Shown here one piece after another: positions 1-64,000 of a stretch of DNA of 64,000 nt. This DNA comes from Candidatus Poribacteria bacterium (GTDB lineage: Bacteria; Poribacteria; WGA-4E; WGA-3G), in NCBI GenBank assembly GCA_007571305.1, contig RKRR01000103.1:1-64000 (forward strand), in the 5' to 3' direction. A model generated the notes under the pieces. That model was not told where the DNA came from. It ran no database searches and was given only the letters and a program-made list of their open reading frames with translations. Made by a program: the position numbers and the translations under genes. Each line of letters begins with the position of its first letter. The first letter of the stretch is position 1.

Positions 1-119
1 GTTATATCGCGAAAACTTCCGTGTCTATACGATTTCGTTGGTTAAAATTATATATTATTTTACGCCAATTTGCAAGTAAAATTTTTAACTTTTTAACTTA
101 TTAAATGCTTTACTAAATC

Positions 120-845
120 CTATTCTATGGTTAGGACAATACTGTTGGATGTGAGTGATACCGAACCGAGCAGCGATCTGACGGGCAGATAGACATCTTT
201 GGACTTCTTTTCAAGACGTTCAATCTGTTGTTGGAGATCGTTCACTGCCGAACGGATGTCCGCAGCGGAAACGTGTGCATCTGTAACTTTTTTAATTCTC
301 TTAATCTCCTCTTCTAATTCTATAACCTCTGGCTGCCGCCTTTTTAAGTGGTCTCGGTAAACCGGTAACTCCATGGTAAGTGCGATTGTGTAGTTACCTT
401 TCTGAAGTTGGTAATGTTTCCGCAAATTCTCTAAGGAGACAACTGGCGTCTCGGTAGATTTCAATTCAAATCCTCGGATACACTGGATGGTCTTCTGACC
501 TATTTCGATAAAAATTTCCTCTGTCCCGGGCAACGTAATTGACCGTTTAGGTTCGACAATGTTGCCGTCGGTATCCGTGACTTTCAAGTGTGTAAACGCG
601 CCGGATGTCGCAACATTGACAAAAGGAACGAGAAGATCGGACTCACCGCCCTGAATGCTGAGTTTGAGCAGGATAGGCTCTTCGGATGCATAAGTTAGGC
701 TCGGGGTGGTAAGGGAAAGGACAACACCTGAAGCGGCAGTCATTACCTTGGCCGATGAGGATTGTCTTTGCAAACTTGTGAGGCACCCTGCCGTGCTCAG
801 AATCAGAAGTAGACAAGGAAACGCGAGATATTTAAATGTTTTCAT
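120..845 (-). CDS. Putative lipoprotein, paralogue of the adjacent gene
   Basis: N-terminal signal peptide with lipobox-like LSTAGC; shared blocks with 854..1627 (LLVPFxxVAT.GAFT, VEPKR.IT, CI.GF, YQLQ.G.YTI.L). Confidence 0.7.
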   Translation of the reverse strand: MKTFKYLAFPCLLLILSTAGCLTSLQRQSSSAKVMTAASGVVLSLTTPSLTYASEEPILLKLSIQGGESDLLVPFVNVATSGAFTHLKVTDTDGNIVEPKRSITLPGTEEIFIEIGQKTIQCIRGFELKSTETPVVSLENLRKHYQLQKGNYTIALTMELPVYRDHLKRRQPEVIELEEEIKRIKKVTDAHVSAADIRSAVNDLQQQIERLEKKSKDVYLPVRSLLGSVSLTSNSIVLTIE

Positions 846-853
846 AGGAAATT

Positions 854-1627
854 CTATTCTATCGTTACTGTGATCTCATTGGATACAAGCGAGGCCTTGC
901 CACGACGTGATTTGACAGGTAAGTAGATGTCCTTTACCTTATCCTTGTGTCTCTCTTTAATAAGTTTGATCTGCTCTTGATAGTAGTTGACCGCGTCCGC
1001 CTTTGCGGCGGCTTGGAGATTTGGGTCGTTTTGAAGTCGTGTAAGATCGCTTTGCAACTCAAGCACTTCTGGGTGATCCTCGATAATAGATTCTCGATAA
1101 ACTTCCAGATCGATTGCGAGTGTTATGGTGTAAGTACCGGGTTGTAACTGGTAGTATCGCTGAATATCTTTCAATCTGAGTTCCTGATTCGCATCCGCTT
1201 TGAAATCAAACCCTTGAATACATCGAACCGATTTTCCATCTTTCCTTACATATTTCTGTGGATGCTCTTGTGTAATTGCACGCTTTGGTTCGACAATTTG
1301 CCGGTTCGCGTCCTTTACTGTTATCTGCGTAAAAGCACCCTTTGTTGCAACACTGAAAAAAGGCACGAGAAGGTCAAATTTGCCGTTCTGAATATTGAGT
1401 TCAAGAGGGATCTCTTCCTTCACAACGTAATTTGTTTTAGGGGTAGAGAGCTGAAGTTCTGTGAGTGGAGGTGCCGGTTCTTCCGTCTCTGTAGTAGAAG
1501 CAGCCGTTTCGGTTGCGGTTTGCATCGTCTGCAGATTTCTGAGGCACCCAGCAAAGGTAAAGACAAGTAGAAAGAGACAAACAGGAATAGATTTTGCGAT
1601 ATGTCTGTTAAGATTGCGAAGTACCAT
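854..1627 (-). CDS. Putative lipoprotein, tandem paralogue
   Basis: Lipobox-like FTFAGC; strong similarity to 120..845. Confidence 0.7.
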   Translation of the reverse strand: MVLRNLNRHIAKSIPVCLFLLVFTFAGCLRNLQTMQTATETAASTTETEEPAPPLTELQLSTPKTNYVVKEEIPLELNIQNGKFDLLVPFFSVATKGAFTQITVKDANRQIVEPKRAITQEHPQKYVRKDGKSVRCIQGFDFKADANQELRLKDIQRYYQLQPGTYTITLAIDLEVYRESIIEDHPEVLELQSDLTRLQNDPNLQAAAKADAVNYYQEQIKLIKERHKDKVKDIYLPVKSRRGKASLVSNEITVTIE

Positions 1628-1644
1628 TTTTGACTCCTAATGTG

Positions 1645-2724
1645 TTAAGACGTAATGCCTAATCCGGTTCGGGAAGGCACTTCAATAAATCCATCAACGA
1701 TTTCTTCCGGTGGATCAATGAGAGAAGCTCGCCAATCGACTTCTCCCCACGCGTATTCAAGGATTGCGAAATTCGGAACGCTCGCCATGCATTGCACACT
1801 CGCAGCAGTCGCGACGGGACCGCTCGGATTGTGAGGTGTTATCATAACATTCCGCGCAGCAGCGAGCGTCGCAATTTTTTTCAAACCCGAAATTCCACCA
1901 ACATGCTTCACGTCCGGTAAAATATAATCAACGTGAGCGTGGGTGAGCAACCTATCAAAATCCGTGAGGGTTCGTAAACGTTCACCTGTTGCAATCGGGA
2001 TACCGATAGAGCGGCTGATATGGGCGAAGGCATCAAGGTTATCCAACGATACGGCATCCTCAATCCAGAAGAGGTGCAAGTCCTCGAGTTCTTTCGCGAC
2101 TTGGATGAGAATACCAGGGTTAAAACGACTGTGACAATCCACCATGAGATCAATATCCCCACCAATCGCGGCGCGGATTGTGCGAGTGCGATCAATCCCG
2201 ACACAGATAGCAGGGGTTAGCGTTCCGCGCGAAACATTCGCGACAGAAACATCGTCAAAAGGAGCGCATTTTATGGCAGTGAACCCCTCAGCGACGGCGC
2301 GCTCCGCGTTGGTGGCAAAACCGAACGGACTGCGGTCGAGTGTCGCACGGTTGATATTGGCGTAAAGACGGATTTTTTCTCGACACTTGCCTCCCAACAA
2401 ATGATAAGTCGGTACACTCAAAGCCTTACCTATCAGATCGCACATCGCCTGCTCGATCCCGCTGAGAGCCGTATGGTAAGTGTGGCTTTCGGAGCCGTGA
2501 TAGAAACGTTGGTGAAATGCCTCCAGTTGAAACGGATTCCATCCCACGAGCGTAGATTTAAGTGTGTTAATGATATGTTGAACGCTCGCGTCATCCTTAC
2601 CATGGGAAGCCTCGCCAATACCGACTGTACCATCGTCAGCATGGACTTTGACGAAGAGCCAATTGCCACGGTGATTTACCTGAACGACCTCAGTCTCTAT
2701 CTGTGCGATTTTTAGTGTAGGCAT
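1645..2724 (-). CDS. Mandelate racemase/muconate lactonizing enzyme family (enolase superfamily)
   Basis: Motifs FTAIKCAPFD, LMVDCHSRFN, FWIEDAV, IATGERL, MITPHNPSGP. Confidence 0.9.
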   Translation of the reverse strand: MPTLKIAQIETEVVQVNHRGNWLFVKVHADDGTVGIGEASHGKDDASVQHIINTLKSTLVGWNPFQLEAFHQRFYHGSESHTYHTALSGIEQAMCDLIGKALSVPTYHLLGGKCREKIRLYANINRATLDRSPFGFATNAERAVAEGFTAIKCAPFDDVSVANVSRGTLTPAICVGIDRTRTIRAAIGGDIDLMVDCHSRFNPGILIQVAKELEDLHLFWIEDAVSLDNLDAFAHISRSIGIPIATGERLRTLTDFDRLLTHAHVDYILPDVKHVGGISGLKKIATLAAARNVMITPHNPSGPVATAASVQCMASVPNFAILEYAWGEVDWRASLIDPPEEIVDGFIEVPSRTGLGITS

Positions 2725-2743
2725 TTGAGTTTAAGGAAATAGG

Positions 2744-2766
2744 ACGGCGAGGCATAGGTACCTCGC
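2744..2766. other. Stem-loop between ThuA and mandelate racemase genes
   Basis: GGCGAGG-cataggta-CCTCGCC inverted repeat. Confidence 0.4.
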
Positions 2767-2815
2767 CTCACAGAACTTTAAACGGAATTTGCAAGCCAAA
2801 ACTTGCCACACAGAA

Positions 2816-3463
2816 CTACGATGCTGCTGCCCATTTCGCGCCTTGGGTGAGGAACTTTTGCATTCCGGCCCGCTCAAATGTTCCCGGTCCGTGTCCTAAA
2901 GTGGTGTAAAAGACACGTCCAGAGCCGTAAGATCTCACCCAGGCCATAGGATGCGCCTTGCCGAACCACTCAGCCGATGCCAACACGTGAATGTGTGGAT
3001 CATGGGCGGAAATATAGATTTCATCTTCCACATCAAAATCTTCAACCCCTTGGGTCGTCGGATGTTCGTTATCCTCAATATGGACAGTAAAGGTCGAGCC
3101 GGGTGGATGCCAATTGGAAGCACCACCGATGAGATCCATTGCTTGGCCGCTGATCCACCACGCGGTCCCGTGAATACCGACCAACCCTTTGCCGCTACTG
3201 ATAAATTGGAACAAGCCATCTTCTTCAGCAGATGCTAAATCGGAGACACGAGCTACGGAGCCGTCCGCTTGACGCTCTGTACGCGTGAAACCGGTGCCGA
3301 AGACGCACGCATCGTAAGTATTCAACTCCGCTGATGCTAAAATTCCTTTATCGTCGGTTAACGTCGCTGAGATATCAGCATCTTCGGAGAGAAAATCGTG
3401 AATGATGCTGGCACTTGCATTGAAACCGTGATTTTCACCTGATAGCACGAGAATTTTCGACAT
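2816..3463 (-). CDS. ThuA-like (trehalose utilization / type 1 GATase-like) domain protein
   Basis: ILVLSGENHGFNASASIIHDFL, GLVGIHGTAWW, PMAWVRSYGSGRVFYTTLGHGPGTF. Confidence 0.85.
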   Translation of the reverse strand: MSKILVLSGENHGFNASASIIHDFLSEDADISATLTDDKGILASAELNTYDACVFGTGFTRTERQADGSVARVSDLASAEEDGLFQFISSGKGLVGIHGTAWWISGQAMDLIGGASNWHPPGSTFTVHIEDNEHPTTQGVEDFDVEDEIYISAHDPHIHVLASAEWFGKAHPMAWVRSYGSGRVFYTTLGHGPGTFERAGMQKFLTQGAKWAAAS

Positions 3464-3640
3464 GAGAGCCTCCAGTGTAAAGCAAAGACAAAATTGTACC
3501 CGAATGGCACAATCTTCGGAAACGGCACTGAATCCGCCGCTTACGAGAGTAAATTGAACCCAAGAACTCTAGGTTGTGGAATAGTTTAATTGAAAATTAA
3601 AATTGTGTCAAACCAATTATGAAAAAAAAGAATAGATTGT

Positions 3641-3669
3641 TTGACAATAGTGTTGCATCGTGATACAAT
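3641..3669 (+). promoter_or_regulatory. Sigma70-type promoter
   Basis: TTGACA-17 bp-TACAAT, upstream of the CDS at 3704. Confidence 0.65.
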
Positions 3670-3703
3670 AGAATTAAGATTTTAGATAGAGAGTTAGGAT
3701 CTC

Positions 3704-4246
3704 ATGACAAAAAACAGTGTAACACTAACGTTTGGACAAATCGCTGCGGGGAGTATCATTGGACTGGTAGGCGGATGGATGTGCCTGCTAATATTTGAAA
3801 ATCTTATTTGGCAATTACTAATTGGAAGTCGAGTCAACCACGGTTTCTGGGTAGGTTTATTCCTCCTCATCTCGCTAAGCGTCACGTACGGGATTGTGAT
3901 TGTCGGAGCAAGCACAGGGATCCGTTTTGTGAGCCGTAAATTGGGTGCTGATATTCCTCTAAAACCGCTTTGTTCAGGTGCATTTTTGGGACCACCTGCT
4001 GTTGTCGGTTTGCTTGCCTTACTCAACGTTCCGTGGGAAATATTTGGCAGACCGAATCTGATTTTGGCGTTGCTCCTTCCAGTTCTTAAAACATTCGCGT
4101 ATATTGTCTCCTTACCAATGCGAGGATGGGTACACCTCGGTTTTCCGGTCGAAATCTGGTATATTCTTGCCGTTCCCGTTGGCGCAATATTAGGGTATAG
4201 GTTAGCATCCGTGGAAGACACGGAAGTGAGTGCAGAGCAGGCTTAA
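3704..4246 (+). CDS. Hypothetical multi-pass membrane protein
   Basis: Several hydrophobic segments; preceded by a promoter and an RBS-like sequence. Confidence 0.65.
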   Translation: MTKNSVTLTFGQIAAGSIIGLVGGWMCLLIFENLIWQLLIGSRVNHGFWVGLFLLISLSVTYGIVIVGASTGIRFVSRKLGADIPLKPLCSGAFLGPPAVVGLLALLNVPWEIFGRPNLILALLLPVLKTFAYIVSLPMRGWVHLGFPVEIWYILAVPVGAILGYRLASVEDTEVSAEQA

Positions 4247-4314
4247 TTCAGAAAGGGTTTCAATGAACATTTGCGAAAATTTAAGACGGCACGCTGGAGG
4301 TTTCATCCGTCACA

Positions 4315-5724
4315 ATGCAATACGATGATAAACCAAAGGACGAATGCGGTGTGTTCGGTGTTTTCGGCCATCCAAAAGCGGTAGAATTGACGTATTTAGG
4401 GTTACGCGCCCTTCAGCATCGGGGGCAAGAAAGCAGCGGTATTGTCGCATCAGATGGCGAGAAGTTCACATACCACCACGGTATGGGACTCGTTCACTCA
4501 GTCTTCACTCCTGATGCTTTAGCGAAACTGAAAGGACATATCGCTATCGGGCATAACCGCTATTCAACGGCAGGGGCAAGCACGCTTGAAAACGCGCAGC
4601 CTTTGGTTCGGAACTATAAGCAGGGGCCCCTCGCGCTCGGTCACAATGGTAATCTCGTCAATGCGATGCAAGTTCGGAATCACTTAGAGAATGCCGGTTC
4701 CATCTTTAGCACAAATTTGGACACTGAAGTCATTTTCCACTTGATAGCGCACTCGCGGAAACAGGCGTTGGAATACAGAATCATTGATGCCTTGCGAAGT
4801 ATTGAGGGTGCGTATTCATTTGTATGCATGGATAAAAACACGTTGATGGGTGCCCGAGATGCACACGGATTTCGCCCTCTTTGGCTCGGTAAGCTCGGTA
4901 ACGCGTATGTATTGGCTTCCGAGACATGTGCACTTGATGTAATTGAAGCGGAACCGATACGTGAAGTGGAGCCGGGGGAGTTAGTATTTACACGTTCCAA
5001 CTATCGCGATGTAGAGTCGTTTCGTTTTCATAAGAGAAAATCCCAATTATCCCAATGTATCTTTGAATATATCTACTTGGCGCGACCCGATAGTATGATG
5101 TTTGGTCATAGTGTGAACAACACGCGTCGTGAATTCGGCAGACAACTCGCTCGCGAACACCCTGTCAAAGCAGATGTTGTTATCCCAGTGCCTGATTCTG
5201 CAACAATCGCTGCTCTCGGATATGCCGAGGAAGCTGGTATTCCATTCGATTTAGGACTGTCTCGGAACACTTTTGTCGGACGCTCCTTCATGAACCCGAC
5301 GCAGAATATTCGCGAACTAATGGTGAAGGTGAAACTGAACCCAATACGCGATGTACTGCGCGGCAAACGGGTTGTGCTCGTGGACGACTCGATCATGCGG
5401 GGAACAAACAGCAGGAAACTCATCAAAATCGTTCGGCAAGGCGGCGCGACCTCTGTTCATCTCCGCATTGCCTCCCCTCCAAATAAATTCGCATGCTTCT
5501 ATGGTGTAGACACACCGACCCGTAGTGAGTTAATTGCGAGTTCACATACAATTGAGGAGATCCGTAAATACATCCGTGCTGACAGTCTGGGTTATCTGAG
5601 TATTGAAGGACTGCTCAAGTCAGTGGAAACACCTCGAGATTTTTGTACCACCTGTTTTAATGGGAAATACCCAGTCCCATTTGTGGAAGAATCTTCAGAG
5701 CAACTCCCCTTAATCGTAGATTAA
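4315..5724 (+). CDS. purF: Amidophosphoribosyltransferase
   Basis: CGVFGVFG Ntn-type N-terminus, LRALQHRGQESSGI, PRPP-binding VVLVDDSIMRGTNSRKL. Confidence 0.97.
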   Translation: MQYDDKPKDECGVFGVFGHPKAVELTYLGLRALQHRGQESSGIVASDGEKFTYHHGMGLVHSVFTPDALAKLKGHIAIGHNRYSTAGASTLENAQPLVRNYKQGPLALGHNGNLVNAMQVRNHLENAGSIFSTNLDTEVIFHLIAHSRKQALEYRIIDALRSIEGAYSFVCMDKNTLMGARDAHGFRPLWLGKLGNAYVLASETCALDVIEAEPIREVEPGELVFTRSNYRDVESFRFHKRKSQLSQCIFEYIYLARPDSMMFGHSVNNTRREFGRQLAREHPVKADVVIPVPDSATIAALGYAEEAGIPFDLGLSRNTFVGRSFMNPTQNIRELMVKVKLNPIRDVLRGKRVVLVDDSIMRGTNSRKLIKIVRQGGATSVHLRIASPPNKFACFYGVDTPTRSELIASSHTIEEIRKYIRADSLGYLSIEGLLKSVETPRDFCTTCFNGKYPVPFVEESSEQLPLIVD

Positions 5725-5771
5725 ACCCTGTCTGAACATGGACTTGGAAGTGCGCTCACAAGGAAAATTTT

Positions 5772-6077
5772 ATGCAGTATAGACAACGTGGCAAACCGAA
5801 AAAACCGAGTCCGATAGGTACAGCGCAAGGACGCTATACACTTATCTCTCTGCTTGGGTGCGCAATTCTCGGCATGGTTTTGAGCAGAATTCTTCCGTTC
5901 TTGATTGGGAAGTTGCAGCCAGATATGAAGCCAGAGGATGCGGAAGAGATGGGTGTTCTGATAGCTTTAGGTATAAGTGGTATCGTGTTAGTCGTTAGTC
6001 TCCTGAAACCGAGGAAAGGCACTTCACCCCTTCGTAGACAATTGTTAAAGGAACAAGAAAAATCAGATGGCAGATAA
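5772..6077 (+). CDS. Hypothetical small membrane protein
   Basis: Two hydrophobic helices; sits between purF and purM and overlaps the purM start. Confidence 0.55.
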   Translation: MQYRQRGKPKKPSPIGTAQGRYTLISLLGCAILGMVLSRILPFLIGKLQPDMKPEDAEEMGVLIALGISGIVLVVSLLKPRKGTSPLRRQLLKEQEKSDGR

Positions 6078-7107
6078 AAAGCCTTTGACGTACGCCGATG
6101 CTGGCGTTTCATTTGAAGCAGAATCCGAGTCGATATCACGGCTCAAACGCCTTGTTCAAACCACTTATCGCCCTGAGGTGCTCAGTGATATCGGGAGTTT
6201 CGGTGGGCTTTTTGCACTCAAAACGTATCAAGAACCGGTTCTTGTTTCCAGTACGGATAGCGTTGGCACAAAACTAAAGGTTGCGTTTAAAGTAGGGCGA
6301 CACGACACCGTCGGCTTCGATATTGTGGCACATTGCGGTAACGATATCGTCGTGCAGGGAGCAGAACCCCTTTTCTTTTTAGATTATATTGGTATTAGTA
6401 AGGTAACACCAGCGGTGATTGAAGATATCGTAACGGGCCTCGCTTCAGGATGTCGAGAGATCGGTTGTGCCTTAATTGGCGGTGAAATCGCCGAGTTGTC
6501 AGATATTTATACACCGGGTGAATACGACTTGGTGGGGACTATTGTCGGTGCTGTTGAAAAAGCCGACATGATTACCGGAGAAAGAATCGCGCACGGAGAT
6601 CAACTCATCGGTTTAGGGGCTGCGGGTCTACATACGAACGGCTTTACATTGGCTCGGCGGATTCTGTTCGACAGGTGTGATTACGATGTGGACACCTATT
6701 TACCTGAACTCTCTGCGACAGTCGGGGAAGCACTGCTTGCCTGCCACAAAAGTTACGTGGATTCTATCCTGTCCCTTCGTAAAGTATGCGACATTAAAGG
6801 GCTTGCCCATATCACCGGAGGCGGTTTGCCAGCAAATGTAGCACGGATCCTCCCCGATGGATGTACTGCTTATATTCGGAACGGCACATGGGAGATTCTA
6901 CCTATTTTTTCGTTTTTACAAGCAAAAGGGGACGTGGAAGCCTCAGAAATGTACAGAGTTTTCAATATGGGAATTGGGATGGTCGTAATTGTCGCGCCTG
7001 ATGCTGTTAATGCTGCTCTGGAGTCTCTTGAAGCGTCTGGGGAGTCCACTTATCGAATTGGTGAAATCATCGCGGGAGAAAAGGGGGTACAGGGTGTCCC
7101 TTCGTAA
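6067..7107 (+). CDS. purM: Phosphoribosylformylglycinamidine cyclo-ligase (AIR synthetase)
   Basis: TYADAGVSFEAE, VSSTDSVGTKLKVAF, HITGGGLPANVARILP, FNMGIGMVV. Confidence 0.95.
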   Translation: MADKKPLTYADAGVSFEAESESISRLKRLVQTTYRPEVLSDIGSFGGLFALKTYQEPVLVSSTDSVGTKLKVAFKVGRHDTVGFDIVAHCGNDIVVQGAEPLFFLDYIGISKVTPAVIEDIVTGLASGCREIGCALIGGEIAELSDIYTPGEYDLVGTIVGAVEKADMITGERIAHGDQLIGLGAAGLHTNGFTLARRILFDRCDYDVDTYLPELSATVGEALLACHKSYVDSILSLRKVCDIKGLAHITGGGLPANVARILPDGCTAYIRNGTWEILPIFSFLQAKGDVEASEMYRVFNMGIGMVVIVAPDAVNAALESLEASGESTYRIGEIIAGEKGVQGVPS

Positions 7108-7144
7108 TAAAGACTCACAGATTGCACCTACCATTATAGATGAG

Positions 7145-7858
7145 ATGGCTCTGCAAGAACTGGTGGACTTGCTTGACGAAACACACCCTCAGGTCGCCTT
7201 GGCGGCATTCCAAAGTGTTGACGATAACGATGCAGCAGTGTTTTTAGTTATGTGTACGCACTTGGAAAGTGAATCCATAGGGAGTGATCTCGCAGCGCAT
7301 GCGGGAAAACTTTTTGCGCAACTCCCTTTTGACAAACAGGTTCGTATCGCTGAGAAGGTGACGATAACGGAGACAGTTGACTCGGAGCACGCGAAACAAG
7401 TCTGGAACGAACAGATCGCTCGGATTAAGGAAGCAATCCAAAAAACTACCTTCTTGGGTGAGGGTACAACGAATCTGGCAAAATTGCTATCATATCTAGA
7501 TATAACAGAGCAGAATGAGTTGCTGGAAGCGTTAGGTGAAAAGCGACCCGGAGTGGTGGAGAGTGTCTCTGAACAACTGTTTACGTTTGAGGACTTGGGG
7601 GATTTGGAAGATGAAGCGATCAGAACAATCTTACAGGTGCTGGACAAACCAACCTTAGCCCTTGCCCTACACAACGCACCGACCGCCATACATGACCGAT
7701 TCTTTGAAAATATGTCAGCATCAGAGGCAGATGCTATTGAAGCAAAAACCGCTCAACTCACCTTTGAACAGACCCAAATAGCCGACACAGCACGCCATTC
7801 GGTTGTGAACTTAGTTCGGAATTTCGCAGCAAAAGGCTTCCTAAAAATTGGTTTTTAA
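7145..7858 (+). CDS. Stand-alone FliG-like domain protein
   Basis: FliG-type signature LVDLLDETHPQVALAAF; C-terminal FTFEDLGDLEDEAIRTILQVLDKPTLALALHNA...FFENMSASEADAIEAK. The supplied ORF starts at 6989 but that part overlaps purM; ATG at 7145 preferred. Confidence 0.7.
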   Translation: MALQELVDLLDETHPQVALAAFQSVDDNDAAVFLVMCTHLESESIGSDLAAHAGKLFAQLPFDKQVRIAEKVTITETVDSEHAKQVWNEQIARIKEAIQKTTFLGEGTTNLAKLLSYLDITEQNELLEALGEKRPGVVESVSEQLFTFEDLGDLEDEAIRTILQVLDKPTLALALHNAPTAIHDRFFENMSASEADAIEAKTAQLTFEQTQIADTARHSVVNLVRNFAAKGFLKIGF

Positions 7859-7973
7859 TCTCTGAGTTCTTGACCTGCACTTCACTACGTTCCGCGCAGG
7901 TTTCCGGTCAGGCAATACGGGTTTTTTGAGTAGCGTACTACTCCAGGGCAAGCCCTTACGGTTAGCCTTACAC

Positions 7974-8029
7974 TTTTAGGACTTACGCATACTGCTCTTT
8001 TGTAGCATAACCTGTGAAGTTGTGCCACG
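7974..8029 (+). repeat. MITE-like repeat, partial copy 1
   Basis: ttttaggacttacgcatactgctcttttgtagcataacctgtgaagttgtgcca. Confidence 0.6.
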
Positions 8030-8046
8030 AGGATATCTGTGTTCTT

Positions 8047-9000
8047 CTACTTGTCTTTAAGCGTAAAGGAGTAAGGTATCTCTACCTGAAGACTGATCGG
8101 GGTACCACCTTTTGTGGCAGGACGGAAAGTGGTTTTCTTCAACGCCGCAATTGCTGCTTCCTCAAACCCAAACCCAATATCTGTAATCGCTACAATGTCT
8201 TGCGGAATACCATTCTCATCAATAGTTGCCTGTAGGATGACCTGTCCTTCCTTGCCTGCCTTCGAAGCAGTTTCGGGATATTTGGGTTCTATCTTGATTT
8301 TGTATCGCGGTCTAACGACACCGGGCTCACTTTCAAAACTAACACCATCCAACCCAAGGGCATCATCAGGAGCAGGCGTGTCGAGTTTCTCCATCAGTGT
8401 TGGTGCTTCACGTTGTATCTCAAATCCTGGTGCCTTTGCCTCAGGCTCAATTGTCGTTGTAGGTTTTACAAAATCGCGGTTAACATCAATAAGTCTCGGT
8501 CCCTCATCAGTGCTGGGTGTTGTGAGATCCTCCGCGGTCCCAAGACCCTGAGTGATTGAGAAGGCATCATCTGATAACGGTTGGTCCGTGACTGTCGTTA
8601 CCGGTCGTTGGACGAGTACCTTCTGCTGGTCCTGTTTTGCCTCGTTGAACTTTGGTGCTTCTCTACGTATGAATCGACGTTTGGTTTTTGCCTCTTCCGT
8701 AACGATACTAATATCAAACGTTTCTTGTTCAAATTCAATGCGATCGGCGATATAGAAGACACCAATAATAATCGCTATAAAAACATGGAACACCATTGCA
8801 ACGACAAACGCGGCGGAACTCCGTCCAACGTGTATTTGTGTGATAGGGTGCTTTGGCATGTTCGTTTGTGCCGTAGAAATGCCATCCTGCTGACTGGCAT
8901 CAAGCGAAACCTTTTTTAATGCGACAAAACGCTTCGGCTTTTTACGTTCTACCCGACGCTGCTGCATCTGAGTGAGCATACCGGAAGTTCTGTTACTCAT
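8047..9000 (-). CDS. TonB-family energy transducer
   Basis: Single N-terminal TM helix and C-terminal TonB domain (PRYKIKIEPKYPETASKAGKEGQVILQATIDENGIPQDI...AAIAALKKTTFRPATKGGTPISLQVEIPYSF). Confidence 0.85.
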   Translation of the reverse strand: MSNRTSGMLTQMQQRRVERKKPKRFVALKKVSLDASQQDGISTAQTNMPKHPITQIHVGRSSAAFVVAMVFHVFIAIIIGVFYIADRIEFEQETFDISIVTEEAKTKRRFIRREAPKFNEAKQDQQKVLVQRPVTTVTDQPLSDDAFSITQGLGTAEDLTTPSTDEGPRLIDVNRDFVKPTTTIEPEAKAPGFEIQREAPTLMEKLDTPAPDDALGLDGVSFESEPGVVRPRYKIKIEPKYPETASKAGKEGQVILQATIDENGIPQDIVAITDIGFGFEEAAIAALKKTTFRPATKGGTPISLQVEIPYSFTLKDK

Positions 9001-9070
9001 CTATTTTCCTCCTATAAAGAAAGAGGGAATTGTCTCGGTCTCAGCACACTGCTCGCTCGTGTTTCCTATA

Positions 9071-9228
9071 TTAACCCAAATTGCTGGTTATGTAGCATAA
9101 CCTGTTAGGTTATGCATCTTCGGGCGCAGGAGACCAACACCCCTACGAACTGCTGCGGATCCTGAGCGTTTTTCAATAAAAAATAGCAGATGCATCTCTA
9201 AAATTGTGTCCGTAGCAAGTTGAATTAT
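9071..9228 (+). repeat. MITE-like repeat copy 2 (subfamily A)
   Basis: TTAACCCAAATTGCT ... AGCAAGTTGAATTA imperfect terminal inverted repeats with core TGTAGCATAACCTGTTAGGTT. Confidence 0.75.
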
Positions 9229-9249
9229 TTTAGCATAAGCATACTTTAG

Positions 9250-9279
9250 ATTGTAACACGTTTTTCGGTTCTATGTCAA
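9250..9279 (-). promoter_or_regulatory. Sigma70-type promoter upstream of the TonB gene
   Basis: Minus strand TTGACA-18 bp-TACAAT. Confidence 0.6.
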
Positions 9280-9310
9280 TTTTTGTATCAAACCAGTCGG
9301 GTTTCTCGGA

Positions 9311-11593
9311 TTATGGGTTCCACCAATAGGTCATCTTCGCGACCACCGTTGAATCCAACAGACGGGATCGAGTGGTACCGTTGGTGTCATACGTTTGATT
9401 GAAAACGAAGTAGAAATCGCTTCCTGGACGATAGATATAATTGATGAGGAAGTTGGTAGACACTACGTTCGTATCGGCGTTCCACTGTGCAAATAGTTTC
9501 GTAAAGAGTCCCGTAGTGAAGGAATAATCAAATCTACCTCTAAAAAGGTTGACGTAAACAGGGCGCGGGTTTCCATCGGTGAAATATACTGTGGGTAGGT
9601 CAACCACCTGATTAAATTGGTACTGAGCACTCACACTAATATGACCGTTCGGTTTAACCGTGGTTTGTATATACGCCCTGCGCACTTCGCCCTCGTAGAA
9701 ATCTTCAAGACCACCGCCTATCGTTGTACTGATCAGACGGCTGTCACTACTGGAGAGACGGACATGATACGAAGTGGATTGGTAGTCGCCTATCGGGACC
9801 TCTACGCCGTCCCTAAAATTAAAAACATCGTTCAAACGTTCAAAGGTGCGTCTTCCGTTAAAAAGGATGTAATCTCCAGAGTCAAATTCAAACCAGTTTG
9901 TGTAAGAAATGTTCCACTCTTCTAATTCGTTGTCGTGATTGAGAATATAGTTAGCCTCTGGGCCGGTCCAAATTTGCCGAATGCCGAATCTTTGGGGCAT
10001 CGGTACCCATCGCATCTCACCACGAAATTGCCGAATACCGGTACGTCTGACATATCCGACTGCAGGGTTAAAATCTTCATCAATGTCGGTATATGAACCC
10101 TCTACACGAAAACGACTACTCCGCCAATTGGAACCGATGTACCATGCATTGTTTTGCCCAGATGCACCCGGTTCAAACGTGCGAGACCACAACCCCCGCA
10201 TATCTACACTGTCGTTGGGTCGGTATTCAAAGTCAAAACCCCCAGCGCGATTGTAGTCGCCAATTTCATCTTTATTAACAGCAATCATGCCGATGCGGGA
10301 ACCCGAGGCAATGTCCTTTGTGATCCGCATCACAGAATAGTTGGTGCGCGGGATGTCAAGTGGATCGTCTTCCGTATCAGCATCGTAGAATTCATCTGTG
10401 AGAACATTGAGAAAGCCTACGCCATAGGAACCGATCTTACCGCTCGTTTTTCCACCGAAGATAATCGGGATCGCGTTTCCTTCAGCAAGTCCAATACGAC
10501 GGCTGTAGAAAAGGAGCATCGGTGGGGGTCGGCGAAAACTACTCCGCGGTATCCCAAAATCGAAAAGTCCAGCACCCTCTAAAAAGAAGGGACGCTTCTC
10601 AGGGAAAAAGAGACTGAATCGGGTCAGGTTCACCTGTTCTTCATCAGCTTCCACCTGTGCGAAGTCCGTGTTGTAGGTGATGTCTGCGGTCAGGTTTGAC
10701 GTAATGCCATATTTGGCATCAACGCCAATCTTGAACCTACCTTCGGTTTCAAGTCCAGTATCATCTTCGTTAATTTGAGTCACGCCGGGGAGGATGTATG
10801 GAAGGATCTCTAAGTTCCGAGAGAGGGCGATGTCTGAAAGGCCTGTGAGTCTTCCAAGGTTCGCGGTTCGGTACTTTGCCATGCCACCATAGGACGCTGG
10901 AACGGGTACCCATATCATCTCTTCTTGATTTCGGGCGAGTTCACGACCGGTGTTCATGCCCCATACTATCTCATCACTCTGCTTGAAACGAAGTTGACTA
11001 AATGGGATACTCAACTCGGAAGTCCAATAAGTGTCGTTGATTTTTGCTTTACATTCTACAACAGCGTCCCAATCCCTGTTGAGTGTGTCGCCACTGTTCG
11101 TTACAGCTCTGTCCTGTATCGCACCGAGGGCGTTTATACGGAAGAAGAAGCCGCTCCTCTTGTCATCGTATGTGTCCAATATCAGGAACACGGTATCGTT
11201 TTCGTGCAAATCGCGGGAATCACGGCGCATCTCATTCGCGACCAACTTCGATATCTCTGTATCGAAACAGGTAAAGCCGAAATAAATGTTCTCGCTATCG
11301 TAGAGGACTTTAACCTCCATTGATTCGGAACCGATCTCGCCTTCATAGGGTTCAATCTGTACAAACCGGTTAATCGATTCGGCATGCTTCCAATCCTCTT
11401 CCGTTAAGTCCCCGTCAATCTCGACACTCTCGTAAGTGCGGTATGCCTTAATCTGGTAGTCATGCGATTCGGCGTGTACGTTATCCGGGTTACAAACCCC
11501 TCCCACAATAGCAACGGTATGCAACAACACGGTAAGGAACAAATAAATTGTGATTCTTTGGAATTTTGGTGAAAAAAATAGATGGTCGTCCAA
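9311..11593 (-). CDS. DUF5916-like outer-membrane protein with N-terminal carbohydrate-binding-like domain
   Basis: N-terminal IDGDLTEEDWKHAESINRFVQIEPYEGEIGSESMEVKVLYDSENIYFGFTCFD; C-terminal beta-barrel-like repeats (RRPFFLEG-like PEKRPFFLEGAGLFDFG). Confidence 0.8.
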   Translation of the reverse strand: MDDHLFFSPKFQRITIYLFLTVLLHTVAIVGGVCNPDNVHAESHDYQIKAYRTYESVEIDGDLTEEDWKHAESINRFVQIEPYEGEIGSESMEVKVLYDSENIYFGFTCFDTEISKLVANEMRRDSRDLHENDTVFLILDTYDDKRSGFFFRINALGAIQDRAVTNSGDTLNRDWDAVVECKAKINDTYWTSELSIPFSQLRFKQSDEIVWGMNTGRELARNQEEMIWVPVPASYGGMAKYRTANLGRLTGLSDIALSRNLEILPYILPGVTQINEDDTGLETEGRFKIGVDAKYGITSNLTADITYNTDFAQVEADEEQVNLTRFSLFFPEKRPFFLEGAGLFDFGIPRSSFRRPPPMLLFYSRRIGLAEGNAIPIIFGGKTSGKIGSYGVGFLNVLTDEFYDADTEDDPLDIPRTNYSVMRITKDIASGSRIGMIAVNKDEIGDYNRAGGFDFEYRPNDSVDMRGLWSRTFEPGASGQNNAWYIGSNWRSSRFRVEGSYTDIDEDFNPAVGYVRRTGIRQFRGEMRWVPMPQRFGIRQIWTGPEANYILNHDNELEEWNISYTNWFEFDSGDYILFNGRRTFERLNDVFNFRDGVEVPIGDYQSTSYHVRLSSSDSRLISTTIGGGLEDFYEGEVRRAYIQTTVKPNGHISVSAQYQFNQVVDLPTVYFTDGNPRPVYVNLFRGRFDYSFTTGLFTKLFAQWNADTNVVSTNFLINYIYRPGSDFYFVFNQTYDTNGTTRSRLLDSTVVAKMTYWWNP

Positions 11594-11670
11594 AAAACGT
11601 CGCCTCCTTTAAGGTAAAGAGATGTAATTTAGGACGAGAGAAAACGCAAATTGGACTATATAAATTTTAA

Positions 11671-11791
11671 TAGGGCTTACGCAGTCTGCGCTTCTGTAGC
11701 ATAACCTGTTAGGTTGTGTCAAGGAACCGTGTGTTTTTTGTCGGTTCGTCCTCTCAGAGACCTTGTTATTGTCAAAATTGTGTAAGTTTTG
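11671..11791 (+). repeat. MITE-like repeat copy 3 (subfamily B)
   Basis: agggcttacgcagtctgcgcttctgtagcataacctgttaggttgtgtcaaggaaccgtgtg...; aligns full length with the reverse complement of copy 8. Confidence 0.75.
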
Positions 11792-11810
11792 TCTTAATTT
11801 AGAGGGTTCA

Positions 11811-14102
11811 TCAAAATTCCAACGTTATCGCCAGAAATGGAATAATTGGTAATTGCGAAACGGGTTCCTCTTTTGTAAAATTCCGACTGTAGCGAACTTC
11901 AAGAATATTGTTGCGGTTATAAACGTTCCATATTTCAAGTGCCACCCCCAATTCCCAACCTTTATCCTCTAAATCACCGAACAGTTGCAAGTGGAGGCTT
12001 AGGTCTAATCGATGGTACGGTGCGGTGCGCTTCCACTCTCCATAACGGGGTTGCCATTTTTTTTCCTTTGTCCGAAAAATCGTAACATGAGTCCGGCCTA
12101 CTAAAGGCGCGTAGAGGACACCGCTCTGATATTGCCATTTCGCACTTATATCCAATGTATCAATAAGCGGCACTGAGCGCAGGAATGCTTGGAGAGCATT
12201 GTAACTCGCCGCGACAGTTAGCACATGCGGACTGCTGTAGGTATAAAATCGATGGAATTCTTCGGGGGAATCGCGGCGTTTAGAAACGGTGTACGCATAC
12301 GCCACCCACCCATCAAAAGTATCGGTTTCATACCCGAATGAAACTTCAAACCCACGTACAAATCCTGTCTGACCGTTCTGATACTGCTTGTCCTCTTTAT
12401 TGTAGGTAATCAGATCTCGGAGTGTCTTGTAATAACCTGCGATATTCATTTTCGCATCCAAGGGTAGTGTCTGTCTCAATTCAAGGACGTAGTGCGTTGC
12501 AAGACTCTGTTCAAGGGATGCGTTTGGTGTTACTCCCAGCACAAATTGATCTAATCTCGGATTCTGTGCGTAGCGACCATAGTTAAAGAATAGAAATGCT
12601 TCCCATGGGAGGTCAAAACCGAGTTGTGCACGTGGCTGAAGAGAGAGGTTATCCGTGAGATTAAAGTAACTCGCTCTCACTCCGAAAGTGCCCCAAACGT
12701 TAGAATGGATCAGATTCTGCCGAGCTTGCAGGTATCCCTCTAAGCGGTGAAGGTTTCTAGTTTCAGTGACGTTGACTTTTTTCTGTTGGTGCCAAATTCG
12801 AAAGTCATAATCAGGATCACCCTCTTCAACTCTGCGTGCGCCGTGGCTTATCACCGTTGAAGGGGTCCTTGAAAGTAGATAACCAAATTCTACAGTCTCA
12901 TCAGTATTCTCCGAGGATGTCGTGTAGGTGAAATCATTTCGGAGTGCATAGACAGAGGCTGCCGCCCGGTAATAGTATTCCTTACCAAAAGCGATTTCAT
13001 TTTCTGTAAATGAACGGGTAAATGACAAAATAGACCGAAATTTCGGCAATAACTGGGAGTAAAAGTGAATGCCTTGGACATCAAACGGGTTTTCTGATAG
13101 AAGGGGACCTTGGAGATCGCTGTCGTGAACTTCATTTGCTCCCAATCGCAACTCAGATGCATCATACGCAGTGACTGCGTTAAGCACTAATCCGTGGGTG
13201 TTATTGAGTTTATAAACGCCTTTGAGTTGATAACTCTGAAAACGTGGCACCTGTCGGACGAAATCTTCAAGATTTACTAACCTTGAAGCCAAGTCAAAAA
13301 ATGGTTCCAGATGGCTGCGTCTCCCGAAAGCGTACCAATAGCCTTGCCCGGGTAACGCTCTGTTTTCTAGGAATTCTTGGTCGGTACTCGCCGATTTTCC
13401 GCCTGTTTCGTTTGCATTTTTGCTGAACACCTGAGCATCGCCGAGAAGTATATTCTTGGAAACGTGGAAAATAGGTTTTTTATCTGTTTTCTTTCCAACA
13501 TCCGCCGCGGTTTTTTTTTGAAAGGATAAAGCACCACTGAGAAAGCCTTCGGAATAGATAAAACTCGGTTTTAGCGTTCCATCCAACCACCCCAAAGATT
13601 CCAGCTTTTGTGGACGAGAATGTATATCAATTACTGCCTGTGAGTCCGCGCCAAACTCGGCACCAAATCCACCCGGATACACATCAACCTTTCCAATAAC
13701 CTCCGAACTCATCACCGAAACAATACCGAGGAGATGATATGGGTATCCTAACGGCAATCGATCAAAGTAGTAGAGATTATCTCCGGGGGCACCGCCTCTC
13801 ACAGAAAGTGCTCCGAAGAAATCGTTGACTGTACCAACGCTCGGAAGTCTGGCTATCCCGCGAATGGGGTCACCAGCACTGCCTGTGGCTCGTCTGAGCA
13901 TGTCTCCGCTCAACGTCCGTCGTTGCCTTGTTTGAGGGGGTTCTGTCTCGACTATTATTGTCTCTAACGTGGGAACAGGACGTGAATCTGCATCCTGCGA
14001 TGCGTCTGGCTCGCTGACATCATCCTCACCAGTCTGTCCCAAGGCACCCAATGGTAATATGAGAATTAGGAGAATTAATATTTCCTTTAGGTTGTGTCTC
14101 AT
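11811..14102 (-). CDS. TonB-dependent receptor with plug domain
   Basis: Plug region SGDMLRRATGSAGDPIRGIARLPSVGTVNDFFGALSVRGGAPGDNLYYFDRLPLGYPYHL; C-terminal TBDR barrel ending in ITLEF. Confidence 0.88.
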   Translation of the reverse strand: MRHNLKEILILLILILPLGALGQTGEDDVSEPDASQDADSRPVPTLETIIVETEPPQTRQRRTLSGDMLRRATGSAGDPIRGIARLPSVGTVNDFFGALSVRGGAPGDNLYYFDRLPLGYPYHLLGIVSVMSSEVIGKVDVYPGGFGAEFGADSQAVIDIHSRPQKLESLGWLDGTLKPSFIYSEGFLSGALSFQKKTAADVGKKTDKKPIFHVSKNILLGDAQVFSKNANETGGKSASTDQEFLENRALPGQGYWYAFGRRSHLEPFFDLASRLVNLEDFVRQVPRFQSYQLKGVYKLNNTHGLVLNAVTAYDASELRLGANEVHDSDLQGPLLSENPFDVQGIHFYSQLLPKFRSILSFTRSFTENEIAFGKEYYYRAAASVYALRNDFTYTTSSENTDETVEFGYLLSRTPSTVISHGARRVEEGDPDYDFRIWHQQKKVNVTETRNLHRLEGYLQARQNLIHSNVWGTFGVRASYFNLTDNLSLQPRAQLGFDLPWEAFLFFNYGRYAQNPRLDQFVLGVTPNASLEQSLATHYVLELRQTLPLDAKMNIAGYYKTLRDLITYNKEDKQYQNGQTGFVRGFEVSFGYETDTFDGWVAYAYTVSKRRDSPEEFHRFYTYSSPHVLTVAASYNALQAFLRSVPLIDTLDISAKWQYQSGVLYAPLVGRTHVTIFRTKEKKWQPRYGEWKRTAPYHRLDLSLHLQLFGDLEDKGWELGVALEIWNVYNRNNILEVRYSRNFTKEEPVSQLPIIPFLAITLEF

Positions 14103-14114
14103 GAGGAAAATCGC

Positions 14115-16349
14115 CTAAAATTCCGCTGTAATCCCCAAATAAGGAATAATAGGTAATTGGTTGATATCTTCACGCTCAGTGTAGTTCTCGTTATAACTGT
14201 AATCAAGCAAATTCTGTCGGTTATAAGCATTTAGGAGTTCCAAGAAGGTCCCGAGTTTCCATCTGCCAAACTGAAAGGTTTTACTAACGCGCAGGTCGAG
14301 TCTGTGATAGGGAGGCAAGCGATCAGAGTTAGTTTCAGCATAGATAGGGATGTAGAGAATTTCTCCATTTCTCGGATCAAATCGGGTCATTGCGTTTTCA
14401 ACAGGTGTGTATGGGTTACCAGTTCGGTACTGCCATTTTGCGCCAATTTCCCATGTAGGGGTAAGATTGTAACTCGCGGCGAACGTAGCAACATGCGTCT
14501 GGTCAAATGAATAGAGGCGATAGGGTTCGTCAGGGCGATCGCGCCGTTTGGACAGGGCATACGCGTAGGAAACCCAGCTAAAAAATCGATCACCGCTGCG
14601 GTGTCGCAGGAAAATCTCGGTGCCTTGTGCGTAACCGACCCCTTGATTGAGATAACCTGATTCTTCGTCAACAGTCACTAAGTCGGCAAGGTTTTTGTAA
14701 TAAGCTGCCATTTTGATTTCTGTATCTTGTGAAAGTTGCCGTTTAAGTTCTAAGATATAATGGCTTGCTTGACTCGACTTCAGGGCAGGGTTACCAATAC
14801 TGGGCGAAAGTTGTGGCGGTAGCGGGGTCTGATTGTAAATCCCATAAGCAAATTGGAGTTCAGAACTGTTAGGAAGTTCCACGAGCACACTGCCACGCGG
14901 TTGGACAGAAAGTTGATCAATACGATTGAAATAATCAAATCTCAATCCAAACACAACTGACAAAAACGGGAGCAGTGTGTATCGGTCTTGCAAATAGGCT
15001 TCAACGCGATACCCGCGCACATACTCGTCTATCGCTACTTTTTCCTCGAACCGGATGTCATAGTCAACCTCGCCTTCATCAGGGATCCGAGAGAAGGTTC
15101 CAGTAACCTGTCCGGGCTCAAAACCAAGGATCAACCCAGATTCCAACCGATGCTTCGCGTTTAACGCATAAGTGAGGTCTTCGCGAAGCACATAGTCTGG
15201 AGCATCAATTTCGAGCGAGAGTGTTGGACCGAAATTAACGTCAAATAGAAACTTTGAACGGGTGAGCGATAGATAGGAGATAAGCCGTTCTGTTAAGAAG
15301 GAGCGAAGGTGAATTCCTGCTCCTTCGAAACCGCTTTCAAAACTCACGTTTCCTTGAAAATCTTCGTCTACATCTTCGCCATCCAGTTTCAGAGCAAACC
15401 GATCACCAGATGCAAAGACATTAAAAAAGAGTTGATGCTTTTCATTAAAATCGTAGCCCGATTTTAGTTGGTAATCCCAGAAACGCGGAAAGGCAGTGAT
15501 TGCCCCGGTATTGAATGACAAGGATCCGATGAAAAGGTCAATGTAACTTCTACGACCCGCGGCGTACCAGTAACCCTTTTCGCCTATCTTGCCTTGAAGC
15601 AATCCCTCTGAAAAGAGAAGATTGAGGTTAAATTTTCCACGCAAATTTGCTGGACTGCTGTCTTGCGAATAGATATCGATGACTGCTTGGGAATCCACCC
15701 CATACTCGGCACCGTATCCCCCTGCATAGACATCAATTCGGTCGATAATTTCAGAACTCAAGGACGAGACGAGCCCGCCAAAGTGATATGGGTAACCGAC
15801 AGGCACTCGATCGAAATAGTAGAGATTATCTTCATCGGAACCCCCGCGAATATAGAGGGCACCACTAAAATCGTTTGCGACACCGATGCCGGGAATTGCT
15901 GGAAGGGCGCGAAGGGCATCACCGGCTGTACCGGGCAGGCGCGTAATTTCCTGTGCCTGAAGGCTTTTTTTACTGACAGTCTTAGGGGCACTTTCACCGG
16001 TGACCTCAACACCTTCAAGACGATACTGCGATGTTTCGACGTAGATTTCAGATTCCAACGTCTCTTCTGCCGTGACAACAATCGGGGTGCGTTGTGATAA
16101 CTCAGTATCAGGCACTGTCGTAATTAAAGTATAGGTTCCTGCGGGGATAGCACTAAAAACGAACTTTCCATTTTCATCAGTTTTCTGACGTGTGTCGATT
16201 TCAGCGATGAGAACCTCTGCACCTGCTAATGGTTCTTTGGTGCTGTTGTTATAAACAGTGCCCTGAATTGTGCCTGTCTGAGAAAAGGCAACCGCGGGAA
16301 TCCAAAATACCATGAGTAGGCAAAAAAGGGGCTTCATGAAAACTGGCAA
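14115..16349 (-). CDS. TonB-dependent receptor with N-terminal carboxypeptidase-regulatory-like domain
   Basis: GTIQGTVYNNSTKEPLAGAEVLIAEIDTRQKTDENGKFVFSAIPAGTYTL, plug SLYIRGGSDEDNLYYFDRVPVGYPYHFGG, ends ITAEF. Confidence 0.9.
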   Translation of the reverse strand: MPVFMKPLFCLLMVFWIPAVAFSQTGTIQGTVYNNSTKEPLAGAEVLIAEIDTRQKTDENGKFVFSAIPAGTYTLITTVPDTELSQRTPIVVTAEETLESEIYVETSQYRLEGVEVTGESAPKTVSKKSLQAQEITRLPGTAGDALRALPAIPGIGVANDFSGALYIRGGSDEDNLYYFDRVPVGYPYHFGGLVSSLSSEIIDRIDVYAGGYGAEYGVDSQAVIDIYSQDSSPANLRGKFNLNLLFSEGLLQGKIGEKGYWYAAGRRSYIDLFIGSLSFNTGAITAFPRFWDYQLKSGYDFNEKHQLFFNVFASGDRFALKLDGEDVDEDFQGNVSFESGFEGAGIHLRSFLTERLISYLSLTRSKFLFDVNFGPTLSLEIDAPDYVLREDLTYALNAKHRLESGLILGFEPGQVTGTFSRIPDEGEVDYDIRFEEKVAIDEYVRGYRVEAYLQDRYTLLPFLSVVFGLRFDYFNRIDQLSVQPRGSVLVELPNSSELQFAYGIYNQTPLPPQLSPSIGNPALKSSQASHYILELKRQLSQDTEIKMAAYYKNLADLVTVDEESGYLNQGVGYAQGTEIFLRHRSGDRFFSWVSYAYALSKRRDRPDEPYRLYSFDQTHVATFAASYNLTPTWEIGAKWQYRTGNPYTPVENAMTRFDPRNGEILYIPIYAETNSDRLPPYHRLDLRVSKTFQFGRWKLGTFLELLNAYNRQNLLDYSYNENYTEREDINQLPIIPYLGITAEF

Positions 16350-16685
16350 CTCCTATCTGTATGAGAGAATTGTAGACGATATGTCCAACGTGAGTCCGAA
16401 TTTAAAAGTTTACAGCATCTATTCATAGCAACGTGCTTAGATGCTCTCTGATAGTCCGATATAGAACTCACACTGTTCTTTAAATTATACAATTTTTCTA
16501 TTCGGGATTGCCAAAGAAATGTGGAATTTTTAGTTTTTTGAAAATCTTGATCGAGGCTACATTCTGTTCTTCATGGAGGATTTAGGATATTGATTGGTGT
16601 GGTTGAGGAACCGCATCTACCTTGGTTAGGGATCCAGGGGAGGAGGGTAGGGCAGGCGGCTTTGCCCACCCTTCGTGTTTTTGTG

Positions 16686-17534
16686 TTAGCGCGCAACAGC
16701 ATCAGAACCGAGGTTTTCCTGAATCCATGCGCGAAGTGGGACATCCTTTTCACTAGGGGATGTGAAACCGTGCCCACCTGTACTTTTCCCTAAAATCTGT
16801 TGGCGAATCGGGTCCGAGCGATCCATGTAATGCTCTACGGTCATGTCATCGCGGGGCTGCAGCCAGCGGTAACTGTAGCCGTAAAACAGCACTTTTCGGG
16901 TGATGTCGGAGGCGTTTCGTCCGGCGGCATGCCAGAGCCTGCGATCGAAAAAGACGGCTGTTCCGGGTTTGGCGAACACAGGGGTCGCCCCCTCGGGATC
17001 CGATACAGGGTCATCGGGCATATCTAACGTGTTTGATTTTTGGCTACCCGGTACTACAGAAAAATTACCGCGCCCTGGCATGGATGTATCGGTCAGAAAA
17101 AATGCTACTTTCAGCGATATACGTGGTCGCGGATTGCCCTCTAATTCGAAATTGAGTCTACCGCTATCTTGGTGCCAACCGAGGCGTTTCTGTTGGGCAC
17201 GCTCTTCTGATGGGAGCGGCGGTAGTACAATCAGGTGTGAATGATAGAGTTTGATGTTCCATCCCAAAATTCCCCAGACTTTCGGAAAAGTCGTGGGCCA
17301 ATCGAGCAGTTCGATAAAGTTTTCGTCTCTGCCGACGAAGTCGAGGATGTTGAATTTCGCATCGGGCGGAAGTTCCTCTTTGCCCAAATGCTCTGCCCCG
17401 ACTCGGTCAACAGCGGCTATTAACTTATCAACCATCTCCTGTGGGATGGCATCCTCAACCACAAAGAAACCGTTGTCTTCAAATTGCTGTTTTTCTGTTT
17501 CAGTCAAACAGTGTTCCAAACATAGCGGGTTCAT
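16686..17534 (-). CDS. Phytanoyl-CoA dioxygenase (PhyH) family protein
   Basis: FFVVEDAIPQEMVDKLIAAVD; Fe(II) motif GWHQDSG and distal LWHAAGRN. Confidence 0.88.
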   Translation of the reverse strand: MNPLCLEHCLTETEKQQFEDNGFFVVEDAIPQEMVDKLIAAVDRVGAEHLGKEELPPDAKFNILDFVGRDENFIELLDWPTTFPKVWGILGWNIKLYHSHLIVLPPLPSEERAQQKRLGWHQDSGRLNFELEGNPRPRISLKVAFFLTDTSMPGRGNFSVVPGSQKSNTLDMPDDPVSDPEGATPVFAKPGTAVFFDRRLWHAAGRNASDITRKVLFYGYSYRWLQPRDDMTVEHYMDRSDPIRQQILGKSTGGHGFTSPSEKDVPLRAWIQENLGSDAVAR

Positions 17535-17629
17535 TTTGCTCCCCTTATAGAAGCGACAGGAGGTCGCGATACTTTAGTTTGCAAAAGTTTATACTGAATC
17601 CAAATTTCGGTCAATGCGAATTTTTAATT

Positions 17630-17705
17630 TTAGGACTTACACAAGCTGCGCTTCTGTAGCATAACCTGTTAGGTTGTGTCAGGGAACCGTGTGTTTTATC
17701 CTTCA
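17630..17705 (+). repeat. MITE-like repeat copy 4 (subfamily B, truncated)
   Basis: taggacttacacaagctgcgcttctgtagcataacctgttaggttgtgtcagggaaccgtgtgtttt. Confidence 0.7.
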
Positions 17706-17723
17706 TGACCCCGCGAGGTAAAA

Positions 17724-18800
17724 TTAAAAATCGGACTCTACTTGCTTTGCGCGCGCTACTGCGCGCCATCTCCGCCAGAAATTCACGCCAGCCGTAAAAA
17801 GAAATCCAACTCCGATAATACCAGCTGTCGCAGCACCTAATACCAACTCAGGTTTCGCTATAATACCGTAGATCGCTGCCCCAATGAGCAGGACGGCAAT
17901 GAGGGTATCTTTGAGACTGTTCTTTTGTGCCCGTTTTTGAAGGAGGCTCAGGTTACTTAACTTCCGTTGCTTTACATAGGCAGCGAGTGGTTCCACAGGA
18001 ACATGCACCGATTCGGCTTGTTCGGGTGACACCTCGTTTACACAACGAAAGCCGATATTTCCAGCGGCATAGTCTGGCGGCGCATGTAGACGATTGGCAC
18101 ACCGAAAATAGCGTTCTGCTGTGCCATCACGGACTTCTAACCATGATCCGCCACGCAGGGTTTTCTGTTTATCCTCCACCGTCTGTTTAAATGTTGGACG
18201 GCTTGAATCAGAATACGGTTGATACCAATCGGCAGTCCATTCCCACACATTTCCCGCCGCATCGCCGACTCCGTAGGGGCTTACCGTGGCGGGACGAACA
18301 CCTATAGAGGTGAGAGATGCCGCCAGGATCTGTGAAGTCTCCGCAGCGGTTTCTGGAGATTCAGATTCATCCGGAACAAAGACATTACCCCACGGATAGA
18401 TCCGTCCATCGGGACCGCGGCAGGCTTTCTCCCATTCTGCTTCTGTCGGTAGTCGTTTGCCTGCCCATTGTGTATACGCGTTACTATCGTGCCAACTCAC
18501 GTGAACAACTGGAAGGTTCGCATCTTCAGGTGCAAAGTTGCCGTTTTTCCAATGTGGAGGCGGTGAATGATTCGTTTCCTGTACAAACGCAGCATATTCG
18601 GCATTTGTTACGGGATACTGCTCAATGAGGTATGCCCCCAGAAAGCGTACGTGCATCGGTGCTTCATCAAGTTTGGCATGCTGCGAATTGGCTAAGGCGG
18701 TGCCGTAAAACGCTTCAATATCGGTGCCCATGATGAACGCCCCCCGTGGAATAAGAACTACGTTGGTAGGTTTTTGGTTTTGATTCATCCAAAATTCCAC
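17724..18800 (-). CDS. FGE-sulfatase (SUMF1-fold) domain protein with C-terminal TM segments
   Basis: IPRGAFIMGTDIEAF, PVTNAEYAAFV, GKRLPTEAEWEKACRGPDGRIYPWGN, AGNVWEWTADWY, LRGGSW, GFRCV. Confidence 0.88.
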   Translation of the reverse strand: MEFWMNQNQKPTNVVLIPRGAFIMGTDIEAFYGTALANSQHAKLDEAPMHVRFLGAYLIEQYPVTNAEYAAFVQETNHSPPPHWKNGNFAPEDANLPVVHVSWHDSNAYTQWAGKRLPTEAEWEKACRGPDGRIYPWGNVFVPDESESPETAAETSQILAASLTSIGVRPATVSPYGVGDAAGNVWEWTADWYQPYSDSSRPTFKQTVEDKQKTLRGGSWLEVRDGTAERYFRCANRLHAPPDYAAGNIGFRCVNEVSPEQAESVHVPVEPLAAYVKQRKLSNLSLLQKRAQKNSLKDTLIAVLLIGAAIYGIIAKPELVLGAATAGIIGVGFLFTAGVNFWRRWRAVARAKQVESDF

Positions 18801-19567
18801 GCTGCTGTAGCATACTTGGTTTCAACCAAGGTTTCAGCCTGCATACGTTCCATCGTCGACAGTTTTTCTGAATTAAACGCAATGCCGATTTCAAATGTTT
18901 CACGGATGGCTTGAATGAGTTCGACCCTTGTTATAAAACGCCCATCTATGTTGAGAGCAGTCGATTGTTCGCGGACGCTCTGCTGGACTTCTGGATCCTT
19001 TGAAGTGCGATCGAGAATAGAAAAAGGCGGTATATCCAACGAAATATATCCTTGAAACATTATCCCATCTCGGTTACGCCTCACAGAAACACCTGCTAAT
19101 TTCTTGTTGTCAGACATAACATCATGCTCAGCGGGATTTGTCAGACAAATGTTTGGAACAGTTTCGCAAGAATCAGGGCACGCTGTGTAACACTGCGCGG
19201 GGACACCGAGTTTTTGAAACGCCTCGACGAGAGATTGTCCGATGCGTTGATACGCGTCAGAAATATCCATTTCCACAGCATCGCGTGGGAGCACCAGCGT
19301 ATAGGTTAATGCCCATCCATGCACGACTGTGCCGCCGCCAGTCATCCTTTTCACCAATTCAATGCTGTCTGCACGACACACCTCCACATCAACTTCTGAG
19401 GCAATGTCTTGGAAGTAGCCGAAACTGAAAGCTGGGGACGACCACTCATAAAACCGCAACGTCGGGTTCGGTTGTGTCTTCTGCGCTAGCAGAATTGCCT
19501 CGTCAATCGCCATATTCATCGCGGCGGGGTTTGCCCCCATATTCAGAAGTCTACCAATAGTTTCCAT
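18785..19567 (-). CDS. Lipoate-protein ligase A family (biotin/lipoate A/B ligase)
   Basis: NMAIDEAILLAQ, LVKRMTGGGTVVHGWALTYTLVLPRD, DNKKLAGVSVRRNRDGIMFQGYISLDI. Confidence 0.85.
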   Translation of the reverse strand: METIGRLLNMGANPAAMNMAIDEAILLAQKTQPNPTLRFYEWSSPAFSFGYFQDIASEVDVEVCRADSIELVKRMTGGGTVVHGWALTYTLVLPRDAVEMDISDAYQRIGQSLVEAFQKLGVPAQCYTACPDSCETVPNICLTNPAEHDVMSDNKKLAGVSVRRNRDGIMFQGYISLDIPPFSILDRTSKDPEVQQSVREQSTALNIDGRFITRVELIQAIRETFEIGIAFNSEKLSTMERMQAETLVETKYATAAWNFG

Positions 19568-19570
19568 TGG

Positions 19571-20203
19571 TCAGGATAACGCTACGCGACACACTGCTGT
19601 CGTATGTGCATCGCAATACCAGAAATACCCATCCCAGTAGGTCATTCCGTGCGGTTCAGGATGCGGTTCGGGTATCTCGATTTTGTTCAAATGGCTGCCA
19701 TCTTCTGGATTGAGATGGAAGATGGCGCGATGGTTCGTCTCAACGCACCAAAGATCGTCGCCTATCCATGCGATACCGTGCGGTCGAATACCGGGGGCAG
19801 GAAGCGTGTGAATCACTTTGAAACCGGCTTCAACATCGACTTGATAGATAGTTGCGGAAGGTGGTACTGCTATCCAGAGTTTATTGTCACGCCATTCTAA
19901 GCCGTGGGCACCAGTCTGACCGGCACCGGGTGTATCATAAGAAGCGAGTGTTTCGCCGCTTTCTGGATCCGTTGATAAAATTTCGCAACTGTAAGTGGAT
20001 GCAAGCCAGAGGGACGCGCCCGTGTCTGTAATACCGCTACCTCTATCAGAATCGGTGGCGAGTGTCTTTTTTACATCACCCTGATATGAGACGAGATGCA
20101 CCTCATTTGTCTGCTGGTCGAGAATCCAGAGCCCGTCTTCTGTAGCTTGCATTCCGTTGGGTTGTGGTCCTGGGGAGTCAAAAACTTTTTCGATTGTCGG
20201 CAT
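19571..20203 (-). CDS. Beta-propeller/NHL-type repeat protein
   Basis: Repeated LWLA/LWIA/LWCVETN-type blades (GLWILDQQTNEVHLVS, KLWIAVPPSATIYQVD, DLWCVETNHRAIFHLNP). Confidence 0.7.
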   Translation of the reverse strand: MPTIEKVFDSPGPQPNGMQATEDGLWILDQQTNEVHLVSYQGDVKKTLATDSDRGSGITDTGASLWLASTYSCEILSTDPESGETLASYDTPGAGQTGAHGLEWRDNKLWIAVPPSATIYQVDVEAGFKVIHTLPAPGIRPHGIAWIGDDLWCVETNHRAIFHLNPEDGSHLNKIEIPEPHPEPHGMTYWDGYFWYCDAHTTAVCRVALS

Positions 20204-20242
20204 AAGAAACCTCCGTATGAATTATACCTTCACCTAGTGTTC

Positions 20243-20271
20243 ATTGTATACGGCATTCGGGAAAGTGTCAA
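20243..20271 (-). promoter_or_regulatory. Sigma70-type promoter for the propeller gene
   Basis: Minus strand TTGACA-17 bp-TACAAT. Confidence 0.6.
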
Positions 20272-20588
20272 GTTTTTTCAGGGTTTGTTAGGAGCCTTCA
20301 GTTCTCTTGTAAGAGGGATCTTCGAAGCCCAACAAATCCGTGTAGGATAGACCTCCCGGTCGAGAATTTTTTTAGAATTTGAAAACTATGGAGGATCGAT
20401 AAAAATAAGCACTTTCCCCTGGTAGGCTAGGTTTCCTAACCCCGTTGGTCTAGTGTTATCCGATTAACTCATCCAAGGAGAGATAGATGGAACGTTTGCA
20501 TAGATACTTAAACCATTAGAGAGAACGCGAAAATGTGAGTAGTGACTAAGCGAATATCAATTGATATGCCATTGCACTTGAAAAAACA

Positions 20589-20618
20589 TTGACATTCTGA
20601 GTCATATCCCTGTATAAT
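20589..20618 (+). promoter_or_regulatory. Sigma70-type promoter abutting the next CDS start
   Basis: TTGACA-18 bp-TATAAT; the -10 element directly abuts the ATG at 20619. Confidence 0.6.
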
Positions 20619-21590
20619 ATGGGTATGCCCTATTATGACGAGATTTTCAAACACCTGACGGAACACTCTCCGCAAGCAATCGCATCGCTTGCACTCAAAA
20701 CCAAAGATGTGCAAGTTGGACAGAAACTCAAAACCGAACAAATTGCAGTTAATGTTCTTTACAGCGATATGACGTTTAGCGTCCGCGTCGGTGGCGAGGA
20801 TGCGGTGCTACATATAGAGGCACAAACTGACGACAGCCGACATAAACCGATGCCCCTGCGAATGTTAGCGTATGCCAGTCTACTCGGACTTGAGCACGAA
20901 CCACCGGTCTATTCAACGGTGCTGTACTTCCGGCCGAATGCGGGGCGTGCGGATCCGGGTTTCTATGAATACGGTGATGTTGAACGTGGTGGTTTGCGTT
21001 TCAAATATAACGTGATTAGGCTCTACGAGTTAGAGGGTGAATCGTTTCTGGATGCTGCTTCAGTTGGGGTGTTACCGTTCACAGCATTAATGCAACCGCC
21101 ATCAGGAATGGAAACTGAGGCGTGGGTTCAGAAATGTGTAGAGACGACGCGCGCCGCCCCGGTAGATACGGAGATGCGTGCAACATTATTGTTTGGACTG
21201 TCGCTTTTTGGAAGTTTAGCGCATGGTCCTGATATTTTCACAAGGTTTATATCGGAGGAAATCATGAGAGAGTCTCCTTTTTACGAACAAGTGATGAAAC
21301 GCTGGCTTGAAGAAGGTAAACAAAGGGGCATTGAGCAAGGCATTGAGCAAGGCATTGAGCAAGGCATTGAGCAAGGCATTGAGCGTGGTGCGCGCGCAAC
21401 GACTATTGAAAATATGCTCGCTGTCCTTACCGAACGTTTCCCTTTTGTCGATACCACCTCTTTACAACCGACGCTTGAGGCGATTTCAGACCTTAGCCGT
21501 CTTAAACAACTCAGTTTGACAGCTTCATTAGCACCGAGTTTCGAAGCGTTCCAATACAAACTACATCTGACCGAAAACGGTAGCGAGTAA
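20619..21590 (+). CDS. Rpn/YhgA-like PD-(D/E)XK family protein (transposase-derived type) with GIEQ repeats
   Basis: PYYDEIFKHLTEHSPQAI, AVLHIEAQTDD, PLRMLAYASLL; C-terminal (GIEQ)n and ERFPF region. Start may be ATG 20619 or 20625. Confidence 0.75.
   Translation: MGMPYYDEIFKHLTEHSPQAIASLALKTKDVQVGQKLKTEQIAVNVLYSDMTFSVRVGGEDAVLHIEAQTDDSRHKPMPLRMLAYASLLGLEHEPPVYSTVLYFRPNAGRADPGFYEYGDVERGGLRFKYNVIRLYELEGESFLDAASVGVLPFTALMQPPSGMETEAWVQKCVETTRAAPVDTEMRATLLFGLSLFGSLAHGPDIFTRFISEEIMRESPFYEQVMKRWLEEGKQRGIEQGIEQGIEQGIEQGIERGARATTIENMLAVLTERFPFVDTTSLQPTLEAISDLSRLKQLSLTASLAPSFEAFQYKLHLTENGSE
21323..21382 (+). repeat. In-frame 12-bp tandem repeat (about 5 copies) encoding GIEQ
   Basis: ggcattgagcaa repeated head to tail. 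Confidence 0.9.
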
Positions 21591-21618
21591 AAATAACGTC
21601 AATTCTCACAAGAAACAG

Positions 21619-21648
21619 ACGTTAGGGGTAGCATGCTGCTCCTAACGT
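21619..21648. terminator. 30-bp near-perfect palindrome downstream of the Rpn-like gene
   Basis: ACGTTAGGGGTAGC-AT-GCTGCTCCTAACGT. Confidence 0.45.
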
Positions 21649-21660
21649 AAGGCACACATA

Positions 21661-22094
21661 ATGCCCACACTCTACTTTAAAGGCAAACAATTCATCTACG
21701 GACACCATCTCACCGTTCCTGTCCGCGCCCTAAAAATAGACAGGGATGAATCGTTGAACGCACCTCTCTCGAAACTTATGACAAATTAAGTGGTGATGGT
21801 AACTTCATCCTCCACGGCGATAGCCTGCATGCACTCAAGGCACTCCTCCCCCTATACGCAGGCGAAATCAAAGGGCAACACCTCCAAGGTAACGGCGACA
21901 CCACCTACAAACAGGAACTTGTAGAAACGTTAGAAGAAGCATATCGAAACGCTACACAACACAGCACGATGGATATCACCGCCCCCAATAACAAAACGAT
22001 GTCTTTCCGAATGCTATTTGAAGACTCATGGCGTGAGGCCGTCAATGAAACAATCTGGATGCTGACCGATAGGATCCGCACGCATAGACAATAA
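21661..22094 (+). pseudogene. Degenerate DNA methyltransferase remnant (type III mod-like)
   Basis: MPTLYFKGKQFIYGHHLTVP then a frame change to ETYDKLSGDGNFILHGDSLHALKALLPLYAGEIKG, with no CIYIDPPYNTG-type catalytic block following. Confidence 0.7.
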
Positions 22095-22164
22095 AGGTTT
22101 TCTTGACTACAAACGCATCTTACAAAAATTTGTGTAAGTTCTGAGGAGTTATCCCAACATCGGT

Positions 22165-22193
22165 TTGCAAGTTGTGTGAGAAAATGATATAAT
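22165..22193 (+). promoter_or_regulatory. Sigma70-type promoter for argG
   Basis: TTGCAA-17 bp-TATAAT. Confidence 0.55.
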
Positions 22194-22230
22194 TCCCCCA
22201 TAACGAAACACAATACCTTGGAGACTGCTT

Positions 22231-23469
22231 TTGAACATTGATACACTAAAAGGGAAAACAGTTGGCGCAGCTGTTTCAGGCGGCTTGGATAGCTGCACGA
22301 TCACCAAATGGTTAGTAGATAATGGAGTCAACGTCGTCTGCTTCACGGCAGACCTCGGTCAACCCGATGAACGCGACGTATCTGAAATTAAAGAACGCAT
22401 GTTGGCGTGCGGTGCCAAAGACGCTATCATTGTAGATGCGAAAGACGCACTCGCGGAGGATGGTATCCGACTCATCCAGTGTCAAGCGATGTATGAAGGC
22501 GGATATTGGAATACGACTGGAATTGCGAGGCATGTCACCGTGAAAGCACTCCTGCCGGAGATGGAAAAACGCGACATCTCCATTTTAACACACGGCGCAA
22601 CCGGCAGAGGTAACGATCAGGTCCGGTTTCAACTCGCTACTAACATGCTCAATCCCGGCTTTGCTGTCTACGCACCCTGGCGAGATCCCGACTTCCTCAA
22701 AAAGTTCGGCGGCAGAAAAGAGATGATAGACTTCTGCCAAGTCCATAACCTCCCGATTACCGCTACACACGAAAAACCCTACTCGACTGACGCAAATCTC
22801 TTAGGACTGACCCATGAAGCCGGACGACTTGAGTCCTTGAAAACGCCCGCAGGTTTTATTACCCCTGGCATGGGAGTCCATCCAAAAGACGCACCCGATG
22901 ACATAGAGCATTTTACCGTTACCTTTGCCCGTGGGACACCTGTTGAAGTTAATGGAAGCCCCGTTACGCCGCTCCAGAGTCTGCTGGAGGCAAATCGCAT
23001 CGGTGGGCGGAACGGTATCGGTATTGGTATCCATACCGTTGAAAATCGGTTTGTTGGAATTAAGAGCCGTGGGGTCTATGAGTCTCCTGGGATGGAACTG
23101 CTTGGGAAGTGTTATGAGTATCTCCTCCAACTGATTTTAGACAGACGTGCGCGCCGACACTTTGATAACGTCGCGCCGACAATCGCAGAGCAGATTTATC
23201 AAGGTTATTGGTTCGATGCTACTACGCAGGCACTCCTATCTTCTATTGAACCGCTCACGAACTTAGCAAGTGGGACCCTTACGGTAGCCCTCTACAAAGG
23301 GAATGTTGCATTCCACGCCGCCGGTGGTGCCCCGCACTCACTCTACTCCGAGGAGACAGCATCTATGGAAGCGATTGGGGACTTTGATCATTCGGATTCA
23401 GAAGGGTTCTTAGCCGTACTGGGTGTAGGTGCACGAGCATCTGCTGTTGCAGGACAAACACAGGAGTAG
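22231..23469 (+). CDS. argG: Argininosuccinate synthase
   Basis: AVSGGLDSCTITKWL, TGRGNDQVRFQL, YAPWRDPDF, IENRFVGIKSRGVYESPG-type VENRFVGIKSRGVYESPG. TTG start implied. Confidence 0.95.
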   Translation: MNIDTLKGKTVGAAVSGGLDSCTITKWLVDNGVNVVCFTADLGQPDERDVSEIKERMLACGAKDAIIVDAKDALAEDGIRLIQCQAMYEGGYWNTTGIARHVTVKALLPEMEKRDISILTHGATGRGNDQVRFQLATNMLNPGFAVYAPWRDPDFLKKFGGRKEMIDFCQVHNLPITATHEKPYSTDANLLGLTHEAGRLESLKTPAGFITPGMGVHPKDAPDDIEHFTVTFARGTPVEVNGSPVTPLQSLLEANRIGGRNGIGIGIHTVENRFVGIKSRGVYESPGMELLGKCYEYLLQLILDRRARRHFDNVAPTIAEQIYQGYWFDATTQALLSSIEPLTNLASGTLTVALYKGNVAFHAAGGAPHSLYSEETASMEAIGDFDHSDSEGFLAVLGVGARASAVAGQTQE

Positions 23470-23558
23470 TGGACATTTTGATGGAATTTCCAGCCTAAGG
23501 GACAGAAATTTGTTTTCTCCAGAACCATGAATTTCAACATGCTGAAGGAAACCAAATT

Positions 23559-23762
23559 ATGAAAACGCAAACTTTCACGGCAAGTATCTCGCAGGAAGGA
23601 AAGTCGTTTATTGCCCAATGTTTAGAGATAGATGTTGCGAGTCAAGGTAAAAGTGAAGACGAAGCAGTTGAAAATCTCAAAGAAGCGTTAGAACTCTATT
23701 TTGAGCCACCACGTTCCACTGTGATGCCAAAACTTCGCAAATTTGAAGTATCAATTGATTGA
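23559..23762 (+). CDS. HicB-family antitoxin
   Basis: FTASISQEGKSFIAQCLEIDVASQGKSEDEAVENLKEALELYFE. Confidence 0.85.
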   Translation: MKTQTFTASISQEGKSFIAQCLEIDVASQGKSEDEAVENLKEALELYFEPPRSTVMPKLRKFEVSID

Positions 23763-24160
23763 TGCCGCTGAAACCGCTTTCCTATCGTCAGGTTAAACGC
23801 AAACTGGAAAAGGCAGGATTCACACTGGTTCAGCAGCGAGGCAGTCACGTAAAATTTGCCCAAGAAATTCAACATGAGGTCCGTACCGTGATGGTGCCCA
23901 AACATCGTGAAGTGAGGATTGGGACGCTACGGTCTATTTTGAGGCAGGCTGGACTCACCCCAGATGAATTCAATAAACTTTCAACAGAAGTCAAGTTGAA
24001 AATAGATATAGGAGTTAAGGGGGTACTGTCTTCACACAACGAAAACCGAGGTCGCTGGTCGAACCCGCTGACGTATTCCAGAAGCGATTGGCGACCCGCA
24101 TGGCTTGAGTTGAATAGAGCCAGGAGCCGCCCCGCAGGACGCGAGAACGATCAGACTTGA
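23762..24160 (+). CDS. HicA-family toxin with unusual C-terminal extension
   Basis: LSYRQVKRKLEKAGFTLVQQRGSHVKF...VMVPKHREVRIGTLRSILRQAGLTPDEF, then an atypical tail of about 60 aa overlapping the opposite-strand gene. Confidence 0.8.
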   Translation: MPLKPLSYRQVKRKLEKAGFTLVQQRGSHVKFAQEIQHEVRTVMVPKHREVRIGTLRSILRQAGLTPDEFNKLSTEVKLKIDIGVKGVLSSHNENRGRWSNPLTYSRSDWRPAWLELNRARSRPAGRENDQT

Positions 24161-25508
24161 CAACTATATAGTTCAATAATAGCCACTTCACACTCGGAGC
24201 TCCTGACAGCGGATTCCGAGGAGGCGACACCAAATAAAAATCTGCGTCATATTCGTCCAGACACCACTCCCATACATTACCCACCATGTCATACAAACCG
24301 TAGCCGTTCGCTGGATACGACCCGACAGCTATAGTTCCTTTTATCTTATTACCGAAGTTGGCATGGTTACTGTCTATTGAATCGCCCCAGGGGTATTTTT
24401 TACCACGTAGGCCCCCGCGTGCTGCCTTTTCCCATTCCGTTTCCGTCGGCAGACGTTTGCCCGCCCATTCCGCATAAGCCAGCGCAGCATACCAACTCAC
24501 ATACACCACAGGATGGTTCGCCTTCCCCATTGGGTAGTTGTTACCATTCCAATACTTCAGGTACTTACCATTATGCAACGCAAGTGGGGTACGATACTTC
24601 TGCCATTCAGGGTTAGCATCTACAAACTTCTTGTAGTCCGCATTTGTCACTTCGTGTGTGTCCATATAGAATGCATCTACATACACTGTATGCACGGGCT
24701 TCTCATAGGCCTTTGCATCCGTATTGTTGCTGCCCATCCGGAACTCACCCGCAGGAATGAGTGCCATTGTCCTCCGATCTATAGGGGTGGTTATCTTTGC
24801 AGGAAGGTGCATTGTAGGATCTTCAGTGAGAGCGGGTGCCTGAAATAGCGGCTTCGCCCTTCCTACCTTCGTGAGTAGATTTTTGAGGTAGTTTGAGGGA
24901 ATCGCGAAGTTGAGGTTCTGTCCATCACGGACGCTTAAAACCGAAACACCTATCGCTTCGCCTTTTTGGTTAAGCACAGGACCACCGCTACTGCCGGACG
25001 AGATCGGCGCGGTTATCTGAATCAGCTTACCACTCTCAAGCAGGCGGATGCTGCTAATAATCCCATCCGAGAAAGTGCCTTCCAAGCCGCGTGGGTTACC
25101 AACAGCATAAACCGTCTCACCTACCTCTGTCAAATCACTATTGCCGAGTGAAATAACCTCTGGACCAAAAGTAGGCACCTTTAGGATGATCAAATCCCGC
25201 TGTGCGTCGATCGCTGTCCAACCCTCAATATTGAACTTCGCCTCTTTGCCGACCAGTTTCGCGTGGCCGCTTGCGGCGCCCTCTACGACATGAAAATTTG
25301 TTGCTATCTGCCCATCTCCGATAAAAAATCCGCTACCGAAGGACAAAGGTTGACCCTCGGCATCTTCCATAACGAGCAGCACCGTAGAACGAAAGGCTTT
25401 TTTGGCGATTTGTTGAGGGGTTTGGGTCCTTGCTTCAGTCCCAACACAGGATAGAAAAATTAACAAATGCACAAAAGACAGTAGTAATTTTCTCGGGTAT
25501 TTTTTCAT
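24015..25508 (-). CDS. Trypsin-like serine protease fused to FGE-sulfatase (SUMF1-fold) domain
   Basis: Protease triad regions ATNFHVVEG, RDLIILKV, SSGSSGGPV; FGE-fold IPAGEFRMGS, GKRLPTETEWEKAARGG, VGNVWEWCLDEY, RVLRGGSW, GFRCV. Confidence 0.88.
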   Translation of the reverse strand: MKKYPRKLLLSFVHLLIFLSCVGTEARTQTPQQIAKKAFRSTVLLVMEDAEGQPLSFGSGFFIGDGQIATNFHVVEGAASGHAKLVGKEAKFNIEGWTAIDAQRDLIILKVPTFGPEVISLGNSDLTEVGETVYAVGNPRGLEGTFSDGIISSIRLLESGKLIQITAPISSGSSGGPVLNQKGEAIGVSVLSVRDGQNLNFAIPSNYLKNLLTKVGRAKPLFQAPALTEDPTMHLPAKITTPIDRRTMALIPAGEFRMGSNNTDAKAYEKPVHTVYVDAFYMDTHEVTNADYKKFVDANPEWQKYRTPLALHNGKYLKYWNGNNYPMGKANHPVVYVSWYAALAYAEWAGKRLPTETEWEKAARGGLRGKKYPWGDSIDSNHANFGNKIKGTIAVGSYPANGYGLYDMVGNVWEWCLDEYDADFYLVSPPRNPLSGAPSVKWLLLNYIVVKSDRSRVLRGGSWLYSTQAMRVANRFWNTSAGSTSDLGFRCVKTVPP

Positions 25509-25621
25509 AACCTGTCCTTGATGGTCGGAAGTACTTGAAGTTAGATAAGAAATCTATCCGGGCAGATTTAGCACTTCATCAGACGGAGCAGCATATTAAC
25601 TTGCTTTGATTTTGGTCGTGT

Positions 25622-25990
25622 TCATTGATGGATTCGAATTCGATGTGCTTCCACCAAAAAGAGCTTGCCGCTATAGTGAGCCATATCACGGTTGACCGAA
25701 AGATAATCTTTCAAGCGCGATACAATTTGTGGCAAAACTTCAGGATGGTTTCTCACCTGAAGCGATATAATTCCCTGATAGTTAGCCGGTGGATAGTTAT
25801 GTATATTTGCAAAATCGCCATTCAAGGATACAAGGATCGACCCTAGTTCTTGTGCCGTTGAAATTACAGCCAAATCTGGGGATTCAATAGGAAGATAATC
25901 TCTGAGATACTAAACTTCGTAACTAGCATCACGAAGAGTCTCAATAACTGTAGTGGGAACGCATTGATCTGCCAAAAACTGCAATCCCAT
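25622..25990 (-). pseudogene. DUF5615 (VapC-like PIN) toxin gene interrupted by an in-frame TAG
   Basis: Reading from ATG 25990: MGLQFLADQCVPTTVIETLRDASYEV*YLRDYLPIESPDLAVISTAQELGSILVSLNGDFANI...; TAG at 25912-25910, same frame on both sides. Confidence 0.82.
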
Positions 25991-26214
25991 TAAGCAATTT
26001 CCTCAAATTCCGCTAATTCACGCGCGTAATCAAGACAGGCATGAATCTGTATTGTTTTGATATCCGGAAATTCATTGATAATCTCGTTTATTGTATGTCC
26101 TGCTGCCAAATATCCGAGAAGGAGACTTACTGGGATTCTCGTTCCCTTGATACGGGGTTTACCCCGTAATGTATCTGGTGTGCTAATAATATGATCTCGC
26201 CAATGAATTAGCAT
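25990..26214 (-). CDS. DUF433 family antitoxin-like protein
   Basis: MLIHWRDHIISTPDTLRGKPRIKGTRIPVSLLLGYLAAGHTINEIINEFPDI; TAATG overlap with the downstream DUF5615 gene. The supplied ORF extends to 26391 but the N-terminal part looks non-coding. Confidence 0.82.
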   Translation of the reverse strand: MLIHWRDHIISTPDTLRGKPRIKGTRIPVSLLLGYLAAGHTINEIINEFPDIKTIQIHACLDYARELAEFEEIA

Positions 26215-26393
26215 ATTCACTCTCCCAAATATAGAAATTATCTTGTTGATAGCGTAACACATCCAAAACCCATTTTCAAATAGAAATAGATAAACTACTC
26301 CAGAGCGAAAATGAAAATAAGAAAGCTCGCAATCTTTTAATATCTCAATATTGGGTTGTCCGCTGCAGCAAAGATAGTATAGTTCCGTCACAA

Positions 26394-27386
26394 CTAAGGC
26401 ACTTCAATTTTCGCGAACACCTGTGAAATGATACTCTCAGCATCTCGACCGTCCGCCTCTGCTTCGTAACTGATGATGACCCTGTGTCTTAGAACATCCA
26501 TGCCGACTGTGTGGATGTCTTCAGGGGTAACATATCCGCGCTGAGAAAGGAACGCTCGCGCCCTCGCGGCAAACGCAAGAAAAATGGTCGCACGCGGTGA
26601 GGCACCGTATTCAATTAATGTGCTGAGTTCACCCAACTGATACGTTTCCGGAGACCGTGTCGCACACACCAAATCGACAATATACTTTTCTAGCTGCTCT
26701 GCCATATAGATGTTTCGGACGACCTCTCGGAACCGGATAATGTCTTCCGGGGAAATCACGGGTTGAATCGTGGAGATCTCTTCGGTTGTCATCCTCCGGA
26801 GAATTTGCAATTCCTCTGCCTGTGCCGGATAGTCAACCTTGATCTTGAGCATAAATCTATCCACTTGCGCTTCGGGCAGCGGATAGGTGCCTTCATGCTC
26901 AATCGGATTTTGCGTCGCCAGCACGAGAAACGGATCGTCAAGTGGATAGGTAGTCCCGCCGATTGTTACCTGCCGTTCCTGCATCGCCTCAAGTAAGGCA
27001 CTTTGCACTTTAGCAGGTGCCCGATTTATCTCATCTGCGAGGATGATGTTGGCGAAAATCGGACCCTTTTTCGTGTAAAAATCACCCTTCTGTTGGTCGT
27101 AGATGAGTGTGCCAACGAGGTCGGCTGGAAGCAGATCCGGAGTGAACTGCAGACGGTTGAAAGAAGCGTCAATTGTCTGCGCGAGTGCGCTCACAGCAGT
27201 CGTCTTTGCGAGTCCGGGGACACCTTCAAGTAGAATATGCCCATTGCAGAGCAACCCTGTCACCAATCCCTCTAATAAAGCACTTTGCCCTACGATGACT
27301 TTTCCTGTCTCTGTGAGAATCTGCTGTATAAGCCCACTATCCGCTTGGATACGGGCGTTCATTGCCTCTAAATCGTAATTTTTCAA
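26394..27386 (-). CDS. MoxR-family AAA+ ATPase
   Basis: GHILLEGVPGLAKTTAVSALA, LQFTPDLLPADLVGT, LADEINRAPAKVQSALLEAMQERQVTIGG, ATQNPIEHEGTYPLPEAQVDRFM. Confidence 0.93.
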   Translation of the reverse strand: MKNYDLEAMNARIQADSGLIQQILTETGKVIVGQSALLEGLVTGLLCNGHILLEGVPGLAKTTAVSALAQTIDASFNRLQFTPDLLPADLVGTLIYDQQKGDFYTKKGPIFANIILADEINRAPAKVQSALLEAMQERQVTIGGTTYPLDDPFLVLATQNPIEHEGTYPLPEAQVDRFMLKIKVDYPAQAEELQILRRMTTEEISTIQPVISPEDIIRFREVVRNIYMAEQLEKYIVDLVCATRSPETYQLGELSTLIEYGASPRATIFLAFAARARAFLSQRGYVTPEDIHTVGMDVLRHRVIISYEAEADGRDAESIISQVFAKIEVP

Positions 27387-27580
27387 TTTTTAATTTTACC
27401 TTGCGAGAGAGCAGCGAGAATTTGAGTGTTTGACATCTCTTCCTTAAATCTGCATGCACCGTTGTTGCAGGTTGCCATTCTGATATTGCCAAGAATACGA
27501 TCCTGTAAATCCTGTTGCTGACTGCTGAAGGCGAGCGTGCTGATGGTGCTTTTCCCAACTTGTTGATGGCTGGCTGCTAT

Positions 27581-28939
27581 TTAGGTGAAAAAAGGTTGCG
27601 TTTCGCCCTCTTGGAAGGACTGCTCAAGCCACGGATCCTCGGTTTTCTGCCTGAATTCGATAACCTTTTGACGCATCTCGTTGGCTATGTCTTGTAACGC
27701 CGGCACGTCAATGAGATTTTGCGACTCCGCTGGGTCGTTCTGCATATCAAATAAAGCCTCACGGCTCTGCTGCAAGAATTCGGTTCGCTGTCGATCACCG
27801 AGTTGCTGGACGTTGTCATCCCGCACGGCTGTCCATGAAATTGAGCGGAACAGGTCACTTGGTAGGGGTGTTTCCAATTGATATGCCAGATTTCGGACGT
27901 ACTTATACCGTCTGCCCCGCAACACGCGATATGGATAATAGTTCGTCACTTCATGGAAACAGTGAGAAAAATACGTTTCCTCCCAGTCTCCGTTCCCGGG
28001 ATGTGGGCTATCGTCCTCCAAGATAGTAAGCAGTGACCTACCGGGAAGTGCCTCTGCTCCATCGGGATGTGCAACACCGCACCAATCTAACATTGTCGGG
28101 CAAAAGTCTACCCAGTTGACGAGTGCTTGATTGTGAAAGCCACGTTTCTGTTGCGTCGGACTGGCAATAAGCAGTGGACAGTGATGTCCGCTATCGAAAC
28201 TGGATGCCTTCGCGCCGGGGAATGGCATTGCGTGATCAGTCGTAACAAAGACAAGGGTTTCATCTGCGCGCCCGGAAGCCTCAAGTGCCTCCAAGACTGC
28301 ACCTACCACAGCATCCCAACGCGAAACACTTTCGTAGTAATCAGCGAGATCTTCCCGAACGGCGGGTATGTCCGGCAGAAAATTCGGGACAATAATTTCA
28401 TCTGGGGCATAAGAATTGGCTTGGATACCGGCATGCGTCTGGTCGTTCCCAAACCCCTTGCCAGCACGATGCGGATAACTACTGCCGATATGGAGATAAA
28501 AGGGGGTGTCTGCATTCTCGTTGAGAAATTGCGTGGCTTTCTCCGCCATATCCACAGGACTTCGGGGATTGACTTTCGGTTCGACATCGAAAGGATAAAC
28601 ACTTTCGGGTTCAACGTGTTTCTTTCCGATGCACGCCGTAGCGAATCCGTGTGCTTTCAGAATCTTTGGCACTGATGTTATATGTTCATGGGTACGGAAT
28701 CCATGAATGCCATGGCAGTGTCCATATTGCCCGTGTGTATGGCTGTGTTGGCCCGTAAGAATACAAGCTCGACTCACAGCACATGAGGGACTTGTACAGA
28801 ATCCGTAGTCGAACACAACACCGCGTTCGGCAAAGGCATCGATGTGCGGGGTTCGGATGACCTCATTTCCGTAGCATTTCGCGATGCGGCTCCAATCGTC
28901 CGCAATGACGAACATAACGCTTTTATAGGAATTGTTCAT
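27581..28939 (-). CDS. Sulfatase (alkaline phosphatase superfamily)
   Basis: VMFVIADDW, IRTPHIDAFAERGVVFDYGFCTSPSCAVSRACILTGQHSHTHG, VFVTTDHAMPFPGAK. Confidence 0.9.
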   Translation of the reverse strand: MNNSYKSVMFVIADDWSRIAKCYGNEVIRTPHIDAFAERGVVFDYGFCTSPSCAVSRACILTGQHSHTHGQYGHCHGIHGFRTHEHITSVPKILKAHGFATACIGKKHVEPESVYPFDVEPKVNPRSPVDMAEKATQFLNENADTPFYLHIGSSYPHRAGKGFGNDQTHAGIQANSYAPDEIIVPNFLPDIPAVREDLADYYESVSRWDAVVGAVLEALEASGRADETLVFVTTDHAMPFPGAKASSFDSGHHCPLLIASPTQQKRGFHNQALVNWVDFCPTMLDWCGVAHPDGAEALPGRSLLTILEDDSPHPGNGDWEETYFSHCFHEVTNYYPYRVLRGRRYKYVRNLAYQLETPLPSDLFRSISWTAVRDDNVQQLGDRQRTEFLQQSREALFDMQNDPAESQNLIDVPALQDIANEMRQKVIEFRQKTEDPWLEQSFQEGETQPFFT

Positions 28940-29038
28940 AGTTCTCCTTGATAAATATGTTTCTTTTTGGGTCCACTTTACAGCGTCCGAGTGGTTTTTG
29001 ATCAAAAAGGTAGCAGGTGTTATGTAGGAAGAGAGCAG

Positions 29039-29605
29039 TTACTGAAAGAGTTGCGAGACCGGACAGGCGAACCCCGGCACGACATCCTCACCCGTGAGAG
29101 TATCTTCGCGCGTGAGCAGCGCAATGTCGCTTTCAGAATGATAGACTGTCACCGTTTGAGAACACGGTTCAAGCACCCAAACGAGGCGTGTGCCTGCACC
29201 CAGATAAGCAAACGCTTTGTCAACAACACGCGACTGAGCATCTGGCGGTGAGACAACTTCAATCGCCAGATCGGGAGGTATGAGAAACCCTTTGTTTTCG
29301 TCTCCATCCAACCGCTGTGTTGAAACAAACGCTACATCTGGCTTCAGACCCCGTTCACTAACCTGAAAAGTTGCCTCTACATGTACCTCACCCAACTGAT
29401 TCCCGCGTACATGCCGATCCAAATGCCTGATAACGTTAACGCTAATCTTGCTATGTACCCTTGTTGGTGGAGACATTGGCACTAATTCACCTTTGACGTA
29501 TTCATATCCATCTATATCGTTCTCAAGAAATTCCGCCAACGTCATGGAGACCTGTTCGGGTGCGAGAGTCCCTTGCGCGATTTCGTGGAGTTCTTGTTGT
29601 GTCAT
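29039..29605 (-). CDS. Uma2 family (DUF820) PD-(D/E)XK nuclease-like protein
   Basis: TLAEFLENDIDGYEYVKGELVPMSPPTRVHSKI, PDVAFVS, PPDLAIEVVSPPDAQSRVVDK, GTRLVWVLEP. Confidence 0.88.
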   Translation of the reverse strand: MTQQELHEIAQGTLAPEQVSMTLAEFLENDIDGYEYVKGELVPMSPPTRVHSKISVNVIRHLDRHVRGNQLGEVHVEATFQVSERGLKPDVAFVSTQRLDGDENKGFLIPPDLAIEVVSPPDAQSRVVDKAFAYLGAGTRLVWVLEPCSQTVTVYHSESDIALLTREDTLTGEDVVPGFACPVSQLFQ

Positions 29606-29664
29606 ACCTTTAAAAACCCTCGTTTGATGTTTTATTGCGAATGTGCCATGAAAATCATTTTACT

Positions 29665-29837
29665 ATTTCAACCCAAGTTGCTACCTTGTAGCATAACCTG
29701 TTAGGTTGTGCATAAATGTCCACAGGAAACCAACGGCCTCCTATGCTGCAAAAACCTCCAAAGACTGAAGGCTTTTCGCTGAAAAACGGCATCTATGGGT
29801 TTCCTAAAAACGTGTCCGTAGCAATTTAGGTTATTTA
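29665..29837 (+). repeat. MITE-like repeat copy 5 (subfamily A)
   Basis: tttcaacccaagttgctac ... tgtagcataacctgttaggttgtgca ... gtccgtagcaatttaggttattta. Confidence 0.72.
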
Positions 29838-29876
29838 ACCGTCTGTTTGTCACGTGGGAAGATAGGTCTCTGTCTA

Positions 29877-32297
29877 CTAAACCAACCCACCCCGTTTCCG
29901 CAAAAACCACTCGAACCCAAGCAACGCGATAACCACACCGAAAATAAGGGGCATATCCCAGATATCGACATCCGTAATTTTTGACGTTGCACTTTCCACG
30001 AGCGGAATCTGGTTCACAAGTTGAGGCACCTCTTCCATAGTGTAGTACTTGCCTCCACTCCCTTCAGCAAGTGTTTTAAGAAGTGCTACGTTCATCTCAG
30101 CGTTACTAAATTCGGCGTAGGATGTTTTCACCTCGAAAAGGGTCTGTTGTTCTCCTAAGTTTTCGCCATCAAGGGTCCCAGTCGCAGTGACGGTGTATTC
30201 GCCGTAACGATTCGGAATAAAACGCGCCGTGTAGAGTCCATCTTTACCGAGGACCTGTTCAAGTTTTAATTCCCTGCGTTTCCCCGTTTCATCAAGAACG
30301 ACGGCTCGGATTTTCGCGTTGTTTGTCAGTTGAAATTGTTGATCCGTAGCGGTAACCTCAATCACAACAGGTTCTTTCAAAGCGTAAGCCGTTTTTGCGA
30401 CATCGAGTTTAATATGTTCCTTCGGGGCAGTTGTTAGCCACTTTGCAACCTGTCGCCAGAACCGTTCAGGACTATCCGCTTGGTGCCAGAATCGTTGGTC
30501 TCCATCTTCGTGAGAAGGTAGCATCTGCCAACGCCAAGAGGTGTGCGGTGTAAATACCATTACGCGTCCAGCATTGTAATTATGCGTTGCGATAAGAATG
30601 CGATTGCCGAATTCGTTCCGATCGGTTGGGTGCTCCGCCAAAACAAGTGCTCCTGCTTTGGCACGTTTCACTTTACTATACCCCTTCAGCGTAGGTAAGA
30701 TCTGCCAACGTTCCAAATTCTCGGTAGGCAGATCCGCCAAAGCCATCAGAGTTTCTACTTTCCCCTCTGGTGTGAGTTGCAACTTATAGCCCCTATCCGC
30801 AATAGACTGTGAATTCGTGGTTGATCTGCCGAGTCGCCTCGGTGCTAGTGGAGGTGGTGGGGATCCAATCTCCAATTCTACAGGAAGACATTGCGCAATC
30901 GACGTGTTGATATAGGAATCGGAAATCTGATGATTACCTAAAGAATGAGAACCTCCCAGCATCAGCAGTCCGCCGCCTCGTATGCGTACAAACTCAACTG
31001 TATTCTCCAACTGTGAAGGTGTTAATTCGGAAGCAGCCACATTGCCTAAAATAATGGCATCAAAGTCAAAAAGGGTCTCCTTATCGTCTGGATAAAATTG
31101 AAAATCGTGTGATGCCTCCGCGCGGGTGCCGCCATACGTCCGCCTACCGTCATCAGAGATGCTTTTCAAAAACCGATCCGTTAATTGGATGTTCGGATCG
31201 TTTTTCAAAGCCCGTTTTATAAAGCCGAATTCATAACGCGGTTTGCCATCAACGAATAGGATTTTTACACGTTTGGTAGGCGTTACCTTGAGTAAGAACG
31301 TTTTGGCATTGTTTTGTGGGACGGCTTCTGCTTCTCCTAACTCTGCATGTATTTCAAATTTTTGCGTGCCGGCTTCGCGCGGGATAAATTTAAGCAAGAC
31401 GCGTTCTGTTTTGGTATCAGAAGTTGAGGTTGCCTCACTGAACTGCGACATCCAAGAGGCACCTTCATCCATATCGATGGACTCAGTTTTCAAGATTCGT
31501 CCGTTGTTTGTCAATTGGATGTTGACTTTTTTCCCCTTGAACCCCTTCCGTCGCAAAGTTACCCACACTTCAACAGGAAAATCCTCCTCTGCGATTCGAG
31601 GTACATCTACTTTAACAATTTCCAGATCTGGATTGCCCTCTTCTGCTCCGATGCCAACAGTATGGATTGGGAGTTTCCGTTCTCTGATTTGCATTGCGAA
31701 CTTTGCAATATCGACACTACTTTTATCTACACCATCGGTTAGTAGGACAGCTCCAGAGAGTGGGATTCCCTGTAAATCATCAAGAGCTTCGTTTAGTGCT
31801 TGTGGGATATCTGTACTTTCCCCCTCTGCCTTGGTCAACACCTCGCTCGGCACACGTTTTGCCATAGTGTCAAACGCGAAGAATCTGACTTTAAATTTAG
31901 CGTTCAGCTTTTCAAGGAGCCCTTCTTTTTCTGAAAAGAGTAGGTTGTTCGCTCGGTGCAACCGTGTCGATGAGTCAGGAGAATCGGTAATCTGCATACT
32001 TTTGGACCGATCGACCATCACCAACAGATAGGAGTCATCAGGGTTTGTTTGGTAAATTGTTAGAAAGGGCTTAAGGAGGCAGAAGGCAAGTAGACAAAGG
32101 ACAATCGTACGGAGACAGATGAGAAAGCCCCGGAAGACGCGTTGGATGCGTCCTTGGGTAGTGCGATATGCCCATATTGTAGCGGCAAAAAGCCCGACGA
32201 GTAGAACGGCTACAAGGAGCCCTGGCAGTGGCACCCCAAACGAGAAGTTCCCCTCTCGGAAAACGTCAATGGGGTACTTCATCATCTTCTCAAACAT
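29877..32297 (-). CDS. Membrane protein with VWA and glutamine-amidotransferase-like domain
   Basis: LVMVDRSKSMQI, AVLLTDGVDKSS, ILFVDGKPRYEFGFIKRAL, GGGLLMLGGSHSLG; N- and C-terminal TM helices. Confidence 0.82.
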   Translation of the reverse strand: MFEKMMKYPIDVFREGNFSFGVPLPGLLVAVLLVGLFAATIWAYRTTQGRIQRVFRGFLICLRTIVLCLLAFCLLKPFLTIYQTNPDDSYLLVMVDRSKSMQITDSPDSSTRLHRANNLLFSEKEGLLEKLNAKFKVRFFAFDTMAKRVPSEVLTKAEGESTDIPQALNEALDDLQGIPLSGAVLLTDGVDKSSVDIAKFAMQIRERKLPIHTVGIGAEEGNPDLEIVKVDVPRIAEEDFPVEVWVTLRRKGFKGKKVNIQLTNNGRILKTESIDMDEGASWMSQFSEATSTSDTKTERVLLKFIPREAGTQKFEIHAELGEAEAVPQNNAKTFLLKVTPTKRVKILFVDGKPRYEFGFIKRALKNDPNIQLTDRFLKSISDDGRRTYGGTRAEASHDFQFYPDDKETLFDFDAIILGNVAASELTPSQLENTVEFVRIRGGGLLMLGGSHSLGNHQISDSYINTSIAQCLPVELEIGSPPPPLAPRRLGRSTTNSQSIADRGYKLQLTPEGKVETLMALADLPTENLERWQILPTLKGYSKVKRAKAGALVLAEHPTDRNEFGNRILIATHNYNAGRVMVFTPHTSWRWQMLPSHEDGDQRFWHQADSPERFWRQVAKWLTTAPKEHIKLDVAKTAYALKEPVVIEVTATDQQFQLTNNAKIRAVVLDETGKRRELKLEQVLGKDGLYTARFIPNRYGEYTVTATGTLDGENLGEQQTLFEVKTSYAEFSNAEMNVALLKTLAEGSGGKYYTMEEVPQLVNQIPLVESATSKITDVDIWDMPLIFGVVIALLGFEWFLRKRGGLV

Positions 32298-32327
32298 TTT
32301 TTAATTTATCGCCTCCTGGGCTTCTGA

Positions 32328-32362
32328 CGCAAGCCTATAGAAACTTGCGGGACAATGTTCCG
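32328..32362. repeat. Short dispersed repeat (second family)
   Basis: cgcaagcctatagaaacttgcgggacaatgttccg; similar to 54509..54540 in reverse complement. Confidence 0.45.
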
Positions 32363-32426
32363 TTCTGGTTTTCTGTTAATATGGTTGGTGGTTAATCCCT
32401 CGATTCCTGCCAACTGTGCCCATTCT

Positions 32427-33428
32427 TTAAACAGGAAGTATAACGCACTGACCGGTGTGTGCTGATTCATGTAATGCGTCGATGACACGCATATTTCCAA
32501 GAGCGTCCGATATCGGTAAGTGAGTTGGTGCTCCAGTCTCCACTGCTCGACATAAATCCAGAATCTCAGCGGCATAGGGGTTCACACCATTCGCGACACG
32601 AATAGTTTCACCGTTTACAATAAAATGAGTTTCGCCTTCCGAGTTGCCCCACGCACTCTGAACAAAGAGCGTGCCATCTGTCCCAGCGATCTCATAGGAT
32701 TCGCGCCACGTCCAGCCGAAACTACAATCCAATTGCCCTGTAATACCATCGCCAAAGTCTAAAGTTCCAATCAGGGTTTCCCAAACATTGTTAATCGGTT
32801 CAAACTTGCCTGTTGCCCATACGGACTGCGGTTCTCGCCCGACGAGATAACGGATGATATTGATGCAATAACAGCCTAAATCCATAACAGCACCGCCGCC
32901 GAGATCCCCTCTTAACCGCCAATTTTTTCGGTCTGTGAGTCCAGTTGAAAAAGTAGAACGGGCGTAGCGGACCTCTCCGATTGTCCCTTCCTCGATTTTC
33001 TGTTTCACTGCAAGCGTCAAGGGATGATGTCGATACATGAAGGCTTCCATTAATCGGATGCCGGCGCGTTCTGCAACTTGAACCATCTGCTCCAATTGCG
33101 TCGTGTTAACCGCAATGGGTTTCTCAACAAGAAGACCTTTGACTCCACACCGCACTGCCTCCAAGACATTTCTGAGATGACTGGAGGGCCACGTTGCGAC
33201 TACTAAAACATCGGGTTGCTGTTTCTCCAGCATCTGTCGGAGATCGTTGTAGGTATTCTGGACATTATACTCTGTAGCAAAACGCTTGAGCGATTCAAAC
33301 TTCTCATCGCATGCGCCTACAATTTCAATTTCTGATAGATTCCGCCACGCATTACCGTGGGCGTTAGAGATACCACCACACCCGACGATTGCTACACGAT
33401 ATTTCGACGAAACTTGCGACATAACCAA
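32427..33428 (-). CDS. Gfo/Idh/MocA family oxidoreductase
   Basis: YRVAIVGCGGISNAHGNAW, LLVEKPIAVN, GAVMDLGCYCINIIRYL. Confidence 0.9.
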   Translation of the reverse strand: MVMSQVSSKYRVAIVGCGGISNAHGNAWRNLSEIEIVGACDEKFESLKRFATEYNVQNTYNDLRQMLEKQQPDVLVVATWPSSHLRNVLEAVRCGVKGLLVEKPIAVNTTQLEQMVQVAERAGIRLMEAFMYRHHPLTLAVKQKIEEGTIGEVRYARSTFSTGLTDRKNWRLRGDLGGGAVMDLGCYCINIIRYLVGREPQSVWATGKFEPINNVWETLIGTLDFGDGITGQLDCSFGWTWRESYEIAGTDGTLFVQSAWGNSEGETHFIVNGETIRVANGVNPYAAEILDLCRAVETGAPTHLPISDALGNMRVIDALHESAHTGQCVILPV

Positions 33429-33458
33429 CTCCTTTTAAAGCAAGTACAGAAGGCATTC

Positions 33459-34433
33459 TTACAAAATCTCTGAAATGGCTATAGGTCTGTCTTCTTGGGC
33501 AGATTGGTTTGCTGCCAGCGATATTGCGAGTGTCTTGACCGCATCGCTGTAAGGGCTCAAGATTGAAGACGCGTCACCACTTCGCACTGCCTCCACGAAA
33601 ACCTCATCAATTGTTGGACCCGGTTCTGTTTTATCTACCCATTCGCCATCTTCCTGTACCAAAACCCTTGATGGATTCCAATTCAGCAGCTCTCCCTCAT
33701 ATAATAAATCCAGAACATTCGCATTCGCCCAGTCCCCTGCGTAAGCCCAAGTAGCGGTCAATGAACCGACGGCACCATTCGCAAACTGAAGCGAGACACT
33801 ATTGGCATCAGGGCAATCCGTCTCCTTGAGAAACCGGTTTGCCTGCATCGCATAGACAGTTTCTACTTCTCCGCCCATGTAGCGCATCATATCGATAGTA
33901 TGGGTTGCTTGTTCGACAAGTTGACCGCCGGATTTGCCCATCTGCCGGAGCCAGGCATTTGGATCTCCATGTCCGGTGCTGCACCAATACTTACCAACGA
34001 CCATATTAATCGTTCTGCCCTGCAGGATCTGCTGTGTTATTTTTGTCGAACCGAGGTAACGAAGTTGATAACCGACACAAGTGATGAGTCCAGCGTTGGC
34101 AACCGCGGCTTCAACCTCATGGGCAATATCCATATTGATGGCGACGGGCTTCTCGACCAAAAATGGCAAGCCTCGTTCAATGACATCGAGTTCTGGCTGT
34201 CCATGAGCGAAAACAGGGAGACTCAGATAAACTGCATCTAAGTCATCTCGTTCGAGGAGGACTTGATGTGCGGTATAAGGATCGGCATTGTGTTTCTCTG
34301 CGGCACTTTGCGCCCGTTCAGTTTGAATATCGCAGACAGCCACAACACGTGCTCCTTCAATTCCGGCTAATTGATTCATGTGTCCATTCGCATTGCCGCC
34401 ACATCCGATAAATCCGATTTTAAGTTCTTTCAT
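33459..34433 (-). CDS. Gfo/Idh/MocA family oxidoreductase
   Basis: KIGFIGCGGNANGHMNQL, PFLVEKPVAINM, GGQLVEQATHTIDMMRYMGG. Confidence 0.9.
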   Translation of the reverse strand: MKELKIGFIGCGGNANGHMNQLAGIEGARVVAVCDIQTERAQSAAEKHNADPYTAHQVLLERDDLDAVYLSLPVFAHGQPELDVIERGLPFLVEKPVAINMDIAHEVEAAVANAGLITCVGYQLRYLGSTKITQQILQGRTINMVVGKYWCSTGHGDPNAWLRQMGKSGGQLVEQATHTIDMMRYMGGEVETVYAMQANRFLKETDCPDANSVSLQFANGAVGSLTATWAYAGDWANANVLDLLYEGELLNWNPSRVLVQEDGEWVDKTEPGPTIDEVFVEAVRSGDASSILSPYSDAVKTLAISLAANQSAQEDRPIAISEIL

Positions 34434-34467
34434 CTTTTACCTTTATTGTCTGTGCTCAGAGTTAGTT

Positions 34468-34630
34468 ATTAACCCAAGTTGCTACGGACACAATTTTAGA
34501 GATTCACCTGCTATTTTTTATTTAAAAACGTTCAGGAGCCGCAGCATTTCGTAGCTTAGGAGACCGGCAGCCTACGTACTAAGATACACAACCTAACAGG
34601 TGATGCTACAAAGGTGAAAACTTGGGTTAA
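34468..34630 (-). repeat. MITE-like repeat copy 6 (subfamily A, full length)
   Basis: TTAACCCAAGTTGCTACGGACAC ... GAAAACTTGGGTTAA terminal inverted repeats; reverse complement aligns with copy 2 along its length. Confidence 0.8.
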
Positions 34631-34632
34631 CC

Positions 34633-35874
34633 TTAACGCGCTTTGAAATTAACTTGTAATGCTTTTTCAATATTTTCACGTGGGTGAACACCAAACTGGA
34701 CTTCAAAATCTCGGTCAAATGCGTCTTCTTCAGCGGGATCAGGTTCAAGGGGTAGTTCTATAGGCTGTCGATTCATGGCGATTGACCGATGCGCGGCGAT
34801 CACCATCTCCTGATCTGCTCTGCCCATTTCGCCAGTCCATAGTGGCTGTATATCTTCTCGGACAGCGCGGGCGATGCCATCAAGCATCGTCGCTAATGAA
34901 ATAACCGTCTCTGAAATATCTGTCTGCCGATAAGGATTGATCCACGTTACAGTGCCTCCTAAAGACTCTGGAAGTTCCACAAAGATACGTTGCAGGGTGC
35001 CGCTCTCACTATACTCTCTCTGGACTTCGTATGTCTGTGCCCTTCCGGCGTTTTCGACGAGATCCGCATCCGTGCAAACGTTAATCGTTTCACCGCCCGT
35101 GGCACCTTGGTTTCCGTTGGTGATAATTGTTCCTCGCTCACCACAGGTCTCGAAACCCACGAGTTGGTTCCGTCCAAGACATCCATTCTTGTTCCCCACC
35201 ATTGCGATGCCAATCCCACCGTTCTCAAAATCCACGGCATAAAATTCAAGACCTTCCTGATTATGATCCCGTTTTGCCCTGTCAACGTAGGGAGAAACAG
35301 GCATTATATGCCTGATGCTACTCACCCTTTTGGGGGCGGCATCTATCCGGCATCGTATTGCAGCAAGTCCATGATAGCCGGTTGTGGAGAAGAGTCGGTA
35401 ACACTTATGGACTTTTCCAATTACGTCTTCCTTAATGAGTTTGCACACAAATTGTTCCACAGGAACGAATGGAAAATTTTCCGATGTCTGCAGTTTTACA
35501 CCGTTTTCGGCAGCCTCGGTTATCATCATATCCATCAAACCGAGTGTTGGTGCAAGCCCTGTCTCTACGTTATGCGAAATGCCACATCGAGAAAGGTAAC
35601 AGGAGACGATGTGATGTAGAGGCATCGGCACAACAACATCGCAGACATCCGGCGATGTTTCATCAATCATTTTCCGAACATCAGTGTAGGCTTTAATGCC
35701 AAGTTTCGCTGCGCCAGCTTCTGCGGATTCTGCGTGGGCATCGCACACGGCAACTATGTCAAAAGTGTCCTTTAATGTAGCGGCTGTTGACAGATGTGAT
35801 GCACCGCGTCTACCGTGGCCAATTAAGGCGTATTTTAAACGTGACATGCTACTCTTCCCCCGGTAGGCAACCAA
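34633..35874 (-). CDS. Gfo/Idh/MocA family oxidoreductase
   Basis: KYALIGHGRRGASHLSTA, VAVCDAHAESAEAGAAKLGIKAYTDVRKMI. Confidence 0.85.
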   Translation of the reverse strand: MVAYRGKSSMSRLKYALIGHGRRGASHLSTAATLKDTFDIVAVCDAHAESAEAGAAKLGIKAYTDVRKMIDETSPDVCDVVVPMPLHHIVSCYLSRCGISHNVETGLAPTLGLMDMMITEAAENGVKLQTSENFPFVPVEQFVCKLIKEDVIGKVHKCYRLFSTTGYHGLAAIRCRIDAAPKRVSSIRHIMPVSPYVDRAKRDHNQEGLEFYAVDFENGGIGIAMVGNKNGCLGRNQLVGFETCGERGTIITNGNQGATGGETINVCTDADLVENAGRAQTYEVQREYSESGTLQRIFVELPESLGGTVTWINPYRQTDISETVISLATMLDGIARAVREDIQPLWTGEMGRADQEMVIAAHRSIAMNRQPIELPLEPDPAEEDAFDRDFEVQFGVHPRENIEKALQVNFKAR

Positions 35875-35914
35875 TTCGTCGGGAATCGGAGTTCCCTCCT
35901 ACCACTGATTGCTG

Positions 35915-36862
35915 TTAATTAACGCACTGATAACCGGTCTCTCCAAGACGCTTTCGGATTTTATCTACTTCGGTTGTAGACAGTTGACGCAGGGGCCGCC
36001 GCATCGTCCTTGAGGGGAATCTGCCCATCAACCAGCGAGCGCATTTCATTCGCTGGTGCGCGTCACTGCTGGGTTCACCAAAGTTATAGACGATTCGTGC
36101 CAATGAATCTACTTGACTGCGTGCTTTACGGGCCCCAATGAGATCGTCATTGAGTGCGGCGTGTACCACATCCACCATTAGTTCCGGCACAAAACCTGCG
36201 AACCCGATGAGTGCTCCGTCACTTCCTTCCAGTAAGGAGGCGAGCAGATACTCATCATGGCACGTCAAAATAGGTACGTCCGGTGCGGCTTCTTTCAGCT
36301 GCTCATAGTCCCACCGCCAGCGCGCCATGTCGCGTGTGCCCATTTTAATGCAGATAACCTGTGGGATCTTCACCATTTCTAACATCTCTTCAAGGCTATA
36401 TCCTGCCTTTGTCCATGCGGGGTACTGGTGAACAATAATCGGTATATCTGCACCTGCGGCGACATCTTGAAAGTAACCGACTGCGGTTTCAGGGGTCCTG
36501 CCAAAACGCAACCAGTGATGGGCGGGCATCAACAGGATGGCATCCGCCCCGGCTTCCTTCGCCGCGAGTGCGTCATCAATCGCTGGGAGGCTCCCTTCCG
36601 CACTCACCCCTGAAACGACTTTAACTCGGTCACCAACGGCTTCAGCAGTAATTTGCGTAACGCGTTGTCTTTCGTGCAAGCGGAGGGACATGATTTCGCC
36701 TGTATGTCCGTTACAGACAACACCTTTTATCCCCGGAACACTTGCGAGTTCCTGCATATACTGCCGCAATCCGGCTTCGTCAATCGATTCATCTTCCTGA
36801 AAAGGACAGAGCGTCGCTGGAAATACACCTGTCCACGGATGATGTTGCCAGTTCATTTTCAC
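35915..36862 (-). CDS. Dihydrodipicolinate synthase family protein (class I aldolase)
   Basis: WTGVFPATLCPFQEDESIDEAGLRQYMQELASVPGIKGVVCNGHTGEIMSL, VIVHQYP region, VICIKMGTRD. Confidence 0.88.
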   Translation of the reverse strand: MKMNWQHHPWTGVFPATLCPFQEDESIDEAGLRQYMQELASVPGIKGVVCNGHTGEIMSLRLHERQRVTQITAEAVGDRVKVVSGVSAEGSLPAIDDALAAKEAGADAILLMPAHHWLRFGRTPETAVGYFQDVAAGADIPIIVHQYPAWTKAGYSLEEMLEMVKIPQVICIKMGTRDMARWRWDYEQLKEAAPDVPILTCHDEYLLASLLEGSDGALIGFAGFVPELMVDVVHAALNDDLIGARKARSQVDSLARIVYNFGEPSSDAHQRMKCARWLMGRFPSRTMRRPLRQLSTTEVDKIRKRLGETGYQCVN

Positions 36863-36913
36863 AACTTTACCTCTGGTTCATGGATTCAGGACAGATCTCT
36901 CAAGGGGATTATA

Positions 36914-37050
36914 TAAACCAAGTTTCCAGTTTGTAGCATCACCTGTTCGGTTGTGCATCTTACAGCACGCAGGAGACCAACAGTCTCCTACGCTACGAAA
37001 CTCGCTAATGGTCAAATCCCTGAAAGTGTCAGAATCCATCTAACCTAACT
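36914..37050 (+). repeat. MITE-like repeat copy 7 (diverged subfamily A)
   Basis: aaaccaagtttccagtttgtagcatcacctgttcggttgtgcatcttacagcacgcaggagaccaacagtctcctacg. Confidence 0.6.
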
Positions 37051-37101
37051 GCTTTTTTATTAAAAATTCCGTACGATCCCCCAAATTAAATTTCATTTTA
37101 A

Positions 37102-37131
37102 CTTGATTTTGCATGTGAAATCAAGTATTAT
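37102..37131 (+). promoter_or_regulatory. Promoter of the ccmE operon with embedded inverted repeat
   Basis: TTGATT-17 bp-TATTAT; CTTGATTT-tgcatgtg-AAATCAAG palindrome spans the -35 and spacer. Confidence 0.55.
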
Positions 37132-37208
37132 TTTAAAGAAGATGGTTCATCTCGTCAGAAGAACTGAAAAATCACGTCTACTGGTTCTGATTAATAGAGG
37201 ATGTCCAA

Positions 37209-37655
37209 GTGCAAAAACAGAGAAGACTTAAAGTGATTGCCGCGAGCGTCATTTTGTTATGTGGTATGGCATTTTTAGTGCTAACTGGGATTAAAAGAAC
37301 AAGTATTCAGCATTTCACGCCAGCTGCTCTTGTGGCAGATGGCAGCAAAATGAACAATCAGCAGGTCCAAGTTGATGGGCTCATCGCAGAGGATAGTTCC
37401 GAATGGGATGCTGCCAATTTTAAGCTCACTTTTGCTGTACTCGACCGCGAAACTGCGGCAACAGTCAACGTGATTTACAAGGATCGACTGAAACCGGATA
37501 ATTTTACAGATGGTGGTAGCGTTTTCGTAGAAGGCAAATATGATGCAACGCAGAACCTCATTGTCGCATCTAAACTCATGACGAAATGTGCCTCGAAATA
37601 CGAGGGAGCAGAAAGTGCAACACCTACAAATGAGACATCGTACATCTCGCAATAA
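37209..37655 (+). CDS. ccmE: Cytochrome c-type biogenesis protein CcmE, CXXXY variant
   Basis: VQVDGLIAEDS, VNVIYKDRLKPDNFTDGGSVFVEGKYDATQNLIVASKLMTKCASKYEG (CASKY in place of HxxxY). Confidence 0.9.
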   Translation: MQKQRRLKVIAASVILLCGMAFLVLTGIKRTSIQHFTPAALVADGSKMNNQQVQVDGLIAEDSSEWDAANFKLTFAVLDRETAATVNVIYKDRLKPDNFTDGGSVFVEGKYDATQNLIVASKLMTKCASKYEGAESATPTNETSYISQ

Positions 37656-37782
37656 GAAATACTTAACATTTTAGCAACATGCTCAACAACACCTTTTTGA
37701 TGCCGCTGACAACGTCGATGTCCCTACCGGTTACTCGGAAGGGGCTGAACCTGCTATCAGCAGTGAGGAGGTCCAGAAACGA

Positions 37783-39804
37783 ATGACTGCGGAAATTGGA
37801 CAAGCCGCTATATTTCTCTCTGTGCTGTCTGGCTTGTGGGCGATTGGCTTCCTCTGGATTGGGCTACGCACGCGAAACCAGAACGCCATCCGAAGCGGCA
37901 GAAATGCTGTCATTGCTACCTTCATTCTCATCAGTATTGCGACTTGTGCCTTAATCTACGGTTTTGTAACCGATGACTTCTCAATGCGCTATGTTGTTGA
38001 GGTGTCAAGTGCAGCGCAACCTCTCCTCTATAAAATCACTGCACTCTGGGGACGAATGTCGGGGTCTCTTTTATTCTGGCTCTGGTTGCTGACTGTCGCA
38101 GGCGCAATTGTTGTCTGGCAAAATCACCGATACAATAAAGAAACGAATGATACCCTCTCGGATTATGCCCTGATTCCTATTGCAGTCGTGCAACTATTTT
38201 TTATTTTACTCGTCACCGGCCTCATCGAAGGGGTTTATAACCCGCTTGCACGATTCCCCAATGGACAGATGGCACCTGATGGTGCCGGTATGAACCCACT
38301 TCTTCAAACCCCAAGCATGGCATTCCATCCACCGACGTTATATATCGGTTGGATTGCCCTGACGGTGCCGTTCGCGTTTGCAGTCGGTGCGCTTGCATCT
38401 GGTAGGGTTAGCAGTGCTTGGATACTCCGCTCGCGTAGGTGGACGCTGTTTTCCTGGATCGTCTTGACCATCGGTATTACGCTTGGGGGCAATTGGGCAT
38501 ATCGCGAGTTGGGATGGGGAGGATATTGGGCATGGGATCCGGTTGAAAACGCCTCTTTTATGCCGTGGCTCCTCGGCACCGCTTATTTGCATTCAGTGAT
38601 GATTCAAGAGAAGCGGAATATGCTTAAACTCTGGAATATCCTTCTGATTACGCTTGCGTTCCAGTTCACGCTATTGGGAACTTTCATCACGCGCAGTGGA
38701 ATTATCTCATCAGTGCACGCCTTCGCACAATCTGATATTGGCGGATATTTCCTCGGTTTCATCTTCGCTTCAACAGCAGGGGTCATCGGACTCATCATCT
38801 ATCGCTGGAAACGCCTTAAAAGTGCCAATCGTTTAGAGTCTCTTCTCTCTCGTGAAAGTGCCTTTCTCCTCAACAACTGGCTCCTTGTCGGGTTAACGCT
38901 CATCATCCTCTGGGGTACGTTGTGGCCGATTATCTCCGAGGCGATTAACGGTCAAAAATCCTCCGTTCCTGAAGCCTTTTTCAATCAAGTCGTTATTATA
39001 CCGGGATTGCTACTCCTTTTCCTCACAGGTGCGGGTCCAATCATCTCATGGAAGAAGATCACTGCCAACAACTTCCAACGGATGTTTTTGTTACCGCTTG
39101 TTATCGGTTTAGTCGCGGGTGCATTGACCTGGGGATTTCTCACATTCGTAAAAGAAGAGAGTTCCGCTCTCTATTCGGTCCTCTGCGTTTCCGTGAGTAC
39201 CTTTGTGGTTGTCGCAATCTTTGCTGAATTTTATCGCGGTGCGAAACTCCGTGCGAAACGACAAGAGACTTCCCTGCTCAACGGTTTGAACCTCCTCATC
39301 CAACGTAATAAGAGACGATATGGCGGTTACATCATTCATGTCGGTATCGTTATCCTCTATATAGGCATTATGGGATCAAAAGGCTATTTTCTGCTTGAAT
39401 CCAAGGGTTTAAGAATCGGGGAATCAATGGAGGTTGGCGAGTTTCAACTCACTATGAAAGACTCGTTTGAGAAAGAATTTGAGAACTATCGTCGAACTGG
39501 CGTTGTTTTTGATGTTGCCAAGAATGGAAAACAAATAGGGACAATGGAACCCGCACGCCACTTCTATTACAAGACTGGACAGGGAGAACAGGACACTATT
39601 GAATCTGCTATCCGGCACTTTGGTGTGAACGACTTTTATATCGCCCTTGGCAGTATCCCACCCGACGTTAAGACAGGCGGTATTGTGAACGTACAGGCGT
39701 ATTACAACCCTCTCATTGGCGTCGTCTGGATCGGCGTTGCTGTGATGGTATTGGGTGGAATCGTCGCGATAGCCGAGAAATCTGAACGTAGTAGAGATGC
39801 TTGA
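37783..39804 (+). CDS. ccmF: Cytochrome c-type biogenesis protein CcmF
   Basis: WWD-type region GWGGYWAWDPVENASFMPWLLGTAYLHS; LLGTFITRSGIISSVHAF. Confidence 0.95.
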   Translation: MTAEIGQAAIFLSVLSGLWAIGFLWIGLRTRNQNAIRSGRNAVIATFILISIATCALIYGFVTDDFSMRYVVEVSSAAQPLLYKITALWGRMSGSLLFWLWLLTVAGAIVVWQNHRYNKETNDTLSDYALIPIAVVQLFFILLVTGLIEGVYNPLARFPNGQMAPDGAGMNPLLQTPSMAFHPPTLYIGWIALTVPFAFAVGALASGRVSSAWILRSRRWTLFSWIVLTIGITLGGNWAYRELGWGGYWAWDPVENASFMPWLLGTAYLHSVMIQEKRNMLKLWNILLITLAFQFTLLGTFITRSGIISSVHAFAQSDIGGYFLGFIFASTAGVIGLIIYRWKRLKSANRLESLLSRESAFLLNNWLLVGLTLIILWGTLWPIISEAINGQKSSVPEAFFNQVVIIPGLLLLFLTGAGPIISWKKITANNFQRMFLLPLVIGLVAGALTWGFLTFVKEESSALYSVLCVSVSTFVVVAIFAEFYRGAKLRAKRQETSLLNGLNLLIQRNKRRYGGYIIHVGIVILYIGIMGSKGYFLLESKGLRIGESMEVGEFQLTMKDSFEKEFENYRRTGVVFDVAKNGKQIGTMEPARHFYYKTGQGEQDTIESAIRHFGVNDFYIALGSIPPDVKTGGIVNVQAYYNPLIGVVWIGVAVMVLGGIVAIAEKSERSRDA

Positions 39805-39822
39805 TGGATGAGGAATAAGACC

Positions 39823-40389
39823 ATGAAGACTGGAAGATTTGAGCACATTACAACGTCCAATGAATTTATATTTTTTACTTTTGTTTCGATTGTGTTGTTT
39901 ATCGCTTGCAGTTTTATTTTCATGGGGTGTGAGCAGACCGTAGAGGCTGAAACTAAAATTTTAGAACCGAAGGATGACACCACGATTGAGGCCGAGTTGG
40001 AAGAACTGCTGACCACAGTCTACTGTTACTGCGGTTGTGAAAGGGAAACAATCAAGGTATGTGTATGTGACACCGCAGTAATGATTGAAAAGGATTTCCG
40101 GGACCGATTGCTTGCGGGTCAAACAGTCGAACAGATTCGCACGAATTATCTTGACAGGTTTGGACCCCAATTTTACGCAGTCATGCCAGCAGAAGGTATT
40201 AATTTACTTGCCTACATTATGCCAGCTGTCATTCTTGTTCTCATCGGTGGTATTGCCTTCGTCGTGCTTCGGAGGTTCAGTCAGCAAGCAGTAACAAGTG
40301 ATGGAGTTGAGGAACCCAACCAACAGGTCTCCGATACAACCGTGAAACAGGTCGAAGCTGAATTGGAGAGGTACAAGCAGCAAAACTAA
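39823..40389 (+). CDS. ccmH: CcmH-like cytochrome c biogenesis protein with atypical Cys motif
   Basis: LLTTVYCYCGCERETIKVCVCDTA...RDRLLAGQTVEQIRTNYLDRFGPQFYAVMP followed by a TM helix. Confidence 0.8.
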   Translation: MKTGRFEHITTSNEFIFFTFVSIVLFIACSFIFMGCEQTVEAETKILEPKDDTTIEAELEELLTTVYCYCGCERETIKVCVCDTAVMIEKDFRDRLLAGQTVEQIRTNYLDRFGPQFYAVMPAEGINLLAYIMPAVILVLIGGIAFVVLRRFSQQAVTSDGVEEPNQQVSDTTVKQVEAELERYKQQN

Positions 40390-40444
40390 GCACTGTGATT
40401 TCTTGAGCAGGATAGGCACTCGGTGCTTTCGGAAAGGGTGTTTC

Positions 40445-40792
40445 ATGTCTTTTTTCGTGATTTTATGGATGATAATTTTCGGGATTGCACTTCTTGTGTA
40501 TCTAGGGTTTCCAATTTTCTCGAAGAAAGGCGATCAACCTGTTGCCGCATCTGATGATATAATTGAGGAACGGCGACAAACCCTTTTTCAGGAACGTGAG
40601 CGCAGTTACGCCGCACTCGCAGATCTCGACGAAGATTACGAAACCGGCAAACTCTCAGATGCCGACTACCAAGAATTACGTGAGGAACTCCTGCAAGAGA
40701 CTGCGCGCGTTATTATGCAACTCGAAAATGAATCTTTGTCGGATGTAGAAGCAGAAATTGAGAGGTTCAAACAGCAACAACGTGGAACATAA
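40445..40792 (+). CDS. CcmI-like N-terminal membrane protein
   Basis: N-terminal TM helix, then ERRQTLFQERERSYAALADLDEDYETGKLSDADYQELREELLQETARVI. Confidence 0.65.
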   Translation: MSFFVILWMIIFGIALLVYLGFPIFSKKGDQPVAASDDIIEERRQTLFQERERSYAALADLDEDYETGKLSDADYQELREELLQETARVIMQLENESLSDVEAEIERFKQQQRGT

Positions 40793-40793
40793 C

Positions 40794-42113
40794 ATGTACA
40801 CGAGTATGTCCTCATATAGCAATTCAAGAAGCAATTTGCAGATGCACAGTGTTCCTACGTGGTGGATGTGCAGTCTATTAGCGGTTGCTCTGAGCCTTCT
40901 TCTCCCACTTCCCACTCCCTATGCACAAACGGCACAGCAAGGCGATATTCAAGGCACGGTTATCGATAAACAGCAAGACAAGCTTCTCGTCGCACAGACT
41001 GTAACCCTTACTATTCACAAGACTGACACGACTGATACCCAAGAAACGACAACGAATGAGAATGGGAACTACCGTTTTGGGAATTTACCACTCGATCCAA
41101 GTGTTCACTATACGGTTTCTACGATTCATGGAGGGACGAACTACACGGAAAAAGACGTGGTTTTGTCTACTTGGGCTCCGAACATCAAAATCGACTTTGA
41201 AATCGGGGGGTTTACAGATGACAAAAAGCAAATCCGTGTAAGGTCGCATAGTTTTGTTATCGCGCCTCCGCCGCCGGACCATGCCCCAGATGGTGCTGTC
41301 ACAGTGATTGAAGCAATTGGGATTGAAAATCTGAGTGACCTACCTTTTAAAACAACGCACGGCACGCAAACAGTCGGACTGCATTTAACCCTCCCTAAAG
41401 GGACCGAGGGTTTTCAGCCACATCAGTCAACAGAGCTCAGGCTAAACCCTGTTACGAATGAAGCTATCCGTACGACACCATTGCCACCAGGAGAAACACA
41501 TTTAGGTTATACCTATATTTTCCACGTCGAAAAAGACAGACTGGATTTATCTCGTCGCTTGGATTTTGCTACGGCAGAATTTTTATTCTTTGTCCCCGAA
41601 AGTATTGATTTTGCGCCGCGTGCGAACTTTTTCGGGGCACCAAGGCGCGAACAAATTCACGGTAATATCTATCTTGTATATCAGAGTACTGCGCCAAAGG
41701 CTTTCGCAGCAGGGACAACGGTTGACTTAGCACTTAACGTGAACATGGGACCTGCTCGGGGGGCACTACCGGGGCAGACATCTAACTTGGGACAATTGGT
41801 GCTTATTGCTGTCGCGGCTGCATTGACCGGCGGATTTCTCGTCGCCGCGCTTTTTAAACTTCGCACAACAAACAATAGTCTAAATTCTGACACCGATGAT
41901 GCCACTTCACCATCAGATGTAGGCTGGCTTCGTAAACTGAGTTCAGACGACCTTGAGCATGTCCGCGTCGCAAGGCTTGAATTTATCACGCATCTTGATG
42001 ATAAACGTGAAAAACAAGAGATTTCGGAACGCGTCTACAAGCGCTTGCGCCGGGAGCAAACGGAACGTCTCACTACACTCCTAAATCAAGAAAAAAGGGG
42101 AAACAATGCATAG
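40794..42113 (+). CDS. Membrane protein with carboxypeptidase regulatory-like domain
   Basis: GDIQGTVIDKQQDKLLVAQTVTLTIHKTDTTDTQETTTNENGNYRFGNLPLDPSVHYTVS; C-terminal TM helix and cytoplasmic tail. Confidence 0.7.
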   Translation: MYTSMSSYSNSRSNLQMHSVPTWWMCSLLAVALSLLLPLPTPYAQTAQQGDIQGTVIDKQQDKLLVAQTVTLTIHKTDTTDTQETTTNENGNYRFGNLPLDPSVHYTVSTIHGGTNYTEKDVVLSTWAPNIKIDFEIGGFTDDKKQIRVRSHSFVIAPPPPDHAPDGAVTVIEAIGIENLSDLPFKTTHGTQTVGLHLTLPKGTEGFQPHQSTELRLNPVTNEAIRTTPLPPGETHLGYTYIFHVEKDRLDLSRRLDFATAEFLFFVPESIDFAPRANFFGAPRREQIHGNIYLVYQSTAPKAFAAGTTVDLALNVNMGPARGALPGQTSNLGQLVLIAVAAALTGGFLVAALFKLRTTNNSLNSDTDDATSPSDVGWLRKLSSDDLEHVRVARLEFITHLDDKREKQEISERVYKRLRREQTERLTTLLNQEKRGNNA

Positions 42114-42501
42114 CAAACACCGCATTGCTGATTTGATCGTCATGTTGGGTCATATAGACGAAAACGTTCGGGATACCGCGAAAGCAGAATTGATTGCCAT
42201 AGGTAAGCCTGCGATTCCGCAGCTCATCGATGTTCTGACGCAAGAATGCTGGCATATCTCTGAGTACGGTGCTGAGTTTTACGCACACATTGAGGAGTCT
42301 GCTATTCCTGCTTACATGGAACAGATGTCGAATCATGCTGCAGAAGTGTTGGCAAAAATTGGTGAGTCTACCGTTCCTGCCCTGACGGTGGAGTTCACCA
42401 GGGCTGAACGTGAATTTTCCGAATGGTTATACAAGCAGTTGCGACCTGAGCAAACGGACCGTTTTATCACGATGCTGGCGTATGTTAAGAAAGGTGAATA
42501 A
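42106..42501 (+). CDS. HEAT-like repeat protein, possible chimera
   Basis: ADLIVMLGHIDENVRDTAKAELIAIGKPAIPQLIDVL, similar to the next gene; C-terminal tail resembles the upstream gene's tail. Confidence 0.7.
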   Translation: MHSKHRIADLIVMLGHIDENVRDTAKAELIAIGKPAIPQLIDVLTQECWHISEYGAEFYAHIEESAIPAYMEQMSNHAAEVLAKIGESTVPALTVEFTRAEREFSEWLYKQLRPEQTDRFITMLAYVKKGE

Positions 42502-43115
42502 TGGAGACGGAGCACATTGTAGCTGACCTCATCGACGATTTGGCAGAGTTGGATGACCATATCAGTGAGGCTGCAAAAAAAGAGTTAATTGCTATAGGCG
42601 AACAGGCGATTCCGCAACTGATTGAAGCACTTGCTGATAACTTTGGGGATGTGGTTGATCAAGCCACTGATATCTTGGCTGCCATCGGTGAACCGGCAAT
42701 ACCTGAGCTCATTGATCAGATGGGGATAGTTGAAAGATACCATGCACTTGCTATCGGTAACGCGCTGAGCCGTATTGGTGAACCAGCGATACCCGTTTTG
42801 GTTGAAGCGTTGTCTGACAAACTCGATGAAGATTTTCGCGAATATGCAGCTCGCGCGCTCAGTCTAATGGGAGTTGCGGCAATTAGTGCGATACCTGCTC
42901 TTATTCAGGCTTTGACCGATCCCTCAGATGAGGTTCGGTCTTATGCTGCCTACGCACTTTCCAAAATGGAAGGCGCAGCAGCGGATGCAGTCCCTGCTCT
43001 TATCAAGGCACTTGATGATGAATCCGGAGAGGTCCAAAATCATGCGGCTTTTGCATTGGGTACGATTGGAACCCCGGAAGCGGAACAGGCACTCATAGAA
43101 CTCAGTCAAGCGTAG
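42501..43115 (+). CDS. HEAT-repeat domain protein
   Basis: Repeated IGEPAIPELI / IGEPAIPVLVEAL / AISAIPALIQALTDPSDEVRSYAAYAL units. Confidence 0.85.
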   Translation: METEHIVADLIDDLAELDDHISEAAKKELIAIGEQAIPQLIEALADNFGDVVDQATDILAAIGEPAIPELIDQMGIVERYHALAIGNALSRIGEPAIPVLVEALSDKLDEDFREYAARALSLMGVAAISAIPALIQALTDPSDEVRSYAAYALSKMEGAAADAVPALIKALDDESGEVQNHAAFALGTIGTPEAEQALIELSQA

Positions 43116-43128
43116 CAGAGAAACTCCG

Positions 43129-43968
43129 ATGAAAAACGAAAAAAAAGATACGCAGAAGCAGGCAAATGAACTTGATGGAAAAACATGGCTGCGATATTCA
43201 GTTTCCGTATGGAATGATATTAGGAAAACGAAAGAGGAGGTTGAACTAAAACATCCTGCTATGTTCCCGATAGCGCTCGCCCATCGTCTTATTGCGTGTT
43301 TTACACCTCCCAAGGACTCTTTAATATTAGACCCCTTTGCTGGTGTTGGCTCTACATTGCTTGCCGCGAAGGAGTTGGGCAAGGATGCCATCGGATTAGA
43401 GATTTCTCCAGAATTTGCGCAGATCGCTGAAAGACGCATAGACCAGATGCTGCCATTTGCAGGACAAACTGATGTCCAAATCCATACTGCCGACTGTCGA
43501 GAACTTTATCGATATGTTTCTCCAAACAGTGTAGATATGGTAGTGACATCGCCTCCGTATTGGGATATCTTGCTGCAAAAACGGACTGCGGATAACAAGG
43601 AACAACGGGATTATGGAGAAGCTTCAGCAGATTTAGGAAAGATTCAGAATTATGAGAAATTCTTATTAGAACTGCGTAAGGTATTTGAGCAAGTTTACAA
43701 CACAATGAAGCCGAAAAGTTATTGCTGCATCATTGTTATGGATATACGGAAAAAGAACCGTTTTTACCCGTACCACATTGATATTTCCCAGTTTATGCAG
43801 GATATCGGTTTTATCTTCGACGATCTTATGATATGGAATCGAGCGCAGGAGTACAACAATTTGCGTCCCCTGGGATATCCGAGTGTATTTAGAGTCAATA
43901 AAGTTCATGAATTTATCTTGATTTTTCAAAAACCCAAGGATGGGAGTTTGTCTGGTGAGCTTGATTGA
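43129..43968 (+). CDS. Site-specific DNA methyltransferase (N4-cytosine or N6-adenine, SPPY motif), permuted order
   Basis: LILDPFAGVGSTLLAAKELGKDAIGLEISPEFAQIAERRI (motif X-I) precedes MVVTSPPYWDIL (motif IV). Confidence 0.9.
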   Translation: MKNEKKDTQKQANELDGKTWLRYSVSVWNDIRKTKEEVELKHPAMFPIALAHRLIACFTPPKDSLILDPFAGVGSTLLAAKELGKDAIGLEISPEFAQIAERRIDQMLPFAGQTDVQIHTADCRELYRYVSPNSVDMVVTSPPYWDILLQKRTADNKEQRDYGEASADLGKIQNYEKFLLELRKVFEQVYNTMKPKSYCCIIVMDIRKKNRFYPYHIDISQFMQDIGFIFDDLMIWNRAQEYNNLRPLGYPSVFRVNKVHEFILIFQKPKDGSLSGELD

Positions 43969-44917
43969 AGATATAGACTATATCGATGCGGATGTTGCCT
44001 ATCTTCTTGGGTTGATCACAGCAAGAGGGAAAATCTCAGAAGATTCTGATGTCCGGCGAATTATCATAGAATTTCCCTATAAATCTCTTGAAATTGAAGG
44101 AATCTCTGCGCGTTTCGATACTGATAGCTCGATAAAACTTGGCTTGCAACAAATCCAAGAGCGTGTCTTGGATGTAACAGGTGCTGATGTAAGTATCAGG
44201 AGTACGAATAGCAGCATTACACTGGTGCTACGCTTTTTTAGGAATACGATGATATGGCGAAACATTTTGATGCACACGCAGGAAGATGCTGGATACGAAC
44301 ATTTTCGAGTTCCAGATATATTCTTTTCCTCAAATATCCCGGCAGACTGGAAACGAGAATATCTTAGAGGTTTCGCAGATGTTGCAGGCAATATCAGGCG
44401 GGCTAATCGTTATGTTGATGGTTCTGACCGTGTTCGTTTGGATGTCTTGAACTATCAGACCAATTGGGAAATGCCGGTCCTGCTCTGCACTTTATTAGAG
44501 GAGCACTTAAAAATACCCATTCAATTGATTACTTGGGGACATCCAAACATGGGAAGAAACTTTAGAGAACATCAAATCAACATTTTCGCTGTCCCTTTTG
44601 GAGAAATCGGTTTTTCATTTCCGCATAAACAAGCATTGCTTCAAGAATTTATAGCGCATGATAAGGAACATTATCCGAAGAAAATTTATAATCCGTGTCT
44701 CGGTAAAAAATTATTAGGCAAACGAAAACGAAAGCCAAAGGACAGCCGGGAAAGTGATGACAGACTTGACTCGAGACTAAAAGGACAACATTTTAATGCT
44801 TACTGGCAAATTTGCAAAAAACTCGGTTGTCCACGTACTCCAAAAATCCTTGAACAAGAAGGGTGGCAGATTAACAAGCGACAGGCATTAGAGGAAGTCC
44901 CAGAAGATGAAATATAA
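43940..44917 (+). CDS. LAGLIDADG-like protein, catalytic residues apparently lost
   Basis: Two LAGLIDADG-like helices, AYLLGLITARGKI and EYLRGFADVAGNI, separated by about 120 aa; overlaps the methyltransferase 3' end by 29 bp. Confidence 0.6.
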   Translation: MGVCLVSLIEDIDYIDADVAYLLGLITARGKISEDSDVRRIIIEFPYKSLEIEGISARFDTDSSIKLGLQQIQERVLDVTGADVSIRSTNSSITLVLRFFRNTMIWRNILMHTQEDAGYEHFRVPDIFFSSNIPADWKREYLRGFADVAGNIRRANRYVDGSDRVRLDVLNYQTNWEMPVLLCTLLEEHLKIPIQLITWGHPNMGRNFREHQINIFAVPFGEIGFSFPHKQALLQEFIAHDKEHYPKKIYNPCLGKKLLGKRKRKPKDSRESDDRLDSRLKGQHFNAYWQICKKLGCPRTPKILEQEGWQINKRQALEEVPEDEI

Positions 44918-45416
44918 ATCTGAAAAGGATATGTATCCTGATGTGTGTCAATGGTTAGAGGCTTTTCTAAAGGACCGCTTTCGACAGGCTGACGTTGATG
45001 TTCATTCCCTCCCGCATACCGCAATTTCCCGTTTTCTCAGTACATATAGCCGGGGCAATTTCCCCGGAGAGTGGGTCACATGGAATATTAAAGTTGATAT
45101 TGTTGGATTTGTGCATCATCCAAACAAACCAACAACTTTGGTTTTTGTAGAGTGTAAAAACACCAAACTTACGCTGGCGCACCTTTCCCAACTTCTTGGA
45201 TATAGCCGTATTGCTCGCCCAATGTATTCGTTTCTAATTTCCCCGGTAGGTTTTTCCCGATCACTTGTCTCCTTACTTCAAGAATATCAGCGGCGCGATG
45301 TGCTGAAATATCGTTGGGAACCCGGAAAATTGCCGAGGCAGGTTATTGTGGCGCAGTGGGAGATGATCGGTCGTAATCTAAATAGACACACTATGATCGG
45401 AGGTGCAGGTTTATAA
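44907..45416 (+). CDS. PD-(D/E)XK-like restriction nuclease candidate
   Basis: KVDIVGFVHHPNKPTTLVFVECKNTKLTLAHLSQLLGYSRIA (D...ExK, then QLLGY); overlaps the previous gene by 11 bp. Confidence 0.65.
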   Translation: MKYKSEKDMYPDVCQWLEAFLKDRFRQADVDVHSLPHTAISRFLSTYSRGNFPGEWVTWNIKVDIVGFVHHPNKPTTLVFVECKNTKLTLAHLSQLLGYSRIARPMYSFLISPVGFSRSLVSLLQEYQRRDVLKYRWEPGKLPRQVIVAQWEMIGRNLNRHTMIGGAGL

Positions 45417-45455
45417 AATTTGCTGTATAATGCATGCCGTTGAGACTTAAAAAAC

Positions 45456-45484
45456 TTGAAAAAATCACTCAGATATGATATAAT
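45456..45484 (+). promoter_or_regulatory. Sigma70-type promoter upstream of korA
   Basis: TTGAAA-17 bp-TATAAT, about 190 nt before the korA start. Confidence 0.55.
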
Positions 45485-45671
45485 TAAAGAAAGTGGAATG
45501 TTATATATGTTCACGAAGATGAAAGAAAAAGGTGCAAATATCGCGATGTAACTAATAAACGAATTAATTTGCTTATTTGTCCATCCATCTGATGTCGTTA
45601 CATTTAATGGTGTATCTTCAGTGAATTGTGCGGTATCGGAATGGAATACGAAACATTAGAAGGGAGCCAAG

Positions 45672-47456
45672 ATGGCAAAATACGACTTTGTAATCGCTGT
45701 AGGAGGGGCACCCGGGCAGGGTATAGAAACTGCTGGAAAGAGCATCAGCCAAATTTGTGCCCGGTATGGGCTGAATGTTTTTACTTACACCGCCTATCAA
45801 TCCCTTATCCGCGGCGGTCACTCCTTCCTGACTATCCGAATCAGTTCTGAACCTATTGCGAACCACGGGGACAAACTTGACCTGATTATTGCTCTGGATG
45901 CTAATAGCGTAGAAAAGCATCTACCACATGTCTCACCCGGCGGCGCACTCATCTACAACAGTGATGATGTCAGAAAACAGCCGGAACGCGATGACATCCA
46001 GTTGTGTCCTATCTCTTATAAAGAATTGACGAATGATCCCGATAGAAAAAAGATCATGCTGAATGTTTGTGCCTCCAGTGTGGCTTTGCAATTGGTAGGG
46101 ATAGATTTAGCAGTGCTTGAGGACATCATTGTTCTGTCACTGAGCAAACGCAAGGGGCAAGCCATAGTGGATGCAAACATCGCCGCTGCTCGGGCAAGTT
46201 ACGATTACGCTGCTGAACATTTCACGCCGTTCGATGTCCAATTTGAGAAACAGGATCCACCGTTGGCTTTTGGTAGTGGTAATATGTTGATGGCAATGGG
46301 CGGGGCATCCGCAGGAGTCAAATTCTATGCTGCCTATCCGATGAGCCCATCAACAGGTATTCTCCATTGGATGGCCCCGAACGCTCGCGATCTCGGTATT
46401 ATCGTCCGGCAGTGTGAAGATGAAATCAGCGTTATCAACATGGTAATCGGTGCTGCACACGCCGGATGCCGTGCGATGTGTGCAACGTCGGGTGGAGGTT
46501 TTGCACTCATGACAGAAGCAATTGGCAGTGCAGGCATGATGGAAATTCCAATTGTCGTTGTTAATGTCCAACGCGGAGGTCCCTCCACAGGTCTACCTAC
46601 CAAGACCGAGCAGGGAGATTTATGGCAAGTTCTCGGCGCGAGCCAAGGTGATTTTCCGAAAATTATTGTTTCACCTACCAGTATCATGGACGGATTTAAT
46701 ACGATACCTGAACTCTTTAACCTCGTCGACAAGTTTCAATGTCCTGGCATGGTCATCACAGATTTGTCGCTGGCGGAAGGTCACACGACATTCGCTCCTG
46801 ATTCTATCAACTGGCAGCCGAAAATTGAACGTGGAGAATTAATCACCGAACAAGGGCAGACAGATGGTGAATATCAGCGTTACCACATCACAGACAGCGG
46901 GATTTCGCCCCGTGCTATCCCTGGCACGCCTGGGCACATGCACGTTGTTGCCACTGACGATCATGATGAAGATGGCAGCCTGATTAGCGATGAATTCACG
47001 AATCCGCATATACGTCGCGACATTATGGAGAAGCGGCAGCGGAAAATGGAAGGTATTCTTGAATTCCTCCCGCCTCCGACTTTTGAGGGTCCCGACGATG
47101 CGGAAGTTACCCTAATTGGATGGGGATCCACGCATGGTGTGATGAGTGAAGCGGCACAACAGTTGACCGAAGCGGGCATTGCTACCAACCATATCCACTT
47201 TAAGTGGCTCTATCCGATGGATGAGGATGCGATCAACGAAGTGCTAGCGAAATCTGCGTATTCGCTTATCGTTGAGTGTAACTACACGGGGCAATTCGCT
47301 CGATTCTTACGGGGTGAGACCGGCTTTAAGGCGGACGGTCATATTCGCAAATACGACGGTGAACCTTTTATGCCGCATCATATTGTTGATGGAGCCCGTG
47401 AACTTTTGAACAGTAAAACAGATCTTTATGTCCCCTATCAAGAGATTGTTGTCTAA
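45672..47456 (+). CDS. korA: 2-oxoacid:ferredoxin oxidoreductase, fused gamma-alpha subunit (KorA-type)
   Basis: VIAVGGAPGQGIETAGKSISQICARYGLNVFTYTAYQSLIRGGHSF; MAMGGASAGVKFYAAYPMSPSTGILHWMA. Confidence 0.9.
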   Translation: MAKYDFVIAVGGAPGQGIETAGKSISQICARYGLNVFTYTAYQSLIRGGHSFLTIRISSEPIANHGDKLDLIIALDANSVEKHLPHVSPGGALIYNSDDVRKQPERDDIQLCPISYKELTNDPDRKKIMLNVCASSVALQLVGIDLAVLEDIIVLSLSKRKGQAIVDANIAAARASYDYAAEHFTPFDVQFEKQDPPLAFGSGNMLMAMGGASAGVKFYAAYPMSPSTGILHWMAPNARDLGIIVRQCEDEISVINMVIGAAHAGCRAMCATSGGGFALMTEAIGSAGMMEIPIVVVNVQRGGPSTGLPTKTEQGDLWQVLGASQGDFPKIIVSPTSIMDGFNTIPELFNLVDKFQCPGMVITDLSLAEGHTTFAPDSINWQPKIERGELITEQGQTDGEYQRYHITDSGISPRAIPGTPGHMHVVATDDHDEDGSLISDEFTNPHIRRDIMEKRQRKMEGILEFLPPPTFEGPDDAEVTLIGWGSTHGVMSEAAQQLTEAGIATNHIHFKWLYPMDEDAINEVLAKSAYSLIVECNYTGQFARFLRGETGFKADGHIRKYDGEPFMPHHIVDGARELLNSKTDLYVPYQEIVV

Positions 47457-47465
47457 CAAAGGAGG

Positions 47466-48380
47466 ATGAATCAGATGGCGAGACGAGCAAGACGAGAAAG
47501 ACCTATTCAAGGTGCTCCTACAGCGCGAGATTTTAAAGGTGATGTTAATCCCGATTGGTGTCCCGGTTGTGGTGATTTTAGTGTCCTGAGTGCGCTACAA
47601 AACGCTTATGCAAAACTCGGCAAAGGCAATCATGATCACTTGACAGTCAGTGGGATTGGTTGTTCCTCTAACCTCCCTGGCTATGTAAAAACTTATGGAA
47701 TGCATACATTGCACGGTCGCGCTTTAGCAGTCGCGACGGGTGCTAAATTTGCCAATCACGAGTTGAATGTTGTCGTCACTGGTGGTGATGGTGATGGCTA
47801 CGGCATCGGTGGAAATCATTTCATTCATACGATGCGAAAAAATATTGATCTCCTCTACATTGTCATGAATAACGAGACGTATGGGTTGACTGTCGGACAA
47901 GCCTCACCGACGACTGTGGTAGGTGAACAGACGAAAAGCACGCCGTTCGGTAATTTAGAGTCCCCTCTGAATCCCGTTGCAATGGCGATTGTCGCGGGCG
48001 CGACTTATGTTGCAAGAGCATTTAGTTCTGAACGCGCGCAACTCTCGGAATTGATGTATAACGGGATGCGACACAAAGGATTTGCGTTCATTGATGTTAT
48101 CAGTCCTTGTGTGACCTGGAAAAAAGAGAAGATGAAAATTTTCGATTACTGGAAAGAGCGCGTTCATCTTCTTGAAGATCATGACACAAGTGACAGGGCC
48201 TCGGCACTCGAACAGGCAGTAAAGACGGGGCATGAAACGCAGCTTGGGTTATTCTACCATGATACAAGCCGCGCTGCGTTGGATGAGTTGGAGCCTGTTT
48301 TAGAGAAGGGTCCCATAGCACATCAACCTCTTGGCATTACTCAAGAACAGGGCGATGCAATTATTCAACGTATGATGTAA
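47466..48380 (+). CDS. korB: 2-oxoacid:ferredoxin oxidoreductase, beta subunit (KorB-type)
   Basis: NPDWCPGCGDFSVLSALQNAYAKLG, GIGCSSNLPGYVKTYGMHTLHGRALAVATG, GGDGDGYGIGGNHFIHTMRKN. Confidence 0.93.
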   Translation: MNQMARRARRERPIQGAPTARDFKGDVNPDWCPGCGDFSVLSALQNAYAKLGKGNHDHLTVSGIGCSSNLPGYVKTYGMHTLHGRALAVATGAKFANHELNVVVTGGDGDGYGIGGNHFIHTMRKNIDLLYIVMNNETYGLTVGQASPTTVVGEQTKSTPFGNLESPLNPVAMAIVAGATYVARAFSSERAQLSELMYNGMRHKGFAFIDVISPCVTWKKEKMKIFDYWKERVHLLEDHDTSDRASALEQAVKTGHETQLGLFYHDTSRAALDELEPVLEKGPIAHQPLGITQEQGDAIIQRMM

Positions 48381-48443
48381 AGATGAATAGTGTCGGCGGA
48401 TTTTTGTGCGCGTCTACCCTTTTTATCTGATATTTTGGCTGTT

Positions 48444-48479
48444 GGGGCGGGTCTTTATCCCGCCCTCTGTCTTTTTTGT
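48444..48479 (+). terminator. Rho-independent terminator after korB
   Basis: GGGGCGGG-tctttat-CCCGCCC followed by tctgtcttttttgtt. Confidence 0.75.
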
Positions 48480-48503
48480 TCCCTACTACGGGTAGTTCAC
48501 ACT

Positions 48504-49223
48504 ATGCGCCTTCGTGCTTCCCAACTCACAAAGGACTTCGGACATCGCACAATTGTCAAAAATGCCACACTCTCGGTTCATCCCGGAGAAGTGGTTACGA
48601 TTTTCGGTCCCAACGGTGCCGGTAAAACAACGCTCATCAAAATCCTCGCAACGCTCTTGAAACCGACATCTGGAAAACTTGAGATTGAAGGCGCGGATGC
48701 AATCTCAGAGTCCTCGGATGTCCGTAGTGCATTGGGGGTTGTTGTTCATGAAAACCTCGCCTATCCTGCCTTTAGCCCTTATGAGAATCTCAAATTTTTC
48801 GGACAGATGTATGGTGTCAAGCAATTAGAACACCGCGTAACAACCCTTCTTGCCGAAGTCGGGCTACAGCGTTTTTTCCATGAACCCCTTCACATCTTTT
48901 CGCGGGGTATGACGCAACGTTTTATGATCGCCAGAGCCCTTATCCACTCCCCTTCAGTTTTATTACTCGATGAACCCTTTTCTGGATTGGATGCTTCTGC
49001 CAGACAGTTTGTTCTCAATCGTATTACACAGGAACAGCAAAAAGGCACAGGCATCATCATTACAACACACAACACAGAGTTGGGCCATCTTGCTGGTACA
49101 AGGTTCCTCTTTATGATAAACAGTGAATTGGAAGAGGTCGCCCAGAAAAATGAGATCGAGGCAGAGACGTTATTACAGACGTATGAGGAGAGATTGAGAA
49201 ACAACGCTCCGAAGGGGCTGTAG
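48504..49223 (+). CDS. ccmA: Heme exporter ABC ATP-binding protein CcmA
   Basis: Walker A FGPNGAGKTTLIKI, signature FSRGMTQRFMIARAL, Walker B VLLLDEPFSGLD; next to ccmB. Upstream part of the ORF contains the terminator, so ATG at 48504 preferred. Confidence 0.82.
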   Translation: MRLRASQLTKDFGHRTIVKNATLSVHPGEVVTIFGPNGAGKTTLIKILATLLKPTSGKLEIEGADAISESSDVRSALGVVVHENLAYPAFSPYENLKFFGQMYGVKQLEHRVTTLLAEVGLQRFFHEPLHIFSRGMTQRFMIARALIHSPSVLLLDEPFSGLDASARQFVLNRITQEQQKGTGIIITTHNTELGHLAGTRFLFMINSELEEVAQKNEIEAETLLQTYEERLRNNAPKGL

Positions 49224-49249
49224 ATAGACTCTTTTTAGTTGAGACAAAC

Positions 49250-49942
49250 ATGAAGGCACTCCGTCAAATTGGCGCGTTGATTCGGAAGGATCTTGGACTT
49301 CAATTCCGTTCAAAAGAGGCACTGGTACTCATCTTCGTTTTCAGCGTGCTGGTTGTCCTCATTTTTGCTTTTGCATTCGGGCCGATTTTCCCTGAAAGGG
49401 TAGAACGTGGTAAATTAACCGCCAGCGTCCTCTGGGCGGCGTTTGTTTTTGCAGGAATTATTAGCTTGAACCGCTCATTCACGTTAGAGCACTCACACGG
49501 TGCATTGCAGGGTATTCGGCTTACTGGCGTTGATGCGAGTAACCTCTACTTGTCCAAAGTTGTTAGCAACGTTGTATTTCTATTTTTATTGGAAATTGTC
49601 ATCACACCCATCGCACTTCAATTCTTAGATCTACTTGATGTAGTGACGGTGGGCATACTACTGAAACTGTTCGGCGTGCTGGGTATCGGCACGCTCGGTT
49701 TTTGCGCTGTTGGTGTCCTGTTAGCGGGCATGTCCACAAGTGCAAACGGCGGTGAAAGTCTTCTTTCCGTCATTCTACTTCCGCTTGTCATTCCAATCAT
49801 TGTAGGCGGCGCGAAATCCACTGTTTCGCTTCTGGTAACCGGTGGATTAGAGGACGGGTTCTGGCTGAAGTTGATCGCCGGGTATAGTTTAATCTTTTTA
49901 GCCGCTGCATATCTACTTGCGGATGCAGTTGTTGAAGAATAG
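49250..49942 (+). CDS. ccmB: Heme exporter membrane protein CcmB
   Basis: RKDLGLQFRSKEALVLIFVFSVLVVLIFAFAF, SLNRSFTLEHSHGALQGIRLTGVDASNLYLSKVVSN. Confidence 0.9.
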   Translation: MKALRQIGALIRKDLGLQFRSKEALVLIFVFSVLVVLIFAFAFGPIFPERVERGKLTASVLWAAFVFAGIISLNRSFTLEHSHGALQGIRLTGVDASNLYLSKVVSNVVFLFLLEIVITPIALQFLDLLDVVTVGILLKLFGVLGIGTLGFCAVGVLLAGMSTSANGGESLLSVILLPLVIPIIVGGAKSTVSLLVTGGLEDGFWLKLIAGYSLIFLAAAYLLADAVVEE

Positions 49943-51349
<1,407 letters not shown>

Positions 51350-51365
51350 ATTTTGTATTCACATA

Positions 51366-51387
51366 GGGACAGTCTTTGCGCTGTCCC
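51366..51387 (+). terminator. Stem-loop downstream of eno
   Basis: GGGACAG-tctttgcg-CTGTCCC. Confidence 0.5.
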
Positions 51388-51414
51388 AAAGTATCTCCTT
51401 CAAAGGGACACCCT

Positions 51415-51702
51415 ATGCGAATTTTTCGCCCAATTTTGTTCTTGATCGCGCTTGCCTTACTCTTCGTAAGTGTTAGGCAATTTATGAATGGTTATAGTGA
51501 TTGGCAACAGGCGCAACTTGCAGAGAAAGCCTACCGCGCTGAGATATTGGAATTAGAGGCGGAACGCGATCGACTGAAACAACGCGTCGAAATGCTGCAA
51601 AACGACCGATTAACCAAGGAACGTCTCGCCAGAAAACGACTCGGTTATATCAAGCCGGGTGAACTCAGATTTAAAGTCGTTAAACCAGATGCGATTGAAT
51701 AA
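51415..51702 (+). CDS. FtsB/DivIC-like septum formation initiator
   Basis: Short TM helix, coiled coil EILELEAERDRLKQRVEMLQND, then RLARKRLGYIKPGELRFKV. Confidence 0.75.
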   Translation: MRIFRPILFLIALALLFVSVRQFMNGYSDWQQAQLAEKAYRAEILELEAERDRLKQRVEMLQNDRLTKERLARKRLGYIKPGELRFKVVKPDAIE

Positions 51703-51858
51703 TTTTTTCGGGTTCACAGAATTCGTTTGGATTTTTTCTTTCCTTTTTTTCCGCGTTGTGCTATAATGGCGTGGAATTTCGCATGGCAGGCAACGACACC
51801 TGTTGTGCCGATGGTGTCCGCCTATTATTCACAACATTCATAAGAAGGAGAAAAGAGA

Positions 51859-52290
51859 ATGGCAGGAATGATTCCGACAATTAGTTCCGGGGTTGCAGGG
51901 CCGCTCGGTGTGTTACACCTCCCCCGATTCTGGTCGAAAGTGCTTATGGATTCCAAGGGTCAGCTGCATGAAGATTATCCCGCATGCGGAGCAGGCTTCG
52001 ATCAAATGGTGTTAGATGGACTAGGTCTGGACAAAGACGCTACGCTGGCATATATCAGCGACAATTCCCCGACTTATCCACAGTTTGAAGCGTGGGTTTC
52101 GGAAAACGGGAGTTTTGACCAAGCGGCAGTCGACGAGTTGAACGCTGCAATTTCAGGCTATAATCATGACGACGATACCCGTGGGAGCATCCTCGGTGCA
52201 AGCGACATTGCGGACGATGGTTCCATCTTAGACGCTGTTAATCTCAACAACCTCGATGACTGGTATGAATTGCACGCCAGTTTAGGTTAG
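51859..52290 (+). CDS. DUF5069 domain-containing protein
   Basis: PLGVLHLPRFWSKVLMDSKGQLHEDYPACGAGFDQMVLDGLGLD. Confidence 0.75.
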   Translation: MAGMIPTISSGVAGPLGVLHLPRFWSKVLMDSKGQLHEDYPACGAGFDQMVLDGLGLDKDATLAYISDNSPTYPQFEAWVSENGSFDQAAVDELNAAISGYNHDDDTRGSILGASDIADDGSILDAVNLNNLDDWYELHASLG

Positions 52291-52305
52291 AGGTTTAGAC
52301 CGTTT

Positions 52306-52334
52306 CATGTAGGAGCGTTTTCCGCGCCTACATG
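52306..52334. terminator. Stem-loop after the DUF5069 gene
   Basis: CATGTAGGAGCG-ttttc-CGCGCCTACATG, one mismatch. Confidence 0.5.
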
Positions 52335-52431
52335 AACACACCTACTTTTCCTTACCTAATCATTTTTATCTTTCGATAAGCTTTTTATCCTCGTTTTCTA
52401 AAAACAATCGACTGTTGATTTGAATGCTTTG

Positions 52432-53517
52432 TTAGCAACAGTGAGACGAGCAATTTCCACAATTCTCGGCTTCTGTTGTCAATTCAATTGCTTTACCCGC
52501 TTCAGAGGATTCGAGGCCTGCAAGCAGAATTTCAGTGACATGCCGCGCTGTATAGGCGTTCGATAGCGGGGGTTGTGTTCCCTCACGGATACACTCCGCG
52601 AAATGTGTGTGCATTCCGCTTGGTGCTGTGTCAGAACAGTCTATCGCTTTGACATCGACGGGAGCGTGTTCGCGTGTATAAGAGGTTGGTGTCCACTGAC
52701 TGAGCGTCGCGCCATCTTTGCCGGGCATTGTGAATTTGCCAGCGGTCCCGTGCACACTCGCTTCACCCGTCCGCGCCGGATCACACCAACTGGTCTCCGC
52801 GGTGACGATTCCGCCCGATTGCATCTCAAGCACAAGCGTCGCGACATCTTCTAATTCCGTCGGTTTATCGAAGGTAGAAACGAAACCGGTCACTCGCTTG
52901 AAGGTACCCAGCATCGCGACGAGACCAGAAACAGCATAAACCCCCATGTCGAAAAGCGCACCGACACTCGCCTGTTTTGCATCGAAAAACCACAAATCAT
53001 CGCCAGATTCACCGAAAATGTCACGGATCTCTGCGTAGTAAATTTCAGGACCTCCGTGACTGCTTCGCATCCTGGCACCCGACACTCGTCCGATCGCATT
53101 CTCCGCAATCAATTGGCGAATTTTATAGATAGCGGCGTTGAAATGCGGAAGGCACATTACTGTCTTGCCACTCGCTTCGGTTATCTCAACAAATTGATTC
53201 GCCTCGTCCATATCCCCACAGAGCGGTTTTTGCATGAGCACATGTTTGCCGGATTCCAGTGCTTTGATACCCCATGAGACATGTAAAGGATGCGGCGTAC
53301 CGACAAGAATAGCATCAAGTGTATCATCAGCGATAATTGCGTCGTAATCCTGTGTCCAATGTGGTATGTCGAATTCTTGACATTGATGTCTGAGACGGTG
53401 TTCGCGTCTGCCCCCAATAACACTCACTTCAAAATCGGTGCCTTCTGTGAGATCAGGCAAGTGCATTCGACAGACAATACCGCCTGCACCGATAACGCCA
53501 AGTTTCAATTTTTGCAT
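52432..53517 (-). CDS. Gfo/Idh/MocA family oxidoreductase
   Basis: KLGVIGAGGIVCRMHLPDL, VLMQKPLCGDMDEA, GALFDMGVYAVSGLVAMLG. Confidence 0.9.
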   Translation of the reverse strand: MQKLKLGVIGAGGIVCRMHLPDLTEGTDFEVSVIGGRREHRLRHQCQEFDIPHWTQDYDAIIADDTLDAILVGTPHPLHVSWGIKALESGKHVLMQKPLCGDMDEANQFVEITEASGKTVMCLPHFNAAIYKIRQLIAENAIGRVSGARMRSSHGGPEIYYAEIRDIFGESGDDLWFFDAKQASVGALFDMGVYAVSGLVAMLGTFKRVTGFVSTFDKPTELEDVATLVLEMQSGGIVTAETSWCDPARTGEASVHGTAGKFTMPGKDGATLSQWTPTSYTREHAPVDVKAIDCSDTAPSGMHTHFAECIREGTQPPLSNAYTARHVTEILLAGLESSEAGKAIELTTEAENCGNCSSHCC

Positions 53518-53629
53518 AACAATTCCTTATTTTGCCTCCAAAAACCCGTAGCCTGCAACAACGGCGCAGACAGATTTCAGGAAGACACGTCCACGATTCA
53601 AATTCACAGCGTTTCTCCGCAAGGTCTAA

Positions 53630-54301
53630 TTAAAAAGCGGGTTTCAACACAACGTTGCGAAATGCAACAGGTCCATGGTCGCCTTGCAACATTAACGGAC
53701 CCGTAACGGCTTCATCTTCAATCATCGCTCCACGCGTGCAACCTGCCATTTCAACATTCTCATGAATTACCTGTCCGTTCCACACGATTTTGACGAAAAC
53801 AGCATTGGCGGTCTTATTCCCATCAGCGTCGAATTTTGGTGCACGGAAGGTGATGTCGTACGTCTGCCATTCCCCCGGTGGTTTGCTCGCATTGACGCGT
53901 GGCGGCACGCCGTCGACCGGTTGATTGTCTATCCAACGGCAATATACGCCGCCACAAGTCCCATAGTGGAGTTCCGTTTCACCCCAACTGTCCAGTATCT
54001 GGATCTCGTATCTCCCCATGAGATAAACACCAGAATTGGAGCCTTGTGGGACCATAAATTCTACGTGGAGTTCACAATCACCGTATTCAGCCTCGGTGTA
54101 GATATCGACGGTTCGTCCAGTAGTGCCGTTGTAAAAAACTCCTTCGCCTGCAGTTGTTACCAGCAGTTTGGAATCGTCAGGGTTGAGGGCAATGCTGCCG
54201 GCGGCATCCCATTCATGGTGTGGTGCGCCACCGCGAGCCAGCCAGCCGTCCATGTTTTCACCATTAAAAAGGTTAATTTCGTTTCCAGATTGAGACATCA
54301 A
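53630..54301 (-). CDS. DUF1080 / 3-keto-disaccharide hydrolase family
   Basis: INLFNGENMDGW, YGDCELHVEFMVPQGSNSGVYLMGRYEIQILDSWG, GPLMLQGDHGPVAFRNVVLKP. Confidence 0.9.
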   Translation of the reverse strand: MMSQSGNEINLFNGENMDGWLARGGAPHHEWDAAGSIALNPDDSKLLVTTAGEGVFYNGTTGRTVDIYTEAEYGDCELHVEFMVPQGSNSGVYLMGRYEIQILDSWGETELHYGTCGGVYCRWIDNQPVDGVPPRVNASKPPGEWQTYDITFRAPKFDADGNKTANAVFVKIVWNGQVIHENVEMAGCTRGAMIEDEAVTGPLMLQGDHGPVAFRNVVLKPAF

Positions 54302-54382
54302 AGTCCCTCCTATAGTCTGAGGTTTCTTGCGAGTTCAGCAAGATATTCGGGATAAAACTTGCAGGTTTTCAACCATAAACTG

Positions 54383-54411
54383 TTGACATATTTGCGAGAT
54401 TAAGGTATGAT
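54383..54411 (+). promoter_or_regulatory. Sigma70-type promoter for the multiheme cytochrome gene
   Basis: TTGACA-17 bp-TATGAT. Confidence 0.55.
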
Positions 54412-54508
54412 ATTTAATCAAGACAAGGTATAGTCAACTTAGAGGCATTTTGTTTTAAAAAATATATTCGGATATCCAAAATAGGTATAGGATCACCGAA
54501 AATCACCG

Positions 54509-54540
54509 CGTATTGTTCCGCAAACTTATAGAGGCTTGCG
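54509..54540. repeat. Short dispersed repeat (second family)
   Basis: cgtattgttccgcaaacttatagaggcttgcg. Confidence 0.45.
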
Positions 54541-54576
54541 CCTATGGAGCGGTGTCCAGGAGCAATAAATTAAAAA

Positions 54577-55482
54577 ATGAAACAGGTTTTCTTATTTTTC
54601 GGGTTGTCCCTACTGATGGGAACGATTGCCGTTTTCGCTCTCTGTGGCTACGATACAACGGCGATATCGCACGCCGCACCCGTTGAGGCAGCTACGTCTC
54701 ACCCGACAACCCCCTTTGCTGAAGGGTGCAGTAAGTGTCACGGCACTGAACCTGCCTACCAAGAGTGGAAGCAAGCGGGACACTCACATGCCCTTGTCAA
54801 CCTGATTGAGGGACCGTATGAGGTCCAAACCTCGTGCCTGAGTTGCCACTCTTCTGGCTATGAAGTTTTCAGCGATCGGGTGTACCCAGGGCATACCTAT
54901 AACATAGAGACAGCAGTGAACGCCGTTGCCTGCTCTTCATGCCATTCACACAACAGCAGATCGGAATCCTTATTGGTGAAGCCCGCAAAAAAATTGTGTG
55001 TCAACTGCCATAAAATGGATTGCGGTTGCGCGGGTGCTGGTATCGTCCACCAGTCACAATCGGAGATGTTCCTTGGTCGCGAGGGTGCCGGTGTGAAACG
55101 GATGCCATCGCCCCATGTACGCGCAATGAAAAAACGATGCGTGCACTGCCACATGGCAAAAGAGGATCCGGAGACGGTTGCGCAGCACGGAGGGCACACA
55201 TTCAAAGCGGATTTCTCGGTATGTAGCACCGCGGGCTGTCATGACAGTGCGGACAACAGTATGGAGACGAAGTTACCACAATACCGTGCCGAAATAGAAG
55301 CAAAGATGCAAGCCGTCAAAACAATGCTTGATGCTGCGCCTAACAAAACTTCACAAGCCTATCTGGACGCAAAGTTGAACTACGATATGGTTAAAGGCGA
55401 CAGCGGGTATGGGCTTCACAATATACCGTATGCAAACGCACTGCTCGACTACAGCCTTTCGCTCAAAAGTGCACTTGAATAG
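54577..55482 (+). CDS. Exported multiheme cytochrome c
   Basis: Five CXXCH motifs (CSKCH, CLSCH, CSSCH, CVNCH, CVHCH) and one CX4CH (CSTAGCH); N-terminal signal/anchor. Confidence 0.9.
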   Translation: MKQVFLFFGLSLLMGTIAVFALCGYDTTAISHAAPVEAATSHPTTPFAEGCSKCHGTEPAYQEWKQAGHSHALVNLIEGPYEVQTSCLSCHSSGYEVFSDRVYPGHTYNIETAVNAVACSSCHSHNSRSESLLVKPAKKLCVNCHKMDCGCAGAGIVHQSQSEMFLGREGAGVKRMPSPHVRAMKKRCVHCHMAKEDPETVAQHGGHTFKADFSVCSTAGCHDSADNSMETKLPQYRAEIEAKMQAVKTMLDAAPNKTSQAYLDAKLNYDMVKGDSGYGLHNIPYANALLDYSLSLKSALE

Positions 55483-55522
55483 GGAGTGGGTGTCTCTGCA
55501 TCTCGCGATATAGATTCATCAC

Positions 55523-56359
55523 CTAATCTTGTCCATCAAGTAATGCCCGCAATGGGACATCTTGTTCCTTCGGTAGATAATAACTGAGCGGATCACTGAC
55601 GACCCCAATCAACTGCTTCTGGATTGGGTTACACTTAGCAACCAGTTCATCAGGCATCGTGATATAATCCATCGGTTTGACCCAGCGGTAAGCATATCCC
55701 ATAAAAATGGTTTTGCGCGGCATACCGGACCAGTTGTGTCCAATGCCGTGCCACGTGCGCTGTTCAAAAAGGAAAGCGTCTCCGGCGTTGACGTTCATAG
55801 AGATAGCACCGCGTGCCCAACCTGTATCTGGATCGAGTGGGGGTCTTCCTGTCAATCGGTTACTTCCGGGTATCAGCACGGTCGCTCCAGAAGCAGGGTC
55901 GGACTGGTCGCTGATGGCGTAGGCAATCTTGAGCATGATACGGGGGTGGGGTTCCTGCATCTCTCCGTGTGACGTGCCACCGTCTCGGTGTAAGCCGATA
56001 CGATTTCTCACCTCAGAAGGCGGTTCCTCTTTTGAGGGTAGGACAATGAGGTGTGAGGTGATCATTTGTACGTTCCAATTGAGAACCCCGTAGGCGAGCG
56101 GTACCGTTTTTTGCCAATCGAGAAGTTGAAGAAATGCTTCGTGGTGCGTGATGCAGTTACGGAGGTTTAATTTTCCGCCAGCTTCAAGTCTGCCTGCGGC
56201 TTCCTCTTCAGCGTAGACCTCGTCAACGGCAGCATCAATTTCTGCTACTACATCAGGGGGTAAGGCATTTTTAATCAGCAGGTACCCATTGTTTTCGACA
56301 AATTCCTTGTGCTCCGGCGTGAAGACTGTGGCTTGATTAAGATCTGTTATAGTATCCAT
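55523..56359 (-). CDS. Phytanoyl-CoA dioxygenase (PhyH) family protein
   Basis: GYLLIKNALPPDVVAEIDAAVDEVY, GLHRDGGTS, TWHGIGHN. Confidence 0.88.
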   Translation of the reverse strand: MDTITDLNQATVFTPEHKEFVENNGYLLIKNALPPDVVAEIDAAVDEVYAEEEAAGRLEAGGKLNLRNCITHHEAFLQLLDWQKTVPLAYGVLNWNVQMITSHLIVLPSKEEPPSEVRNRIGLHRDGGTSHGEMQEPHPRIMLKIAYAISDQSDPASGATVLIPGSNRLTGRPPLDPDTGWARGAISMNVNAGDAFLFEQRTWHGIGHNWSGMPRKTIFMGYAYRWVKPMDYITMPDELVAKCNPIQKQLIGVVSDPLSYYLPKEQDVPLRALLDGQD

Positions 56360-56606
56360 AGCGTTTATCCTTTAGCGTGCTGGCTTTTGATAGCAAATTT
56401 TGGCTTGCAAACTTCGCCCCGATCTGTTAAGCCAGATTTGAAACATATTGTGCATTATACAGGACATACGGAAAAAAATTCAAATCAATTTTGTTACAGC
56501 GATGGTACAGATATATCTATTGGAAGAAAAGGGGCTGACGCAGACCTTTGGTTAATTTCCATCCAAGTGTGAACAGACGTGTCATAGACAGGAAGCATCA
56601 CGTAAT

Positions 56607-58532
56607 TTGAAGAGTGAACTCACCTCAGAACCTCATAGATTCAAAGAACCCTCCAAACATGGAGCATCATGGCGAGCGATTCTACTCGGTACTGTCCTTA
56701 TCATCCCGAATATGTACTGGATTCTGGACTCTGCCGGTCAAGGGTATCCAACCACGATCTCCCTCTACTTTAACGTCATTTTCTGTGTCTTTACTATCAT
56801 AGGTGTTAACCTCACCTTAGTACGGATAGCACCAAGAATCGCACTGCAACAAGGCGAATTGCTAACAATTTACGTCATGTTAGCGATCGCTTCTTCGCTT
56901 GCAGGACACGACGTTCTTCGCGTTTTGATTCCGATGATTCCGTACGCATTCTGGTACGCAACACCAGAAAATGACTGGGTAGACCTGTTTCATCGGTATA
57001 TCCCCGATTGGATGGCTGTCAAGGAAAGATCCTTCTTAACGGAGTATTATCGCGGCGAAACAACCCTTTACCAATGGGAAACTGTACAAGGATGGCTGAC
57101 AACAACTTTTGTCTGGGGAGGTTTTCTATGTGCGATGGTTTTCCTGATGGTGTGTATTAACAGCCTCGTCCGGAAACAGTGGACAGAGCACGAGAAACTG
57201 AGCTACCCCATCATCCAACTCCCACTTGAGTTGACGAGTGGTGGTAGAACAAACTTGTTAACAAACAAGATGATGTGGCTCGGTTTCGGCATTGCCGGTG
57301 CAATTGACATTCTCAATGGACTTCACTACCTCTATCCCACCGTGCCGAGTTTGGGGGGGAGACTCTACGATTTGCGACCCTTCTTCACGCAGAAACCGTG
57401 GAGTGCTGTCGGCTGGAGCCCAATAGCTGTGTTTCCATTTGCGGTAGGTATTGCTTTTTTCATTCCGCTTGACTTGTCGTTCTCCTGCTGGTTTTTCTAT
57501 CTCTTCTGGAAGGCGGAACGAGTTTTCGGAGATGCCTTAGGGGTCCGGGGTATGCCGAACTTCCCTTTTACTGATGAACAATCTTTCGGAGCATATCTGG
57601 GTTTGTTTGTCATCGCGATTGTGGCGACACGAAAACACCTCGCACAAGTCGGACGCAAGTTATTTCGGAATGATCGGAGTGTTGATGACTCAGACGAACC
57701 GATGTCCTATAGAGCGACAGTTTTAGGGCTGATCGCGAGTCTTGCATTTATCGTTGGCTTCTGCAAAACGGCAGGAATGTCTATTTGGGTAATCCTTGTA
57801 TTTTTTGGTATCTATTATGCCATCTCTACGGCGGTGACCCGAATGCGTGCGGAACTTGGCTCGCCAGTCCACGATTTGCATTTCATTGGACCTGATGAGA
57901 TGATGCCACGTATTTTCGGGACTCGCCTGCTCGGTCCACATAATTTAACCATAATGGCATACCTATTCTTCTTCAATCGTGCCTACCGCGGGCATCCAAT
58001 GCCACACATCTTGGAGGGATTTAAGTTAGCGGAACGCACCGGAATTTCCAATAGACGGTTGCTTATTGCAATGTGCATTGCAATCGTCGTCGGGACCTTC
58101 GCCTCATTTTGGGCATTCTATCATATTTCCTACATCGAGGGCGCGCGGGATTGGTTCGCCGGAAGACCTTTCAATCGACTCCAGAGTTGGCTCACCTCGC
58201 CGAGAGTGCCTGATGTACCAGCAATTGTCGCGATGTGTATTGGTTTTCTCATCACCGGATTTCTGATGGTGATGCGGATGCGGCTCTTTTGGTGGCCCTT
58301 TCATCCCGCTGGATTCGCTATCTCCAGCAGTTGGTCGATGAATGTGTTTTGGTTTTCAATTTTAGTGAGTTCAGTCATTAAATGGATAATTCTTCGGCAT
58401 GGTGGTGTAAGTGCCCACCGGAAACTTATCCCATTCTTCCTCGGTCTAATTTTAGGCGAATTCATCGTTGGGGGTGTCTGGAGCCTCATCGGAATTACGA
58501 CAAATCACCCGATGTACCGGTTTTTATTTTAG
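56607..58532 (+). CDS. Large multi-pass membrane protein (DUF6785/DUF6784-like)
   Basis: Many TM segments; WTEHEKLSYPIIQLPLEL, FLGLILGEFIVGGVWSL. TTG start. Confidence 0.7.
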   Translation: MKSELTSEPHRFKEPSKHGASWRAILLGTVLIIPNMYWILDSAGQGYPTTISLYFNVIFCVFTIIGVNLTLVRIAPRIALQQGELLTIYVMLAIASSLAGHDVLRVLIPMIPYAFWYATPENDWVDLFHRYIPDWMAVKERSFLTEYYRGETTLYQWETVQGWLTTTFVWGGFLCAMVFLMVCINSLVRKQWTEHEKLSYPIIQLPLELTSGGRTNLLTNKMMWLGFGIAGAIDILNGLHYLYPTVPSLGGRLYDLRPFFTQKPWSAVGWSPIAVFPFAVGIAFFIPLDLSFSCWFFYLFWKAERVFGDALGVRGMPNFPFTDEQSFGAYLGLFVIAIVATRKHLAQVGRKLFRNDRSVDDSDEPMSYRATVLGLIASLAFIVGFCKTAGMSIWVILVFFGIYYAISTAVTRMRAELGSPVHDLHFIGPDEMMPRIFGTRLLGPHNLTIMAYLFFFNRAYRGHPMPHILEGFKLAERTGISNRRLLIAMCIAIVVGTFASFWAFYHISYIEGARDWFAGRPFNRLQSWLTSPRVPDVPAIVAMCIGFLITGFLMVMRMRLFWWPFHPAGFAISSSWSMNVFWFSILVSSVIKWIILRHGGVSAHRKLIPFFLGLILGEFIVGGVWSLIGITTNHPMYRFLF

Positions 58533-58591
58533 AACGTATTTCGTGTTGTACAATTTACTGGTGCCAATTGTTCATCAATAATATCGGGACT

Positions 58592-58708
58592 TACGCACTT
58601 CTGACAATAACACGCTATCCTGAACGGGCGAACCGAAAAAACACACGGTTCCTTGACACAACCTAACAGGTGATGCTATAGAAACGCAAGCCTGCGTAAG
58701 CCCTAAAT
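58592..58708 (-). repeat. MITE-like repeat copy 8 (subfamily B)
   Basis: gggacttacgcac ... tgacacaacctaacaggtgatgctatagaaacgcaagcctgcgtaagccct; reverse complement aligns with copy 3. Confidence 0.75.
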
Positions 58709-58789
58709 ATGTTACACCGTATAGAAAAAAATGAGATGCTGATATGGGAAATCTACGATTGAATGGTGCCGAGATTCAGAAGGCCGATG

Positions 58790-58818
58790 TTGAAAAATAT
58801 GCGGGTGTCTGTTATAAT
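58790..58818 (+). promoter_or_regulatory. Sigma70-type promoter for trpD-trpC
   Basis: TTGAAA-17 bp-TATAAT; AGGAGG RBS and GTG start follow. Confidence 0.65.
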
Positions 58819-58850
58819 TGCGGGTAGAATACTCTCAGGAGGAACATTGC

Positions 58851-59894
58851 GTGATTCGTGAAGCCATTCAGCAGGTTATGGCAGGGAATGCTTTAACCGA
58901 AGCAGAAATGATTGATACCATGAACGAGGTCATGGAAGGTAGGACGACGGATGCCCAGATCGCGTGTTTTCTCACCGCGTTACGGCTAAAAGGCGAGACG
59001 ATAGAGGAACTCACAGGGGCAACGCGTGCCATGCGCGCTAAGGCTACCCCTGTTCCGACACTTCATAAACCTGACTTGCAAGCTACGCCGAAAATCCCTC
59101 GACTCGTTGATACATGTAGCACGGGTGGTACAGGTCTAAACCACTTCAACATCTCAACAACTTCTGCCATTGTGACTGCCGGCGCAGGCGTACCGGTCGC
59201 AAAGCACGGGAATCGGGGCGTAACGCGACAGAGCGGCAGCGCAAACGTGCTCATGGCATTAGGGGTGAACATTGAAATTGGTCCCGAACACGTCGGACGA
59301 TGTGTTGATGAGGTGGGGATCGGTTTTCTATTTGCACCAACACTGCACGGGGCGATGAAATACGCTATCGGACCACGGCGAGAAATTGGGATTCGGACTA
59401 TTTTCAATGCCATAGCTCCGCTGACCAATCCAGCAAACCCACAGGCACAGGTAATCGGTGTCTACGCACCGGAACTGACTGAGGCTCACGCGAATGCCCT
59501 GAATAGCCTCGGATGTCAGCAGGCATTTATCGTGCGTGGGAATGATGGGTTGGACGACATCACAACGACAACGACCTCACGCGTCTCCGAACTCCAAAAC
59601 GGCACTGTTAAAACTTATACCCTTGATCCTGCAACACTCGGAATTCCGAGAGCAGAACCTGAAGCACTTCTTGGTGGCGCGCCGGAGGAGAACGCTGAAA
59701 TCGTAGTCGATCTCCTGAAGGGTGAGAAGGGCCCTAAGCGCGATATTGTTGTGCTAAACGCTGGCGCGGCGATTACCGCGAGTGGGAAAGTAGATAGCCT
59801 CGATGCAGGTGTCGAACTTGCCTCAGAATCCATTGACTCGGGGGCAGCATTCGCGAAATTAGAAGAATTGAAAGCCGTCTCAAACGATGTTTAA
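58851..59894 (+). CDS. trpD: Anthranilate phosphoribosyltransferase
   Basis: DTCSTGGTGLNHFNISTTSAIVTAGAGVPVAKHGNRGVTRQSGSANVLMALGVNI. GTG start after AGGAGG preferred over the ORF start at 58818. Confidence 0.95.
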   Translation: MIREAIQQVMAGNALTEAEMIDTMNEVMEGRTTDAQIACFLTALRLKGETIEELTGATRAMRAKATPVPTLHKPDLQATPKIPRLVDTCSTGGTGLNHFNISTTSAIVTAGAGVPVAKHGNRGVTRQSGSANVLMALGVNIEIGPEHVGRCVDEVGIGFLFAPTLHGAMKYAIGPRREIGIRTIFNAIAPLTNPANPQAQVIGVYAPELTEAHANALNSLGCQQAFIVRGNDGLDDITTTTTSRVSELQNGTVKTYTLDPATLGIPRAEPEALLGGAPEENAEIVVDLLKGEKGPKRDIVVLNAGAAITASGKVDSLDAGVELASESIDSGAAFAKLEELKAVSNDV

Positions 59895-59899
59895 TTATT

Positions 59900-59938
59900 C
59901 GCAAGGCGTTAAATAGAGGCTCGCGGGACAATACTCCG
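59900..59938. repeat. Short dispersed repeat (second family, diverged)
   Basis: cgcaaggcgttaaatagaggctcgcgggacaatactccg. Confidence 0.35.
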
Positions 59939-59956
59939 CAAGGTAAAATTTAAAAA

Positions 59957-60766
59957 TTGATACTTGATACTATCGTCGCACACAAACGGAAGGAGTTGGC
60001 AGCCGAACAGGCACAGGTGCCGCTTAGGAAGTTGGAAGAGGAGATCATGCACCTGCCGCCGACACGAGATTTTGGAGCAGCTTGTAAGCCAAAATTTACT
60101 GTCAAAAGTTGCAATGCCACTGCAGACGGCGGGGCGGTTAAACTTATCGCCGAGGTGAAGAAAAAATCACCCAGTAAAGGTATTATCCGCGCGGATTTCG
60201 ATCCTGTGTCAATCGCTGAAACCTATGTCGAAAATGGTGCGGCTGCAATCTCTGTGTTGACAGATAGGCATTTTTTCGCAGGTGAACTCGACTATCTGCG
60301 CGCAATTCGGGACATTGTTGACGTGCCGCTCCTCAGAAAAGATTTCACGATTGATCCATATCACATCTATCAAGCTCGCGTCGCGGGGGCAGATGCCATC
60401 TTACTGATCGTGGCAGCGTTGAAAGTGGCAGCGTTGCGGACATTCATGGATGTTGCTGCGTCTTTGTCGATGGCGTGTTTAGTGGAGGTACACACACAAG
60501 AGGAATTAGCCATCGCGTTGGACGTGGATGCCCAGATAATCGGTATCAACAATCGTGATCTACGCACATTTCACACCGACATTGCGACGACGTTTCGGTT
60601 GCGTGAAGCTATTCCAGCAGATAAGATTGTGGTGAGTGAAAGTGGTATCCATTCACGGGAAGACGTGCTGCGGCTACAGGAGGCGGGTGTACAGGCGATG
60701 CTTGTCGGTGAGTCATTGATGAGGAGTCCTGACATTGGGGCACAGGTTCGCAATTTAATATTTTGA
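59957..60766 (+). CDS. trpC: Indole-3-glycerol phosphate synthase
   Basis: LIAEVKKKSPSKGIIRADFDPVSIAETY, PLLRKDFTIDPYHIYQARVAGADAILLI, IGINNRDLRTF, VSESGI. TTG start. Confidence 0.96.
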   Translation: MILDTIVAHKRKELAAEQAQVPLRKLEEEIMHLPPTRDFGAACKPKFTVKSCNATADGGAVKLIAEVKKKSPSKGIIRADFDPVSIAETYVENGAAAISVLTDRHFFAGELDYLRAIRDIVDVPLLRKDFTIDPYHIYQARVAGADAILLIVAALKVAALRTFMDVAASLSMACLVEVHTQEELAIALDVDAQIIGINNRDLRTFHTDIATTFRLREAIPADKIVVSESGIHSREDVLRLQEAGVQAMLVGESLMRSPDIGAQVRNLIF

Positions 60767-60810
60767 GATTGCGCATCTTCAGTAGGATTCCTAATGCTAC
60801 CCAATAGAAA

Positions 60811-61248
60811 CTACAGCGAAGTGACAATAATACCGTGCTGTTTCAGAAGCGCGGTGGTTACACCGTCTCCAGACGTGAGGGTTCCAGAGAAAGTGCCGTC
60901 GTAGATGTCACCACAGCCACAAGATGGACTTCTCGCTTTCAGAACCACGTGGGTCGCCCCGTTCGATTGAGCAACCTCCAAAGCATGATATGCCCCTTTC
61001 AGATACGCTGCTGTTACGTCCGTACCATCGGCAGTCATAACCTTTGCTTTGCCATCCAGAACATCACCGCCATCGCCACCAATAATCTCTGCAGGTGGGC
61101 GCGGTGTCGACAATCCCCCCGATTCTTCCGGACAGACAGGAATAAGTTCATATTTCTTCCCTTGTTTTATTGCTGTTTCGTTTCGGCTGTCGCCACCATC
61201 GTATCGGCAGCGAACCCCAAGTAGACAAGCACTAATGACTACCTTCAT
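60811..61248 (-). CDS. DUF523 family protein
   Basis: VISACLLGVRCRYDGGDSRN, LIPVCPEESGGLSTPRPPAEI, VLKARSPSCGCGDIYDGTF. Confidence 0.9.
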   Translation of the reverse strand: MKVVISACLLGVRCRYDGGDSRNETAIKQGKKYELIPVCPEESGGLSTPRPPAEIIGGDGGDVLDGKAKVMTADGTDVTAAYLKGAYHALEVAQSNGATHVVLKARSPSCGCGDIYDGTFSGTLTSGDGVTTALLKQHGIIVTSL

Positions 61249-61891
61249 CTTCTCGCAGGGCCTCAAATTGGTTCATGATTAAATCTGTCTCACCTGCCTT
61301 CAATTGCAGGTACTTCTTTTCCAATTGACAGAGTATCTCACATAACAGCGAAGCGCGACAGACTTCAGGATTTCGATTTTCCGAGAGAACACGCGCCATA
61401 CGCACGGAGGTTGCCGTCTCACGCAGTTCAGGCGGGAAATCTTCCAAAACGCAATTGACATTCACACCGAAACCCAAGACGAAAAAAGGTTGATGTTCTT
61501 GGTCATACGCGAGTTCTGTCAGGATCCCCGCAACCTTCTTTTTTTTGATACGAACATCATTGGGCACTTTAATCCGCGCGTCAAGTCCGTGTGTTGTGCG
61601 AATTGTCTGTGCGATTGCCATAGCACCGATGAGATTAGGGAGTGCGATGTGGTCGCGCAGGAGCCGGTGTCTAAAAACAACAGAAACGAGAAGACACTTC
61701 CCCGGGGGTGCCTCCCAACTTCTGCCATATCTGCCACGTCCAGCAGTCTGGTGCTCCGCAATGATGAGTGTGCCTTCTGCTGCACCTGTCTTCCCACGTT
61801 CGATAGCGATGTCGTTGGTGGAATCGACTTGTGAGTAGTGCTCAATTTGGCAGCCAATAAGCGAACTCTGAATCGGTATCCTAAAAGTCAT
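61232..61891 (-). CDS. birA: Biotin--[acetyl-CoA-carboxylase] ligase
   Basis: DSTNDIAIERG, ADEQTAGRGR-type AEHQTAGRGRYGRSWEAPPGKCLLVSVVF, IKVPNDVRIKKKKVAGILTE. Confidence 0.92.
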   Translation of the reverse strand: MTFRIPIQSSLIGCQIEHYSQVDSTNDIAIERGKTGAAEGTLIIAEHQTAGRGRYGRSWEAPPGKCLLVSVVFRHRLLRDHIALPNLIGAMAIAQTIRTTHGLDARIKVPNDVRIKKKKVAGILTELAYDQEHQPFFVLGFGVNVNCVLEDFPPELRETATSVRMARVLSENRNPEVCRASLLCEILCQLEKKYLQLKAGETDLIMNQFEALREDEGSH

Positions 61892-62074
61892 ACCCGTTGT
61901 TCACCTCTGACCCAAGAGGGTATCCACGCCTGACAATATCTTTTCGAGAGTGTTTGTGTAATTGTTCCATACTTCCTCTCATAATTGTCAATATTCAGTT
62001 GCTCGTGAAAGATAGCCGACCTTCTGATTGACAACTCTCACTGCGAAGCAACTGACAGTTGAAAACTAAGGACG

Positions 62075-64000
62075 CTACTGATTCAGATGTCCTTCCGCTT
62101 CAATCCTCCACTGTTCAGGGGGATTGAGTTCAAGGAAACGTTGCCATTGCGCTCTCGCTTCTGCACGCTTCTCCCTATATTCGTACATGAGAGCGAGATT
62201 GTAGTTCGCAGTCAAGTTGCGGGGTTCCAGTTGTATCACCCGTTCAAACTGTTCCGTTGCTGCGCCGAGTAGATCCATACTGAAGAGGTTGTTGGCGTAA
62301 TTGAGCAGTGTCGGCACGTGCGTGTCGTCCAAAGCGAGTGCGATTTCCAGTGTCTCTTTCGCGGCATTGTAATCCAAGGCATGTGCATAGTAGAGATCAC
62401 CGAGACGCTGATATGTCTTAAGGGCAATGTTGTCCTCTGCTTCAATGGGTTGTTGAATGAGAGCGGACTCTGCTTCATAATGTTGAATTGCCTGTTTCCA
62501 TGCCTGATCCCACTCCGCAATCTGTCCCAGATGCAAGTGGATACCCCTATATTTTGGCGCGTAAGAGAGCATATTTTCAAAAACCTCTCTCGCAAGACGA
62601 TGCCGATCTATTTCAAGATAAATAACACCGAGTTGATAGTTCGCCTTATGATTTCTGGGTTGAAATTCAACGACCTGCTTGAAATCCTCTAAAATTTGGC
62701 TGTAGCGGTAAAGCGTTTTGCCAATATGCCTGTAACGGAGTGTAAGCATCCCGCGGTAGAAATAGGCATCTATATAGTCCGGATTCAGAGCAATGGTTTG
62801 AGTGTATTCCTTGACAGCCATTTCAGCATGTTTGTGATAGTCATCTCCAAGTGTTTCGGCGTGTTGGTCGAGCAGACGAGCGTAGCTATAGTGCCAGTCA
62901 AACTTCTCAGGATTGTATTGATTCGCCAATCCGTAGGACCGAATTGCACGCTCACGTTCCCCTCGTTTCTCGAAAATGACTGCAAGAAGATGATGGAGCT
63001 CTGGGTGTTCAGGTTCAATTTCCAATACCGGTTGATAGATCCGAATGATGTTATCTTCATCATTACGTTGGCGATAGATTGCACCGAGTCGGAAAAATGG
63101 TGCGACTTCTGTCGCCTCAAAAAAAGGACTTTCAAGCAGCGTGGTATCAAGATTTATTGTCTTCTCGTAATGGACGATGGCGTTGTCTATGTCGTCTTTT
63201 TGTTCAAACAGGATCGCTGCGTGGTAATGCGCAGAGACATCATCAGGGTTTAGTCGAGCAGTTGCGAGAAAAGAGGACAGTGCAGCATCAGGCTGTTCGA
63301 GCGTGAGATACGACAGTGCCATTAGATAGTGTGCCTTGATCGTGTCAGGAGCAATCTCAATGATCTTCTGTAAGGTGTCGATTGCCTGTTGATGTGCCTC
63401 GCGGTTTCGATAAATGTGAACCATCTTGAAGAGCACGTCTGGTTGTTGCGAATCTAAGGTCAAAGTCCGTTTATAAAGGATAAGAGCGTTGTCTATGTCG
63501 CTATTCGCCTCGTAACTCTGTCCCAGCAGATAGACGGCACCAACATCCTCAGGAAACAGCAGGATGTGCATATTTAAAGATTTAATAGCCTCTTGATAGT
63601 CCCCTGCATCGAAAGCACTTTGCCCTTGAGCAATGAATCTATTCGCTAATTCTGGATTTAATGCCAATGCGCGTTTAAAGTAAGCAGCAGAAGTCTCTAC
63701 ATCTTCCTGTTGATGATAGAGTTCACCAAGTTTAAAATAAACATCATTGAAATCGCCTAAAGGGAGTTCCGTTTGCAGATGGCTTGGATCGGCTTCTATG
63801 ATCTCGACGATCTTTTCGTAAGATTCGATGGCTTTCGGGATATTGCCGGCATCGGCTTCGAGCATCCCCGCATAAAAGTGAGAACGCGGCTCGTTAGGAA
63901 GAACTAACATTGCTTTCTCAAGGAGTAGCATCGCTTCATCTGGGGTCACCAAACCTGCGAAGTAGGGTTCGAGTGGTTCATAGAAAGCGTCCTTAACGCT
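62075..64000 (-). CDS. TPR-repeat protein (5' end beyond the window)
   Basis: Many TPR units (AAYFKRALALNPELA, DVGAVYLLGQSYEANSDIDNALILYKRTL); the frame stays open through position 64000. Confidence 0.9.
   Translation of the reverse strand, partial: SVKDAFYEPLEPYFAGLVTPDEAMLLLEKAMLVLPNEPRSHFYAGMLEADAGNIPKAIESYEKIVEIIEADPSHLQTELPLGDFNDVYFKLGELYHQQEDVETSAAYFKRALALNPELANRFIAQGQSAFDAGDYQEAIKSLNMHILLFPEDVGAVYLLGQSYEANSDIDNALILYKRTLTLDSQQPDVLFKMVHIYRNREAHQQAIDTLQKIIEIAPDTIKAHYLMALSYLTLEQPDAALSSFLATARLNPDDVSAHYHAAILFEQKDDIDNAIVHYEKTINLDTTLLESPFFEATEVAPFFRLGAIYRQRNDEDNIIRIYQPVLEIEPEHPELHHLLAVIFEKRGERERAIRSYGLANQYNPEKFDWHYSYARLLDQHAETLGDDYHKHAEMAVKEYTQTIALNPDYIDAYFYRGMLTLRYRHIGKTLYRYSQILEDFKQVVEFQPRNHKANYQLGVIYLEIDRHRLAREVFENMLSYAPKYRGIHLHLGQIAEWDQAWKQAIQHYEAESALIQQPIEAEDNIALKTYQRLGDLYYAHALDYNAAKETLEIALALDDTHVPTLLNYANNLFSMDLLGAATEQFERVIQLEPRNLTANYNLALMYEYREKRAEARAQWQRFLELNPPEQWRIEAEGHLNQ

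Follow-up and report, generated by a model that had tools for sequence, protein, structure and literature searches.

A putative two-subunit restriction-modification system with a catalytically degenerate LAGLIDADG protein and a small PD-(D/E)XK nuclease in Candidatus Poribacteria, plasmids and phages

RESULTS

Organization of the locus

The window, meaning the whole stretch of DNA that was analysed, comprises 64,000 nucleotides from a Candidatus Poribacteria bacterium, a sponge symbiont. Three open reading frames, here called genes 1, 2 and 3, follow one another on its forward strand (Table 1). A sequence-only reading of this DNA had described three same-strand genes with overlaps of 29 bp and 11 bp. 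Strand, coordinates and the 11-bp overlap of genes 2 and 3 were all reproduced, but the 29-bp overlap of genes 1 and 2 hinges on the start codon chosen for gene 2. Read from its ATG, gene 2 would span positions 43940-44917 and encode 325 amino acids. This ATG is not conserved: one ortholog (L007) has no start codon at that position, and the gene 2 orthologs of a sister genus, in which the long overlap is absent, carry an ATG exactly at the position of the window's GTG at 43955. Because of the missing conservation and the start of the sister-genus orthologs, the overlap of genes 1 and 2 is probably 14 bp rather than 29 bp, and GTG 43955 is, from the ortholog comparison, the most likely true start of gene 2.

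Table 1. Coordinates of the three genes, their motifs and the solo homologs of gene 3
Feature	Position	Strand	Length	Assignment or residues	Basis
Gene 1	43129..43968	+	279 aa	predicted DNA methyltransferase (N6_N4_Mtase, SPPY type), presumed self-protection enzyme	Pfam, PADLOC, orthologs
Gene 1 methyltransferase motif I	43330..43356	+		DPFAGVGST	seen in translation; DPFAG-GST invariant in alignment A2
Gene 1 catalytic motif IV	43546..43566	+		TSPPYWD	seen in translation; invariant in alignment A2
Gene 2	43955..44917	+		two-repeat LAGLIDADG protein, catalytically degenerate; proposed subunit for recognition/targeting	hhalign, AlphaFold, Foldseek, ortholog starts
Gene 2 first LAGLIDADG motif	44003..44029	+		LLGLITARG; eighth residue R (N in non-Poribacteria), not D/E	motif table, 13 relatives
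Gene 2 second LAGLIDADG motif	44363..44389	+		LRGFADVAG; eighth residue A (T in non-Poribacteria)	motif table, 13 relatives
Gene 3	44907..45416	+	169 aa	predicted small PD-(D/E)XK nuclease, proposed cleavage subunit	AlphaFold, Foldseek
Gene 3 predicted active site	45096..45158	+		D64 (45096-45098), E82-x-K84 (45150-45158)	invariant across alignments
Gene 3 QxxxY	45189-45203	+		Q95xxxY99	invariant across alignments
Solo gene 3 homologs	L092:5003-5530, L093:4824-5351, L094:2970-3560, L095:2946-3476, L096:2929-3519, L097:2948-3499			six Poribacteria genomes, two genera	catalytic residues kept

The methyltransferase gene

Gene 1 had been read as a methyltransferase of the SPPY type, and profile searches bear this out. 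Its product matches Pfam N6_N4_Mtase (PF01555, 1.4e-37) and PADLOC MTase_II (1.7e-48) and meets the criteria of both motif I (FxGxG) and motif IV ((S/D)PPY), which identify it at the sequence level as an N6/N4-type DNA methyltransferase. Orthologs are intact in all of the genomes of the window's GTDB family that have the methylase (12/12). Purifying selection is observed throughout, including genomes with broken genes 2 and 3 (dN/dS about 0.05-0.22).

A gene 1 homolog with 61% identity was also observed beside a different ORF of 204 aa (G008, L109:2588-4229). This ORF carries a PD...EYK signature (PDFLIV...YLEYKC) without a convincing family match. Here a related methylase may be served by a restriction enzyme of unrelated origin.

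The LAGLIDADG protein

In LAGLIDADG motifs the eighth residue is normally the metal-binding acid. Two LAGLIDADG-like motifs had been noticed in gene 2, with R and A at this position. Searches of Pfam, NCBIfam and PADLOC with gene 2 gave no match, the Pfam WhiA family was not matched at E values up to 10, and PHROGs yielded only a single weak partial match (E 0.028). A profile of the gene 2 family, built from an alignment of 13 members, was then compared with an alignment of two-repeat LAGLIDADG endonucleases from genomes of the same phylum. This hhalign comparison resulted in E = 6e-10 and a probability of 96.6%, with both motifs collinear. For the decoys, the probability never exceeded 0.63% with 40 column-shuffled alignments; it was 0.23% with the reversed alignment and 0.16-0.26% with unrelated families. 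The match was reproduced with the Poribacteria members alone (95.7%) and with the non-Poribacteria members alone (93.3%). A single-repeat LAGLIDADG profile matched only weakly (about 11% probability), yet placed both motifs correctly; for the assignment by sequence profiles, the two-repeat profile was decisive. In a Foldseek search of the PDB with the AlphaFold model of gene 2 (pLDDT 71, pTM 0.79, only 7 aligned sequences), the best 50 matches were all LAGLIDADG proteins, including I-AniI, I-DmoI and WhiA (3hyi). Profile comparison and predicted structure together establish a two-repeat LAGLIDADG fold as the predicted fold of gene 2, and the motifs are not a chance resemblance. The criterion for the LAGLIDADG superfamily, two repeats in alpha-beta-beta-alpha-beta-beta-alpha topology, is thereby fulfilled.

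The missing acids were likewise confirmed. In 13 of 13 relatives, position 8 is R or N in the first motif and A or T in the second, and never D or E. This loss is observed in common among gene 2 proteins that are only about 30% identical. The criterion for an active LAGLIDADG homing endonuclease, an acid at position 8 of each motif, is failed by gene 2, which, judged by these residues, cannot use the standard LAGLIDADG chemistry.

WhiA had been named as a precedent for a LAGLIDADG-derived DNA binder that does not cleave. This parallel is only partial. It stands for the fold: WhiA/DUF199 shares with gene 2 a degenerate, non-cleaving bacterial LAGLIDADG fold. It is weaker for DNA binding. WhiA is a transcription factor whose specific DNA binding is due to its C-terminal HTH, and its LAGLIDADG domain alone gives no footprint (PMC3781837). 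By this analogy, a LAGLIDADG domain that has degenerated need not bind DNA. Gene 2 further differs from WhiA in lacking a match to the WhiA family and in being coupled to R-M genes, so that only the LAGLIDADG core fold is common to both.

Apart from gene 2, a QueE-like radical-SAM ORF (L118, genome G044) was seen to contain what appears to be an in-frame insertion carrying LAGLIDADG motifs; this is probably an intein. Querying IMG/VR for homing endonucleases returned nothing usable.

The nuclease

A D...ExK signature (KVDIVG...FVECKN) had been pointed out in gene 3, and it is indeed present. D64, E82-x-K84 and Q95xxxY99 are observed to be invariant over gene 3 alignments of 27-90% identity. 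The AlphaFold model (pLDDT 79.5, pTM 0.81) has an alpha-beta-beta-beta-alpha-beta core and no evident extra recognition domain. AF1548, MspJI and NucS/EndoMS were its best Foldseek neighbours; McrBC, BamHI and EcoT38I were found lower down, and AspBHI was found also. The top E-value was only about 1e-3. Since the Foldseek E-values are modest, the assignment leans on fold plus residues, which together mark gene 3 as a small nuclease of the PD-(D/E)XK type, with the fold being a predicted one. Gene 3 thereby satisfies the criterion for this superfamily, an alpha-beta-beta-beta-alpha-beta core that bears D and (D/E)xK on neighbouring strands. No meaningful match to gene 3 was obtained in Pfam, NCBIfam, PADLOC or PHROGs, and a comparison with the YhcG_C PD-(D/E)XK profile had too few sequences. 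When PADLOC was run on relatives of genes 2 and 3, weak partial matches were obtained for one relative only. Neither gene has a curated family in these four collections.

Distribution and loss in Poribacteria

The site of the trio was surveyed in 59 genomes of the window's GTDB family. The trio occupies a single chromosomal site, flanked by a HEAT-repeat gene and a 2-oxoacid:ferredoxin oxidoreductase gene. The upstream HEAT-repeat gene and the downstream 2-oxoacid oxidoreductase genes were regarded as mere neighbours; they persist at sites without the trio. Seven genomes carry an intact trio (G000, G005, G026, G084, G069, G073 and G081), and in G015 the contig end falls inside gene 2. In four genomes the methylase is intact and genes 2 and 3 are broken: G018 has an in-frame TAG nonsense codon at W59 of gene 3, a deletion in G014 joins codon 39 of gene 2 to codon 131 of gene 3 (L012:5900-6230), and G078 and G082 retain remnants. 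Six genomes have an intact gene 3 but neither the methylase nor gene 2; in these, gene 3 begins at the former methylase start (Table 1). These solo homologs are under purifying selection in two genera that lack gene 2 (dN/dS 0.09-0.32). Fragments of gene 3 alone were found in about a dozen more genomes. In G064, from another genus, pieces of both the methylase and gene 3 remain at this site, which indicates that the trio is old there. An alternative recognition protein in the genomes with gene 3 and without gene 2 was considered, but the loci show solo gene 3 at the same site instead.

Gene 2 was never observed without the methylase. It is found in 9 of 12 genomes with the methylase versus 0 of 44 without it (Fisher 3e-8, no correction for phylogeny). 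The linkage criterion of Type II R-M systems, that the nuclease is not kept without the methylase, is met by the pair of genes 2 and 3, and not by gene 3 alone. Without gene 2, gene 3 apparently does no harm, as it has been kept intact in six genomes that lack methylase and gene 2. Genomes tolerate gene 3 in the absence of the methylase only if they have also lost gene 2; from this we infer that gene 3 probably becomes dangerous through targeting or activation by gene 2. A solo gene 3 may have a function of its own. The asymmetric loss observed here is the hallmark of a restriction module that is dangerous only in the presence of gene 2. The R-M-like character that the sequence-only reading had ascribed to the trio is supported by this pattern, in which the methylase is intact whenever gene 2 is intact and genes 2 and 3 decay while the methylase is kept; the biochemical function is inferred.

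The same genomes bear on a different division of labour, in which gene 3 would be the restriction enzyme in full and gene 2 would regulate or control the operon, in analogy to WhiA or to the controller proteins of R-M systems. R-M operons often include a regulator, and a LAGLIDADG-derived transcription factor, WhiA, is among the fold matches of gene 2. However, a complete specific enzyme should be lethal in the six genomes in which selection maintains gene 3 without methylase and gene 2, and gene 3, a small protein of 169 aa, is without an evident additional recognition domain. Gene 2 also lacks a WhiA-type Pfam match, and a short overlap couples it to gene 3 both in the window and in the non-Poribacteria members described below. 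We regard a WhiA-like regulator as unlikely and as weaker than a split restriction enzyme.

Occurrence in plasmids and phages

Adjacent copies of genes 2 and 3 were found by tblastn in Lactiplantibacillus plasmids and in two gut phages. In IMG/VR, Poribacteria-only queries found nothing, and three more contigs with the pair were recovered after the plasmid and phage relatives had joined the query. Outside Poribacteria the pair is about 30% identical to that of the window, and both genes, where annotated, are called "hypothetical proteins". At every one of these loci, DNA methyltransferase genes lie directly upstream of the pair. In L013-L016 an EcoRI-type adenine methylase and a C5-cytosine methylase are fused, L022 has EcoRI-type and C5 methylases as two separate genes, and L020 and L021 have an Eco57I-like methylase together with an N6_N4 homolog that is 48% identical to gene 1. 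Across lineages, the same gene 2/3 pair is accompanied by three different kinds of methylase. Conservation of the trio in other genomes, suggested earlier as a check, is thereby established across phyla for a methylase with genes 2 and 3, with the partner methylase varying. None of the outcomes named beforehand as refuting the sequence-only reading was obtained, whether in the folds of genes 2 and 3, in the conservation of the trio or in the family collections searched.

Regions downstream of the trio (L015:4202-6295, L021:5768-7387 and L022:7403-9991) encode a GmrSD type IV restriction enzyme, an OLD-like ATPase and an AAA/SMC ATPase. GmrSD after the trio in phage L015 and the ATPases in the viral contigs constitute a phage-carried defence setting.

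The variety of methylases touches on whether the module is a classical R-M system at all. Genes 2 and 3 could be linked to a methylase and yet, for example, have DNA with methyl groups or other modifications as their substrate, or serve in abortive infection. The differing chemistry of the methylase partners is compatible with such a role, and the modification-dependent MspJI, AspBHI and McrBC are among the solved structures nearest in fold to gene 3. On the other hand, a methylase that is kept whenever gene 2 is kept points in the protective direction, and a modification-dependent nuclease would be toxic to its own host if its neighbour were an active methylase with the same target site. We consider a non-classical role of this kind quite improbable.

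Even less credible is the reading of gene 2 as a homing endonuclease in decay, which would have invaded an ordinary methylase-nuclease pair and would have no part in restriction. LAGLIDADG homing endonucleases do insert beside conserved genes, and both catalytic acids of gene 2 are lost. But a dying parasite would not last long enough for this loss to span proteins of about 30% identity. Moreover, purifying selection acts on gene 2 (dN/dS about 0.07-0.14), and Poribacteria, Lactiplantibacillus and phages all have it in the same place, between the methylase and gene 3.

Whereas the Poribacteria trio contains one methylase, all other lineages contain two. In BtsI, two methyltransferases, one per strand, accompany one recognition subunit and a small catalytic subunit, BtsIA, that is inactive alone (PMC2909958; PMC4081073). 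By analogy, two methylases of unlike chemistry suggest, as an inference, an asymmetric target of which each strand is protected separately. A second methylase acting in trans was sought in the trio genomes, with no convincing relative or ortholog found. How a single Poribacteria methylase would protect both strands of an asymmetric site remains unexplained.

DISCUSSION

It seems probable that the three genes form a compact, Type II-like R-M system with two restriction subunits, a dead LAGLIDADG protein for recognition and a separate nuclease; its cleavage, complex formation and specificity are inferred. In such a system, gene 1 would methylate the host's own copies of the target sequence. Gene 2, as a LAGLIDADG pseudo-dimer that has lost both catalytic acids, would bind this target on unmethylated foreign DNA and recruit or activate gene 3, which has no obvious specificity domain of its own and would cut the DNA. 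The specificity of gene 2, its complex with gene 3, the blocking of site-specific cleavage by methylation and the restriction of phage DNA are inferences only.

The two-subunit logic of this proposal is already known from BtsI and BspD6I, which resemble the trio in having separate recognition and small catalytic subunits; BtsI moreover has two methylases, as do the non-Poribacteria members. In contrast to gene 2, which is without the LAGLIDADG catalytic acids, their large subunit nicks one strand. A large nicking subunit homologous to theirs, the criterion for a heterodimeric restriction enzyme of this type, is not present, and neither gene 2 nor gene 3 has a meaningful match among PDB chain sequences. 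A methylase with two cooperating proteins is known as well: in CglI/NgoAVII (M + R + N), two proteins are jointly needed for cleavage, and the N protein is a helicase/ATPase (PMC4267653). No ATPase family match was found for genes 2 and 3 of the window, unlike the N protein. A separate specificity subunit is also a feature of Type IIG systems and of the S subunits of Type I systems. S subunits also serve the methylase, and their fold is unrelated to LAGLIDADG. Unlike the S-subunit systems, the present module combines three kinds of methylase with the same pair of genes 2 and 3. Finally, gene 2 shares its fold and two-motif arrangement with LAGLIDADG homing endonucleases (I-AniI, I-DmoI, I-OnuI, PI-SceI), but differs from them by the lost acids, by its fixed methylase and nuclease partners and by the absence of an intron or intein.

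We did not find a LAGLIDADG fold in a restriction system in the open-access papers searched. Restriction enzymes are described with PD-(D/E)XK, HNH and GIY-YIG catalytic sites. The standard review of Type II enzymes does not mention LAGLIDADG (PMC4081073). On balance, and with considerable reserve, we lean towards a class of restriction enzyme that has not been described before. Its exchangeable recognition subunit would be a dead LAGLIDADG protein that delivers a separate PD-(D/E)XK nuclease, and plasmids and phages would have spread it, combined with at least three methylase sets.

LAGLIDADG proteins read long, asymmetric DNA sites. If the proposed system is real, it could yield rare-cutting two-part enzymes, and the methylation motif of the methylase should equal the target site and so provide a direct readout of it. 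The system would represent a natural separation of reader and cutter with rewired specificity, a counterpart of engineered designs that join a dead binder to a nuclease. It would also link selfish homing enzymes to host defence.
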